Assembly: GCA_963920665.1 (NCBI GenBank) | Contig: OY987268.1 | Coordinates: forward strand, 21,144,501-21,208,500 | Direction: 5' to 3' | DNA: 64,000 nt | Origin: Straminergon stramineum | Lineage: Eukaryota; Streptophyta; Bryopsida; Hypnales; Calliergonaceae | The notes under the pieces: generated by a model | Databases searched by the model: none | The model's input: the letters and a program-made list of their open reading frames with translations, nothing else | What the model was told of the DNA's origin: nothing | Program-made: the position numbers and the translations under genes | Shown: piece after piece, positions 1 to 64,000 of the stretch | Position numbering within the stretch: the first letter of the stretch is position 1 | Layout: each line of letters begins with the position of its first letter

Positions 1-672
1 ACGACTTTTCAATATATTCAAGAAGTTTGTCCAACTTCCTAGACTGATTATAAATGGGGAACAAACTTAGTGTAGAGCTGGCAACACAACATCCACTCTC
101 TACAAAAGCCTGTACTCTTTGTTGAATGGGGTTGGGAGAACTATCCTAATGAATTGGAAAGGGTGTGCCATAAATTGATCCCAATGAAGGACAAGTTCAA
201 TCAAGAAAAAAGAAATTTTTTCTTCCAATGCTTCAATGGGCATTGGGATGAGGCCATCAAAAATTCAAATTTGGACCCCATCTTAAACAATTGTTTTGGA
301 GGGTTGATGGAGTCCAAATCACCAATGATAATAGAGTTCGTATCATTGAGGATGAAAAATTAGAGATGCCCGACCCTCAAGTGTTGTTGTAGATATTAGA
401 ATTAGAGTGGAGAGAAATTTTTAAGAACGATGGGATGGACTTTTTGCTCGAGCAACATACTCCATCAATGCATTAGACTCTTCAAGAATTGCATCACAAA
501 TCGTACAAGCCATATTGGAGGAAGATGGGCCAGCAAGAAGAACCCAGTCTAGTGCTCAAAGACTTCATTTAGCCATTTAGGATTAGACGAAGACCTAATT
601 GTGGAAGCGGGAACTCATGACAACACGGCTAGCCCAAGTGGCACAACACACCACCCTATGAATGTTGACTAG
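1..672 (+). pseudogene. 3' part of an unknown protein gene, frameshifted relic
   Basis: I do not recognise the family. A coding-like frame runs from the window edge, for example FVEWGWENYPNELERV at about 140-185 and NFFFQCFNGHWDEAIKNSN at about 210-270. At about 300 it shifts by one base into a frame reading VDGVQITNDNRVRIIEDEK, then ILELEWREIFKNDGMDFLLE, TLQELHHKSYKPYWRKM and EEPSLVLKDFI. A second shift near 575 gives a tail reading GLDEDLIVEAGTHDNTASPS that ends at TAG 670-672. In-frame stops lie before ILELEW and before TLQELH; both are TAG at sites where Gln would fit. Codon use and the continuous charged/aromatic composition argue for a once-real protein rather than a random frame. The 5' end is outside the window. 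It is probably a transposon-carried or amplified gene, which is inference. Confidence 0.55.
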
Positions 673-3660
673 GTGTACTTCTATGTATTGTGGTTAGTTG
701 CAGGTACAATCTAATAGAATTTAGCATTATAAAGGCACCTAAAATTTTGGCTTCACTATTACATACTACCTACAATTATATAGCATCCAATAGAATATTC
801 ACATAGTGACCATGTCATGCCCTTTTCCAATTTTGTATTGTATGACACATATGAAATATATATTTACTTTTTTAAGTTTCTATCTAAATATGTACACATG
901 TGATTTTTGGATTCACTCGTTTCATAGGTACTTAAAGAAATAATGACCCTCTTACATTTCTTTCTTCTTTCCTAATATCTCCTTTGTATTAATTCACCTA
1001 AACAAGATTGAATCCACTTCTAACTCATAAAACATCATGTACAAGCACAATGTAGGCAATTCCATGTTATCAAAATACGAATCCTATATTTTCATTGCAT
1101 TAAACTAGAAATTGCATATGATTTCCAAATTATTAATAAAATTCTTTTGTTTGTGCATGAAATATTTAGGAAGGATTTCACAATTAACAATTCCCTTGAA
1201 GATTTTTAGAATTAATATTAGCAATCAATAAATAAAATGAAATGAAATGAGGCTATCAAAGCATTTCTACTAATCCCTTCTTCACACATTCAACAACTAC
1301 ATGAAAAATTCCCCAAGGAAATACAAATTGAACATCCAAATGAAAAAAATAGGGAGGAAAATGCCCCCCTCCCCCCTTTGAACCCCTCAATGCCCATTGC
1401 CCAACAACTTTGTGACAATGAAGATTTCCAATTATAACCCTTTGATCTTTTTGGCAACCCAAAGTCCAAAATGTGCTTGAAATGTTTTATTTCAACCATA
1501 CAAAAAGAAAGACCACTTTGTCTACTATACAAGGAATTAATGGTGGAAATTGTTGATACTTTCATTTTTACATTATAAATTTATAACAACTTCGGATGAT
1601 TAACTTCATAGGCTAAAGAAATAGATTTTAGAAGAAAAATTTAGAAAAGACAAGTAATTCTTTTCTACACCCCAAGAAAATTTGTCTTGGAATCTAAAGT
1701 GAATCTAGGAATTTTTTTTCAAAATTTGAAAAATACAAAAATCTCTCAAATTTGTACTTTTGTAGTCTTGTACACATTTTCAAAATTGAAATACAAGAAG
1801 TAAAAGACGGAAATTCACCAAATGGGATCCAAATTTTTTTTTTAAATTCACACAAGTTAACTTTATAAAATTTAACTATTGAATGTATTGATATTATTAT
1901 CATATTTCTAGCATCGACTTCAAGGGATTTGGATTCATTCTAATTATTTTGTATTCTTTATTACAATAGGTTGAAGATTTTATTTTAAAAATTGTTCCAA
2001 AAAAATTCAAAAATTTCTCCAATTCCTATTTATTTGTATACAATAATGACTATAAATGTTCAAAAAAGTGTTTTTTTGGCATCTCTACTACTCCTTTCAT
2101 TAGAAAAACATTATATTTGCTCCCTTTTTCTACTCGATTACATTTCCGAAATTTATTTTGTTCTTACTTCTCACATTCAAATTTAGAATATAAAAAATGC
2201 AACAAGTATGTAAATTTATTACTCTAAAAGCCTAAGATCTTAGTTTCTAAAATATTAAGATTTTTTTCACCATATCAAGAATTTGCCATAAAAAATTTGA
2301 AGAAGAAACATTATGTCCACTTGGTCCTTTAGGTATGAATTCCATCTTTACATTCAATGACAAAATAAAAAATTCCCTAAAAGAATATAAATCTATATGC
2401 AAATTGAAAAAAATGGGGAGGAATTGGTTGTGCCCCCACTATATCCCTTCTTCACACATTCAACAACTAAATAAAAAGTCCCTTAGATAACATAAACTCT
2501 ACACCCGAATTCTTTAAAAACAAATCGGGAAGGAAGTGCCCAATTCTAAATCCCTTCATCGCTCCTTTATTAATTAAATTAAAATTCCCCTATGAGAAAT
2601 AGACCTACACAATTAACACAAGTACACATCCAATTTTCCGATGTAAGAAAAATAGGAAAGTGCTACCTTCATTGGGATCAGCCTCCAAAATCTCTTCTTC
2701 ACGCTTTGAACAATTGAATAAAGAATTATTTTTCAAATTATTAACTTGAAAATTTCCTACCATTTTTTCATTTTTCCATTAAAAATTCAAGATGCCGAGG
2801 GCTTGTGAGCAATGATTTTTTTTTCTAGCGAAAAAAAGCCAATTTTCGACATCATAAGGTTGGGTTCTTTCTTCCATAGGAAATAAATGAATAATTTTGA
2901 TTTTTTATCGCCAAAAATTCACTAGCAATTTGACAATTGGAGCTAGCTATCAACCAAATGTGAGGCTCTTATCGCCAGATGCAAGAGTGAGATTTCCCTT
3001 TCACCCAAGTTGTTGGGTGCCACTTTTTGTGAATACTTGACATTTCTCAATGCTTCATTGCCAGGGTTTTATACATTTGGGTTGCTCCTTTTGCTTACTT
3101 CTCTTCTAACTTTGTACTATTAATGCTAGTTTATTTTCAATGTGAGAGGGTTGAATTCACCCATTTTTCTTGTGTGACTTCAAATATCATTGTTTAATAA
3201 CCATTCAATTGTTGTGTCTTGAATATAGTTTTGTAAATTGACTAAATTTCTTTGACTTTTGTTTCCCACATATTTTTTTTCTTCTATATTTCATTTGTAT
3301 GCTAGTCATGTTATTCAAGAATTATCCTCAACAATTGACAAATTGTCATAGTTTGTGACTTGCAAGTTTTAGTATCATTGACTTCAATTGGCAATTCTAT
3401 AGATTAGGGTTTGGAGAGCTTGTAGTTCTTGCACTTGCAATAGTTTCCTAAGAAAATTTTTTTTTCCCACTTTTGTTTGTTGCAATGCTTATAATACATT
3501 TTGAAGCCAGATATTTGCCTCTCAATTCAACATTGTCACCACATGAATTTGTCCCCCTAACTTCAAATTTCACCAAAAGATTGGTGCAATAAATAATTTT
3601 GAAGCCACCTTGGCTTTGGGACAAGGAAGTCCAAAAAAATCACTACTTGTGAGGAAGTAA
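673..3660. other. AT-rich non-coding DNA
   Basis: I see no convincing gene here. The DNA is AT-rich with many T and A runs. Short open frames lack any recognisable motif. A locally repeated segment is listed separately. The stretch 2,800-3,560 contains no structure I can name. Confidence 0.5.
2355..2710. repeat. degenerate tandem repeat, about 105-bp unit
   Basis: Three degraded units each contain a 'cttcttcacacattcaaca' block, then 'aaattccc', then a 'gaaaaaaatagggagg'-like block and a 'tgccccc' or 'tgccc' block. A fourth, separate unit lies at about 1,275-1,380. The units are diverged, so this is an old duplication. Confidence 0.5.
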
Positions 3661-3669
3661 CACATGGGA

Positions 3670-4092
3670 AGTTAGGCCACAAGAGAGGGAATCCATTTTG
3701 CCCATGAGGCCTCAATGCTTGTGCAAGTTGTACTGTGTAAGGTGAGGTATTTAATGAGGCCATTTGACCGTCATGTACTTGTAGATCTTGTCTATAGTAC
3801 AACAAGGGGTTGGCACCATTGAAGTGCTCCCCTCTTTCCTTGGAGAGGTTTAGGATCCCATGGCCCAAAGACCATTTGAAAGCCCTTGGAGTTTCCCACT
3901 GCGCCAACTTTCGTGCCCGACCGATGTGTTTGCACCCAAACATCTACACTCAACCGATGCGTCCACGCCCAACCGATGCGTGTGCGTCCAGACATCCACG
4001 CTCAACTAATAAGTCCGCACCTAGACATCCACACTCGACCGAAAGCATCCACGCCCAACCAATGCATTTGTGCCCTAGTAGGAGAGAACTAG
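3670..4092. repeat. direct repeat copy 1 with GC-rich short repeats
   Basis: This segment reappears at 4,838-5,270. Both share 'gaggtatttaatgaggcc', 'tagtacaacaaggggttgg' and 'cccctctttccttggagagg'. Each ends in a GC-rich run of degenerate 12-18 bp repeats built on 'gatgcgtccacgccc'. The open frames here follow the short repeats and are not treated as genes. Confidence 0.7.
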
Positions 4093-4837
4093 AAAGACCC
4101 CAACTCTTGATTTTTTCCTCTCCGCATCCACGGCCCTACGTCCACGCCCCACTTGAAAACGGATGGGTTGTCCAGTTGCATAAGTCACTCTTGGAAAAGA
4201 TGCATTGTCTCTCTTCAAGGTTGAATCCTAGTAGACCCTAAACCTTAGGACACCTAAAGCCTTATTGTTTTGTCCGAACAATTAATAGGACAAATGCTTG
4301 AGAAGCCAAAAAAATTTCAAGAAGTTTTCAACAAACATACAATTAAAGTGTTTTCATGGTTATATATAAATGTTCCTCATTCATTTCCCTCTTATCTATT
4401 TTCACAAATCAATGTTGGACCAAGTTCATGCAAGAATTAAGCTTCATTTCCATTGAAGGTCAAAAATATTTAATGAATCTAGAGCCTCCCCATTAGTCTC
4501 TCCTTTTTTATTCCCACAATTAAATGATGCAAGCTTTGGCAAAGAATTACCTTCCCTTCTATTGTTGAAATTTTTGTTTCAATAATTCAAGAGCCTTCCA
4601 GTTAGTCCCTTCTTTTGTATTCCCACAATTAAATGAACCAAGTTAAGACAAGAATGAAGCTTTACTTTTAACACAATAGATTTTTTTATTAATGAAAGTA
4701 CCCCTTTTAAGTGTCCGTTGTTCAATTGGAGATTGAAGTTGGCAAGTGCTAATGCAATGGCTTGTTCCATTTGTTTTTTAAAGAAACAGAAAAGGAGAAG
4801 AAGTTTGCAAATGGTTTTGAGAAAACAACATATGGAA

Positions 4838-5270
4838 AGGTAGGCCACAAGAGAGGGAAGGCATTCCTTCCCCAACTCCTTTTCAAAATGAGGTAGGTGA
4901 GGTATTTAATGAGGCCATTTGACCATCATGTACTTGTAGATCTTGTCTATAGTACAACAAGGGGTTGGCAATATTGAAGTACTCCCCTCTTTCCTTGGAG
5001 AGGTTTAGCATCCCATGGCCTAAAGACCATTTGAAAGCCCTTGGAGTTTCTTGCTGCGTAGCTTCTGTGCCCGACCAATGCGTCCGCGCCTAGACGTTCG
5101 TGCCCAGGCATCCACGCCCAATTGATGCATCTGCGTCTAGATGTCCATGCCCGACGGATGCGTCCGCACCCAAGCACATAACGTCCACGCCCAAGCACAT
5201 AACGTCCACACCCGTTAGCATCTACACCCACACCACTTTATTCCTGCTTGAACTTCTGTCCACGCCCTAG
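4838..5270. repeat. direct repeat copy 2 with GC-rich short repeats
   Basis: This is the second copy of the 3,670-4,092 segment, about 1.17 kb downstream in the same orientation. Its short 'gcgtccgcgccc'-type repeats are longer and partly rearranged ('cccaagcacataacgtcca' occurs twice). The spacing and lack of TG...CA ends do not support an LTR pair. Confidence 0.7.
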
Positions 5271-7099
5271 CGTCCGCACTTGGTTCCAATGTGGAATGAC
5301 ATGTCAGTTACCTTAGATAAATAAAAGTTACCCATGGAAAATTTTCAAGAAGTAGAAAATTGAAGTTGGACCAATTGGACTAACCACCCAATTGTCTGGT
5401 CCGGTTTGTCCGTCCATTTGGGACGTCTGGTGACCCTAACTCGTCCGTTGTGACAACCCTGATTGATACATTGTTTTAGTTGCAAAGTTGTCAATCTATA
5501 GTTGCAAAAAACAACTAGGAAACAACTAGGAAAAGATTACAACTATAAAATGACTGTAGTTGTTTCCTAGTTGTTTTCTAATCATTCACTAGAGGTTTTG
5601 TAGTCGTTTCCTACAATACTAGAAAATTCAACTTTTTTGTTGATTTGGTTGAATAAATTTGATTCACTTTTCTATTGATTTGGAGAGTAATTTGTTGATT
5701 TGGATATAAATCAATCGAAAAGTGAACCAAATGAATGCATTGAAATCAACAAATAATTGAAAAAAAATTGATTTTCCTACTTTCTACAAATTAAAATGTC
5801 CAAATTGTATTTACTAGGGGAGATTCTTAGAAGTAGAATTCTAGTGAAGAAAATACATAGTTGGACATTTTTATTTTTATAAAATGAGAAAATAAATTTT
5901 AAATAAAAATAAAATTTGTAAATTTGTGAGTACTTCATAGTGATGAGATTTGACCAAAAAAATTAGGTCAAAACCATTTCTAATATTTACAAGTGTATGC
6001 GCAAGAGAGGCCTCTTTGCACAAACGTGGAGGACATAAATTAATGTTTTTTTAGATGCCCTTAGGTAGGGACATGTCTACCTACTATAGGAATATACCAC
6101 AGAAATTTCAACCAAAAATCATTCATTTAAACCGGTATTTAGTATAAAAAACTCATAAAACCTGAAAGCATGACTATTACAAAAAATTGATTTTTAAAAA
6201 ATTCTGAAAAATATAGGGTACAATGACAATCAAAAATTCTAGAAATTCTAGGAATTTTTTATTTTGGGCATTGAGTTCATAATTCAAAAGTTCTAGTGGT
6301 TGACAAAAACTAGTTTCCAAAATGCTACACAAATTGGATAGTGTTTCTTGCAACGACCCTCTTCTCTTTCTTGCAATTCTCAAAACCTATTACTCACTTC
6401 ATTTGGAGTTTTTATGAGTAAATTATGCTTGAAATATAAACAAATATGTATAAAATGTAATTTCAACAATGGCTTACAAAGTTGTATACTATAACCTATA
6501 AAATCCATATGGTTGAATCAATTTTTGTAGGAAAAAACTATCAATAAAATTGAAAATCAAATATTGAAAATTTATGTGATTTTTGTAATTGGATTGTAGG
6601 AATGCAACTTTTGATTCACTCTTCAATAGAAGCAAAATTCATATAATCAAGATCATGACCATATCAAATCTTCTTTTATAGATTTAAAAGTTTAACATGG
6701 TAAATATATTTCTAAAAATGTCTACAATAAATATACATATCATTTTAGGCTAACTTTTTTGACAAATATAGACGGACAACATGATGAACCTACAATGGAC
6801 TAGGTCTTTGAGCAACCAATTGAAAATTTAGGCATGTTTCTACGAAGTCAATTTTCAATGGATCTCTATGAAAATTTGACACAAGGTGTAGAGATATACC
6901 TCCTTCTTGAAAATGTAATTTTTTTTTCTCAATTATGTGCTGAGATTAAAATTTGTTACTTGAAATTTTTTTGGTAGTTCGGGCAACTCATGAAAATCAT
7001 CTTTTACTTTTGAAATTTTGCAAACATGTAACTAACATAATGTAGGATGCAATTGTAAAATAAAAACCTAAGTATAGTGCAAAAATCTCACTTTAGGAA
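5271..7099. other. AT-rich DNA with a possible fold-back element end at 5,405-5,460
   Basis: No gene is visible. The segment 5,405-5,460 ends in 'cgtccgttgtgacaaccct', which resembles the termini of the fold-back element at 12,451-15,604 (its right end is 'gcaaccct'). A related element may therefore end here; its other end was not located. The remainder to 7,099 is ordinary AT-rich DNA that served as target for the LTR element starting at 7,100. Confidence 0.4.
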
Positions 7100-7481
7100 T
7101 GTAAGTGCTAATTTACCCACCCTTGGTAAATCACGAATACAACAAGGTTTTTGAGGTTAGACTAATGATTCCTACTTTTTGGTGTCTTAGCATAGTCCAT
7201 TGTGCCTTCCAAGCAATGGATCTTTTTTAAGTGCTTAAGTGGACCCAAATGAGCAAAAACCGCCAAATCTAACTTTCTATGCAACCACAACAATATCTGG
7301 CTGACTAAATGAGGTTGCCGTTTATTTTGTAAGACACCTCAAAGAGGGGATAATAGAAGAATCTTCTAGAGAATTCTCTGCCCTTTTTGAAAACATAAAA
7401 TTCGTCCCTATCCGAAACTCCTACCCAAAGTTATGGGCGGATGATGTTTGATCGCTACTCAGATCATCAAACTTCATTCAC

Positions 7482-8044
7482 GACTTAGGCTAGGTTTATA
7501 TTGAGCTTGGGGCTAGATGGAAGGTCAGTCGGATTTGCCTTCAATGTGGCCCCAATTTTTTCATTTGGCCTTAATTAATTTGAAGCCATTGGGTCCAATT
7601 TTAAGGCCTAATTTTCAATTCATATGCTCTTGGATTTTTTGAATGCTCAATTAAAAAAATATAAAAATATGCACGTTTACCTTTCTCTTCATTTCTTTTC
7701 TATTTAAAAAATAAGTTTCTTTTAAAAAAATTCCTTTTTTTTTTCCTATTTATTCTATTTCAAAAATAGAAGAAAGAGTGTTTTTAATTTTTTTGAACCT
7801 TTCCCTTCTTATTCCTATTTTATCTATTTTTCTATTTGGAAAAGAAGGAGACTTTTTTACTTCTTTTGAACCTTTTCCTTTCACTTGATGTTGAATCTAG
7901 AGTTGACATTGGAACTATAATTGAAGCTCTAGAATAGTTGTCATTTATTTTCATGAGGATTTAAAGAATTTAAAGAAAGAAATAATTTTTGTCTTGTCAC
8001 TATAGGGGGTTGAAAGTAATCACACAACTAAACACATAATGAGA

Positions 8045-8079
<35 letters not shown>

Positions 8080-9070
8080 CTCTTTTGTAAATCTATACTT
8101 TCAATTTTTTTTAATGAAATTCTTTTATTATGAGAACTTGAATGAATTCAATGACAAATGTAACCATAAATGTTATTTCTAGTACCGTAATCTTTCTTTA
8201 TCATACTCTTTTTTCAAGTAAATGTCATTAGAAATGATAAATTAATTGAAAAAATTACTTGGGAAGCAAAATTAACTACAAAATAAATCAATGAAGGAGC
8301 TCAAATTTGCTTTGGTAATCTAAAAGGTCTTTAATACACTAATAAAAGAAATATATTGTAGAACTATGAGGTTATTGTATGAGGTTTTAATAATATTATT
8401 ATTATTTTTGAATATTTGTTATTTTGTTATTTATGATCATTATTTTTATTTTTAATTTAATTTTTAAAAATTTAAAAATTTAAATTAGAACATCGCATGT
8501 CAATCAAAGCAAATAAACATGTCAGTTAAACCAAATAAAAATTGCATATTAGTTAGAGAAACTGTACATAACATTAAGCTTAAATTAAAATAAACATTAA
8601 CGTTATAACAAGCTTACAAACAAGCCTCTTCAACTCAGCCCTAGTGCTCTCAAAAATTCAACAACACACCCTTTCGCAATGGAAATAGTCCATGTGTTTC
8701 AAGAATAAAAATTAAAAAATTAAAAAAAATTCAACAACATAGGGGGGAGGAAGTTTCTTGAGCTCATCTATCAAAAAAGAAAACAAAAGACTTTACATTG
8801 GTATACAATGGAGATTTGTACAATCCAATAGAGGAGATTGGAATTCGGGCCACCCCAAACCTCGTCTTGATTACTCCCTTGAGGCCAGATGGTTTGGCAC
8901 CAAAACCATGCCACCTAAGGCGACACATAGGATGAGTTGTAGTTCTAGTTGGCTCCAAGTATAAAGACCTTCGGCCAAATTTGGAGAAATTGAGGGACCC
9001 TATTGGTTCAAACTTGAAAAGTTCAGGCTGACCTTCAATCCGGCTCTAAGTATAAACTAGCCCGTAAGTC
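7482..9070. mobile_element. TIR DNA element nested in LTR copy F
   Basis: The ends are long imperfect inverted repeats: left 'gacttaggctaggtttatat', right (reverse complement) 'gacttacgggctagtttata'. Similarity continues inward to a 'gaaggtcag' block on both sides. The interior is AT-rich without a recognisable transposase, so the element is non-autonomous or decayed. Both flanks match the LTR family sequence that should be contiguous ('aaacttcat...' then 'taattccttaattc'). A clean target duplication is not visible. Confidence 0.7.
8047..8077. repeat. (AT)n microsatellite
   Basis: An uninterrupted AT dinucleotide run of about 31 bases inside the TIR element. Confidence 0.95.
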
Positions 9071-10889
9071 TAATTCCTTAATTCAGAATAACTTGAAATT
9101 TCACAGTGGTGTCTAAAAGGCTTGGCTCTACCTAACTCTGGAGTTGGGCCTTAATAGAAAATTTCTATAAACCTTTCATCCCAACCTATATTAGACTTCA
9201 TCCTCCTTTGTTTCCTTGGATTTTCGGTTCTTTCATGGTTGTTTGCTGAAACAACTTGACAACATGATGAACACGATGTCCAACATGTCTAGTAGACCCC
9301 TTGTCCGTCTAATTAAGTCAACCTTAAGATTGACTTTCAAATAAAGCACTTTCTATTTCCAACCTTGACATATTTGAATTTCATTTTATTGAAGTATCTC
9401 AATTTAATAATCACTTATTACATTTTAAACTATAGATCGTAAATAAAGTGAGATTTCAAATTGTCTCTGTTGTTAGGATAAGGACTTATTCGTCAAATTT
9501 GTCTTGCATATGAGTCACTCTTCTTATACAACATATAACATTAGACGAACAATTCGACACCCAAACCCCAAAATGCGTTTGATAGAACAACCCTAGTTCT
9601 TTCTTAAGCAAAAGGGTCCAATGAGCTCTACTTAACTCCCTCTAGAGGCCTGTGGTTCTAAATTTTTTACTCTACTTGACCTTTCAAGTGTTCTACTAAG
9701 CTCCCTTGGTATTCTAAGGTTGGGTTTAGTTTCTATTTATTTCCTATTTTTAGTAAGTTTATATATTTTTTGTAGCTCTTAATTCTAGCTTTCTATTTTG
9801 GTAAGACCCTTGCTAATCTGACTTTCCTACTAAAAGTTCTTAATGGATGAAGTTTGACTACTAGTTGGCACTTAAAACTTCATCTACAAATTTCTTCTAA
9901 TCCACAATTTGAAATCGACTTTTTCTTTCATCCATGGACTCTAAGTAATAGCCTCTTTCTAATCCTCTCAATTTGTTCCAAAGTTTTACATCCACCTATT
10001 TGTTATCCAATTTAAGTCCTAACCTTCATTCAACAATAATTTTCTCATTTTTTCTCCAATTTGGCGATTTGGGCCTGCCTTAGGATTTTGGAGAGCTACA
10101 AGCCTCCTCTCTAGGAATATAACTTCAAAAATGACCTAACTTCTAGTCTTAGGAGTTTGACTTGGGGCTAGGCCTCAGTTAGGATTTGTAGTTGCTAATT
10201 AGGTGGGTGGGGATAGTTAAGGAGGGGGTTAGCTTCTTACTTTGGAGCTAACACCATTGATCATGCTTTTCGAGGGTACTTCCTCCTCCACCATTACCTT
10301 CCATGACATAATGCAATTGATCGCCATTTTAATAAAGGGTGAGTTAATACAATGGTTGATTCCTTCTACTCCTACCAACCTTACCTCCTTTCTTTCTACT
10401 CCCTTGCTTCCTTTTCTTTGTATCCTATTCCTCTTACGTCCTTAGAAGTAGCCCAATTAACCTCGTTCGATTTTTCTAGGCCTAATTAAAGGCACATCAT
10501 TGTCCATTATGCCTTGAACTACCTCATACACTTGGCATCTTGATAATTGCCTTGTTTTAATCCTATAGTTAGAAGTTCAAGATTGGAATTTCTCTTCTAT
10601 CTCAACACCTTGGGCCTCTCCTAGTTAATCTCATTGTCCTCCTTCCCTTCCTCATTCCTTCTACTAACTCTTCCTCTCATTCCTTCCATTGGTGTGGGTC
10701 CTCACGTGCTAGACATTTTACTTCCTTTCCACTTATTGGAATTGGTGGGGGAAGGGGAGTTGGCTTCCCTGCTCCAATGCCCTTTTATGGGAGGGTTAAG
10801 TCTTGTTTGTGTTCTCCCCTTTTTTTCTCCCCTACTCCCTAAATCCCATGGGCTCCCTCTTGCTTCCCAAAATCCTAGCTCCATAGAAA

Positions 10890-11032
10890 CCCATTCCCAA
10901 ACCCCAACTCTCAACCCCAACTCTCCGGTACATATACTAGAAGAAACCAATGTTGGTTTCTTCTAGTAGTAGGAGTCCAATACCCCACTCTCCGAAATCC
11001 TAACTCCTCGACCCCAGCTCTCCGATACCCCA
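10890..11032. repeat. GC-richer minisatellite inside LTR copy F
   Basis: Degenerate short repeats of the type 'accccaactctccgataccc' recur here. After subtracting the nested fold-back element, the block lies about 2.3 kb from the 5' end of the LTR. That is the position of different private minisatellites in the other copies. Confidence 0.6.
10937..10966. repeat. 30-bp near-perfect palindrome
   Basis: The 14-base arms CTAGAAGAAACCAA and TTGGTTTCTTCTAG are separated by TG. The same arm sequence bounds the 78-bp palindromic element at 51,084-51,161, so this may be a minimal deleted copy of that element. Confidence 0.8.
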
Positions 11033-11964
11033 ACAGTTTCGGTACCTGGCAATTCTGATATTCGGTAGTCCTGGATTGGTTTCTAGGCTTGTTCTTTAGC
11101 CATTATTGGGCTGATTTGCATGGTTTTTTGGAACTGTTGGTTGGTTTGTGTTTTTTAGCGATTGCTAGCCTTGGTTATTCCTTTTCGGAACTAAAAAAAG
11201 ACTGACTTATGGTATTAATGGAACTACACCTAACCGAGCTCTATATCCCTCATGGTTTCTATGCCATGGATGACCCTTCTCTTCTACTTTCTCTATGGAT
11301 GAACGCTTCTAATCTTTTAGAAGCTAAACTTTGAATAGTTTCCAAAAATTTTTGGAGACTAAACTTTAGACATGAAACCCTTGGGGATTTGAGGTTTGTC
11401 CATGAAGTGGTTTTCACACACAACTAAGGCTCTTATTTCCCTACGAATTCAAAGCTCTGTTGTCATAGAGGGACTCACCAACCTTCACACACACTAGGCT
11501 CACTTTATAGACCACTACATTAGTATTGAAGGACAAGAGGGCACTTAAAGGCCAAAGATTAGTGACACATGGGTTAGCACAAGAACAAACTTAATCTAAA
11601 GGCCCCCCAAGGTGGCATGGCTAGGTCATATGGAGGGTTACTCCAAGGTTAAGATAAGGACAAGACACGAAGGAAGACCAAAAGAACCCCTCAAAGAATA
11701 ACACAATACCACGGCCTCTCAAAAAGCTAATTGGAGTAAATTCTCAAGCCTCCAAAGGATTTGAGATGGTTAGAGTGGAGGACTCAAGGTGCAAGGGACT
11801 TGTAAAGACCTCAAGAAGCTCATAAAAGACCAACAACGGGTATAAAGTGCCCCAAAAATATTGTTCCAAGATTTTTGGCCTAAAACACCAAAATTCCAAT
11901 ATAAAATGGACCCAAAGAACTCAAATACAACAAATGGGGGTGAGTTGAGAAGAAAAGAGGTGCC

Positions 11965-11972
11965 CTTTTAAA
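11965..11972 (-). promoter_or_regulatory. decayed TATA box of LTR copy F
   Basis: On the minus strand the sequence is TTTAAAAG followed by 'ggcacct'. The other copies have TATAAAAG followed by 'ggcac' at the same place. The promoter is therefore probably inactive in this copy. Confidence 0.55.
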
Positions 11973-12639
11973 CTCTTTCCTAAGCACCTACCTCTTTTCA
12001 TTCATCTGAAGCAACCCTATCACTTTGGATTTATATCATCATCTTCAAGGGTTTTCATTTTCTATTTTGGTCCGTAATCTAACTTTTGGAAATTAACTCC
12101 AAATCACAAATGGATTGCACCATTGGCTTTAGAAAACCATTTTTGGTCCTTGGGTATTCTTCACCCCTTTCCTTAACTCTAAAATCTCAACGAAACCTAG
12201 TACCAACTTAATACCAAAACCAAGTAAAAATCCAACTTTTGGAGTTTGACTTTTTTGACAAAAGTAACTAGTCATGGTAAGGGGGAGTAGAAGAAGACCT
12301 ATCTTTGACCTCATTATATTTCCGTATGCTGTCACTTTCCTTGTTAACTATGTCCTAAACTTTAAATTATGTTGGTTGTTGGGAAATCTTGCGGGTTCAG
12401 ATACTTCTGACTATCAAAATGTCCTAAAACTTGTTAGGGCGTTTATCGTTAGGGTTGTCTCGGACGTACGTCTCGGACGAAATCGCATCTGAAAATTGGA
12501 TGTAGTCGGACGTTGCCTGGTCGCCTTCCGAGGAGTGGGCGGACAGGGCGGACGGGCATACTTCCAATGTATAGGGTGAATGGGTGGACATCCATCTTCT
12601 CTCACAATTTGCAATTGGAATTTTTTGAGTTTGAGGGTG

Positions 12640-14060
12640 GGTAATGTACCATTGCAAAGGTATTTGGAGGACCTTTCCAACGGTATATTACACACCCAAA
12701 AAATCAAAAAAATGAAGTCGAAAACGACGATTGAAGCTAGTTGTTCGCTTGTTCGTTGAACAAGTCGGCCGTCCGCCCATCTACCTCTTCAAAAATATAT
12801 TGGATTCCCCAAAACTTAAATCCACCTCTAAAGATTAGTATTCAATACTACAAGCATCCAATGCAACATTAATGACTGAAAGGATGATTTAAGGTATTCT
12901 CCTATTCATTTAAATTGCCATTCTAAACCCGAAACCCTAAAACCCTAAACCCTATACTGTAAATCTTATATGAATTACTATAAGCATTGGTGCATTATGT
13001 ACATTATTTTTTGACCTTCCATTACTTTTGCATGTGATTATCAAAATGTACTACAAAAATAAACCTCATGGATTTATTTATTTATAGTAATTACTAATGT
13101 TTTTTTAATTTTTATGGTAGCTGCATCAAATGTTATGTAATACTATACAAATTTATAGTATTCAATTAAAAAATATATGGTTGTCTTGTAACTTTCATTT
13201 CATAAAGTGCAATCAAGTAAAATAAAACCATATATTTTGAAAGAAACTATTTGATATGGTGACATTATATAAGATTCTAAAATATAACATTTTATTTGTT
13301 TTTTAGATGTCACTATTAGATGCACTTACAATAATACATGTTGAACTTGAGCTACATAAAAATACATTGAATTACCATAATGTGCTTAAAGTATTATTTT
13401 AATAATATTCTCTAATAAAATAATAAAATTGCTAGTACTATGCATACCTTGGTGTTTTCAACCATCAATGCATCTTACAACAAAACTTAAATAAATACTT
13501 TAATTAATAATTAAATACTTCACACTTCACATTTGTATAGTGATACATAACATTTGATGCTGCACACCATAAAAATTAAAAAAAAATTAGTAATTGCTAT
13601 AAATAAATAAATCCATGAGGTTTATTTTTGTAGTACATTTTGATAATCACATGCAAAAGTGATGGAAGGTCAAAAATAATGTACACAATGCACCAATGCT
13701 TATAGTAATTCATGTAAGATTTACAATATAGGGTTTAGGATTTTAGGATTTAGGGTTTAGAATGGTGGTTTGAATGAGTAGGAGAATACCTTAAATCATC
13801 CTTTCAATCATTAGTGATACATTGGATGCTTATAGTACTGAACACTAGTCTTTAGAGGTGGATTTAAATTTTTGGGAATCCAATATATTGTTGAGGAGGT
13901 GGACGGGGCAGACGGCCAACCTGTTCAATAAACGGGCGAACACTCAACTTCAAACGTTGTTTTCGACTTCATTTTTTGAGTTTGGGTGTGTATAATATAC
14001 CATTGAAAAGGGCTTCCAAATACCTTTTCAATAGTATATTACCCACCCTCAAACTCTAAA
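12640..14060. repeat. large inverted repeat, about 510-bp arms
   Basis: The left arm (about 12,640-13,150) and right arm (about 13,540-14,060) are reverse complements with moderate divergence. For instance 'ggattccccaaaacttaaat' at about 12,800 pairs with 'atttaaatttttgggaatcc' at about 13,865. The loop is about 390 bp of AT-rich DNA. Each arm contains telomere-like CCCTAAA / TTTAGGG repeats at the mirrored position (about 12,930 and 13,735). Confidence 0.85.
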
Positions 14061-15300
14061 AACTCCAATCGCAAATTGCGAGAGAAGATGGTTGTTTGTT
14101 TGTCCACTTGTTTGCCCATCCGCTTGGTGGACAACTTGGTGGGTGGACGGGCAAGTGGATGGGCGGACATCCATCTTCTCTTGCAATTAGCGGCTTCGTT
14201 TCTTGGAATTTTTGGGCGTATCATATACCATTGGAAAGGTATTTGAGAGATCTTTCTAACGGTATATTACACGCCCAAAAATTCCAAAAAATGAAGCTGC
14301 AATTTGTGAGAGAAGATGGTTGTCCGCCCGTCTGATCAACAGGTCGGTCGTCTACTTGTCCGCAAAGCAGATGGCTCGACAGATGGGCAAACGAGTGGAC
14401 AACCAACTTTTTGAGTAGAGAGGTAGATAGCCATCTTCTCTTGCCATTTGTGATTGAAGCACTTGGAGCAGACGGCTTGGCAGATAGGCGGACAACCATC
14501 TTCTCTCGCAATTTGTGATTGGAGTTTTTTGAGTTTGGGGGTGTGTTGTATACCATTGGAAAGGTATTTTGAAGACCTTTTCAATAGTATATTACACGTC
14601 CCAAAATTTTGGGAAACGAAGCCACAAATTGTGAAAAAAGATGATTGTCCGCTTGTCCGCCCATTTGCTAAGCAGACGGCTTGGCGAGCGTGCAGACAGC
14701 CAACCTACTGGGTGGATAGGTGGAGAGATATCTTCTCTCGCAATTTGCGGCTTCAACTTTTGGAATTTCAGGGCGTGTAATATACCATTGGAAAGGTATT
14801 TCAAAGACCTTTCCAATGGTATATTACACGCCCCAAAATTACGAAAAACAAAGCTGCAAATTACAAGAGAAGACGACTATCCGCTTGTTTGGCATTCCGC
14901 CTAGCGGACGGCTTGGTGGAGGGGGGACAAGCGGATGGGCGGACAGCCAACCTATTGGGTAGATAGGTGGACAATCATCTTATCTTGCAATTTGTAATTG
15001 GGATTTTTCAAGTTTGGAGGTAGGTAATATATCATTGGAAAGGTATTTGGAAGACCTTTCCAACAACATATTGCACACCCAAAAATTCTAGTAAATAAAG
15101 TTGGAAATGACGATTGAAGCTAGCTGTCTGCTCGTTTGTCACGTGGATGGCTTGGCGGGCAGGCGAATGGGCAGATAGGCGGACAACCATCTTCTCTTGC
15201 AATTTGCAGCTTCATCTTTTGGAATTTTGAGGCGTGTAATATACCATTGGAAAGGTATTTCAAAGACCTTTCCAACAGTATAATATGTGCCCTAAAATCC
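13990..15300. repeat. array of about 65-bp palindromic modules
   Basis: Six modules lie at about 14,000, 14,230, 14,550, 14,783, 15,030 and 15,245, with a seventh at about 12,655. Each reads 'taccattggaaaggtattt', then a short spacer, then 'aaagacctttccaatggta', flanked by 'gggcgtgtaata' and 'tattacacgccc'. Each module is a hairpin on its own. They are separated by sequence rich in 'agaagatggttgtccgcc' in alternating orientation. Spacing is about 215-320 bp. Confidence 0.85.
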
Positions 15301-16450
15301 CGAAAATGAAGTCTTAAACGACGATTGAAGCTTGTTGTCTGCCTTGTCCGTCGGCCACCCCGGTCGCCCGGCCACTATTTGCCCCGTCCGCCCCATCCAC
15401 CCATCTGCTATTCGCCTCGTCCACCCTATTCACTTTGTTTGCTCATCTATTGTCTGCCTTGTCCACCCGTCCATTGTCTACCCCATCCACCGTCCACTAT
15501 TTGCCCGTCCAACGAATGGGGTTAGACTCTTAGTGTCTATGTCCTTAGACATCTAGGAAGTGGCGGACACAGACGTTGGACGTCTAGGCGTCCATGCAAC
15601 CCTATTATTCATACAAAAGAATCTATTAATCTTTAGTGTACGAAAGAATCTATTATTCTAATCTTATTCGCACAAAAGAATCTATTATTCTAATATTTAG
15701 TGAGATTTTTTTGCAACCTAGGTAATTTCTAGGAATTTTTTGTTGTAAATTTTGGAGGTTGATTGTAGGAAAGAACATCTTTTGAGTTTTTTGACAGTCA
15801 AAAATTTTTGAAACTTTTTGTGGAACCTCTCATAGAATTCCACAACACATGTGTAGGCTCATATTTTTACTCTACACATCAGCTTGGAGGGGATAAAATT
15901 CACCTCGTTTAAATATCAATGCTTAGGAAATCTTTCACACCGGAGGGAATATTGGCTAACTGACTTTGCTTGTGAGTCCCGGGCATGATTTTAACCTGTA
16001 GACACATCCTTTTCGGTTGTAACTTCTTCTACAGTCTCATCTTGGTATAATTAACTCATGTAGGCCAACAATTGGAGTTCTACTATTTCATTGATGGAAT
16101 GGGGAAACTGGAACTTATCCCCGAGAACTGACCTAAATACCTCATTGGGATTTCCTTGACCAATTTTAGCTTAGAGATGTCTCTTCTATATAGAGTTTGA
16201 GCCAGTTGTGTCAATAACACATAATTTTCTAATTTTTCACGATTAGTCGGGTTCTAACCTATGTATAAGTTGTAATTTGGGGGTATTCTACCTATAATAT
16301 TCTAATTCTAGAACAAATGCTATATCGATATGTAACTTAACTATTTTGGTTCTATACTCTTTTTTGTTTTTTTTGCATATAAAACTACACTCAAAATAAT
16401 ATAATATAAAAAAAATTAATAGGTCCCCATTGACAAATTGGGGGCTCACA

Positions 16451-18588
16451 AGGAATTAATGTCAATTGACCATGTTAGGTAGGGTCAAAAACAAACTTCT
16501 CATATAATTTCAAAAGCTTTTATTTTGAAATCTATGTAGTTAAAATTATAAATATTTTTCCACATTCCTATAGTATCCTAGTACTTTTTTATCTAGTTGA
16601 ATTTTTCAAATTTTTTTTTGTTGCCTTAAAAAGAAGTAGATCTTGACAATTTCTTCTTAAAATGTACCCTAGTCTATTAGGGGTGAAATAAAAAACAATG
16701 TTAGGTTTATCTATCTTGTATATTAACTCCTAAAGGACCAAGGTGTGTTTTTTAGCAATATAACTATTTGGGGGCAGGTACATGTGACTAGAGATTTCCA
16801 TGTTTTGGGCCCAAACTTTAATAGAAAGTGTGAACAAGGAATATCTTTCATGTGCACTAAATTTCAGGGCATTTGGAAATATGAGTCAAAAGTTATGGCC
16901 TAATATGTAGTTTGTTTCTCAACTTGGGCAGTCCAGGCAAATCTGAAAAAATCATTTTTTTTCAAAAATTAAAATTTGAACTTGATTTTTCAGATTTATA
17001 TATACATAGAAAGCTTTGAATCATTCCAATTTGATCAATGAGTCAAAAGTTATGAGATGTTTTAGTTTGTAGGCAAGTATGGATTCTCTACTCTAAAATA
17101 AACTTTGAATTCCTTTATTTAACTCAATTTTCAATACTTTTTGAAAATAATAAAAACATTAGATGTTGATTGATTATTACAACATTACTACCATTGGAAT
17201 TGGTAATTTTTAATTCCATTAATAAATTGTTAACAATTTTGAATTTTGAATCATTCTCTACATCTTTCTACTTACTATTTTTTTCCTATATGTTGCACAA
17301 TTCCAAATGATCTAAAAATTTTCAAGTATGTAGCCAACTTGCATTGAAGAATGACTCTAAAGAAGCACCACCATTTTGGACATTTTTTCATATAAATGTG
17401 ACCTTGAGAAGTGTAGCTGCCCGTTTTTTCACAAAGTCCAAAAAAGGATTTTTGTCACTTCAAATGCTAATATCTTGTAATCTACAAGGGAATGTTGGGA
17501 CATGAACGTGGAGTGGCGAGCAGTGAGTGGGGGGTGGACAAAATAGAAGGAAAAAAAAGAAAATTAGAAAATGGATGAAGAAGTGGATAACAATTGATGA
17601 AAAAATGAATGGAAGTTGTAGAATTTTTAGATGAAATTGGATGGAAGAAATGAACGAAACTTGTTGGAAAAAATGGATGAAAGTAATGGATGAAAGTGGA
17701 TGACTGAAGTGCACGAAAGTGTCTGGCAAATATAGGTGAAATGTGGTAAAAAAAGAGTAAAAGTAGAGGGGAGAAATGAAAGATACAAAATTGTTATTAA
17801 GTAAAAATAACCACTCCTTTGAAAATGGTTTAGGGTCATCTTTAGCACTCCTATTGGTGGAAGGGTTTTCTTCTATGACCGGGAAGGGTCCCTACAACCG
17901 TAGATTAAGGAATTAGGACAACTTTCCAATTTAGCACTGAAATTTCCAAGTGCAACCTATTTGTAAAGAACGTGAGATGAGTGATGTTTTGTCACTATGA
18001 GAGGAGACTTTGGCCATTTTAATCGTTGGACATCTCATGTGGGGCTTCAAATATTGCTTGAATCTACATAGGCCTACTTTTAGGGAAACATGCTTGTGTG
18101 GCAACCTCATTACCTTTTTCATGGCTATGGTGTAAGAAAATAATCCTACCACCTTCATCCAAAAGAAAGTGGAACAAGCCAACAAACTTGAACTGCATCA
18201 ACACAATGTGAACATCCAACATTGAACAGAATGTTGCATTTAGGACATCAACCATTGTGGGTGGATTCAAAGCTTTAGTTACTCCATTATCTAAGTCTAT
18301 TGCTTTGGACTGCGGCCACATTGATGTTCACTGCAGCACTTGGAACATCATCATTCCCTTCATTATTACTACATGCCCACTAGCTCACCATCTCTTGCCA
18401 TGGTTGTAATACCAAGTGGAAAATGACAATGGTATAGCACGTGTGCTACAAAAAGTCCGTTTAAGAGAATGCATAATCCAGAAGGGCACCTCAAATTCAA
18501 ATATAATAAGAAAGCATACTCATACCAATTACAGAAATGCACATAAGCCATCTATAGTGCAAAACAAATGCATCTCATATAGATTGGC
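16451..18588. other. AT-rich repeat DNA
   Basis: No gene is supported. 'aactcctaaaggaccaagg' at about 16,727 is the left terminus of the TIR family also present at 30,394-31,335. The segment 16,930-17,410 recurs in inverted orientation at about 28,855-29,420, sharing 'caccattttggacattttt'. The region 17,540-17,730 has short degenerate 'gatgaaa' repeats, and the minus-strand open frames there are low-complexity shadows. From about 17,930 to 18,588 the sequence is 3' flank of the minus-strand pseudogene. Confidence 0.5.
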
Positions 18589-19389
18589 TTAGTTTGAACT
18601 ACCCTCATTGTTTGATAAACAATAATCTAACTCTAAAGTACAGTCATCAACAAACTGCAAAGCATGAGGATCTACCGAACAGGCCCTAGAAGTGGATTTA
18701 GGGTCTTAGGAGACAAAATCCCTGAAAACCGCCTCAACGTATATTGGTAAGTGAAATGGTTTAGGGGGGCTTGGAAAGAATCTTGGATTGGCAAAAAAAG
18801 GGACAAGTGTAAATGAACTCAGTTCATGTGCCTTCCTACAGAAACCAACATACAAGATGTTAGACTAGGAAGGGATAACTTCAATTATTGCAAAAAAATA
18901 AAAGGACATTAAAATGAAACTTACTTACTGAATCGTGATGTCTTCACAACACACTACCATAGGACCTCCTTGTCATCCAAGTCAACATGGGCAATTTGGG
19001 GACGTGGTACTGGTAGGTGAACAACAACAGCACAACGCATTACAAGAGCAATGATGGCATCAAAGATTGTTTTATCCCCTTCGAAGGCCAAAATATGACG
19101 ATGAGTGGCCCAACAAGCCTAAATAGTGGATCCTACAAACAAGACCCTTGAATGTTAGAAGTAGATTTCAGAACAGACATTTCATGACAAAGTTCCAATA
19201 ATATGAATTGCAATAAGAAGCCATAAATACATGTGGCTATTGTGCGGTCCACGATGACGTCCCCTGGTTTAGTTAGGGCCTCCATAAGCATCTACATGAA
19301 TTGTCGACCCTTTTCCTCAAGACTATGCCATAGTAAGTTGCCATTCGTGGCGAGGTCCTCTTCGAAACAGAAGTTCCAAAGGATGTCAT
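18589..19389 (-). pseudogene. spliced gene relic resembling a beta-class DNA (N4/N6) methyltransferase C-terminus
   Basis: Three exon-like blocks are visible on the minus strand. Exon a (19,389-19,231) reads EDLATNGNLLWHSLEEKGRQ and LMEALTKPGDVIVDRTIAT. Exon b (19,132-18,929) reads ACWATHRHILAFEGDKTIFD and ends at a TTCA|GTAAGTAAG donor. Exon c (18,835-18,589) reads PFHLPIYVEAVFRDFVS and ALQFVDDCTLELDYCLSN. In beta-class amino-methyltransferases the SAM-binding motif I (PGD-hydrophobic-hydrophobic-D, usually DPFxGxGT) precedes an A-C/L-x-x-x-x-R-x-I-hydrophobic-x-E-x-D segment. Exons a and b follow that order, with the DPF residues altered. Stops: TAG in exon a, two TAG in exon b, TAA in exon c. 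The upstream part is cut off exactly where LTR copy A begins. The family assignment rests on motif resemblance only. Confidence 0.5.
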
Positions 19390-20648
19390 TGTGAGCCCCT
19401 AATTCATCACCAGAGGTTCACTCTTTCTTTTTTCGTATTGTGTCATTTTAAATACACTTTTATATACAAAAAGACCAAAAAAGAGTGTAAAACCAAAATA
19501 AAAATGTCACATTCTAATATAGTATTTGGTCTAGTTTTGGAATATTATAGCTAGAATGGCCCGACCACAAGTTGTAAATAGGTTAGAACACAACTAATCG
19601 TGGCAAATTGGTCAATTATGAGTGATGGGCGTATCAAGCTCAAAACCCCACATGGAAAGGGCATCTCTAGGCTAGAATTGGTTGAGGGAACCTTGGTAAG
19701 GCATAGGAATCGGTTCCCAAAGATAGGTTCTAGTTTCCCCATTTCATCGACGAAATAACGGAACCCCAATTATTGGCATTGTAGATGTTTAAGATACCAA
19801 GACAGGACCATGGAGGAATCTCAAGTCCTAAGAGGGTGGTTTGGGGTCAAACCTATGTCCGGGAACCAACGGCAAAGTTGGTTCATCAAGATTCCCCCCG
19901 GTGTAAAAGATTCCCCGATGACCAATAATTAAACGAGGGGGTGGATTTTGTCCCCCCTAGGCCGATGTGTAGAGTAAAAATATGAGCCTACACATGTGTT
20001 GTGGGATCCCATGGGAGGTTCCATGAAAAGTTTCAAAATTTTCTGATAGTCAAAAGATGTCTTTCTGGACGGTCAATTTCCCAAATCTGCAATAGGAAAT
20101 TCCTAGAAATTCCTGAGGTGGCGATAAATTCCCACTAAAAATTAGTAGAGCTTCTTTTATGTTAATAAGATGCCCCGACAAGTTTCAAGACATTCCAATA
20201 GTTAGAAGTACCCAAACCTGCCAAATTCCCTGACAATTAATGAAATTTAAAGTCCACGGAAGGTTTGACTAATGGAGCGGGAGCATGCAGAAGCGAAATG
20301 GGGCCCAAGATAAGTCTTTTCTCACACCCCTGTACCTATTTAGGAGCTTAGGCTAGTTACTTTTGCTAGAAAAGTCAACCCCCCAAAAGTTGAGATTTTT
20401 CCTAAGTTTGGCATTTAATTGGTGTTCGGTTTCGTTGCAATTTTGAAGATATAAAAAGAGGAGGGTTTTTTGTAGGATTAAAAATGTCCTTCTAAAGCCA
20501 ATGGCGCAATTTGTTTGCGATTCGGAGTTAATCTCCCAAAGTTAGCTTAGTGGGCCAACATAGGATAAAAACCTTGAGTTTTGGATGAAAATCGAAGAAG
20601 ATAAGGTTAACTTAGATGAATGAGGAGATGTGGGTGCCTAGAAAAGAG

Positions 20649-20656
20649 TATAAAAG
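20649..20656 (+). promoter_or_regulatory. TATA box of LTR copy A
   Basis: TATAAAAG followed by 'ggcaccccttctcttctc', conserved in copies B, C and D and slightly altered in H and F. It lies 1,259 bp from the LTR start, so U3 would be about 1.29 kb and R-U5 about 2.75 kb. The polarity of the TATA box sets the orientation used for the family. Confidence 0.65.
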
Positions 20657-21639
20657 GGCACCCCTTCTCTTCTCTCACCACCCCCTTTTTGTGTAATTGG
20701 GTCCATTTAATCCAAGTTGTATTGAAAATTGTGACATTTTTAGCCACAAGCCTTGCAACGATGTTTTTTGGGCACTTTTGGCCGTTGTTGTTATTATGAG
20801 CTCGCGAGGTCTTTGTGGGTCCCTTGCATTTTGAGTGCGCATAGTACTAACTCTTCTAAGCTTGAGCTTGGAGGCTTTGCTAACTTATTATGTTACTAGA
20901 AGTTGTGTGTGCTTACCTTTGAGAGACCCTTTTGGCCACCTTCTTTGTCTTGTCATTGCATTAACCCTAGAGCAACCCCCCATATGACTAGCAATGTCGC
21001 TTTGGGGGGCCTTTAGTTCAAGTCTTTATTGATACTAACTCTGTATAGCTAATCTTCGTAATGTCAAGGGACAATTCCTTTTGTTATTCCTAAGTTTGAC
21101 GTGGTATTCCTTGGTGAGAGACACGAGAATGTGAGGATAGTGGGTCCCGCCCATTCAATGAAGCTTTGAACCCCTTAAGGATAAAAAGTCTTAGTGGTGT
21201 GTTAAAAGAGGGAACAACGGCAAAGCTTTGAATCCCGTTGGGGTAAAATGTCTGAGCAATGTGTTAAGAGAAAGAACGACGAAGAAGCTTTGAACCTTCT
21301 TGGGGTAAAAAGTCTTAACAATGTGTTAAAAGAGGGAATTATGGCAAAGCTTTAAACCCCTTTGGGATAAAAAGTCTTAGCAGTGCATTAGAACCACCTC
21401 ATGGAAGAACTGTGAGACCACGTGGCCCTTTTCACTAGAAGGTTTAGTTCCCAAAACATGTTGGAAACAAACCAAGGTTTAGGTCCCTAAAAGTAGGAAT
21501 TAGAGGGTAGAAAGAGCATGAGAAAAGAATGGGCCTTCGTCCCCCTGCGGGCCTGAAAAACACCACCTCCTAGCATAGTCATGACCACCCAAACTCCCTA
21601 TAGAAAGTAGCACCAAAATTTGCCATAGGAAAGGTTGCA

Positions 21640-21950
21640 AACAACACCCTAGTTCAACCCTGATACTCGGGAGGGGGCTGGCCGAGTACCAGAGGTGGGT
21701 CAGCAGGTTAGAACTAGACGTTGGAGGGGTCGGATTACAATATCGGGAGCCAGAGGGGGTCATATTATAGTATCATGAGCTAGAGGGGTCGGGTTATAGT
21801 ACTAGGAGTTGGGGAGTCGAGATTCAACATCGGGCGATTGGAGGGTCGGGTTACAGTATCGGGAGCTGGAAGTCGGGGTCCAACATCAGGCGCCTGGGGG
21901 ATCGGGTTTATAGTATTGGGCTCCGAGGTTCAGGGGTCCAATAGTTGCAG
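21640..21950. repeat. GC-rich minisatellite in LTR copy A
   Basis: Degenerate units of roughly 35 bp have the form 'ggagggtcgggttacagtat' followed by 'cgggagc'. Several units carry small changes. The block begins about 2.25 kb from the LTR 5' end. Confidence 0.8.
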
Positions 21951-23438
21951 TGAAGGGAGGAGAAGAGAAAATAAAAAAACAAGCCAAGGGTGAAAGAAGA
22001 CAAGATATTGACTAGAGGTCCCCATTACTCTAACATAGCCCTTGGGACGGGGAGTCCAATGCCCTGTCTCCCAGAAACCTCGCTGAGGTAGTCAAAGCAA
22101 GCAAAGAAGGAAGTAGTGGAGATGGCGGGAGGCCGAAAGAATGAAAAGGTGTAACAAGAGGGAAGACAATTTGAAGGAAGAAGGTGAAGGTAGATAGAAT
22201 AGGGTGAAATCCTTGGGGCTTACTTAAGCCCTTAGATTAGAAGTAGGTAACCACCACGAGATTAAGTGTGAGACGTAAGTATAGGATGTAAGACGTAGGA
22301 TGTACGATGTAAGAAGTAGCTCAACCTTCGAGGATGGTATGACATGTCCTTAAAGTTAGCTTAATAGGTGGGAGCAAGGGTAGTTGGGCCATCTTAGACT
22401 GTGGGAGGAAAGAAAAGGGGAGAGGAGAAAAGAAATAGGAGAAAATCAACAATTAAACTCTTGTACCAATTTATCTTATGATTAGAACGGTGCTTCGTTG
22501 TCTCACGGCATGGGAGTTCATGGTGGAGGAGGGAGAGCTTCCGGTGGGCGCAATCAACGACTCAAGTTCTGAGATATGAGTTAAACCTTTCCAAACTTCC
22601 CTAGGTCCCTAAATAGAAGCTAGCAACTTGGCCGAGGCCTACCCCAAGGTCAAACCCTTAGGATTGTAGGTCAGGTCATTTCCAGGGACACAAACCTAAA
22701 GAAAGAGGCTGTAGCTGTCTAGAACCCTAAGGCATGCCCAAATTGGGCCCAAATTGATAAAGTAATTGCTGGATGAAGTTTAGGCTCAAGTTGGATGAAG
22801 AATAGATAAACTCCAAATTTAACACAGAAACAATTAGATTAGGAGGAGGCTACCAATTAGGGTCTAGGGTTCAAAAGAGAAGTTAATTCTGAATTATAGG
22901 TTAGGAGAAATCAGCGGATGAAGTTTAGGTCAGGCTTGGATGAAAATTTTGAAGGAATCCCCGATCAAGGCCCAAATCCAGATCTAAGTAGGATCAATTC
23001 TTTTGACCCATCCCTAAAAATTTTGGATCTTTATAAATTGGGGAGCTAGGTGAAATCGATGGATGAAGTTTGAGGAACCGAGTAGCGGTCAAACTTCATC
23101 CACCCATAACTTTGGCTAGGAAGGTCGGATAGGGTCGAGTTCTATGTTTTTAGAAATGGCACAAGATGAACTAGAGGGTTTTTAGGTTAGTTCTACCATG
23201 TCGTAGGTTCCATCTAGATCATACAGCACGCCATCCGTTCGGTCGGCCAAATCATTAGAAGTAGTTTAAACAAATCTTGCGAATTTGGGATCACTTAGGC
23301 ACTTATTAAACAAATCCATTGCTTCAAAGGCACAATGGACCACGCTTAGAAATCCAAATGTAGGAGTCACTTAGCCAAAACCCAGAACCTGGTTGTATTC
23401 GCAATTTGCTAAAGGTCGGTAATTTGGCGCTCACACCT

Positions 23439-24965
23439 GTCATATGGGGGGTTGCTCTAGGGTTAATGCAATGACAAGACAAAGAAGGTGGCCAAAAGGG
23501 TCTCTCAAAGGTAAGCACACACAACTTCTAGTAACATAATAAGTTAGCAAAGCCTCCAAGCTCAAGCTTAGAAGAGTTAGTACTATGCGCACTCAAAATG
23601 CAAGGGACCCACAAAGACCTCGCGAGCTCATAATAACAACAACGGCCAAAAGTGCCCAAAAAACATCGTTGCAAGGCTTGTGGCTAAAAATGTCACAATT
23701 TTCAATACAACTTGGATTAAATGGACCCAATTACACAAAAAGGGGGTGGTGAGAGAAGAGAAGGGGTGCCCTTTTATACTCTTTTCTAGGCACCCACATC
23801 TCCTCATTCATCTAAGTTAACCTTATCTTCTTCGATTTTCATCCAAAACTCAAGGTTTTTATCCTATGTTGGCCCACTAAGCTAACTTTGGGAGATTAAC
23901 TCCGAATCGCAAACAAATTGCGCCATTGGCTTTAGAAGGACATTTTTAATCCTACAAAAAACCCTCCTCTTTTTATATCTTCAAAATTGCAACGAAACCG
24001 AACACCAATTAAATGCCAAACTTAGGAAAAATCTCAACTTTTGGGGGGTTGACTTTTCTAGCAAAAGTAACTAGCCTAAGCTCCTAAATAGGTACAGGGG
24101 TGTGAGAAAAGACTTATCTTGGGCCCCATTTCGCTTCTGCATGCTCCCGCTCCATTAGTCAAACCTTCCGTGGACTTTAAATTTCATTAATTGTCAGGGA
24201 ATTTGGCAGGTTTGGGTACTTCTAACTATTGGAATGTCTTGAAACTTGTCGGGGCATCTTATTAACATAAAAGAAGCTCTACTAATTTTTAGTGGGAATT
24301 TATCGCCACCTCAGGAATTTCTAGGAATTTCCTATTGCAGATTTGGGAAATTGACCGTCCAGAAAGACATCTTTTGACTATCAGAAAATTTTGAAACTTT
24401 TCATGGAACCTCCCATGGGATCCCACAACACATGTGTAGGCTCATATTTTTACTCTACACATCGGCCTAGGGGGGACAAAATCCACCCCCTCGTTTAATT
24501 ATTGGTCATCGGGGAATCTTTTACACCGGGGGGAATCTTGGTGAACCAACTGTCTTGGTATCTTAAACATCTACAATGCCAATAATTGGGGTTCCGTTAT
24601 TTCGTCGATGAAATGGGGAAACTAGAACCTATCTTTGGGAACCGATTCCTATGCCTTACCAAGGTTCCCTCAACCAATTCTAGCCTAGAGATGCCCTTTC
24701 CATGTGGGGTTTTGAGCTTGATACGCCCATCACTCATAATTGACCAATTTGCCACGATTAGTTGTGTTCTAACCTATTTACAACTTGTGGTCGGGCCATT
24801 CTAGCTATAATATTCCAAAACTAGACCAAATACTATATTAGAATGTGACATTCTTATTTTGGTTTTACACTCTTTTTTGGTCTTTTTGTATATAAAAGTG
24901 TATTTAAAATGACACAATACGAAAAAAGAAAGAGTGAGCCTCTGGTGACGAATTAGGGGCTCAGA
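23439..24965 (-). mobile_element. LTR-like element copy D, 5' part only, inverted to copy A
   Basis: The sequence is nearly identical to the reverse complement of 19,390-20,989 and carries the same 72-codon chance frame. It lacks about 83 bp that are present in copy A near 19,785-19,870. It starts within the element at the 'gtcatatgg' block and ends 'gaattaggggctca', with the final bases altered. Its 3' two thirds are absent. Confidence 0.85.
23771..23778 (-). promoter_or_regulatory. TATA box of LTR copy D
   Basis: TATAAAAG on the minus strand, equivalent to 20,649-20,656 in copy A. It faces the copy A promoter about 3.1 kb away. Confidence 0.6.
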
Positions 24966-25442
24966 AATGCCAGACATGATTTTAACCGAATGTCACCTTT
25001 TTTCGGCCATAAATTCCTCTATGGTTCAGTCTTGGTATAATCAACTCTTACAAGCCAACACTAGGATTTCGCTATTTCGTCAATGAAATAGGAAAATTGG
25101 AACCTATCGCAAGGAACTGACCTAAATACCTCACTAGGGTTCCCTCAACCAATTTTAGCCTAGAAATTTCTCTCACATGAGGAATTTGAGTCAATTCTAC
25201 AAGTAACAGATGATCTTCTAATGTACCACCATTAATCGGATTCTAACCTATATACAAGTGGTGGTTTGGGGTATTCTAGCTATAATGCTCTATTTTTAGA
25301 CCAAATACTTTATTGATATGTAACATACCTATTTTGGTTCTACACTCTTTGGGGGGGGGGTTGTATATAAAACTACACTCAAAATTGCAAAACACAAAAA
25401 AATGAAAACAGTGAGTCCTTGGTGACAAATTGGAGGCTTACA
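24966..25442 (-). mobile_element. LTR-like element copy E, diverged 5' fragment
   Basis: It is homologous to the outer 480 bp of copies D and F ('acatgattttaacc...', 'tatttcgtcaatgaaat...') and ends 'ggtgacaaattggaggcttaca', the reverse of the family's 5' end. It is much more diverged from A than D is, so it is an older insertion. A run of nine G lies near 25,352. Confidence 0.75.
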
Positions 25443-27499
25443 ATGCTCTCATGTCCCTAATGTTTACACTTGAACCTGTGAAGGAATTTGATGTTTTAAG
25501 GTCCAAAATTGCTTCAAAATACTTGTACAAAAATTAAAGTAAGGCTCAGATCTTCATCTATATTTATTCTTTAACAAATTCAATTGCAAAACTCTTTAGT
25601 TGACTTATTCAAGTAACATCCTTACAAAATTTAGGGTGAAATTCCCATCGATTACAAGTTCAATGTGCCTAAACTTTTAAAAAAGAAATCTTCTCACCCT
25701 TCTTGAAGATGAGGTTTTGTTTTCCAATATTTTCATAAAAAGAAAAATTGTTCGACAACTTGTGCATTTTAGTCAATATGTTGGTAAATAGAATGAGAAT
25801 ATATAGAAACTATTTAACTGTAAATCCCAATTGCAAAAATGCTCTAGTGTAAATCATTTATCTTTTGCTTTTGTTGTTATTTGGAAATTTTCAATATGAA
25901 GTTAAAAAAAGACAATATCAATTTTTTCTACTTTTAATTTCTTGCGAAATAGAATTCCTTATGATTTGGAATAGAATGATTCAATTTTTTTGTAGGCATT
26001 AATATAAATAATTAAAGTAAATTAAATAATATTTTCTTAGAACATATTTTTAGCTTCCCATTTTGGCATTAAATCTTTTGAAAATTGAGGACTTTTGATT
26101 ATTTCGAAATATATATTGGAATAACACAAAACAAAGTGTCACATGTAGACTAGATTGATTAGCATCCATTGTAAAGATTTCCTGAACAAATTTCAAAATA
26201 TGAATCCAAAAGAGTTTATCCAAGTTCTCAAAAAAGGCCCACCTTAGTCCTTTAGGGGGGAAATGAGAATTTAAATTAGAAGGTTTTAATAAAAAAAATT
26301 CAAAATTATAATAAGTGGGGAAAGATAAAGAAAAGCAACTCATTGTGCAATTGACATAGATTATCCAAGGAATTATCCTTTCAAGATCTATAATTTTTCT
26401 CATTATTTTCATTCACGGAAGTAATTTTTTTTATTTTTTTTTACATTTTACAAAATTTCTTCTTAGATATTTAATACCAAAGTGAGGCCAAAAGTGATTT
26501 CCTAAAGAGTCCATAAAAGGTTGCATTTTCTATGTGTGCCCTTACGAAATCATTTTTTGCTTGCAATAAGCTTGATGCAAGCAATGAACCTTTGGATTAT
26601 TTTCTTAATGTATAGATGCAATAAATTTTCAACTAGTCCTAAATTGCAAGAAGAGGTGCATGCTCAATTTTAAAGTTTAGCTCAAACAATTTACTTGGAG
26701 GTGTCAAAGTGGAAATAGTCCCAAAAGGCGTTTGAGTGCTTTATGGCAATAGAAGTTTCAATTGACACAAAAACACATGCTTCAATATTATATGTATAAA
26801 TATTCAAGACAATTCTAAGTTCTATGCCTCATCGTGTGAAAAAGACGAAACTTTTACAATGAAATCTAAGGGACTCTTTATACTAGTAATGAAGAGTTGG
26901 TCAGGATAATTCTTTTGGTCTTAGCTCTTGAGCAAGAGTTGTAACCAAGAACCAATATTGTCATCAATTGGTCACCTTTACTAGTGTAAAGTGAACTTAG
27001 ACCAATCCCTAGGAGGTTGATTTTTTTAAATGAAATTCTAAAAACTAGATTTGATGATTAACTATTTTCTTACTCATCTTCTTTTCCTTTTTTTCTCTCC
27101 TCCCTCCTCTCCCTTTTCTTCTCACCCCCTAGCAATATTTCAACAACTAAAGATGCGAAGAAATAGAAGAAGGAATTTCTAATTAACAAAAATAAAAAAA
27201 TAAATTTTCAAAATAATGGTGTATAGTAGAAAATACTATATAAATGACCATTGACATTATTTTAGCATATTTTTATAATAGAATTAGCAATAAATAATGA
27301 GATATAAAAAATTCAAATTAATTTATGATACTAAATATTTCCTTGAAATTTATTTTTTGTTAAAAAGCTACAATTATTGTAACAATAATCTATTTTTCAT
27401 AGTTAAACAACAATTCAATAGTGAAAATAACATTCCATCAATAAAACAACATTCTAGTTGCGAAAAATACATTTTGAATAATAATGTAGTACTTGTTTT
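25443..27499. other. AT-rich DNA, nothing recognised
   Basis: Open frames are short and without motifs. The longest (minus strand 26,050-26,412, 120 codons) is Phe/Leu/Ile-rich, shows no family resemblance that I can see, and is not called as a gene. Confidence 0.5.
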
Positions 27500-28075
27500 G
27501 TTCTAAAATGATCTTCATGTTGGACAAAATGTTCTAGATTAAGGCTGAAAATAATATTTGAAAACCCGTTTCGCTATGTATGTAGAGTTTGGTGCACTCC
27601 TAGTGTCCTAAAAACTTTGAGTTTTAGAGTCCTTTTCAAAGTGTAGTTTTGGAGTATTAAAAAGTGGAATTTGGGGGACATTTTCAAGGATCGCCGATGG
27701 GCACTTAATTGTTAAATGTGAAGTTGTCATTTTGTGGATAGTTAGTATGGGCCAAAGACCATGTGTCGACCTCTATTCTACCACCAAGAACTTCATCACC
27801 TTCAATTGGGCAACACTCAAAGATATGCAAAAAATAAGAAAAAAAAATGTTGATTAACCCCTTTAGTCATTTCATTTATCTTTCAATAGATGATTGCATA
27901 GATGGAGGGGAAACTACTACTTGAAGTTGTTTTGCTAATCCCAAATAGCAATCAAAAGCCAAATCTAACCAATTTGCAATGTCACAAAATGCAATAGGAA
28001 GATCATTTGGGAATACAAAATTAAGTTCAATAGGAAGATCATTTTCAGATGGAGGGAATAGTAAAAAACATTAAG
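27500..28075. repeat. old interspersed repeat R1, copy 1
   Basis: It shares 'aaggctgaaaata', 'aagtggaatttggggg' and a 'gcattttcaagga'-like block with the copy at 30,355-31,850, in the same orientation about 3.8 kb downstream. It appears uninterrupted here. Confidence 0.7.
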
Positions 28076-30354
28076 AACTAACAAAATAGACCAATCCGTC
28101 TTGTTGGGATGACTTGATCTTTAGAAATCTAGTGAGATAACCTCTTGAGTTGTCTAGCCACAAAATCCAAATGACCATATATAACCTTACCCATTTTAGG
28201 ACATGAAAGAAATCATGTCATTTTACCATCCATTTTGAGCCTCAATCATTCTTCATTTATAAGGGCTAATATAAATGATCATAGATCGACCCTTTCTTTT
28301 CTTCCAATCACAATGCTCCAAATGCTTTGGCCACATCTCTTGGTCACTTGTATAAATAGCCCCTAACATGCAATGATAATATTTCTTGTTTTTTTAAGAT
28401 AGATAATATTCTTCATAAAAAAATATCAAATTGCTAAAATGATGAGCATTCAATACATCAGTGCTTAGTGGTATTTGATATTCACAATTAATGTATAATA
28501 CTAGATGCATATGTCAAGACAAAGATGTGAGTTCAGATCTATTGTTTTTACCATTGCACACATCAAATATTCTCAAACCTTTGGATTTCAAACCCTTCAA
28601 GTTTGCATTTTAACCTCTAAAGTTTTTTACTATGTTTTCACCAAAAATGCTCCAAAATATTCATTTCTAGTACAAGTACCAAATTTTAGAACAAAACCCA
28701 CATTTTTGGATACTTAAAACCATAGGATCTTGTAGTAAGCTTGTTTGAAAAGATGTGGAAAAGATTTCAGAAATTTACTCTGTACAAATTGCAATATATT
28801 AACATTTGAATTGACAAAAATTCTTTTGGGGGCCATACAAAAAACCAAATAGTTGCACTTCACAAGGTCGCATTTGTATGAAAAAATGTCCAAAATGGTG
28901 GTGCTTTTTTGGAATCATTCTACAAGGCAAGTTGGCTACATGCTTACAAAGATTCAAATAATTTGGAATTGTAAAACATATAGGAAAAAAATAGTAAATA
29001 GAAAGAAGTAGAGAATGATTCAAAATACCAAATTGTTAAGAATTTAGTGATGGAATTGAAAAATGCCAATCCCTATGGTTGTAATGTTGTAATAAACAAT
29101 CTTCATCCTATGATTTTTTTTCAAAAATTATTAAAAATTGAGTTGAATAAAGGAATTAAAAGTTTATTCGAGAATATAGAATCCACAATTGTTTGCAAAC
29201 TAAAACTCTTCATAAATTTCAACTTATTAATCAAAATAGAATGATTCAAAGCTTTCCATGTATATAAAAATCTAGAAAATCAATTTATATTTCTGAAAAA
29301 AGTTTTTTTTATTTGCCTACACTGCTTGCTTGAGGAAAAAAACTGCATATCATACAATAACTTTTTCAACATGGATTCAAAAGTTATGAAAATATTAGGC
29401 CTTAAAGCTACTCCTTGGATACATGTGAAAATTTCAAATAAAAAAATAAAAATTTCATTGATAGTTAGTTGACCAAAATCACTATGTTGCGAAAAATACA
29501 GTTGGGTCTTTAGGGATTGAACTCACCAGAATTGTTGATAAATGTGATTTGCAAAGGCAAAACATGATATACAAGGTCCCATCAAGCATACTAAGTGCAT
29601 AGAAATGTTGATTTATAATTTACACCAAAGTTCCAATATTTGCACTAGAATACCTATGATTTTTTGCTTGAACTAATTCATAACCTTCACAACAAAAATA
29701 AAGACAATCCTCACTTCAAATTTAGACTAAAACTCTCTTCAGAAAAATCTAACAATAAAAAATATAATTTTTAATTTAGATCCATAAAAACTAATAAAAA
29801 ATCTTAGCAAAATAAATAAATGTCCCCTCCCCAAAATAATACAATTCTAAAGATCTATATTAAAAAGTTTAAAAGTGATCTCAATTGTTATTAGTGGAAT
29901 CTTTAAACTAATTGTTTATTATGTATAGAGTATAATGATGAAACTCTCTTTGGGTGTAAATTTATTAATTTCAAACACTTGGAAATTTTAAACCTTTATT
30001 GGTTTGGGAAGTCCAATTTTGGACACAATATGGTGTATTGTGTATTTAGCATAGAGGGTGCAAGAAATTGAGGTACACAATAGTGACAAATTTTATTTAT
30101 TAATGTTGATTTCAATCTACTAATACATGAAGCCTCAAATTTGAATTTTTTTGTACTTCCTACATGATTCAAAAGCTATAACATTGTTTATGGGTACAAT
30201 CACTACAATGACATAATTGAGTGCTTGTGATAAGGTTTACATGTTAAAATGGCATTCAAATGAGAGATGTTGATTGTTGAATCATAAGTCCAATGTTATA
30301 TGCCTTATTATATTTTAGTATATAATTCCTATTCAAACATCATACTCCCTATGT
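28076..30354. other. AT-rich repeat DNA, no gene
   Basis: No gene is supported. The segment 28,855-29,420 is an inverted, diverged copy of 16,930-17,410. Some phrases ('aaatttcagaaatttac') recur around 30,545, suggesting further old copies of the same repeat family. Confidence 0.5.
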
Positions 30355-30393
30355 TTCAATATGATCTTCCTGTAGGACATAATATTCTAGATT

Positions 30394-31335
30394 AACTCTT
30401 GGAGGACCAAGGCCCTTTTATCTCTGAAAAGACACTCAAAATTGCCATTTTTATAGAAAAGAGTAAATTTTTTTGAAAATCGTATTCTTTTTTCCATATA
30501 TAATTTTAGGATATTACACCCATCTAGTATGAGAATCTATGGAGAAAATTTCAGAAATTTTGACCTCATAGATTGCAAGATATACATGTTTAAAGTGAAG
30601 AAAACAAGTTTTTCAGTACATTGTAGGACTAGATTATTTGACTTTGAACCTTCTTAACTTAAATTTTTTACACTACAAAGTTTTGAACTTTAAATCTTTA
30701 TGGTGGAGAATTTTGTTGAGAGTCTAAAAAGAAAAAAAAAAGAAAAAAAAAGAAAAAAAAAGAAAAAAATAAGAAATTTTTTATTCTTTAAAAAATTGTT
30801 AAGTAGAAGTACAAGATAGAAGGAAAATCTAAATTATTAATACCTCTAAGATGGAATTAAAATGCATTGATCCCAATAGTGAGATTGTTTTGGCAAGATA
30901 ATTAAACCATGGGGACTTTCTTTTTGTGAAAAATTGTAAAAAGTGCATTTAGAAATGAATCCTACAAGTTATTTTTTCAAGAAGATGCTCTAATTGCCCA
31001 AAAAACAAGATTGTCCTTAACTTTCTCACAACAAATCTAAATGGAATGAATCAAATCTTTCCATGTAGAAAAAAATATAATCTATGAGGAAAATAAATCA
31101 AAAATTCAAAAATTCAAATTTTTGAATTTTTTTGCTGCCCCCTCTCATTGGTTTTGAGCTTATTTGGGCATAACTTTTGTTCCTAGGCACCGAATGAAAT
31201 AAAAATTATATTCTTAAGAAAATTATCCATTTTTCTATCTTCATAATTTTTTTGAAAAATCAAGAAAAAAATTGAAACCGTAGGTACCTGCCCAAAATCC
31301 CATATGTCCCTCAAAGGGACAATGGTCCTTTAGAG
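30394..31335. mobile_element. small non-autonomous TIR element (about 0.94 kb)
   Basis: The left end is 'aactcttggaggaccaagg' and the right end, reverse-complemented, is 'aacctctaaaggaccattg'. The related left end 'aactcctaaaggaccaagg' at about 16,727 shows a repeated family. The empty site is visible in the R1 copy at 27,500. Boundaries are good to about 5 bp. The target duplication is too short or decayed to read. Confidence 0.6.
30730..30769. repeat. phased A-tract repeat, 10-bp period
   Basis: Single G residues are separated by about nine A residues, four times in a row. The A-tracts therefore recur in helical phase, a pattern known to bend DNA. Confidence 0.8.
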
Positions 31336-31980
31336 GTTGAGGCTGAAAATAACATTTTAGAAACCTATATCATGGGTAAATGGAGTTCGGTGCACTCCTA
31401 TCATCCTAGATTTAGAGTCTTTATCAAAATACAATTTTGAAGCACAAAAAAGTGGAATTTGGGGGGCATTTTCAAGGAGCACTAATAGATACTTAATTAT
31501 TGAGTGTGAGGTCATTTTGTGGGCAATTAGAATGGGCCTAAGATTGTGAGTCAGTCCTTGTTCTGCTACCTAGAACTTCATCTCCTTCAATTGGGCAACA
31601 CTTAAAGAAATGCAAAAAAAAGAACAAACAATGTTGATTGACCTTTTTATTCATTTCATTTGTCCTTTGACTAATGATTGTATGGATGGAAGGGAACTAC
31701 TACTTGGAGTTGTTTTGGTAGTTTGAGATAACAATCAGAAGCCAAATCTAACCAATTCACAACGACCCAACGTGCATCAGAAAGATTGTTTTAAAAAAGA
31801 AATCTAAGGCCAACGGGAAAATCATTTTGGGATGGAGAGAGTATCATGCATATAGTTCCCACAAATAGAAATTGGAATTCTTTTTCACTATGATGCCACC
31901 TTCCAACTTGTATAGTTGGCACAATGTAAACCGAGATATTCCTTTACCCTCGTTTTTCGAGGAAAGAGGAGTACCAATGG

Positions 31981-31988
31981 TATAAAAG
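31981..31988 (+). promoter_or_regulatory. candidate TATA box at the left edge of the MIR529 block
   Basis: TATAAAAG within 'ccaatggtataaaagggtg'. It lies about 2.46 kb upstream of the first hairpin. It could start a long primary transcript, but it could equally be chance or belong to the adjacent repeat DNA. Confidence 0.25.
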
Positions 31989-33921
31989 GGTGTGTCAAAT
32001 GAAGTTATCACTTTGGGCCAATGGTACTGATTTTCCCTCGATTAACTTCTTGACCCACCTAGATTCTCGCTCTACCAACATTGACTTGCTGCATACCGTA
32101 TTGTTTTCCACCAATGGTGTTCCAAGATGAAGAATGTGGCGTATTTGCCTGGGACATACTCCCAGCTGCCACTTTATTTCCCCAGCGGTACTTGAGGGAA
32201 GGGACTGTATAAGGTATAGCATTTAGCTGGCCGATGAGCGGCAGGTGCCTGCCAGTGGTGGAGATGCCGTCACTGAACTCTTGCTGGCCCGGAATCTTAT
32301 CAGTAGACTGATTACTGGAAAGATTTTAGAGGGGCGTGAGAAGCCGGGATTGGGCGATACAGGGTGTGGCGGGGAGCGAAAGTACAGTTCGTCAGTAATG
32401 AAGATGGGTGGCCGGGACTCCAGGAGGGTTAGCAGTAAGCTTAATTATGATAAGGAATGTCAAATGCACACTACTGATGAACTGGGTTAGTTGAAGGGAA
32501 TGTTTGGAAGGGGCGGAATAATTATGGGAATATCATAGTAATAATAACTGAATAGGGCATGCCTGACTGGAAGATTGTGTTGCTGATTATTACTATTATT
32601 AGTCTGATTATGTGGACTGAAATTCGGAGATTTCGTTCAGAGAATGTGTGGGACTGTGGGAGAATTTGAAGTTTTGAACAGGCTCTGACATAGTAAAGTA
32701 ACGAAGGATTGGTGATCATTGATTCCAGGAATGTTTGGAACGGTAGAATTGTTTTTTTACCGAAAATGGAATTTACAGCAGCTGTAACAGTGCCTCCCGT
32801 CTTTCCAGCGTCGGGGTAAAATTAGCAGCAAGTAGCGGGCTGCCGTCTGAAGGTGCAGTGTATAGGGTTGCCCTCGCAGCCCAAGACGACGGTGACGACG
32901 GTGACCGGCGATTGCCCGCAGTGGAAAAGGATGTGTGGGCGGGAATGGGGGAGTGGAACCGGAGGCAGCCCGTCGTGTAGTTCCCCTTACAGTAGTTTCT
33001 TTCTGGGGCTGGTTGCATTTCCTTCCGTGTACTATGAAAGCAGAAGCGGAATCGTCTTTCTTCCCCGTTCTCGCCTGCTCTTGCCTGCGCTTGCCCGCTT
33101 GCTTGCTTCCCTCCCTTTTGTGCTCTCTCGTCTGTCCTGCTCTGACACCACGCACCCTCGCCTTAGTACCACAGCACTACTGACCCGTGACGCCAGCCAG
33201 CCAGCAGCCGCAAGCCTCTTCCCTACAGCTTGCCTGCTTGCGTTGCGCATGCCTGCCTGCCTGCCGGGTGCCTTGTGCCTGCACTCCTGTACTCCTGTAG
33301 CCTTGTTTGCTTCAGTTGTCTGCTTTGTTTCTTGGCGGTCGACTGGCGCATCCACCATCCCACCGCTCGCTCCATGACTGGTACTCGTCGGTATCGGGGG
33401 GCGGGACGGGGAGAAGGAGATCTGAAGCTGATCTCCACCATGTGAGGGTGCGCTTGCTGGTCAATGTGGCTCTGAGGCTCGCCGCGGATACAATTACATG
33501 CATCGGATGCCGGCAGGCCGCCGCTTGGTGGTTTAATTCTTGCGACGTAATGTTTACCGGTAATGCACGGCGATGACTAAAAACTTGGAATCGAGAATAG
33601 CTTCGGAGCCGTCTCGGTAACAAGTCGTGCCGCCGCTCCTTCCTTGGATGATTTTCGGCCCGGTTAAGCAATAGCTGTGGCTCGTCTGTAAATTTCGAAC
33701 AAATTGTAGTCTAACCACAAGCTGAGCGTGCCGAGGTTGGCGTGGAATTCCTGGCCTACCACGGCGTTGCACTCTAGAGCTTTGGACGGAGGTTTCACGC
33801 CGCTGCACTCTGAAGTTCCATGAGTTGCAGATTTGTTGTTAAGAGCGTTGTGAAGCTGCCTTCCTTCATCCTTGACTGAGTGTGGTTGCGTGACTGTCCC
33901 TCGTCAACGGAGGCGACCTGC

Positions 33922-34010
33922 TGAACGTTAAGAATATACTTGCGAGTGTAGCGCTGTTGAGAATCCCTTCAACGTAAGAATATGCTTGCGAGCGTAGCGT
34001 TGTTCAAAAA
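33922..34010. repeat. tandem duplication, about 46-bp unit
   Basis: Two units, 'aacgttaagaatatacttgc' + 'gagtgtagcgctgtt' and 'aacgtaagaatatgcttgc' + 'gagcgtagcgttgtt', lie side by side about 430 bp upstream of the first hairpin. Confidence 0.8.
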
Positions 34011-34424
34011 CACTCCAGCCTGGTAACCGCTTTCTTTCTTCTTACGTTTTCCATTTTTTCCTTCGGCTCTCAGAGTATTTTGATATTGGAGAGAAAATCA
34101 TTGGCTCCCATTGCCATCACTGTGAGTGAGTGACGATCGACTCGTAAAGTCGATCTTCCTGACTGACTTTTAAGCCCGCATAGACAAGAACTAGCTGTCT
34201 GTAATTCACATGCATCGAATTTTTTTAACTTGAATGGCATATTAGTGTCCCATGCATGCCTCTTAGGGCCAAGCAACTGTTCTTACTCACCCCTGAGCGT
34301 CGGCGATTGCTTTGTCGCTTACGATCTTCTCTATGGTGCAGTTCCAACTCCCTAGAGAGAGTTGATAGACTTCTCGTGGGATCCAACTGGTTAGTCCGTG
34401 GAGGCGGGCTTCTTGGAATTTTCT

Positions 34425-34521
34425 CACTCACACTGGAATCAGAAGAGAGAGAGCACAGCCCGACAGCCAATGCTAAGTCGGCATGGGCTGTGCCCTCTCT
34501 CTTCTTGTTCCAACGTGAGTG
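34425..34521 (+). ncRNA. MIR529: miR529 precursor hairpin 1
   Basis: The 5' arm at 34,441-34,461 is A followed by the 20-mer GAAGAGAGAGAGCACAGCCC. The 3' arm at 34,485-34,507 begins GGGCTGTGCCCTCTCTCTTC and pairs almost completely with it. Pairing extends outward ('cactcacactggaa' with 'ttccaacgtgagtg') for a stem of about 37 bp closed by a loop of about 23 nt. This is the geometry of a plant pre-miRNA, with the mature strand on the 5' arm. The miR529 family, related to miR156, is known to guide cleavage of SBP-box (SPL) transcription factor mRNAs. The GCACAGCCC ending matches bryophyte members as I remember them. The precursor lies 132 bp (end to start) upstream of a second hairpin, so both probably come from one primary transcript made by RNA polymerase II. 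Confidence 0.93.
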
Positions 34522-34653
34522 TCACGCGCCCGGTCACAACGCTTCAAGCTTATTCAGAAGACAACCGGAAGTCAACAATATCCGACATCAAGGCATAGGA
34601 TTTTCCCCCTCAGTCCGGCACTGTCCGTTTGATTACATCAATCAAACCTTTCT

Positions 34654-34778
34654 ACACTTAAGTCGGGATTCGAAGAGAGAGAGCACAGCCCCCTACTTTT
34701 CTCTCTCTTCTTCAAGTTCTTCCACGGGAACTGATGTCGGGCTGTGCTCCCTCTTTTCCAGTCCCTACTTGGATGTGT
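34654..34778 (+). ncRNA. MIR529: miR529 precursor hairpin 2
   Basis: The 5' arm at 34,671-34,691 is C followed by the same 20-mer GAAGAGAGAGAGCACAGCCC, starting exactly 230 nt after the arm in hairpin 1. The star strand at 34,739-34,759 (GGGCTGTGCTCCCTCTTTTC) pairs with it, with a few mismatches toward the base. The outer stem pairs 'acac..aagt.ggga' with 'tccctacttggatgtgt'. The loop is longer (about 47 nt) than in hairpin 1. It contains a second pyrimidine run, 'ttctctctcttcttc' at 34,699-34,713, that is itself complementary to the GAAGAGAGAGAG part of the mature strand, so an alternative short fold is possible. Role and targets as for hairpin 1. Confidence 0.92.
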
Positions 34779-37700
34779 CGCCATCGCGGATGATGAAATA
34801 TGGCAGTAGTAGAGGTCGGCAACTTTTGCGAGTTATCCAGTTTAGAACTCTTACGATCTTTGAGCGGCCTCTATTTTAGCGAAGTATCTTCACGACGAAA
34901 GACTTGTCGTTTCTACGCCGCCGAATACCCCGAGTTAGACTAAGGAGGCTTGTTCACATGTGACCACGTGCATTTGCTGTAATCTCTGGTGACTAAGCAG
35001 TACAGTTTTGCTGACAAGCGGGCGACATCACCTCGCTCAGTTCATCGGTTCTGTTCGAATCCATCTTGTTGCCAAGAGAACAACCGCCAGGTCATTGACA
35101 TTGCGCATCTCGGAGGACAGTAGCTTATCACAGTTGCGCAATAACTCTATTTTTACGTGACAGTTACACTCGAACCCGAGCTTTATCCTGGTGAAGCTGG
35201 ATGTAAGATGTCGGGGTGTAGACCATGTATTATTGTGGTTCAGCACAAAATAAGGACTAACTAGTTTTTTAGAGAAGGGAGACTTGGCAGTATTTCAATT
35301 GTTGTAGTTAACGTTACTTACATTCACTCGGAGATCTCACCTGGATGGATCCTTTTGCTGTGCTCTGACGTCGGTAGACGAGGTCTTGATCTAGTGGCAT
35401 TTGATTATTAGTAGGATGCTTGACTATTTACTTACAGTCGCATGTGCCGATATTTACGCTACTGCAGAGTTGTGGACGAACTCAAAGTGCACGCGAAGTC
35501 AGTGCTGGCATATTTAATGAAAAGCGATGGCGACACAGACTTCAGAATGCAAAATCTTAGAGCGCATGTTCGCGTCAATTTTAGAATTATGCACCATTGC
35601 TGCCTAGTTTTGGAGTGAAACTTTTGAAAGAAGTTATGGATTGTTACATTTTATTTGTTACTCAAGCTCTGGGCTTAAGAAGACATTTGAGTCATTTGTG
35701 GACTTGATATTATGAAACTTCGACCGCTTTATTGTCTCTGCTCGTACGACCGGAGTATACCTACATTCTTTGGGCCCTTGTGACTGTGAAGTGGGTACTG
35801 GTCATGCATAGCAGCAGTAGTGTTCCTCGATATATAGAAATGTGACGCCAGACAGATGTTCCTGTTAGCTTCATACGTTTATGTAATTTAACATTACTGT
35901 ATGACATAGCTTCATTCGGCAACGAAGTGTGTCACGACAAGTGGACGCTAAATGGGGAGTGATGGCGAAATCTACAGGTATGAATCGGGCCCCAGTTAGA
36001 CATCTCCTCGCATATGATCTATAATGCGTTAATTGCTTGAGGATAGCCTGACATGAATGTTCTACTCCATTTTCATAGCTCTCAAGTTATTTCTAAGTTA
36101 AGGTTTGATGCTGATGTTGATTAGATCCCAAGAACTTGGCACAGAATTTGGCATCTGACATCTTAAATTGACTAGTTTGTAACTGTTGTGCAGATCGTGA
36201 TCGAGTATCACGGGGAGAAACGATCTTTCATCTACATTAACACATTGGAAAGTTGAATTGATTTTAACTTTACAGTTACCTAGACGATTCGCGGAACTTG
36301 TGTGCAGTAGTCTCAGCGAGCCGTGGGTACTCACATTGACCTAACATTGTGTTTACATGTTTCGCTTATTTGCTGACGTTTTTGGTGAGTTGAGACTGAT
36401 CTCAGTTTGAATTTACATTACACTTCGTCTTCCTCCCGTACGTGTTTGTTCGTTGAAGTTAGTATCTGATTAAGGAACGAAAAGTGAAAAAGTGACGTGA
36501 CGTAGTTATTCCGTAACCTGTGTTCACTGTTTGGAGGAGCACTACTTCTAGAACTTAGACCTTGAGTGACTTCATCCTTGAGTGTCCAATGGAGAATGTA
36601 CCACACTCAGTTGTGCATGCCTTCATTCTCTACGAGTATAACCCAGGATGAATCACAGACCTTACTGTTCTCAGGTGTAGGTTCCGTGATTTGACAACTG
36701 GCCAACGACGTTTAGTAGCAGTTGAGTGGTTGTATGTTCTTAATCTGATGCCATTTGAAAGGACTCCAGAGCAATCTATGAAGGTGCTACGGCTTTGTAT
36801 GAATCAGACTATCATCTATCGTCTATGGTAGGTTCACTGCACGCTGACGTATCTAGCAGAGGATGCAGGAGAAAGCAGATTTGGTGTCGTGATGCTAAGT
36901 GGAGGAAAACGCGCACAGTAAGAAAGTGCTCTCAACCATCTAGGACTTCGCAAACGCAAGGGTAGGCTTTCTAAATCCGCTACTCGATTGTTCAGTTGGC
37001 TGATAAAAATAACGATATCTCTTCGATGCGCGCAGTGACGTCACAATGCAGATGCATTTAAGGAGCTCGACAATACCGTTAGCTACGAGTATTCAGGCAC
37101 GATATCTGGAAGGAATCCTTCTGAAGAACTTTAGGTGAGTTCTGGGCATCCTTCTGGAGAACTTTTAGTAAGTCTGGACTTGTTTGCACCCGAATTCTCT
37201 ATGATAAGCATATTGATGAGTCTGTGTAGTCATATTTTCAAAGCAGCACATTTATAGGATACATAGCATGCGAGGTCTTATTCAGGGTATCATTGGCAGG
37301 GACGACACGATGGCTCTGTCACGAAGATTATAGGGGTGATTCGGCTATTCAGTGTACATTCTCAGTACTGTCCAGCTGAATCTGAAAGTTTCTGCATTGA
37401 TTGCACATTCTGAGTATTGATCGACTGAATCTAATTTCTGCATACTAAGTAGCGGATAACGCGACTTCTGCGACCTGGAAACTGTGCTTCAGTTGGTTGC
37501 CCTTGTTGTGCGGGGCTTGCTGAATCACTCCAAGAACTCTTTTATCAGGATGATCGCATACCATCGGGTCAGCGTTATAATTATTACGTGAGCCCTTGTA
37601 CTTTACCTTGTTTATTTTGAATATCAACTGCTATTGCTTACCCTGAAGATAAGTTGTCTCTCGGTTCTCTGAACATCCGCTGCGTGAATTCAAATAGTGC

Positions 37701-39498
37701 ATTCCGCTCAACATAGATCTGGATTAATAGGTCTACCAATAATGAGAGATCTCGTCGGTTCTAAATTTTATAATTGTAGCAGCTTTGTCTTGCCTTGATG
37801 ATTCTCATCCAGCGCTTCTGGTAAATCTGGTCTCAAAGATTGCTCAGAGTTTCTTATATAGACTTCCGTGGACGTCGTTCTTGCTGAGGATGTGCGATTT
37901 TTAGAGTATGCTCCTCATTTATTGAGTTCTTCCATTCTGTTCCTCAAACTTTGTTTACTGTACATGTGCTGTACAGTCAGTGATTGGTTCTCGGATTGGT
38001 TCCAGTTATGCATAGTATTTCTTTTATTATATGCATATGATTATAGATACGTACGGATACTCCTGACTGACTGCTGTCAACGCTCAAGGTAACTTGAAAC
38101 CAATAGCAACCCTGGATTCGAGCCTGTGTACTTGGGGACTTTGCGAGTTGGAAGTACTGTGAGCATCGGTTTTATGCGCGCTACTTTATTGGAGGTGTGA
38201 TCAACTCGAGGGCCATTTGAGTTGCTGATACTTTTTGAGTCAGTGTTACAACGTCTTAATGCCAGGCTTTTAAATATGCTTTGCTTGGTTTAGACGGTTC
38301 GAGAGTCTCAGTGTTTTGCGTAGTTCGAGGAAATGGTAAATATAAGCTTTGGCATTCAGATTCTGCCTGAAACTTTTGTTCATGCAGTTGTAGTTTTTTT
38401 TCATGTTGCAGTTCATTTTAAAGTGAAGGCCTTGTCTTCTCAAGTCAAGGTTCCTGCTCGTAGGCATTTACCGTCTACCATACTGGAGGAAGTTGCAACT
38501 TTCTGAAAATCCCGGAGCAGAGATTTGATTCTGATATCATTTTAACAGTATGATTTTGAATTTTCAGTCGTATTAAATCTCGATATTGCAGCAGTGCTAT
38601 CACTGAGTTTCAGTCGCAGTGTCTGACCTTCTCTGAGGTGTCACTTAGTCTTGTTTGGTGCGAGCGGGGGTGCAAGCAGTCGTTCTAAGATCATCCTTTA
38701 TCGGGGTGCTACATGGCCATTTAAACAGAAGTTCACCACCTTCATTGACAAAGCGATCAATGTTATAGACATATAGTAGCAAATGATGTCAGTATGTGAG
38801 TCACTCATGCAATGCACTTCCAATCCCGTCGAGGGTTACGCTGGAGATACTCATATTGGGGTAATACGAACCCTTAGTTTCGATGACGACTTATCGAGTG
38901 TTTTGTCCAGGTGAGAAGGCTTAGAACATACGCTCAACGTTGTGACTGCTTAAGGTATGGACACCTACATTTAGACCAGAAGGAGTCACTTTTTCCTAGA
39001 TATTGACTTGACAAGATGTACACACTTTGAAAATGAAAGTCTGGTTTGGTATTGGTTTATAGTACACCTAAAGACAATATTTTAAAAATTCATAACTTAT
39101 TCATACTCTAACCAAATAATGCATGCTAAAGTACGTTGGAATCTGTTACCAGTAAGGCCTAATAAAAATAATGAAAATAATTTGTGTTTAATAATAGTAA
39201 CTACGCTCAGCTATAATTAGGATCCATTGTAAGTCCGCACACCTTAGTTTCCTTTCTTCATCCAGACTCTCCGTCTGCAATGGTATTGCAGGTGATTTTC
39301 AAACAAAAACTGAAATATACTCCGCAGCTTTGGGATCAGGGATTTCTTGCATTCTCCCTGTTGAGTGGCTACGTGATCTTCTCTACAGTGAAAGCACTCT
39401 CACCTGGACCACACGCGTGCGCGCTGTACCACCCAATAGTCATCATTAACAGAATGGCCGTGGTAACGTAATACCAGAAACGCTCTGACGGTATTCAA
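34779..39498. other. mostly non-repetitive DNA downstream of the MIR529 pair
   Basis: No coding exon is recognised. Open frames are short (up to about 84 codons) and lack motifs. Composition is balanced, with frequent CG. Donor-like 'aggtgagt' strings occur (for example near 37,133), so the primary miRNA transcript may be spliced and extend through here, which is inference. An 'aataaa' lies near 39,160, close to a return to AT-rich sequence, and could mark a 3' end. Weak internal duplications lie at about 37,110-37,175 and 37,345-37,440. Confidence 0.4.
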
Positions 39499-39734
39499 GG
39501 CCGGGGTGGATTGACCCCCTCGCTCGTCCCCAAGTAAAAACCCTGAAATTTTTTATTTTTCACTCATGATAAAATTTGCAAATTTTGAATTCATATTTGC
39601 AATCAGAGGCCCTCAATTAGATAGGGGAGGTAGAGAAGACAAATTAATGATGCACAAAATAGGGGGTCTTTTTTTTTACATGCACCCCTGGAATGACTTG
39701 GGGGGACGAGCGAGGGGGTCAATCCACCCCGGCC
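39499..39734. mobile_element. 236-bp MITE with 8-bp target duplication
   Basis: The termini are nearly perfect inverted repeats of about 38 bp: left GGCCGGGGTGGATTGACCCC then 'ctcgctcgtccccaagt'; the right end is the same in reverse complement except for two extra C. The flanks are an exact 8-bp duplication, GTATTCAA at 39,491-39,498 and 39,735-39,742. An 8-bp duplication fits the hAT superfamily, although these termini are not the usual CAGGG type. The interior is AT-rich with no coding capacity. Near-identity of the arms implies recent insertion. Confidence 0.9.
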
Positions 39735-41266
39735 GTATTCAAGGTGTGCAGCTTGAGTTTGAAAGTTTCTGAGGCTGCAACTTGCCGCGCAGTAGAGCCA
39801 ATCGAGCGTGAGATATGGAATGACTTCTGAGTCTTCAAGTTCACTGCTAATGTTTGTTCATTTATTTACATTTTTTGGTTCCCAGTGATCGATTGAAGCC
39901 TCCGCTCGAGATTCGCACGCTGGAGCTGTATTCCCTAGATGAGAAGCTTTGCTTGGTGAGGCCTTCGTCTTTGAAAGTTTTACCAGTCTCGAATGCAACC
40001 AATTTTCAGCTAAGCGCTATTCAAAACCTACGCCAGCTCCATACTGGGGTGTCTGCAAGTGGATAATTCGGCCGATTCTCTCCTCCTGATCACGTAAGTT
40101 AGCCCTGGAAGGACACCGCCTAGGTGATAGTGACTCAGTCAAAAATGATTCAATTTTTGAACTGAGTCACTGCAGATGCTTTCCGTGTTTCAGAGAAAAT
40201 CATCCATCGGGAATCTTTATTGTCCTCAATTGAATTGCGTTCTCCCAGGGGTAAACTTGTGAGTTGTGACATATTTTAGCTTAAGAGCCAATGAGCAGGG
40301 TTCTGTGCCACCTCTCAATCTAGGCCAACTCTACCGTAGGCTACTGTAGTGCTGTACTCATCACACTCAACTGGCGGTGATTTGGTATTTTAGACTCACT
40401 TCATGCTACGACCTGAAGTGGGCTAGCCGCTGTGGTACCACTGCTGATTAGGCTAGATATTCTGTAAAGCCAGACGTCATGGTGAGCTACTACAGTCCAC
40501 AGCCGGCCTCCTACTCTACGGAGAAAAATGCTGAGAATGAAATATGGTCATTACTATTCAAGGAATTACAGATTTCCGGTACAGGCTACTGCTGCTAAAT
40601 ATGCGCACCTGTGGCTGTCAGTTATTTCACTTCAGGACCTGTGATTCTGTGAAATTTATTGAGAGAAGAATTTTGAAGTGAAGAATGTCCCCGACTGCAT
40701 TGCAGCGGCTCTGGATACTGACACGCCTACTTGTGGGGACCGGGCCTTTTTTTTCGGTTTTTGAGAAAATGCCAGACTGGCTATAGTTAGTCTTCATCCT
40801 GTTGCCCACATGGCGAGGGACACAATTCCAACAATGAATCATACTGGGGAAAGTCCTAGTGTGACTGGCATAATCTGGCACACAGGGTTTTCAATTGGTG
40901 ACAAATTCTGGCACTATCAAGAAAATTTTCTAAGCAAAAAAGGCAAAACTTTTTGGGATAGCTAGCATCATATGGCACTTACAATTTTTATCAAAAGTGA
41001 AAAAAAGGCGAATTCGCAAGGTACTGGTGGTGTATTTAGGCACCACCTCACATTATAAAAAAATAACAATTTACTTGCAAATATTTGCATACGATAGCAC
41101 ATGGTAGAAGGAAAAAAATCAATTCATTCATAAATATTGTTTATGGACACAAGGGACCAAGCTAGGGTCCATCCATGGAAGAAAAAGTCCTTCATCATGC
41201 ATGGCTGCTGGACTTCAATAATTCCCATTGACCTTAAAACTCAATGGATAAGCCCATGTCTATAGT
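39735..41266. other. end of the balanced-composition block and 3' remnant of the hAT gene
   Basis: Balanced composition continues to about 40,880, then the sequence becomes AT-rich. No gene is recognised. The last 26 bp before LTR copy C (41,241-41,266, minus strand) continue the reading frame of the hAT relic at 49,925 for about six codons to a TGA. The hAT 3' untranslated or terminal part probably occupies up to a few hundred bases here. Confidence 0.45.
40129..40171. repeat. 43-bp hairpin with TGACTCA / TGAGTCA arms
   Basis: 'agtgactcagtcaaaaat' pairs with 'atttttgaactgagtcact' with one bulged base, around a very short loop. The arms contain the GCN4/AP-1-type core TGACTCA. It is too short to be a miRNA precursor. 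Confidence 0.7.
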
Positions 41267-42532
41267 TGTAAGCCCCCAATTAGTCACCTAGGACTTTTTT
41301 AATTTTAATTTTATTTTTTAAAATTTTGTATTATATTATTTAAAATGTAGTTTTATATACAAAAATCCCCCCAAAGAGTGTAGAACCAAAATATGTGTGT
41401 CACATGCCAATATAGTATTTGGTCTATATTTAGAATATTATAACTAGAATACCCCAACCATGAGTTGTAAATAGGTTAAAACCCAGCTAATTGTGGTAAA
41501 TTAATAGATTATGAGTTATGGGCATATTAGGCTCAAAATCCCACGTAGAAAGGACATCTCTAGGTTAATGTTGGTTGAGAGAATCTTGGTCAAGCATATA
41601 GGTCAGTTCCCAGAGATAGTTTCTAGTTTTTCCATCTTATCGACAAAATAGTAGAACCCTTATTGTTGGTTTACAAGTATCTAAAATACCAAGATGGGAC
41701 CTTGGAGGAATCTATGGTCAAAAGAGGGTGATGTAGGGTTATAACCACTCCTGGGAACCACCAACGAAGTCGGTTTGCCTAGATTCCCTTCAATGTGAAA
41801 GATTCCTTGGTCACTAACAATTAAACGAGGGGGTGGATTTTATCCCCCCAAGGCCAATGTGTAGAGTAAAAATATGAGCCTACATATGTGTTTTGGGATC
41901 CCATGAGAGGTTCCATGAAAAATTTCGGAATTTTTTGATAGTCAAAAGATGCCTTTCTGGATGGTTAACTACCAAAATCAACAATAGAAAATTCTTAGAA
42001 ATTCCCCAAGTGGTGGTAAAATCTCACTAAAAATTAGTATAATTTTTTTTATGTCAAGAAGTTGCTCTGAAAAGTTTTGAGACATTTTGATAGTTAAAAG
42101 TACCTGAACTTGCAAGATTCCCCGACAACTAGTAGAAATTAAAGTCTACGGTAGAGTTGACCAATAGAGTAGGAGCATATGGAAGTGGAATGGGGCTCAA
42201 GCTAGGTTTCTCTTACTATATCCACTATATCCACTTAAGAGCCTAGGCTAGTTACTTTTGCCAAAAAAGTCAAACTCTAAAAGTTGAATTTTTTTTCCGA
42301 TTTTGGTGATAAGTTGGCCCTAAGTTTCATTGAGATTTTGAAGATAGGAAAGGGGTACGGGTTTGCAAAGGGTAAAAATGGCCTTCCAAAGCCAATAGTG
42401 CAATCCGTTTGCGATTTGGAGTTACTCTCTAAAAGTTACCTTAGTGGGCCAATATAGGATGAAAATCTATGAAGATAAGGTTAATTTAGATGAACGAGAG
42501 GAGTTGGGTGCCCAGGAAAGAGTATAAAAGGG

Positions 42533-42540
42533 CACTCCTT
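42533..42540 (+). promoter_or_regulatory. TATA box of LTR copy C
   Basis: TATAAAAG followed by 'ggcactcctttt', homologous to 20,649-20,656. It lies 1,266 bp from the LTR start. Confidence 0.6.
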
Positions 42541-43559
42541 TTCCTCTCTTATCACCCTCTTTTTGTATAATTGGGTCCGTTGGGTCCAATTTATGTTGGA
42601 ATTGTGGCATTTTAGCCACAAACCTTGTAACAGTGTTTTTTGGGCATTTTTTTTTTTTTTTTTTTTTTTTTCAAGCTTGTGAGGTTTTTGTGGGTCCCTT
42701 GCACCTTGAGTTTGTGTGGTACTAATTCTCCCAAGCCTTTGAGGCTTAAATGTTTTATTTTTATTGTCTTACTAGAGGTTGTGGTTGTGTGTATTTTCGA
42801 GGGTTTCCTTGGTCCCCTTCTTTGTCTTGTCGTTGTATTAACTATAGAGTAACCCCCCATATGACTGGTGATGTCACTTTGGGGGATTTTTAGTTCAAAG
42901 TCCATCATTGTACTAACTCCGTGTTGCTATTCTAATCCTTAAGTGTCAAGGGTCCTTTTTTGTCCCCTAATACTAATGTGGTGTTCCCTAGAGTGAGCCA
43001 AGAGGGTGTGAGGGTTGGTGGGTCCGATTGTGACGATGAAACTTTGAACCCTCTTAGGGCCAAAAGTCTTAACTTTGTGTTAAAAAAGAGAAACACAGTG
43101 AAGCTTTCAACCCCCTTAGGATCAAAAGTCTTAGTGGTGCATTAAAACCACCCCATGGGAGAACCTTGAGCCCTCGTGGTCCTTTTCCCTACAAAGTTTA
43201 GTTCCCAAAACATGTTGAAAATAAACCAAAGTTTAGGCCTCCAAAAGTAGGAGTTAGAGGTCAAGACAATCATGAGGAGTGCATAGTGAAAGGTAAAGGG
43301 AAGCCCTTCATTCCCCCGAACCTAGCCACACAACCTACTAACCGTAGAGATGACTCCTCCTAATCCCCCTTAGAGGTCTAGTGCAAGGTCAGCCATAGAT
43401 GAAAAAACTCCAATAAACTCGACCAACATCCAACAATCAAGACCGGCCCCTAGCAATTCAGACCAAATCCAACATCTCAAGCCATTTCCCAACACCCGAC
43501 ACCCCGACCCAAACCTAGGGCCGATAACCGCTAGGTTAGGGCTAGGCAGGGTCCAATAT

Positions 43560-43900
43560 CTATCGGGTCAAGGGAGAGGGTTTTAGTGAGTGCCAGGTAG
43601 GAAGGGCAGTCCAGTAATTGTTGGTGAGGAAATAAAGGGGTACAATAAATGGAGAAAGGGAGCGGGGTTCAATAAGAGGGGGGAGGGGATTCAGTAATTG
43701 CAAAGGGGAAGGCAAGGTCCAGTAAATGCTGGGTTGGGGAGAAGGGTTCAGTACATGCGAAAGGGAGAAAAGGTCCAACAACTGTTGGGTTCAAGGAGTG
43801 GGGTTCAATAAAAAAAAGGGGAGTGATGTCTAGCAAATATCGAAGGGGAAGGCAAGGTCTAGTACCTGCGGTCAAGGGGGAAAGGGCTTGGTAAACTAGG
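43560..43900. repeat. G-rich minisatellite in LTR copy C
   Basis: Degenerate 40-60 bp units of the form 'ggggttcaataa...gggaaggcaaggtc' recur. The block starts about 2.3 kb from the LTR 5' end. The unit differs from those of A, B, F and H. Confidence 0.7.
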
Positions 43901-45974
43901 GATTAGGGAGGGTTTGTAAGCACTAAACCAAGGGTTGGGGTAAGAAGGGCTTGGAAAAAAGGAGGGCTAGTAAAGTTAGGGATTAGGGAGAGAAAGAAGT
44001 AGCGAAAAAGAGCGTGACCTTTGCACTAGAGCACAAATTAGAGCGGAGAGTCCAAAGCCCTGTCTCCCATAAAACATTACCAAGGTAAAGAAGACAAGCA
44101 AAGTGAAGGCAACAAGAGGCCGGAAGAATGCGGGAGTGACAAGAGGAAGAGACCATTTGAAGGAACAAATGGAGAGCAAATAAGATAGGAGTAGAATCTC
44201 CAAGTTGGATTGGAGCCCTTAGATTAAAATTAGGTGATTATCGCAAGTTTAAGCGTAAGATGTAAAATGTAAGAAATAGCTCAACCTTGTAGGATGCCAT
44301 GATGTGTCCTTGGCTAGCCTCATAGGTAGAACCAAGGGTAGCTGGGCCACCATAGTACATAGGAGGGAAAATGTGGAAGGAAAAAGAAGAGGGAAGGAAA
44401 GAAATGGGACAAAGCCAACAAATAAACCCTTGTATTAATCTATCTTATGATTAGAACGGGGGTTCGTTGTATCGCGGCATGTGAGCGCCAATTTACCCAC
44501 CCTTGGTAAATTACAAATACAACCAAGTTCTGGGATTGGCTAAGTGAATCCTACCTTTGGGTGTCTAAGTGTAGTCCATTGTGCCTTCCAAGCAATAGAT
44601 CTTTTTACTAAGTGCCTAAAGTGACCCCCAAATGTGCAAGATTCTCCTATCTTGTGTCTAGTGTTTTGACTGACTCAATGGATGGCCCGCTATATGTTTT
44701 GGATGGAACCTATGTTAGGGCAGAACTAACCTAAGAAAACTCTAGCTCATCCTTTTCCATTTCTGAAAACCTGAAACTCGACCCCATCCAACCTTCCTAG
44801 CCAAAGTTATGAGTGGATGAAGTTTGATCGCTACTCAGTTTCTCAAACTTCATCCATTGATTGAACCTAGTTCCTTAATTCAAAAAGATTCCAAATTTTT
44901 AATTATGGGTCAAAACACTTTCTCCTACCTAGATCTGGAGTTGGGCTCTAATTGGGGTCTCTCTCAAGATTCTCATCCAAGCTTTACCTAAACTTCATCC
45001 GCTCATTTCTCCCAAGCTATAATTCGGAATTAACTTTTCTCTTCGGCTTTGGGTCCTAATTGATAGCCTTCTCCTAATTTCCTTGATTCGTTGTCAATAC
45101 CTAGGTTTAGCTCTTCTTCATCCAAATCCACCCTAACCTTCATCCGGTGATAACTTCCTTGTTTTTTACCCGATTAGGGCGTGCCTTAGGGTTTTGGAAA
45201 GCTACGGCTTTCTTCTTTAAGTTTCTATCCTAAGATCCTACCTAACCTATAGTCTTAAGTGTCTGACCTAGGGGTAGGCCTTGGCCAAAGTTACTAATTG
45301 CTAATCAAGGACCTTGGAAGAGTTGGGAGAGGTTTAATTCGTACCTTAGAACTGGAATCGCTGATCGTGCCCATTGGAAGCTCTCCCTCCTTGGCCATGA
45401 ACTCCCGTGCCGCAATACAATGAACCATTGTTCTAATCATAAAAGAATTTAATACAAGGGTTTATTTGTTAGCTTCGTCTTATTTTTTTCCCTCTTTCTT
45501 CTTTTCTTCCCCCTCTATTCTTCCTACGTACTCTGGTGGCCCAACTACCCTTGGTTCTACTTATGAAGCTAATCTTAAGGACGCATCATGCCATCCTCCT
45601 AGGTTGAACTATCTCTTACGCCCTACACCTTATACTTAATCTCGTGTAAATCACCTAATTTTAATCTAAGGGCTTGGATAAGATTTGGGGATTACCCTCC
45701 TATCTTATCTACTTCCACTCCTTCCCTTCAAATTGTCTTCCTTCTTGTCACTCTCTCATTCTTCCGACCACTTGCTTGTTACTTTGGTGATGTTTGCAAG
45801 AGATAGGGAGTTGGATTCCTTGCTCCAAAGGTTGCTTAGTGCAGTGTACGTGTCTTGTTAGCCTCTTCCTTCCCTTCTCCCTCTCCTTCAATAGATGGAT
45901 AGCCCGCCCCAACCTCTCTTCTCACTAGAACCTCCCTACCCAACCTTAGATATTGGGACAGTCTCCCTTGCTTT

Positions 45975-46455
45975 CCCTTTTGATTACCAGAGTCTCCCTA
46001 CTCAACTCAATTGTTGGGTAGACCTTCCCTTGCTTTCCCTTTTGATTAGTGGACCGCCTCTCCCAACCTTAATGATTGGTAGCCCCTCCCTTACTTTCTT
46101 CTTTAGTTAACGGACCCCCTCTACCGACCTCAATGACTAAACAGACCCTCCTTTTACTCCCTTTTTGATTATCGGAGCCCCCTTCCTGACCTTAATGACT
46201 GGTAGTCCCTCCCTTTCTCCCTTTTTTGATTATTGGACCTCTCTCCCAACCACAATGACTAGACATACTTTCCCTTGCTTCCTTTTTTGATTACCGAACC
46301 TCTCTCCTGACCTTAATGACTAGCAGCCCCTTCCTTGCTTCCATTTTTGATTAATGGACCTCCTCTCCCAACCTTAATGACTAGGAAGACCCCCCTTGCT
46401 CCATTTTTGATTATCGGAGCCCCTCTCCTATCGACCTGAATGACTAGACAGTTCC
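45975..46455. repeat. 62-bp minisatellite in LTR copy B
   Basis: About eight units are present. Each starts near 'ttttttgattatcggacc', passes through 'ctctcccaaccttaatgact' and ends in a 'cccttgcttcc' pyrimidine run. Unit length is about 58-64 bp. It is the clearest of the private minisatellites and lies about 2.2-2.7 kb from the LTR 5' end. Confidence 0.9.
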
Positions 46456-47413
46456 TACCCAACACCCGATGCCTGGTCCTGGCCTTGATACTTCTTGGGT
46501 ATTAGAATGTTGGGTGGTGGGCACTAGTCTAGGGTTGTTGGGTACTGGACTGACCTTCCTTTGTTGATTTTTTGCTAACTTCTAAGAGGAGTTTGGGAAA
46601 GCTATGTCTATAATTAGTGGGGGCATGGTAGGCTTGTGGGGGTGAAGGCTGCACTGTATTTCTTACTAATTACTCATGATACTCTACTTGACGTCTAATT
46701 CCTATTTTTTGGGGTCTAAACCTTGGTTTATTCCCAATATGTTTTGGGAACTAAAACTTTTAGGGACAGGGACCACGGGGGCTCACAACTCTTCTATGGG
46801 GTGGTTTTAAGACACTACTGAGATTTTTGACCCCCAAGGGATTCAAAGCTTTTCCATGGTTCTTTCTTTTAACACACCACTAAGACTTATAATCCCAAGG
46901 GGGGTCAAAGCTTCGCCATAAGGGCGGGACCCACTCCCCTCACACCCTTGTATTTTTCACTAGGGAACACCATGTCAATATTAGGGACTAAAGGAAGGGA
47001 CCTTCGACACTCAAGGGACTAGTTATGCGGGGTTAGTATCATAAAAGACTTGAACTAAAAGCCCCTCAAAGTGGCATCATTGGTCATATGGGGGGTTGCT
47101 CTAAGGTTAGTACAACGGCAAGACAAGGAGGGTGACAAAAGAGCCCCTTAAAAGAAAACGCACACAACTTCTAGTAACATAGTAAGGTAGAAAAACCTTC
47201 AAGCTCAAGTTTGGAAGAGTTAGCACTATGCATACTCAAGATGCAAGGGACCTACAAAGACCTCACAAGATTGAGAAAACCACAATGGCCAAAAGTGCCC
47301 AAAAAACAGCATTGCAAGGCTTGTGGCTAAAAATGCCACAATTTTCAATACAACTTGGATCAAATGGATCCAATTACACAAAAAGGGGGTGGTGAGAGAG
47401 GAGAAGGGGTGCC

Positions 47414-47421
47414 CTTTTATA
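47414..47421 (-). promoter_or_regulatory. TATA box of LTR copy B
   Basis: TATAAAAG on the minus strand followed by 'ggcacccc'. It points toward the TATA box of copy C, 4.9 kb away. Confidence 0.6.
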
Positions 47422-49924
47422 CTCTTTCCCAAGCACCCAACTCCTCTCGTTCATCTAAGTTAACCTTATCTTCGCGAATTTTCATTTTCATCTTAAGGTT
47501 TTCATCCTATGTTGGCCCGCTAAGCTAACTTTTGGAGATTAACTCTGAATCGCGAATAGATTGTGCCATTGGATTCAAAAGACCATTTTTAATACTTTGA
47601 ACCCCCTTCTGTTCTATCTTCAAAATCACAACGAAATCTAGCACCAACTTCACGCCAAACTTGGGAAAAATCTCAACTTTTGGGGGTTTGACTTTTCTAG
47701 CAAAAGTAACTAGCCTAGGATCCTAAGTAGATATGGGGGAGTGAGAAAAGACCTATCTTGGGCCCCATTCCACTTCTGTATGCTCCCGCTCCATTAGTCA
47801 ACTCTATCGTGGACTTTAAATTTTATTAATTGTCGGGGAATTTGGCAAGTTTGGATACTTCTAACTATTGGAATGTCTTGAAACTTGTCGGGATAGCTTA
47901 TTAATATAGAAGAAGATATACTAATTTTCAATGGAAATTTACCGCCACCTGAGAAATTTCTAGGAATTTCTCATCATAGGTTTGGGTAGTTGATTGTCTA
48001 GAAAGACATCTTTTGACTATCATAAAATTTCGAAACTTTTTGTGGAACCTCCCATGGGATCCCACGACACATGTGTAGGTTCATATTTTTACTCTACACA
48101 TCGGCCTAGGGTGGACAAAATTCACCCCTTCGTTTAATTATCGATAGCTAGGGAATCTTCCACATTAGAGGGAATCTTGGCAAACTAACTTCGTTGTTGG
48201 TTCTCAGACATGGCTTTAATCTCAAACCACCCTCATTGGATGTGAGAATCCTCCATGGTCCCGTCTTGGTATCTTAAACATCTACAATGCTAATAATTGG
48301 GGTTCCGCTATTTCGTCTATAAAATGGGGAAACTAGAAGCTATCTTTGGGAACTAATTCCTATGCCTTACCAAGGTTCCCTCAACCAATTCTAGCCTAGA
48401 GATGCCCTTTCCATGTGGGTTTTTGAGCTTGATAAGCCCATCACTTATAATTGACCAATTTGCCACGATTAGTTGGGTTCTAACCTATTTACAACTTGTG
48501 GTCAGGCCATTCTAGCTATAATATTCCAAAACTAGACCAAATACTATATTAGAATGTGACATTCTTATTTTGGTTTTACACTCTTTTTTGGTCTTTTTGT
48601 ATATAAAAGTGCATTTAAAATAACAAAATACGAAAAGAAAAGAAAAGAGTAAACCCTTGGTGAAGAATTAGGGGCTCACATGGCACGGGAGTTCATAGTA
48701 GAGGAAGGAGAGCTTTTGGTGGGCATGATCAATGATTTAAGTTTCAAGGTATGAGATAATCCATCCCTAACTCTTTCAAAGTTCCTAATTAGCAGTTAGT
48801 ATCTTTGGCCGAGGCCCAACCCTGGGTTAGACTCTTAGGGCTTTAGGTTAGGTTGTTTATTAGGATATAATCTTAAAGAGGGGTCCGGAGCTTCTAGAAA
48901 ACCGAAGGCATGCCCACATCAGGTCAAAACCAAAGAAGTTATTGTCGGATTAAGGTTAGGGCTTAATTTGGATGAAAAATATTTATACATAGAAAATAAT
49001 AGAAAATTCAAGAGATTAGGAAGAGGATATTAATTAGGGTCTAAGGGCGAAAGAAAAATTTAATTCCAAATTATAGATTAGGAGAAATCAGTGGATGAAG
49101 TTTTAAGCGCCGACTAGCGATCAAACTTCATCCATCAAGAACTTTTAGTGAGAGTATCCGATTTGAAAGTGTTTTACCAATCTAGAGAGTTAAAAGTAAG
49201 GGACACAAAGGAAAAATATGAAATCACCACAAGAGAGTAAGTAGGCAAGGGCTAACCCAAACCCTGAATGCTAGAGGAAGTTGATCACAAAGCTAGGAGG
49301 TAGAAGTTGAGTGAGGAATTTAGACTCTAGGGTTGTAGGAGAGGCTGAGTAAAATCCATAGGATCCTCTTAATTAAAAAAAAAATTCACGAATGACCCAA
49401 AAGATAATGAAAGATGAAGTTAGGCGAGGTTTAGATGGGAAATATGTAAAAATTTCCGACTAGGGCCAAACTCCAGATTCAGGTAGGAACAAGTCTTTTA
49501 AACCATTCCTAGAAAATTCAAATCATTTCGAATTAGGGAACTAGATCTAATCAATGGATGAAGTTTGAGGAACCAAATAGTGGTTAAACTTCATCCGCTC
49601 ATAACTTTGGCTAGGAAGGTTGGATAGGGCCAAGTTTTAGGTTTTTGAAAATGGAAAGGAATGACCCAAAGGGTTTTTAGGTTGAATCCTCCTCAACTTG
49701 GGTTCCATCCACAACCCATAGTGGCCATCCATTCAATCAAGACACTAGACGTAGATTAAGAGATTCTTGCACGTTGGGTCACCTTAGGCATTTAGTAAAA
49801 AGATCCATTTCTTGGAAGGCATAACGGACCATGCTTAGACACCCAAAATTAGGATTCATTTAGCCAAAACCTAGAACTTGGTTGTACTCCCGATTTACCA
49901 TAGGTGGGTAAATTAGTGCTTACA

Positions 49925-52900
49925 ATGGTCAACTCCTTTTGCCCATTGATTATAGGCATCTTCATAAGGAAAATTCTCTGAGGTAAAGACCTTTTGAAAA
50001 CACATTCTCACAATGCATTCTAGGTGGGTGTCTAAGGCATTCCTTAATTTATTCTTTAAAAATACCAAAGAGTTGAAACACCTCTCATCCTCCACAGATC
50101 CCAAAACTTGGATAATAGCAATTTTAGCCAATTTATAGAACTCCAGGAATGCTTTCACTCTTAGAATGGTGCATGAATTCAAGTAATGCCACAAACCGGT
50201 GAGAGGATTGACGTCAAATGGAGGTTCCATGTCTTTTTTGGAATTGTTGAGCATGGCTAATTTAAATAAACTCTACTTAGTCTCCAATATATAACGGTCA
50301 AGAACAAGTGGGATCAACAACTTTACCTTATCAACTTCAATTAACTTGGGCTCACAGTAGTAGGACATCAAAATTGAAAGGTGTTTAGGAAAACATTACT
50401 CAACTTCATTCTGAAGCCAATACTGTGGATAAACAACACCTAAGGCATCTATAACTACATGAGAGGGAAACTGTGATTCTAACTCCCCCAATAGTTGCCG
50501 AGCTGCCCCAGTAAACAACCAAAAGTATATCATCAACAATATATGTACAAAAATTAATTAATGGTGTATGTAGTTACTCAACAATTCTACAAAGTAAACT
50601 CTAAACAACAATAGCCTTCAAATGAAGTATCCAAATTAGCCTTGACATATATGACCCATATGGCATCACTAATTGTGATATGAGAACCTTCAATTCAATT
50701 AGTAACTATTTTGTATAAGTGACTGAACTTGATTCATGCATTGAAATCCAATAAGCAATTAGTAACTCAAATTACATTAAAACATAAACATTAAAACATT
50801 TAGTAAGTTAGTGAAATAAAATGAAGAATAAAATTCAAATAAGTAGCTGAACTAGATTTAAACGATAAATATACTCAAATGGTGTAAGGAAGTTACTAAG
50901 ATTACAGTAAAGCATGTGTAATCATTAAAACTTTCACAAAAAACAAATAGCTACTTAAATTACATTAAATCCTCAATATCAAAACATGTAGTAAGTTAGT
51001 AAAATACAACATAAAGATTAAATATTAACATTAAAATATGCATTAAGTTATTGGAATTACATTAACACTAAACGCTTGAATCACTAGAAGAAACCAACGT
51101 TGATTTCAAGAGAATTCAATTGACGCAAAATTCTGTTGAAACCAATGCTGGTTTCTTCTAGAGAATTTACTTGAAATTAGTGAATTGAAAACCAATAAGT
51201 AAGGACCAAATGAAACTATTAACTGTAAAATCCACCTTCACATAAACTTCACATACTCCTAAATTATTGACAGCATCCTAAAGAACCTCAAACTTCATAA
51301 AGCAAAAGAAGGCAAAAGTTAAATATTTGATCACCCCGTCTTCACAGTAGAAACAAGCAATGTAAATACTTCTCGGTCCATTGGTGATTCCCCATGAATA
51401 GTCTAGATTTTCTCTCCATTTGCGACAAATACCAACTAGGTTGTCTCATTGTTCAGGTCTGACATCCATTTCAAATGGATTTGACTATGGGAGCACTCAA
51501 GGATACTCTTAAATGCCCTAAACTCATCTCCGCCATATGCAATAAATTTATCAACAAGAAGTATGTAGAGCTATCTTTATGCAATTTTAAGCGCAGCTAC
51601 TAAATGACAAATATAAACATCTCGTATTTGGGCAAAGATTACAAGTAGATCAACCGTTTCCAAAAGAGGCATGAGTGTTGTCATATCTAGAAGGGCATAC
51701 GGATCCAAGAGGAGGCTCAAACATTTCTATACAACCAAGACAAATTTGAGGTTACATGTCTGGGTAACATAATACTAGATATTGATTCAATAGTACTAGC
51801 ATTCTAAATTCGACAAAGATAGCTTCAAGCGGCAAAGACTCAACAGTAAGTAAAGTCACGTAACACAACAACAAAGAGAAGAAAAGAGGTCATAGGAAGA
51901 GGGGTCACACCTTGATAGCAATATTCTTGACTATATCAACCTTCAATCCTTCATCTTTGCAAGGAGAGTCTGATAGTTAGAAAGCAACCTCCTTAATGGC
52001 TCTAAGAGGGACATCCACCTTGTTGAAACTTGTAATAAAGGCCTTCAACCCTTGGTCTTTATGACCTCCACTAGCTTTTGATATTCAAAGAGGCGCTTGG
52101 GGCTCTTGGTGAAATAGAAATGTACTTTTTAAATAATTTGTTCCACGATTTTGAAGATGGGTAAAATAGAGAGTGACTTGGTTGCAAGATTGCATTTGTG
52201 GGCCATGTAGTGGACACCTATGCAAAAAAAGAGCGAATTTTGTTTGGATTTGTATAGTCACTCCACTTCTAACACCTTGGAAGGTGCTAATACTATCAAC
52301 GCCAAAGCAAATGAGCTTCCTTGAGACCTGTTCAAAAGTAAGGTCACCTCCATCCTCCAAGGCCTTGAGGATGAGTAATGTCAAGTTGTCTGCACTAGCT
52401 CCATCGACCAACCGCTGTAAAGAAATGAGGTGTGGGATCCTTTGAAAATTCTCTACAATATAGGAGTGAATACAAATACAGCTGTCGTTGTCCACTGTAG
52501 TGACTTCGTCACAAGTAAGAGAAATGAAGTGGGCACATCTCATTTTTTTTCTTATGGCTTCTTTCACTTAGCAATGCATGTAGTTGGCCATATTCCACCT
52601 AGAATTGTCTGCCCAATGCATTTGGGGTAAATTTGGAATGTTTAGAAATGCATATAAAGCTTGCCTCTCTTCATATTCTTTTATGGGACGTTTGGATGAC
52701 AAAATTTGGAAAATTTTTCATAGTTGCACAATCTTTTTGGAACATGCCATTGATGTAGAAGTATTCACTTGTTGTATAACTGATGTAGGCTGCCTCGTTG
52801 CAAAATGATGCAAGTTTATTTGATGCCAATTAGTACTTGAAATGTAATATTCGTCTGCCTTCACCTTATATTTGGGCATGTTGAAGGCAACTTCTCTCCT

Positions 52901-53180
52901 CCCTCCATCCTTTGTGAGTGTGTCCCACCTAGGTCCCCAAATTTTCGGTTTCTTTTTGAAGGTTGAGTAAACAATGCATTTGACAAGGTGCACTTGCCCA
53001 TCACTACCTCTTATCGGTTCTGTCCATACCACCTTAGCTGCCCATTCATTTTGGAACCTTCTAGTTAGATCTTAGTTCAACTTTGGCTTATTGGAGGTAG
53101 AAATCTCTTGGAAATCATTGTTCGTCTCCACATCTTCTTCACCATCTGAGATCTAGACCATGTCATCTCGTAAGTGATAG
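49925..53180 (-). pseudogene. hAT-superfamily transposase relic (DUF4371-like, C-terminal dimerisation domain)
   Basis: Reading on the minus strand from 53,180 to 49,925. An N-terminal block (about 53,180-52,718) has FQNEWAAKVVWTEPIRG then WGPRWDTLTKDGGRRE, resembling the zinc-finger/BED-like start of plant hAT-related proteins. A central block (52,567-52,085) has FISLTCDEVTTVDNDSC, HLISLQRLVDGASADNL and LICFGVDSISTFQGVRSG; the 'LTCDE' segment is the RNase H-fold catalytic strand of this group. A short block at about 52,010 has VSTRWMSLL. The C-terminal block (about 50,510-49,925) has VIDALGVVYPQYWLQNEVE and SVEDERCFNSLVFLKNKLR, the hAT dimerisation signature. Stops include TAG at 53,152-53,154 and 50,273-50,275, two TAA and a TGA, plus at least one frameshift. 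LTR copy C cut the gene six codons from its end. Confidence 0.85.
51084..51161. mobile_element. 78-bp palindromic mini-element
   Basis: It is bounded by CTAGAAGAAACCAACGTTG on the left and CAATGCTGGTTTCTTCTAG on the right, which are inverted repeats with three mismatches. The same arms form the 30-bp palindrome at 10,937-10,966. It lies in the non-coding part of the hAT relic. Confidence 0.6.
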
Positions 53181-54825
53181 TGTACTTAGTAAGCTGCCTT
53201 TGTAGCTGTTACCTCAAATCGTCCACTACTATTGCTACCTTTCTATGACAAACTAGCGGGCTCAGATTCAAGAAGCATTGTGTCTACAAACATAGTGTTC
53301 ACATAGATGGTTCGGGATCTAGACTCTGAACTAGTTGACTTTTGATCACATGGGGTAGAGTTGGAAATGAGGTACAAGGACTACGGATTTGATGGATTCT
53401 CTGAGCTTTGATAAAATTTGGCAATGGAAGTTGACTCTCGGGCACTTCTATGAGTTGTGTTGTATTATAAACAAATAGCCTTCCCCTTAATCTCTCATTG
53501 ACAACAAATAGTCTCTTGCTCCACCTTCCTTGCAGTAATATGGGCAGCCCTTACTGTAGTAGATGGGAGAAGGTCTAGATTCTTTGAAGCATTGGTGTCC
53601 CCCACCTCTCCTCTGAATGCCGATCTCCTCCACCCTCACAGACAGTTTTTCGCTACACTGGAGGTGCTCAATTTATGGACAAGGACGTTCTACACCTATT
53701 GTGGAAGACCATAAACAAGTTTGACAACCAAGAATGAAAAAACCCGGAATAGAAGACTAAAGATTCATAGATGACCACTATCATTGGTGAACTTGTCAAA
53801 CCATGGGGGTTCCTAAAACATGAAGACAGTGACATTCACAACCACCTTTGGCGACCTCCTATCAAACCATAGCATCATAGACAAGATGAATAACCAAAAC
53901 AACAATTCACAAAGCAAACACAAGGCAATGCAAAAGTCTCTCAATCTCGAGTTCATTGTAGACAATGGAAAACAAAGACAAATGCGATGAAGACAACGAT
54001 TCGAATATACATTGATATGGTCCAATAGATCCACCAATGCTTGCGGCCTTCCATCTGCAAAACAAGAAGCAGTACCAACCAAATCTCCACTACAGTAACA
54101 AGAAGGCATAGTGAGAACAAATGCTCACAAACTGCAACAACTACAACACCGTAGGAATCCATTAGGAAATCAATTTGAGAAGGAGTGGAGACAAGTTATG
54201 AGAACATACTAAGAAGTGGAAAACTAAGGCAATTAAGGAAAAAGGAGTAGAAATCAAAGAAGCAACATAGTAGAAAGATTGGTACACGAGGTGGCAATTC
54301 TGCTTTTGAATGCATCGTATAGTCACTAGCGATGAACAGAGTCATGGACAAACCTTGGCATGTGATGAATAGAGAAGAACTGGGAGTTTGGAAGGCGAGG
54401 AAGGCAACCTAGGCATAGCAAATTGGCAGTTGATTTTGAATGTGCAGCGTGCTAGCGCCTAGAGGGTAGGTGACCACGATGACTAGGGTTGGGGTTATTA
54501 GGTAGTGCCCCCAAACCCTAGTTCGTTGTTTGGCTCCATTTCTTTTTTCTTTAAAAAATATTAAAGGCTTCTTTGCCAAGTGGATTTCGATGGTCCTTTT
54601 TGGCCCCATTTCACTAGAAATAAAAGGGCTAGAGGGGACCATCATAATTTTTTAAAATTTTTTCCCTAGGAAAAATAAAATGTCTAGACCTTTATTCACT
54701 CATACCAACAATATTAGCTGGGCTTGTGACTTTGTTTGCTTTGCGCTAGGCCACTTGTGGATGGCCACCTTGTATTGTTTCTTTGCAATGAAATTCTGTC
54801 TCATTTGTGTCAACCCCCCCCCCCC
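53181..54825. other. no gene recognised; flank of the hAT relic
   Basis: Minus-strand frames at 53,813-54,162 and 54,409-54,645 are Cys/Leu/Val-rich and show no family resemblance that I can see. The area may hold the 5' untranslated part or terminal region of the hAT element. A run of twelve C at 54,814-54,825 adjoins the next LTR fragment. Confidence 0.4.
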
Positions 54826-55532
54826 TATGAGCGGATATTTTTCCACCCTTGGAAAATATACGAGCACAACCAAATTCTTGTGTTTGGAGGTGAACTCTAT
54901 TCTAATGAATGCCTAATGTTGGTCCATTGTGCCTTTCAAGCAATGGATATCTTCTAAGCCTCCTAAGTCCTATAGTTCACTGTGAACCCCCAAACGATCG
55001 TAATTGTTGAGCTATTACCTCGATCCTTTGACCGTTATGGCTTTCTAGCAAAGCTAAAAGTGTCTAGGTCTACTACTACTAGCTTGTCAATCAATTCATG
55101 ACATTTCTAAAACCTAAGATGCTTGGGAATTGGACTTTCCCACAAGGAGCTATGGCCAAATGAAGTTTAGCCTTTGAAGAGGCTGCCTAAACTTCATCCA
55201 TCTTTTCGGACCCTCTCTTCAACTCAGATGACTTTGATTTCTAGATTCTAACCCTATCCTATGAACTAGTATGCAAGTTCCAATTTTGGGCGTGGATGGA
55301 TGAATTTCACCCTACTTCATCCATGTTGGACCCTAAACTTCATCTGCTCATAACTTCTTTGTTATGAGTCAGATCGGGGCATATTTTATACTCATGGAAC
55401 CCCCTAGACGTCTAATCTATGATCCTATTGCTAAATCTAACCTGAATCCTAGTTCTAGGGGTGCTACCCACTCCTAGGTCTCGGCCCTATTCTATGGTTG
55501 TGGAAATGAGCAAGCTAAATGGAAGGAGGGGT
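54826..55532 (-). mobile_element. LTR-like element copy G, 3' fragment
   Basis: It starts TATGAGCGGATATTTTTCC, the family 3' terminus with TG mutated to TA. It continues through 'ccattgtgcctttcaagcaatgg' (in pieces) and the 'aacttcatcc' blocks seen in B, C, F and H. It is cut at about 55,532 by the next element. Confidence 0.75.
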
Positions 55533-55961
55533 GTTGATGTTGTCGCGAGCCGTAATCTTAGAAATCACCTTGTTAATATTTATGAGGGTATAACTAAATA
55601 GAATGTTGCAAAAATTCTAATAGACAAAAAGGATTAGAACCCTCTTAGCCTAAACAACTTAGTAAGACTAAGAGGATACTCCAACTAATTCGTAACGGGA
55701 TCTAGGTCGGATCCGGATTCCGGAAACCTGGATAGCGACAGCCTACTGTCTAGACTTCCGGTCTAGAAATAGGAACCCGTTCCGGGTAAACGGTCCGCTT
55801 TACGAACGGTCGGTATTTTGATGGGTACTTAACCCCGCCACTGCCATTTGATCTTCCTCTTTTCCCACAACTGTTTTGTGCGCGCATAACTGAGTGAAAG
55901 AGTGGTGAGTTAGTGCTCGGGTGAAAGGTGATAGTGTGTTCAGATTTTAGAGTGGTTTGAG
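55533..55961 (+). mobile_element. candidate 5' LTR or leader of a second retroelement
   Basis: Family G sequence stops and CG-rich, unrelated sequence begins TGTTGATGTTGTCGCGAGCC. About 430 bp separate this point from the ATG of the long frame that follows. The TG start fits an LTR. The right LTR, primer-binding site and target duplication cannot be checked because an assembly gap cuts the element. 'ccggattccgg'-type repeats ('tccgg') recur here and in the frame. Confidence 0.4.
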
Positions 55962-57920
55962 ATGGTGGAGGGAGATATCCGGAAGACTTTGGTCACCGGC
56001 CGGATGGTTTGTCCAACCATTGCGGAAAGGCTGAGAGACAGATTCCAGTTAGAGGATGACCTTAGTGAGATAGGGTGTGTCAGTTTGTTCATGTGGCCGT
56101 GGACCATAAAGAATGACCAGATGATTCAGGAACTGATAGTAGGAGCTTCCAACTAGTATGAGTTGACGGTGAGAGGAAGGCCTCAGACCTAGTCTGATGA
56201 AGTCTGGGCTAAGGTTTACGGATTTCCCAAGAAGGGATCCGGTTTAGCTTCCTGGACAGACAAGTTTACAGTAGGAAAGTTCAAGAACGTTGCCCATTCT
56301 AAGGAAGGGTATGCGATTAGTAACTGCCTAGATGAAAGACATAGGCATGTCCTAGAGTTCTTGATCCCTATCCTATATTCGGAAAAGCCTACCTGGGTTA
56401 TGGTTACAGTAGCAAACACCATTTTTGGTGCATTTGAGGGTAGACCAGTCAGTTGGGGCAAGGTGATTGGATCCGTAGTCGCCAAGCTTGCTGCCAATGT
56501 GGGAAAGGGAAAGACCAGCCCCATAGGGCCGTATCTTTTCCATCTCTACCACCACGCAAAGCTTCTCAGCGATGCGGAAATGGTGGAGTACAACACCGGA
56601 GCGACCATCCTCCAATACGGCCTGACAGAAGAAGTGACGGCGGAGCAGTTGCCGGTGGAAGAGGAGGAGGATCCGGAAGAGGATGAGCAACCCTTGGAGC
56701 GGAGGCACCGAAAGTCGACGGATCCGACATCAAGGGGAAAGCTTCCGGCTCAACAGAGGATCTCCGAAGAGGAGGAAGGAAGTATATCCGGGTTCTTCAA
56801 AACCGGATTCAACTAGGTACTCCAAGCGCAAGAGTACCACGAGAGCGTGACGGATCTGCTCAGGAGGATAGGTCGGGAGTTGAAGACGAAACCGGAAGAC
56901 ATCCTCAACACGTTGAAGAAACTTCCCAATCCGGAAGTCCTCGAGCGGAAGGACAGGCAAATCGTAGCTTTGGAGAAGGAGAAAGCGGATCTTCAGGCAA
57001 GACTCAGCTGGGCGCAAGGGGAGATGGCTACAGTGAAGCAAAGGGAGAAGGAAGCCCTCCAGTTGCTGAAGAACTTATCCGGCTTAGTAGACAAGCCGGC
57101 CGATATGGTGATGAAGGCGGCTCTAACCTAGAGCCGGTTGACTTAGGAAGGGCACCTCACCGAATCCAAGGTCATCCGGATACTCGTGGACTTCTCCTCA
57201 TGGATGGAGCTCACACTCAAGGAGATGAGGCAACTGCTTAGACGGATCGATCCCGACCGGGTAATGGACTTCTCCAACTTTCCGGAGATCCATTTCGACA
57301 CGGAGACACCCGTCAAGCTCACCGCCTCCATGCCGCTACCTTCAAAACCGGAAGCCCCGTGGGAGACTCTCCAGTACTCAACGGAACCCTTCTCCAAGCA
57401 GTTGGAGAAGACAATCCAGGGGAGCGTGAAGTCAGCACCTGAGCCAAGCACGTAGCTGGATAAAAGATGGGAGTTGGTGCCTCCAGAGATTACGGTGTCT
57501 CCACCCGTCCCAGTGTTCAACCTTTCGGAAAAGGAGCCACTGCCGACACCGCACACCCAAGCCTGTGGCCAACTGATAGAACGGATTGGGAGGTTGTTGA
57601 ATCTGGCCCGGTCTCATCCGGAGGAGTTCGAGCATATGGTGGAGGAGCAGCAACCAAGGAAGGAGATCGAGCCTATCGTGTTGGATGAGACATCTCGAAG
57701 CGAGGAGAATGAGAGGGAGATAACTCAGATTGAGAAATCTGAGGAGGAAGAGTACCGGACCGAATTGGAGGACGAGGACGAGGAAGAAGCAGAATACTCT
57801 CCTCCGGAATTCCGGAAAATATAGACCCGAGTGGCGTTACGGATGACCCCCATCAAGGTGACCCTGAAGGCAAGTCCAAGGTCATCAATGCGAGCACCAA
57901 CGAGTCAAGGCGGGAGCAGC
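55962..57920 (+). pseudogene. long retroelement-like frame interrupted only by TAG codons
   Basis: One reading frame runs without shift from ATG 55,962 to the gap at 57,921 (653 codons). It is broken only at 56,154, 56,190, 56,814, 57,129, 57,144, 57,453 and 57,822, all TAG. The N-terminal part reads CPTIAERLRDRFQLEDDLSE, VSLFMWPWTIKNDQMIQELI and AKVYGFPKKGSGLASWTDKF, then VSWGKVIGSVVAKLAANVGK and SPIGPYLFHLYHHAKLLSDA. A central Glu/Lys-rich section (about 56,840-57,120) looks coiled-coil: KDRQIVALEKEKADLQARL. The C-terminal part is acidic (TELEDEDEEEAEYSPPEF). I infer a gag-like structural protein of an LTR retroelement from position and architecture. No zinc knuckle, protease or reverse transcriptase is present before the gap. 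Codons are GC-richer than the surroundings, implying a younger insertion. Confidence 0.65.
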
Positions 57921-58120
57921 NNNNNNNNNNNNNNNNNNNNNNNNNNNNNNNNNNNNNNNNNNNNNNNNNNNNNNNNNNNNNNNNNNNNNNNNNNNNNNNN
58001 NNNNNNNNNNNNNNNNNNNNNNNNNNNNNNNNNNNNNNNNNNNNNNNNNNNNNNNNNNNNNNNNNNNNNNNNNNNNNNNNNNNNNNNNNNNNNNNNNNNN
58101 NNNNNNNNNNNNNNNNNNNN
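57921..58120. other. assembly gap, 200 N
   Basis: Exactly 200 N. Sequence character changes from GC-balanced coding relic on the left to AT-rich DNA on the right, so the rest of the retroelement is missing or the join may be wrong. Confidence 0.99.
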
Positions 58121-59198
58121 CTTTTACTCTTGATAAATATCTTTACCAACTACATAGATCTTCTATACTCTTGGTAAAAATAATCCTCTTTCATAAAAAA
58201 ATTATAGCCTTGAATAAGTAGTTAATATGGATTGATAAAAAATAAAATAATTTTGTGTAGCGTAAAATTTTGAAGTTTGCATTGCCCTTAACATTGCAGA
58301 AGAATCTAAATGAAGGAAGGCAAAAAATTGGTATCTTTCAAATGAAGAAATGAAAACAAATTGACCTTGCAATCATGAAGGATTGATATAAATGTGACCT
58401 TGCACTTAAAGAGCTAGCCTAAAAAATTGGAGGTTAAATGAAGGACTCTCTAGGATATCCATTTTAAAGTCTTAGTCTTGGGATTATTGAAAATATTATA
58501 TATAGATGGGCAACTAAGCTGGATATAGGCCAAAAGGCTTACACAAAAGAACTTATGTACAATACTTACAATAGATGATGTTCAAAGAAGTTGGCCTTAC
58601 ACAATTGCACAACAAGAGTCCTAGAGCCCTATAGCAACTTGCTTGTAGAGTTTTACTTCTAGTCCAATAACATCATATTCATTAAAATGGGAGAGTGTGG
58701 CCCTCTCAAAATAGTATTTGGCCTTCAAAGGTACAATTAGTGAATTGAGTGAGCTATAATTTAGCTTGATGATTACTTACTTAATTAAATCAAAATAGTA
58801 ATTTCTATTAAAATGAGAGTCATGTAATCAATATAATGTTTTGAAAAGAAGATTGTATTGAATATGGTCAAAAATTGCAAGTCTTTTGCAAACAAGTACA
58901 CATAAAATGCCATATGAAATATATTATTACGGTATACATATTGCACTTGCAACCTGAATGTTGCAAGTGTAACACCCAAACATGTACTCCCCACAAAGAA
59001 ACCAAAGCTCTGAATCCTATTTATGGTAAGCTATAGTTAAACATTCATGAATCTAAATCCCCAACCCCCCATTTATAAGAAAACAAAATAATATCCTTCA
59101 CAGTAATGTAAAAGCATATTGTAGACATATGAAAAACAAATAACGCTCTACCACATGTAGCTAAGAACATATTTGGACTTGACCCAACTCAACCAATG
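58121..59198. other. AT-rich DNA, nothing recognised
   Basis: There are short open frames only. Nothing continues the retroelement to the left of the gap. Confidence 0.5.
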
Positions 59199-59455
59199 CT
59201 ACACTTCAAATAAAGTATACGAAGCCAAATTCTAGTTGATGATTTCAATTTGAGCAGCCGGGATCTTGGGCAAACATTGACAAGTATCCCTTCTAATTTG
59301 AGACTTCTATGCTGTTAAGAGAGCATTGGTTTCTTCCCAAATAGGTGGATCAGCTATATCAACCTTCCAATGTAAACCTCTTTCATTGTCCCATCCAGTA
59401 TAGAAGTCTTGAACATCTTGATTCCTCAATGTTGGGTGAAAGTATTGAACATGGT
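59199..59455 (-). pseudogene. exon-like relic containing a DPP motif
   Basis: The minus strand reads FHPTLRNQDVQDFYTGWDNE, RGLHWKVDIADPPIWEETNA and, past a TAG, KSQIRRDTCQCLPKIPAAQI then EIIN, another TAG, and NLASYTLFEV to a third TAG. 'VDIADPPIWEET' resembles motif IV (hydrophobic strand, then DPPY) of beta-class DNA methyltransferases with Tyr replaced by Ile. That would fit the methyltransferase-like tails at 18,589 and 63,574, but the order on the strand shows it is not part of the 63.6-kb copy unless copies lie in tandem. The protein may equally be unrelated. It seems genuinely coding-derived because similar composition holds across the stops. Confidence 0.4.
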
Positions 59456-59460
59456 TGTTC

Positions 59461-59560
59461 GGCCGAACAACTTGATAACACGACAAACACGACATCCAAC
59501 ACGTCTAGTAGAGCCCCTTGTCCATCTAATAAGGTTGACTTTCAAATCAGGGTTGCTAGC
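59461..59560. repeat. interspersed repeat fragment shared with 9,246-9,345
   Basis: Both places share 'acaacttga', 'cgtctagtag' or 'tgtctagtag', 'ccccttgtcc' and 'gttgactttcaaat' in the same order and spacing. The right part here ends in 'cagggttgc', recalling the fold-back element terminus. Confidence 0.6.
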
Positions 59561-60519
59561 ATGTGAGCTTGTGAGCGGAAAAAAAAAAGTGGAAAAAACC
59601 AAAGAGGTACCTGTGAGTGTTTATTTACCCACCCATGGTAAACAACTTCCACAACAGGTTCTTTTTGTTTTGTCTTAATTTTATTCACTAACAGGTGTCT
59701 AAGCGTTGTCCACTGAGCCTTCCAAGCAATGGACTCTTTTCCTAAATCCTAAGCAAAAAAAAATCATTGAAAACAAACATATTCACAAAGTTGAGTTCTA
59801 AATAACATAAAAAGTTTTCTACTAAATTTGTATTAATTGACCTACTTTTAAAATTAATATAATTTAGATTATTTAGTAACTTACCTCATACTGGAAGTTA
59901 TTTTGCTCGTTGTTGTATAAATCATCAAGTTCTCCTTCATTTGCCATTTTTTTGCTTACAGCTTAAAGAGTGGATTTTAATTACAAGTTAGCGGAATATG
60001 GCTAACGGAGATTTTTTCTATCCCTTCACTATTTAAACTTATTCTATTCTACAAGTTGATTTGGAAGGATATGGTTTTCGATAAGATTTCACTAATTCAA
60101 GGCAACTTTCTAATCTATCCTATTTTCTATGGTTTTAATCGATTCTTTAAGATTTTCTTGATTTCTACCTAATTTCTATCTAAACTCAAGCTTTTGTACT
60201 CCTCCTTCATTCTATCATGCAACTTTGAGTTTGTGACTTCTAATCTTGTTGTGCACTTGCTACAACTTCTAAGAAAGAAAGAGTGGTGAGATTAGTGTTG
60301 GTTGCTATTTTTTCTCCAAACTATGATAGTGTTTCTTCTCAACCTATTCCTATGACTAACCTATTTTAATTCTACTTGAAACTTGTTTGTTTGTTTGTAT
60401 CTCTCTATTCTTCCTCTCTTCTATTTTCCCTAGATTGAGTCTATCTTCCTCTCTCCCCTAATCTAACATAAAAAAAATGAACCAAAATCAGAAAAAATTT
60501 TGAGTGGGGAGGTGATTAA

Positions 60520-60740
60520 CTCCCCCCCTACTCCTGCTCCGGCCCTGGGGCTCCCTTGGCCGAGCTCCCAGCGGCTGGCCGGGGGCTCCCCCACTGCCGG
60601 GGCTCTTCCTGTCGCCACCTGGCCGGGGAGGGGGCTCCCTACCTCTGCTGCGGGGCTCCTTGGCTGATCAAGGGAGCTCCTGCCGCTGCCTGGCGGGGCT
60701 CCTGCCTGGGCCGGGACTTCCCTGGCCTTGGCAAGCCGTT
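60520..60740. repeat. very GC-rich minisatellite in LTR copy H
   Basis: Repeats of 'ggggctccc' and 'ggccgggg' type form an isolated GC-rich island in otherwise AT-rich DNA, about 2.2-2.4 kb from the LTR 5' end. It is followed by a 'ttttgttttttttg' run. Plus-strand open frames here are repeat artefacts. Confidence 0.8.
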
Positions 60741-61665
60741 TTGTTGTTTTTGTTTTTTTTGTTTTTTTTTGTTTCGTTTTTTTTTGTTTTTATTCCTCTA
60801 CCTTCTATGAAAATCAGTCTCTCTACTTTCTATGAAAATTAGTCCTTCTAACTTCTATGGAACTAAAAGATTTGTGAGAAAGAGAATGTGATGAGATTTT
60901 GTTTTTGTTTTTCTATGCTAACTTGATGAACTTCTACAATCTTGTTTTTGAGAGAAAATTTTAGGACTCTAAAGTTCAAAGTTTCGCTGTATTCCTCCAA
61001 AGCTCACTAAACTTCTATCCAATTTTAAAAACCAAAGTCAAAGCTTCACCGTGTTCCTTCAAAGCCTACTAAATTTCTATCTAATTCTACAAACTAAATT
61101 CAAAGCTTTGCCGTGTTCCTTCAAAGCCTACTAAATTTCTATCTAATTCTACAAACTAAATTCAAAGCTTCGCCGTGTTATAGTAAGCACGGAAAATAAC
61201 ACACACAAAGATTTTGACAAAAGAACTTAAAGGAAGATGAATCAAAAGTGTTAGTACAAAAATTAGTACAAAAACTATAAACATAACAAGCTAGAGGTTT
61301 TCCCTAAGCGGCATCGCCAGTCATAAGGGAAGGATCCTCTAGAGTTAGTGTACAATACTCAAGTCCTAAACAAGGACTTAAATAAATAACAAATATACTA
61401 AAGAAAGAGTTAATACAACCAAAATACTACCAAATTTCAACCAAAATCTTCAAAAACAAGTACAAAGACAATACATAAGACTTGAAGGGACCCCAATGTC
61501 CTTCAATGCTTACAAAATAGCAACAAAAGGAGCTTGAAATGCTCCAAAAACACCACGTTTACAACTTTGGCTCAAAAATGCCAAAAGTCCACAATTAATG
61601 GACCAACGTGTTTACAAAGCCAAAATAATGGCTAGAAGGGGTGATTTGAGAGAAGAATGAGTGCC

Positions 61666-61673
61666 CTTATATA
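61666..61673 (-). promoter_or_regulatory. TATA box of LTR copy H
   Basis: TATATAAG on the minus strand followed by 'ggcac', at the position of TATAAAAG in the other copies. Confidence 0.55.
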
Positions 61674-62922
61674 CTCTTTCAAGGGCACCCACCTCCTCTC
61701 ATTTCAACATCGTAATCTTATCAATTAGGATTTTCACCCTAATTTACCAATTTTGACTTTCTACGCTGGTCTAATTTCTAACTTTTGGAGATTAACTCCA
61801 AATTATAAACGGATTGCACCATTGGCTTCAGAAGGCCATTTTTAGTCTTCGGAAACCCCCCACCCCTTTTTCTAACTTCAAAATTTCAACGAAACCTAAC
61901 GCCAACTTAACATCCAAAAGGGTTAAAAACCCAACTTTTGGAGTTTGACTTTTTTGAAAAAAGTAACTAGCCTAGGTTCTTAAGTAGGTGTGGGGGAGTA
62001 AGAAAAGACCTATCTTTGACCCCATTCCGCTTTTGTATGCTCCTGATTCATTGGTCAACTCCACCGTAATCTTTAAATTTTGTCAATTGTTGAGGAATCT
62101 TGCAAGTTCGGGTTCTTCTGACTATCAGAATGTCTTGAAACTTGTTGGAGCGTCTTATTAACATAAAAGAAGCTATCCTAATTTTTAGTGAGATTTTACC
62201 ACCACCTGGAGAATTTTTAGGAATTTCTCGTCGTAGGTTTGGGTAGTTGACCGTCCGGAAAGGCATCTTCTGACTATCAGAAAATTCCGAAATTTTTTGT
62301 GGAACCTCCCATGGAATCCCACAACACATGTGTAGGCTCATATTTTTACTCTACACATCGTCCTAGGGGAACAAAATCCATCTCCTTATTTAATTATCAA
62401 TGGCTAGGGAATCTTCCACATCGGTGGGAATCTTGGCAAACCAATTTCGCCATTGTTTCCCGGGCATGGTTTTAACCCTAAGTCACCTTCCTTGGACCAA
62501 AGATTCCTCCATGGTCCCATCTTGGTATTTTCAACATCTGCAAGCCAATAATTGGGGTTCTGCTATTTCGTCGATGAAATGGGGAAACTAGAACCTATCT
62601 CCGGGAACTAACCTATGTGCCTCACCAAGGTTCCCTCAACCAATATTAGCCAAGCGATGTCCTTTCTATGTGGGATTTTGAGCCTAGTATGCTCATAACT
62701 CGTAATTACCACGATTGGTTAGGTTCTAACCTATTTACAAGTGAAATTTGAATCTAATTAGTAAAAACTCTCAAAATATGACCAAATACTACATTGGCAT
62801 GTAACACACCTATTTTGGTTTTACACTCTTTTGGGGTTTTTTGTACTATTTTCCACACTTATTTTCACAAAAAAATTAAAAAAAAGATAAGTGAGTCCCT
62901 GGTGACGAAATAAGGGCTCACA

Positions 62923-63573
62923 GTACCCATAATCGTGGATATACCTATGACCATGAATGCACAAAATATTGATTTCCCGAATAGTTAATTCATTGTTTTC
63001 TCAATTTTGGAGTGACTCGTGAATTTAAGGAAAAAAACATGCTTTGACATTTGCATTTGGTTTAGGGGATTGTTTATATGCACCTATTTGTAACTTGCTA
63101 ATAGCATTTTAGTTTTGGTAAGGGTCTTTGTTTACTTATACTATTCTTTTTGCTTATTCTAATTTTTTTCACCCCATTGCTTATTCTAATTTTCTTGCCA
63201 CACCCTACTTTTTTAATGAGGACTATGGTGTTCTAATGTTTTTGTTCACACCCTATTTTTTTTATCATGAATCTTGGATTATTATCATGTTCATAATTTT
63301 TCACACACCACATTTTTCCAACAAGATTATTGTTGTTGTACTTCTTTTTTTCACTCCCTATTTTTTTTCTTCAAGACTGTGGTTTTGTAATGTTTTTCTT
63401 ATACCTTCAATTGCAACAAGCATTAGTATGGGATTGTGAATCAAATGAAGCAATGTAAAAATGTAAAGGAGAATAAATGACACACCACATGTAGCCATAA
63501 AACTCACAAATCCAATAATAATGAAAATGAAAACATAATAGTTTGACTCATGAGATATGTCAATCTCATGAAT
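62923..63573. other. AT-rich DNA with a 50-bp degenerate tandem repeat at 63,200-63,420
   Basis: Four units start with 'cacaccctatttttt'-like blocks at about 63,200, 63,249, 63,302 and 63,352, each followed by 'aaga/tt...tgtt..aatgtttt'. The plus-strand 103-codon frame through it is Phe/Tyr-rich low complexity, not a gene. Confidence 0.55.
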
Positions 63574-64000
63574 CTAAGTCATAGTTGACTCTGTCGCAGA
63601 GTCCTCATTGGTAGAGGAATCTAAAGTGTCTCTCCCTTCGGATGTTGATCCATCTATAAACTCTAAAACATTTAGAGCATATGTATCTCTATGATGTTTT
63701 GGTTTAGAGCAACCAAAATCCGCAAAGGCTAATGCCATCTGCTCTGCATAAACTGGAAGATCAAAAGGCCTCTCCAGACTGAAGAGAGGGCTTCGTTTCA
63801 TCATTGCATCCGATGACATCAATCCTCAATGGCTACAAATACAAATGACACAATGTTAAATTCTTGCAACATAAATATTTCCATGCAAACAAAGAATTAT
63901 AAAAATTCAAACTTACTTACTGAATGTTCCCTTCTGAGGAAATTTCTAAGGTACTATGGGCATTTCATCCAAATCCTGTGATGCTTGAACTACCGGTGGT
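63574..64000 (-). pseudogene. second copy of the methyltransferase-like gene tail (two exons, runs off the window)
   Basis: The minus-strand exon from the window edge to 63,921 reads QASQDLDEMPIVP, TAG, KFPQKGTFS and ends at TTCA|GTAAGTAAG. A 96-bp intron follows, then an exon to 63,574 with MMKRSPLFSLERPFDLPVYA, then EQMALAFADFGCSKPKHH, then NVLEFIDGSTSEGRDTLDSS, ending at TAG. The copy at 18,589-19,389 has the same donor sequence, an intron of 93 bp at the equivalent place, and the equivalent PF.LP.Y.E block, so these are DNA-level duplicates rather than processed copies. The last exon alone is open for 82 codons. With one TAG in the upstream exon it is called a relic, but a functional start or splice form outside the window cannot be excluded. 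Confidence 0.5.

What the first reader, a model, noticed from the sequence alone, without database searches (positions are those of the whole stretch)
34425..34778. Tandem MIR529 cluster in the middle of a transposon-dense region
Two hairpins 230 nt apart (mature strand to mature strand) carry the same 20-mer GAAGAGAGAGAGCACAGCCC on the 5' arm, preceded by A in one and C in the other. Each has a well-paired 3' arm. The sequence shows the arms and the pairing directly. That this core is miR529 and targets SBP-box mRNAs is established for the family. That both come from one primary transcript is inference.
Basis: partly seen in the sequence, partly recalled or inferred. Interest (0 to 1): 0.85.

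Follow-up and report, generated by a model that had tools for sequence, protein, structure and literature searches.

The report
Paired miR529 microRNA genes in moss
This stretch of what is probably a moss genome holds two neighbouring microRNA hairpins of the long-known miR529 family; a sister pair lies elsewhere in the same genome, and both look like an ordinary, conserved regulator of developmental switch genes.

Summary
Confirmed, and ordinary in kind. Two + strand hairpins (34425-34521, 34655-34775) carry A- and C-GAAGAGAGAGAGCACAGCCC on their 5' arms, 230 nt apart, and fold far better than shuffles (z -8.5, -5.6). With a 2-nt overhang the star strands should start at 34487 and 34741, not 34485 and 34739. 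Rfam's best family is MIR529, below its curated cut-off.

The 326-Mb genome has a TAS6/TAS3-like locus, so it is probably a moss. A paralogous pair lies on another contig: same order (A-form, then C-form), same strand, 224 nt apart, diverged loops and star strands. All five genome matches to the 20-mer with at most one mismatch lie in these four hairpins. A protein from a separate public contig encodes the same pair of cores, 225 nt apart.

Both clusters lie about 2 kb inside a roughly 9-kb GC/CpG-richer island with a T-rich + strand, suggesting one primary transcript. In the window that island holds no in-window repeats; the repeats are in the flanks. Two of nine SBP genes carry a site with 2-3 mismatches to the A-form, all beyond position 16.

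Tandem MIR529 pairs are already reported in Physcomitrella: a new member of a known kind. Expression and cleavage were not testable.

The parts
34425..34521 (+). MIR529 precursor hairpin H1 (A-form)
   Evidence: fold z -8.5; RF00908 best hit 48.2 bits, below gathering score 75; paralogue at C8:19871806-19871903
34441..34461 (+). predicted mature miR529, AGAAGAGAGAGAGCACAGCCC
   Evidence: identical to a miRNA sequenced in a fern (289 reads, PMC5426797 Table 1); 20 of 21 paired in the hairpin
34487..34507 (+). predicted miR529* of H1 (2-nt 3' overhang)
   Evidence: pairing computed; the fern star strand starts with the same GCTGTGC
34522..34654 (+). 133-nt spacer between the hairpins
   Evidence: no DNA match to the spacer of the paralogous pair at E<=1e-3
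34655..34775 (+). MIR529 precursor hairpin H2 (C-form)
   Evidence: fold z -5.6; RF00908 32.5 bits on +, 38.3 on -, both below 75, and on + only just ahead of MIR156 at 31.4; paralogue in L002:1725-1837
34671..34691 (+). predicted mature miR529, CGAAGAGAGAGAGCACAGCCC
   Evidence: 19 of 21 paired; 21/21 identical to the C8 paralogue
34741..34761 (+). predicted miR529* of H2 (2-nt 3' overhang)
31844..41265 (+). island without in-window repeats, GC- and CpG-richer, + strand mostly T-rich from about 32.0 to 40.5 kb; putative primary-transcript unit (boundaries approximate, transcription inferred)

Best explanation
A tandem pair of MIR529 genes in what is probably a moss. A primary transcript from the + strand, starting about 2 kb upstream near 32.0-32.5 kb, carries both foldbacks (inferred). 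A Dicer-like 1 enzyme excises a 21-nt duplex from each (inferred from the family). The 5' arms (A-form and C-form) enter an Argonaute (inferred) and guide cleavage of a subset of SBP-box (SPL) mRNAs, whose sites overlap the miR156 site and encode RALSLLSSQSW (sites shown, cleavage not shown). The pair arose by an old tandem duplication, followed by duplication of the whole pair onto a second contig (supported by comparison).
For: Exact mature cores and strong separate folds. MIR529 is the best-scoring Rfam family for both hairpins and for both paralogues. The paralogous pair C8:19871806-19872126 has the same order, strand and spacing, 224 vs 230 nt. Mature 20/21 and 21/21 identical, against star 18/21 and 15/21, with loops diverged: constraint lies on the + 5' arms. 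H1 and H2 star strands differ at 5 of 21 while the 5' arms differ at 1 of 21. P0111, from a separate source (2 contigs, longest 1,683 bp), encodes two KRESTA cores 225 nt apart and aligns in order to both window hairpins. Both clusters sit about 2 kb inside about 9-kb islands; the lowest 6.4-kb AT skew of the 64-kb window and of the 40 kb around C8 begins just inside the islands (-0.132 at 32,501 and -0.134 at 19,870,600). Sites in 2 of 9 SBP genes with penalty 2 and 3; the best of 20 shuffled miRNAs per locus was never under 7. Fern small RNAs show the same mature strand and star register (PMC5426797).
Against: No expression data could be consulted. Rfam scores (48.2, 32.5) lie below the curated 75, H2 on + is only 1.1 bits ahead of MIR156, and H2 scores higher on the minus strand. 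Compensatory change is weak with four sequences: 4 pairs changed on both sides, reached by 32 of 500 shuffles. H2p keeps only 18 of 21 mature bases paired. No TATAWAW or AATAAA motif was found on the + strand in 32,001-36,500; the minus strand has one and three. The minus strand of 401- and 901-nt segments folds slightly better than the + strand.
Confidence: 0.93

Rival explanations
1. Two independently transcribed MIR529 genes that happen to be neighbours, each with its own promoter in the spacer or upstream.
For: The spacer is 133 nt and unconserved between the two pairs at the DNA level; no transcript data.
Against: Same strand, order and spacing (230, 224, 225 nt) in three pairs; one T-rich-strand island spans both; 133 nt leaves little room for a promoter. 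In Physcomitrella 25% of miRNAs are polycistronic (PMC9291395 citing Axtell 2007, passage seen).
Confidence: 0.12
2. The functional precursors lie on the minus strand, giving miR529-like products from the other arms.
For: Rfam scores are close on both strands, 48.2/47.3 for H1 and 32.5/38.3 for H2; minus-strand H1 folds better, -66.5 kcal/mol, as do minus-strand 401- and 901-nt segments; TATAWAW at 35836 on the minus strand, none on +.
Against: Minus-strand 5' arms differ from the miR529 core by 1 and 2 bases and from each other, while the + arms are identical over 20 bases; R1 scores all four hairpins higher on + (R1 was built from the + strand, so this is partly circular); T-rich + strand.
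Confidence: 0.04
3. An inverted-repeat or transposon-derived hairpin pair that feeds siRNAs and resembles miR529 by chance.
For: The flanks are repeat-rich; the core is partly GA-repeat.
Against: One paralogous pair and no further copy was found in the genome; no in-window repeat within 2.5 kb; conserved mature arms with diverged loops.
Confidence: 0.02
4. Part of a protein-coding gene: the 216-codon stop-to-stop frame 34229-34879 covers both hairpins.
For: Long open frame; P0111 matches it at E 1.5e-17.
Against: The two cores are in different frames in the window and on C8 (230 and 224 nt apart), but in one frame in P0111 (225 nt); P0111's first half matches the window in another frame than its second half; no Pfam family. 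The similarity is that of the hairpin DNA.
Confidence: 0.02

Closest known systems
Tandem MIR529 pairs of Physcomitrium (Physcomitrella) patens (PMC4409300)
   Same: Moss, miR529 family, neighbouring pairs attributed to tandem duplication; 3 pairs among 7 genes reported there (passage seen). The miRBase entry closest to the A-form is given as ppt-miR529d (PMC5426797 table).
   Different: This genome (326 Mb) shows 4 hairpins in 2 pairs. The Physcomitrella precursors were not held, so orthology was not tested. That paper gives under 100 nt between members; here 133 nt lie between hairpin ends, which may only reflect where precursors are cut off.
Marchantia polymorpha miR529c-MpSPL2 module (PMC10721683, PMC9291395)
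   Same: miR529; SPL target (passages seen).
   Different: Liverwort; no tandem MIR529 pair is mentioned in the passages seen.
MIR156 family (RF00073)
   Same: Related sequence, overlapping SPL site; Rfam match 32.9 bits for H1 and 31.4 for H2.
   Different: Different core; this genome has probable MIR156 loci of its own at C2:10001690 and C1:11597863, exact for the recalled miR156.
Rfam MIR529 consensus (RF00908; rice and maize members recalled)
   Same: Same core; the C8 H1p core carries GAGUACAGCC as in the Rfam consensus.
   Different: Scores below Rfam's cut-off; H1 and H2 loops of 23 and 47 nt are shorter than in the model.

Membership tests
MIR529 (RF00908) | mature core GAAGAGAGAGAG(C/U)ACAGCC on the 5' arm | tested here: met
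MIR529 (RF00908) | Rfam covariance model score at or above gathering (75 bits) | tested here: not met
   48.2 and 32.5 bits on +, still the best-scoring family at E 3.1e-8 and 1.3e-3 for the whole window; the C8 paralogues score 43.7 and 42.7, so all four fall below; I read this as distance from the curated seed, not as non-membership
MIR529 (RF00908) | complementary site in SBP-box genes overlapping the miR156 site | tested here: met
   C3:5556333 and C10:6942448, 2 of 9 SBP genes
Plant MIRNA locus (criteria of Axtell and Meyers, recalled) | foldback under 300 nt with at most 5 mismatched positions in the duplex and little asymmetry | tested here: met
   H1 1 and H2 2 unpaired positions of the mature strand; C8 pair 1 and 3
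Plant MIRNA locus (criteria of Axtell and Meyers, recalled) | precise 20-24-nt miRNA and star reads in small-RNA libraries | not testable with these tools
   no small-RNA data held
Polycistronic plant MIRNA | one primary transcript spanning both hairpins | tested here: inconclusive
   conserved order, strand and spacing, shared compositional island; no transcript data
miR529-triggered TAS6 (moss) | miR529 site 5' of a miR156 site upstream of TAS3 | tested here: inconclusive
   C2:7913534 miR156 site, penalty 1, lies 1,000 nt 5' of a miR390 site (penalty 2.5), but the best miR529 site there scores 9, no better than shuffled miRNAs (5% level 8)

The most novel reading that the evidence does not exclude
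The ordered A-form/C-form pair is itself a conserved unit: one transcript delivers two miR529 species with different 5' bases, sorted into different Argonautes or with different target strength (at the two SBP sites the C-form loses the pair at position 1). This would be why both paralogous pairs, and by the codons of P0111 probably a third (Q before the first core, S before the second), keep the order and the 5' base while loops, spacers and star strands have diverged.
Probability: 0.12. Interest if true: 0.5.

Novelty: new member of a known kind. Interest (0 to 1): 0.28.

Why it matters
It extends the tandem MIR529 arrangement, given for Physcomitrella as 'data not shown' in the passage seen (PMC4409300), to another genome with an apparently small set: 4 hairpins in 2 pairs and 2 SBP genes with sites. 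The role of miR529 in moss sporophytes is stated to be unknown (PMC10721683, passage seen); a set this small could be removed with two deletions in a moss that can be transformed.

Tried and rejected
Rejected: protein-coding reading of 34229-34879 (frames not conserved); minus-strand precursors (points in their favour are in the rival list); cross-hairpin or loop-arm refolding in H2 (probabilities near 0 for the pairs probed). Looked for and not found: similarity between the C6 and C8 islands outside the hairpins (4 DNA and 5 translated matches in the island, all overlapping hairpins); Pfam families in 4 of the 22 island ORFs of 80 codons or more; Pfam or NCBIfam families in flank ORFs (6 tested, one weak match below its cut-off; 4, none), so no transposon domain was shown; a supported miR529 site in the TAS6-like locus. 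The compensatory-change test was weak. Weak Rfam matches elsewhere were set aside: MIR169, mir-552 and mir-722 at 14.1-14.8 kb, in an internally repeated array, and MIR1886 at 51,082-51,161. The organism was not identified: a paper search for moss, genome assembly and 326 Mb gave 0 papers.

Not examined: of 32 genome-wide matches with up to 3 mismatches, 30 came with loci and were folded; C10:6942448 was read later and C11:8083605 not at all. The SBP-site scan read one strand of each 3.0-3.2-kb locus, which is antisense for the C1 gene; for that gene, and beyond 1.5 kb from the SBP exons of the others, only the genome-wide patterns apply. Model R1 was run on 14 held sources, not the whole genome.

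Full report
Observation. The sequence shows the 20-mer GAAGAGAGAGAGCACAGCCC at 34442-34461 and 34672-34691 on the + strand, preceded by A and C. With up to 3 mismatches the window has exactly four matches, these two and their opposite arms at 34485-34504 and 34739-34758; 100 shuffled windows give none. The exact 20-mer gave no match in the prokaryote or viral collections. Both hairpins fold much better than dinucleotide shuffles (z -8.5 and -5.6) and stay separate hairpins in segments of 401, 601 and 901 nt.

Register. With 21-nt strands and 2-nt 3' overhangs the star strands are 34487-34507 and 34741-34761. In the fern Pleopeltis minima the sequenced A-form is identical to the 34441-34461 strand (289 reads) and a 3' strand beginning GCTGTGC has 163 reads (PMC5426797, passages seen), which is the register predicted here.

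Family. RF00908 MIR529 is the best-scoring Rfam match for both hairpins (48.2 bits on + and 47.3 on - for H1; 32.5 on + and 38.3 on - for H2, where MIR156 scores 31.4 on +), but below the gathering score of 75, and nothing was reported at that threshold. The two paralogues found later behave the same way (43.7 and 42.7 bits on +). I read this as distance from the curated seed. Rfam scores alone do not fix the strand; conservation does. The + 5' arms of H1 and H2 agree at 20 of 21 bases, the star strands at 16 of 21.

Genome. The window is G000:C6:21144501-21208500 of a 326-Mb genome in 59 contigs. Searching it with the cluster gave the cluster itself and one other place, C8:19871806-19872066. 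Reading that locus shows a second tandem pair: H1p with AGAAGAGAGAGAGUACAGCCC and H2p with CGAAGAGAGAGAGCACAGCCC, 224 nt apart, same strand, folding with z -9.1 and -5.0. H1 is closest to H1p and H2 to H2p among the comparisons made: 29 and 26 of 37 opposed stem positions unchanged, against 24 for H1-H2 and 23 for H1p-H2p. This supports a tandem duplication older than the duplication of the pair. In H1p the C-to-U change at position 14 is matched by G-to-A on the other arm. Formal covariation on four sequences is weak (4 pairs changed on both sides; 32 of 500 shuffles reach that).

Family size. A genome-wide scan with up to 3 mismatches gave 32 matches, against 5 for the reversed pattern. Eight are the two arms of the four hairpins; they include all five matches with at most one mismatch. 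Of the other 24, 22 were folded and none had more than 17 of 20 bases paired in one arm, against 18-20 for the four hairpins (a crude test). The one at C2:10001695 is a probable MIR156 locus. So the miR529 set found here is two tandem pairs.

A third pair. A protein search with the frame that spans the hairpins found one protein, P0111, from a separate source (2 contigs, longest 1,683 bp). It contains KRESTA, the translation of the core, twice, 225 nt apart, and GLCSL, the translation of the 3' arms, twice, 246 nt apart (window 254, C8 240). Against translated DNA its two halves align in order to the two window hairpins, in different frames (54 aligned positions at 63% and 61 at 72%, 63.2 and 85.9 bits); against C8 there is one main alignment at 40% (70.5 bits), strong over the first hairpin and poor over the second. 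It is thus probably nearer to the window's pair than to the C8 pair. If its cores also begin with G, the residues before KRESTA (Q, then S) imply A-form first and C-form second. Whether that contig is DNA or RNA is not known. The frame itself is not a conserved protein.

Surroundings. 36% of the window is covered by repeats with another copy inside it; 31,844-41,265 has none. No transposon domain was found in the flank ORFs tested, so the transposon label rests on the repeats. This island has GC 0.449 against 0.292 in the left flank, CpG observed/expected 0.79 against 0.19, and a T-rich + strand (AT skew -0.094); the C8 cluster lies in a like island of about 9 kb (0.429, 0.76, -0.103). The lowest 6.4-kb AT skew of each region begins just inside the island. 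In both, the hairpins lie about 2 kb from the left edge, and the only matches between the islands overlap the hairpins. I infer a + strand primary transcript with the hairpins near its 5' end. Transcription was not observed, and no TATAWAW or AATAAA motif was found on the + strand of 32,001-36,500.

Targets. The SBP domain family gave 15 matches, which I group into nine genes. Two of them, at C3:5554846 and C10:6940797, have downstream open frames encoding RALSLLSSQSW with an exact GTGCTCTCTCTCTTCTGTCA. Against the A-form these sites have mismatches only at positions 17 and 21, and at 17, 19 and 21 (penalties 2 and 3); the C-form adds a mismatch at position 1. Among the 15 loci, 3 contain one of these two sites; the best site in the other 12 scores 7 or more, as do the shuffled miRNAs (the C1 gene's sense strand is covered only by the genome-wide patterns). 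Two paralogous R2R3-MYB genes have a like site about 480-515 nt 5' of the first MYB repeat. One paper states that many MYB genes are miR529 targets in Marchantia (PMC8541648, passage seen).

Moss identity. A miR156 site (penalty 1) lies 1,000 nt 5' of a miR390 site (penalty 2.5), with a second miR390-like site 232 nt further whose penalty of 8 is only at the 5% level of shuffled miRNAs. This is the geometry of the TAS6-TAS3 loci reported from mosses in the passages seen (PMC3835848, PMC5907777). Nine SBP genes is the number listed for Ceratodon purpureus, against 13 for P. patens and 17 for Sphagnum fallax (PMC10796333); this does not identify the species. A miR529 site in that TAS6-like locus was not supported.

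Comparison with print. PMC4409300 reports that three MIR529 pairs of seven genes in moss lie next to each other and fit tandem duplication (passage seen). PMC9291395 cites Axtell 2007 for 25% polycistronic miRNAs in P. patens (passage seen; the original was not held). miR529 is stated to act with miR156 on TAS6 (PMC3565333, passage seen), and its role in moss sporophytes to be unknown (PMC10721683, passage seen). The finding is thus a new member of a known kind. What I did not meet in the passages seen is the conserved order of A-form and C-form across paralogous pairs; no search was made specifically for that statement.

Noticed in passing
L048 (C3:21037115, - strand) and L050 (C2:11934001, + strand): Two paralogous R2R3-MYB genes carry a miR156/529-complementary site, reading LSLLS in one frame, about 480-515 nt 5' of the first MYB repeat; for miR529 the penalty is 2 (C3, A-form) and 4 (C2, best with the H1p form).
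   Followed up: partly
window 19389-20988 and 23439-24966: Near-perfect inverted repeat (1,113 nt at 100% and 417 nt at 99%) with about 2.45 kb between arms; diverged copies of the same repeat at 41.3-43.3, 46.7-48.7 and 61.5-62.9 kb. Could be a recent mobile-element insertion or an assembly artefact.
   Followed up: no
window 12.5-15.4 kb: Array of about 210-nt repeats, partly inverted; gives weak Rfam miRNA matches that are probably chance.
   Followed up: no
window 56193-57821, gap 57921-58120: Open frames, the first with 110 relatives in public contigs and no Pfam family, possibly of a mobile element, followed by a run of 200 N.
   Followed up: no
L049 and L073 (C2:7913534-7914786): TAS6/TAS3-like locus: miR156 site 1,000 nt 5' of a miR390 site, with a weak second miR390-like site 232 nt further; no supported miR529 site.
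   Followed up: partly
C7:12325517, 12433213, 12524398: Three SBP-domain genes within 200 kb, each with positions 1-74 of the domain in one open stretch, unlike the split matches of the other six SBP genes.
   Followed up: no
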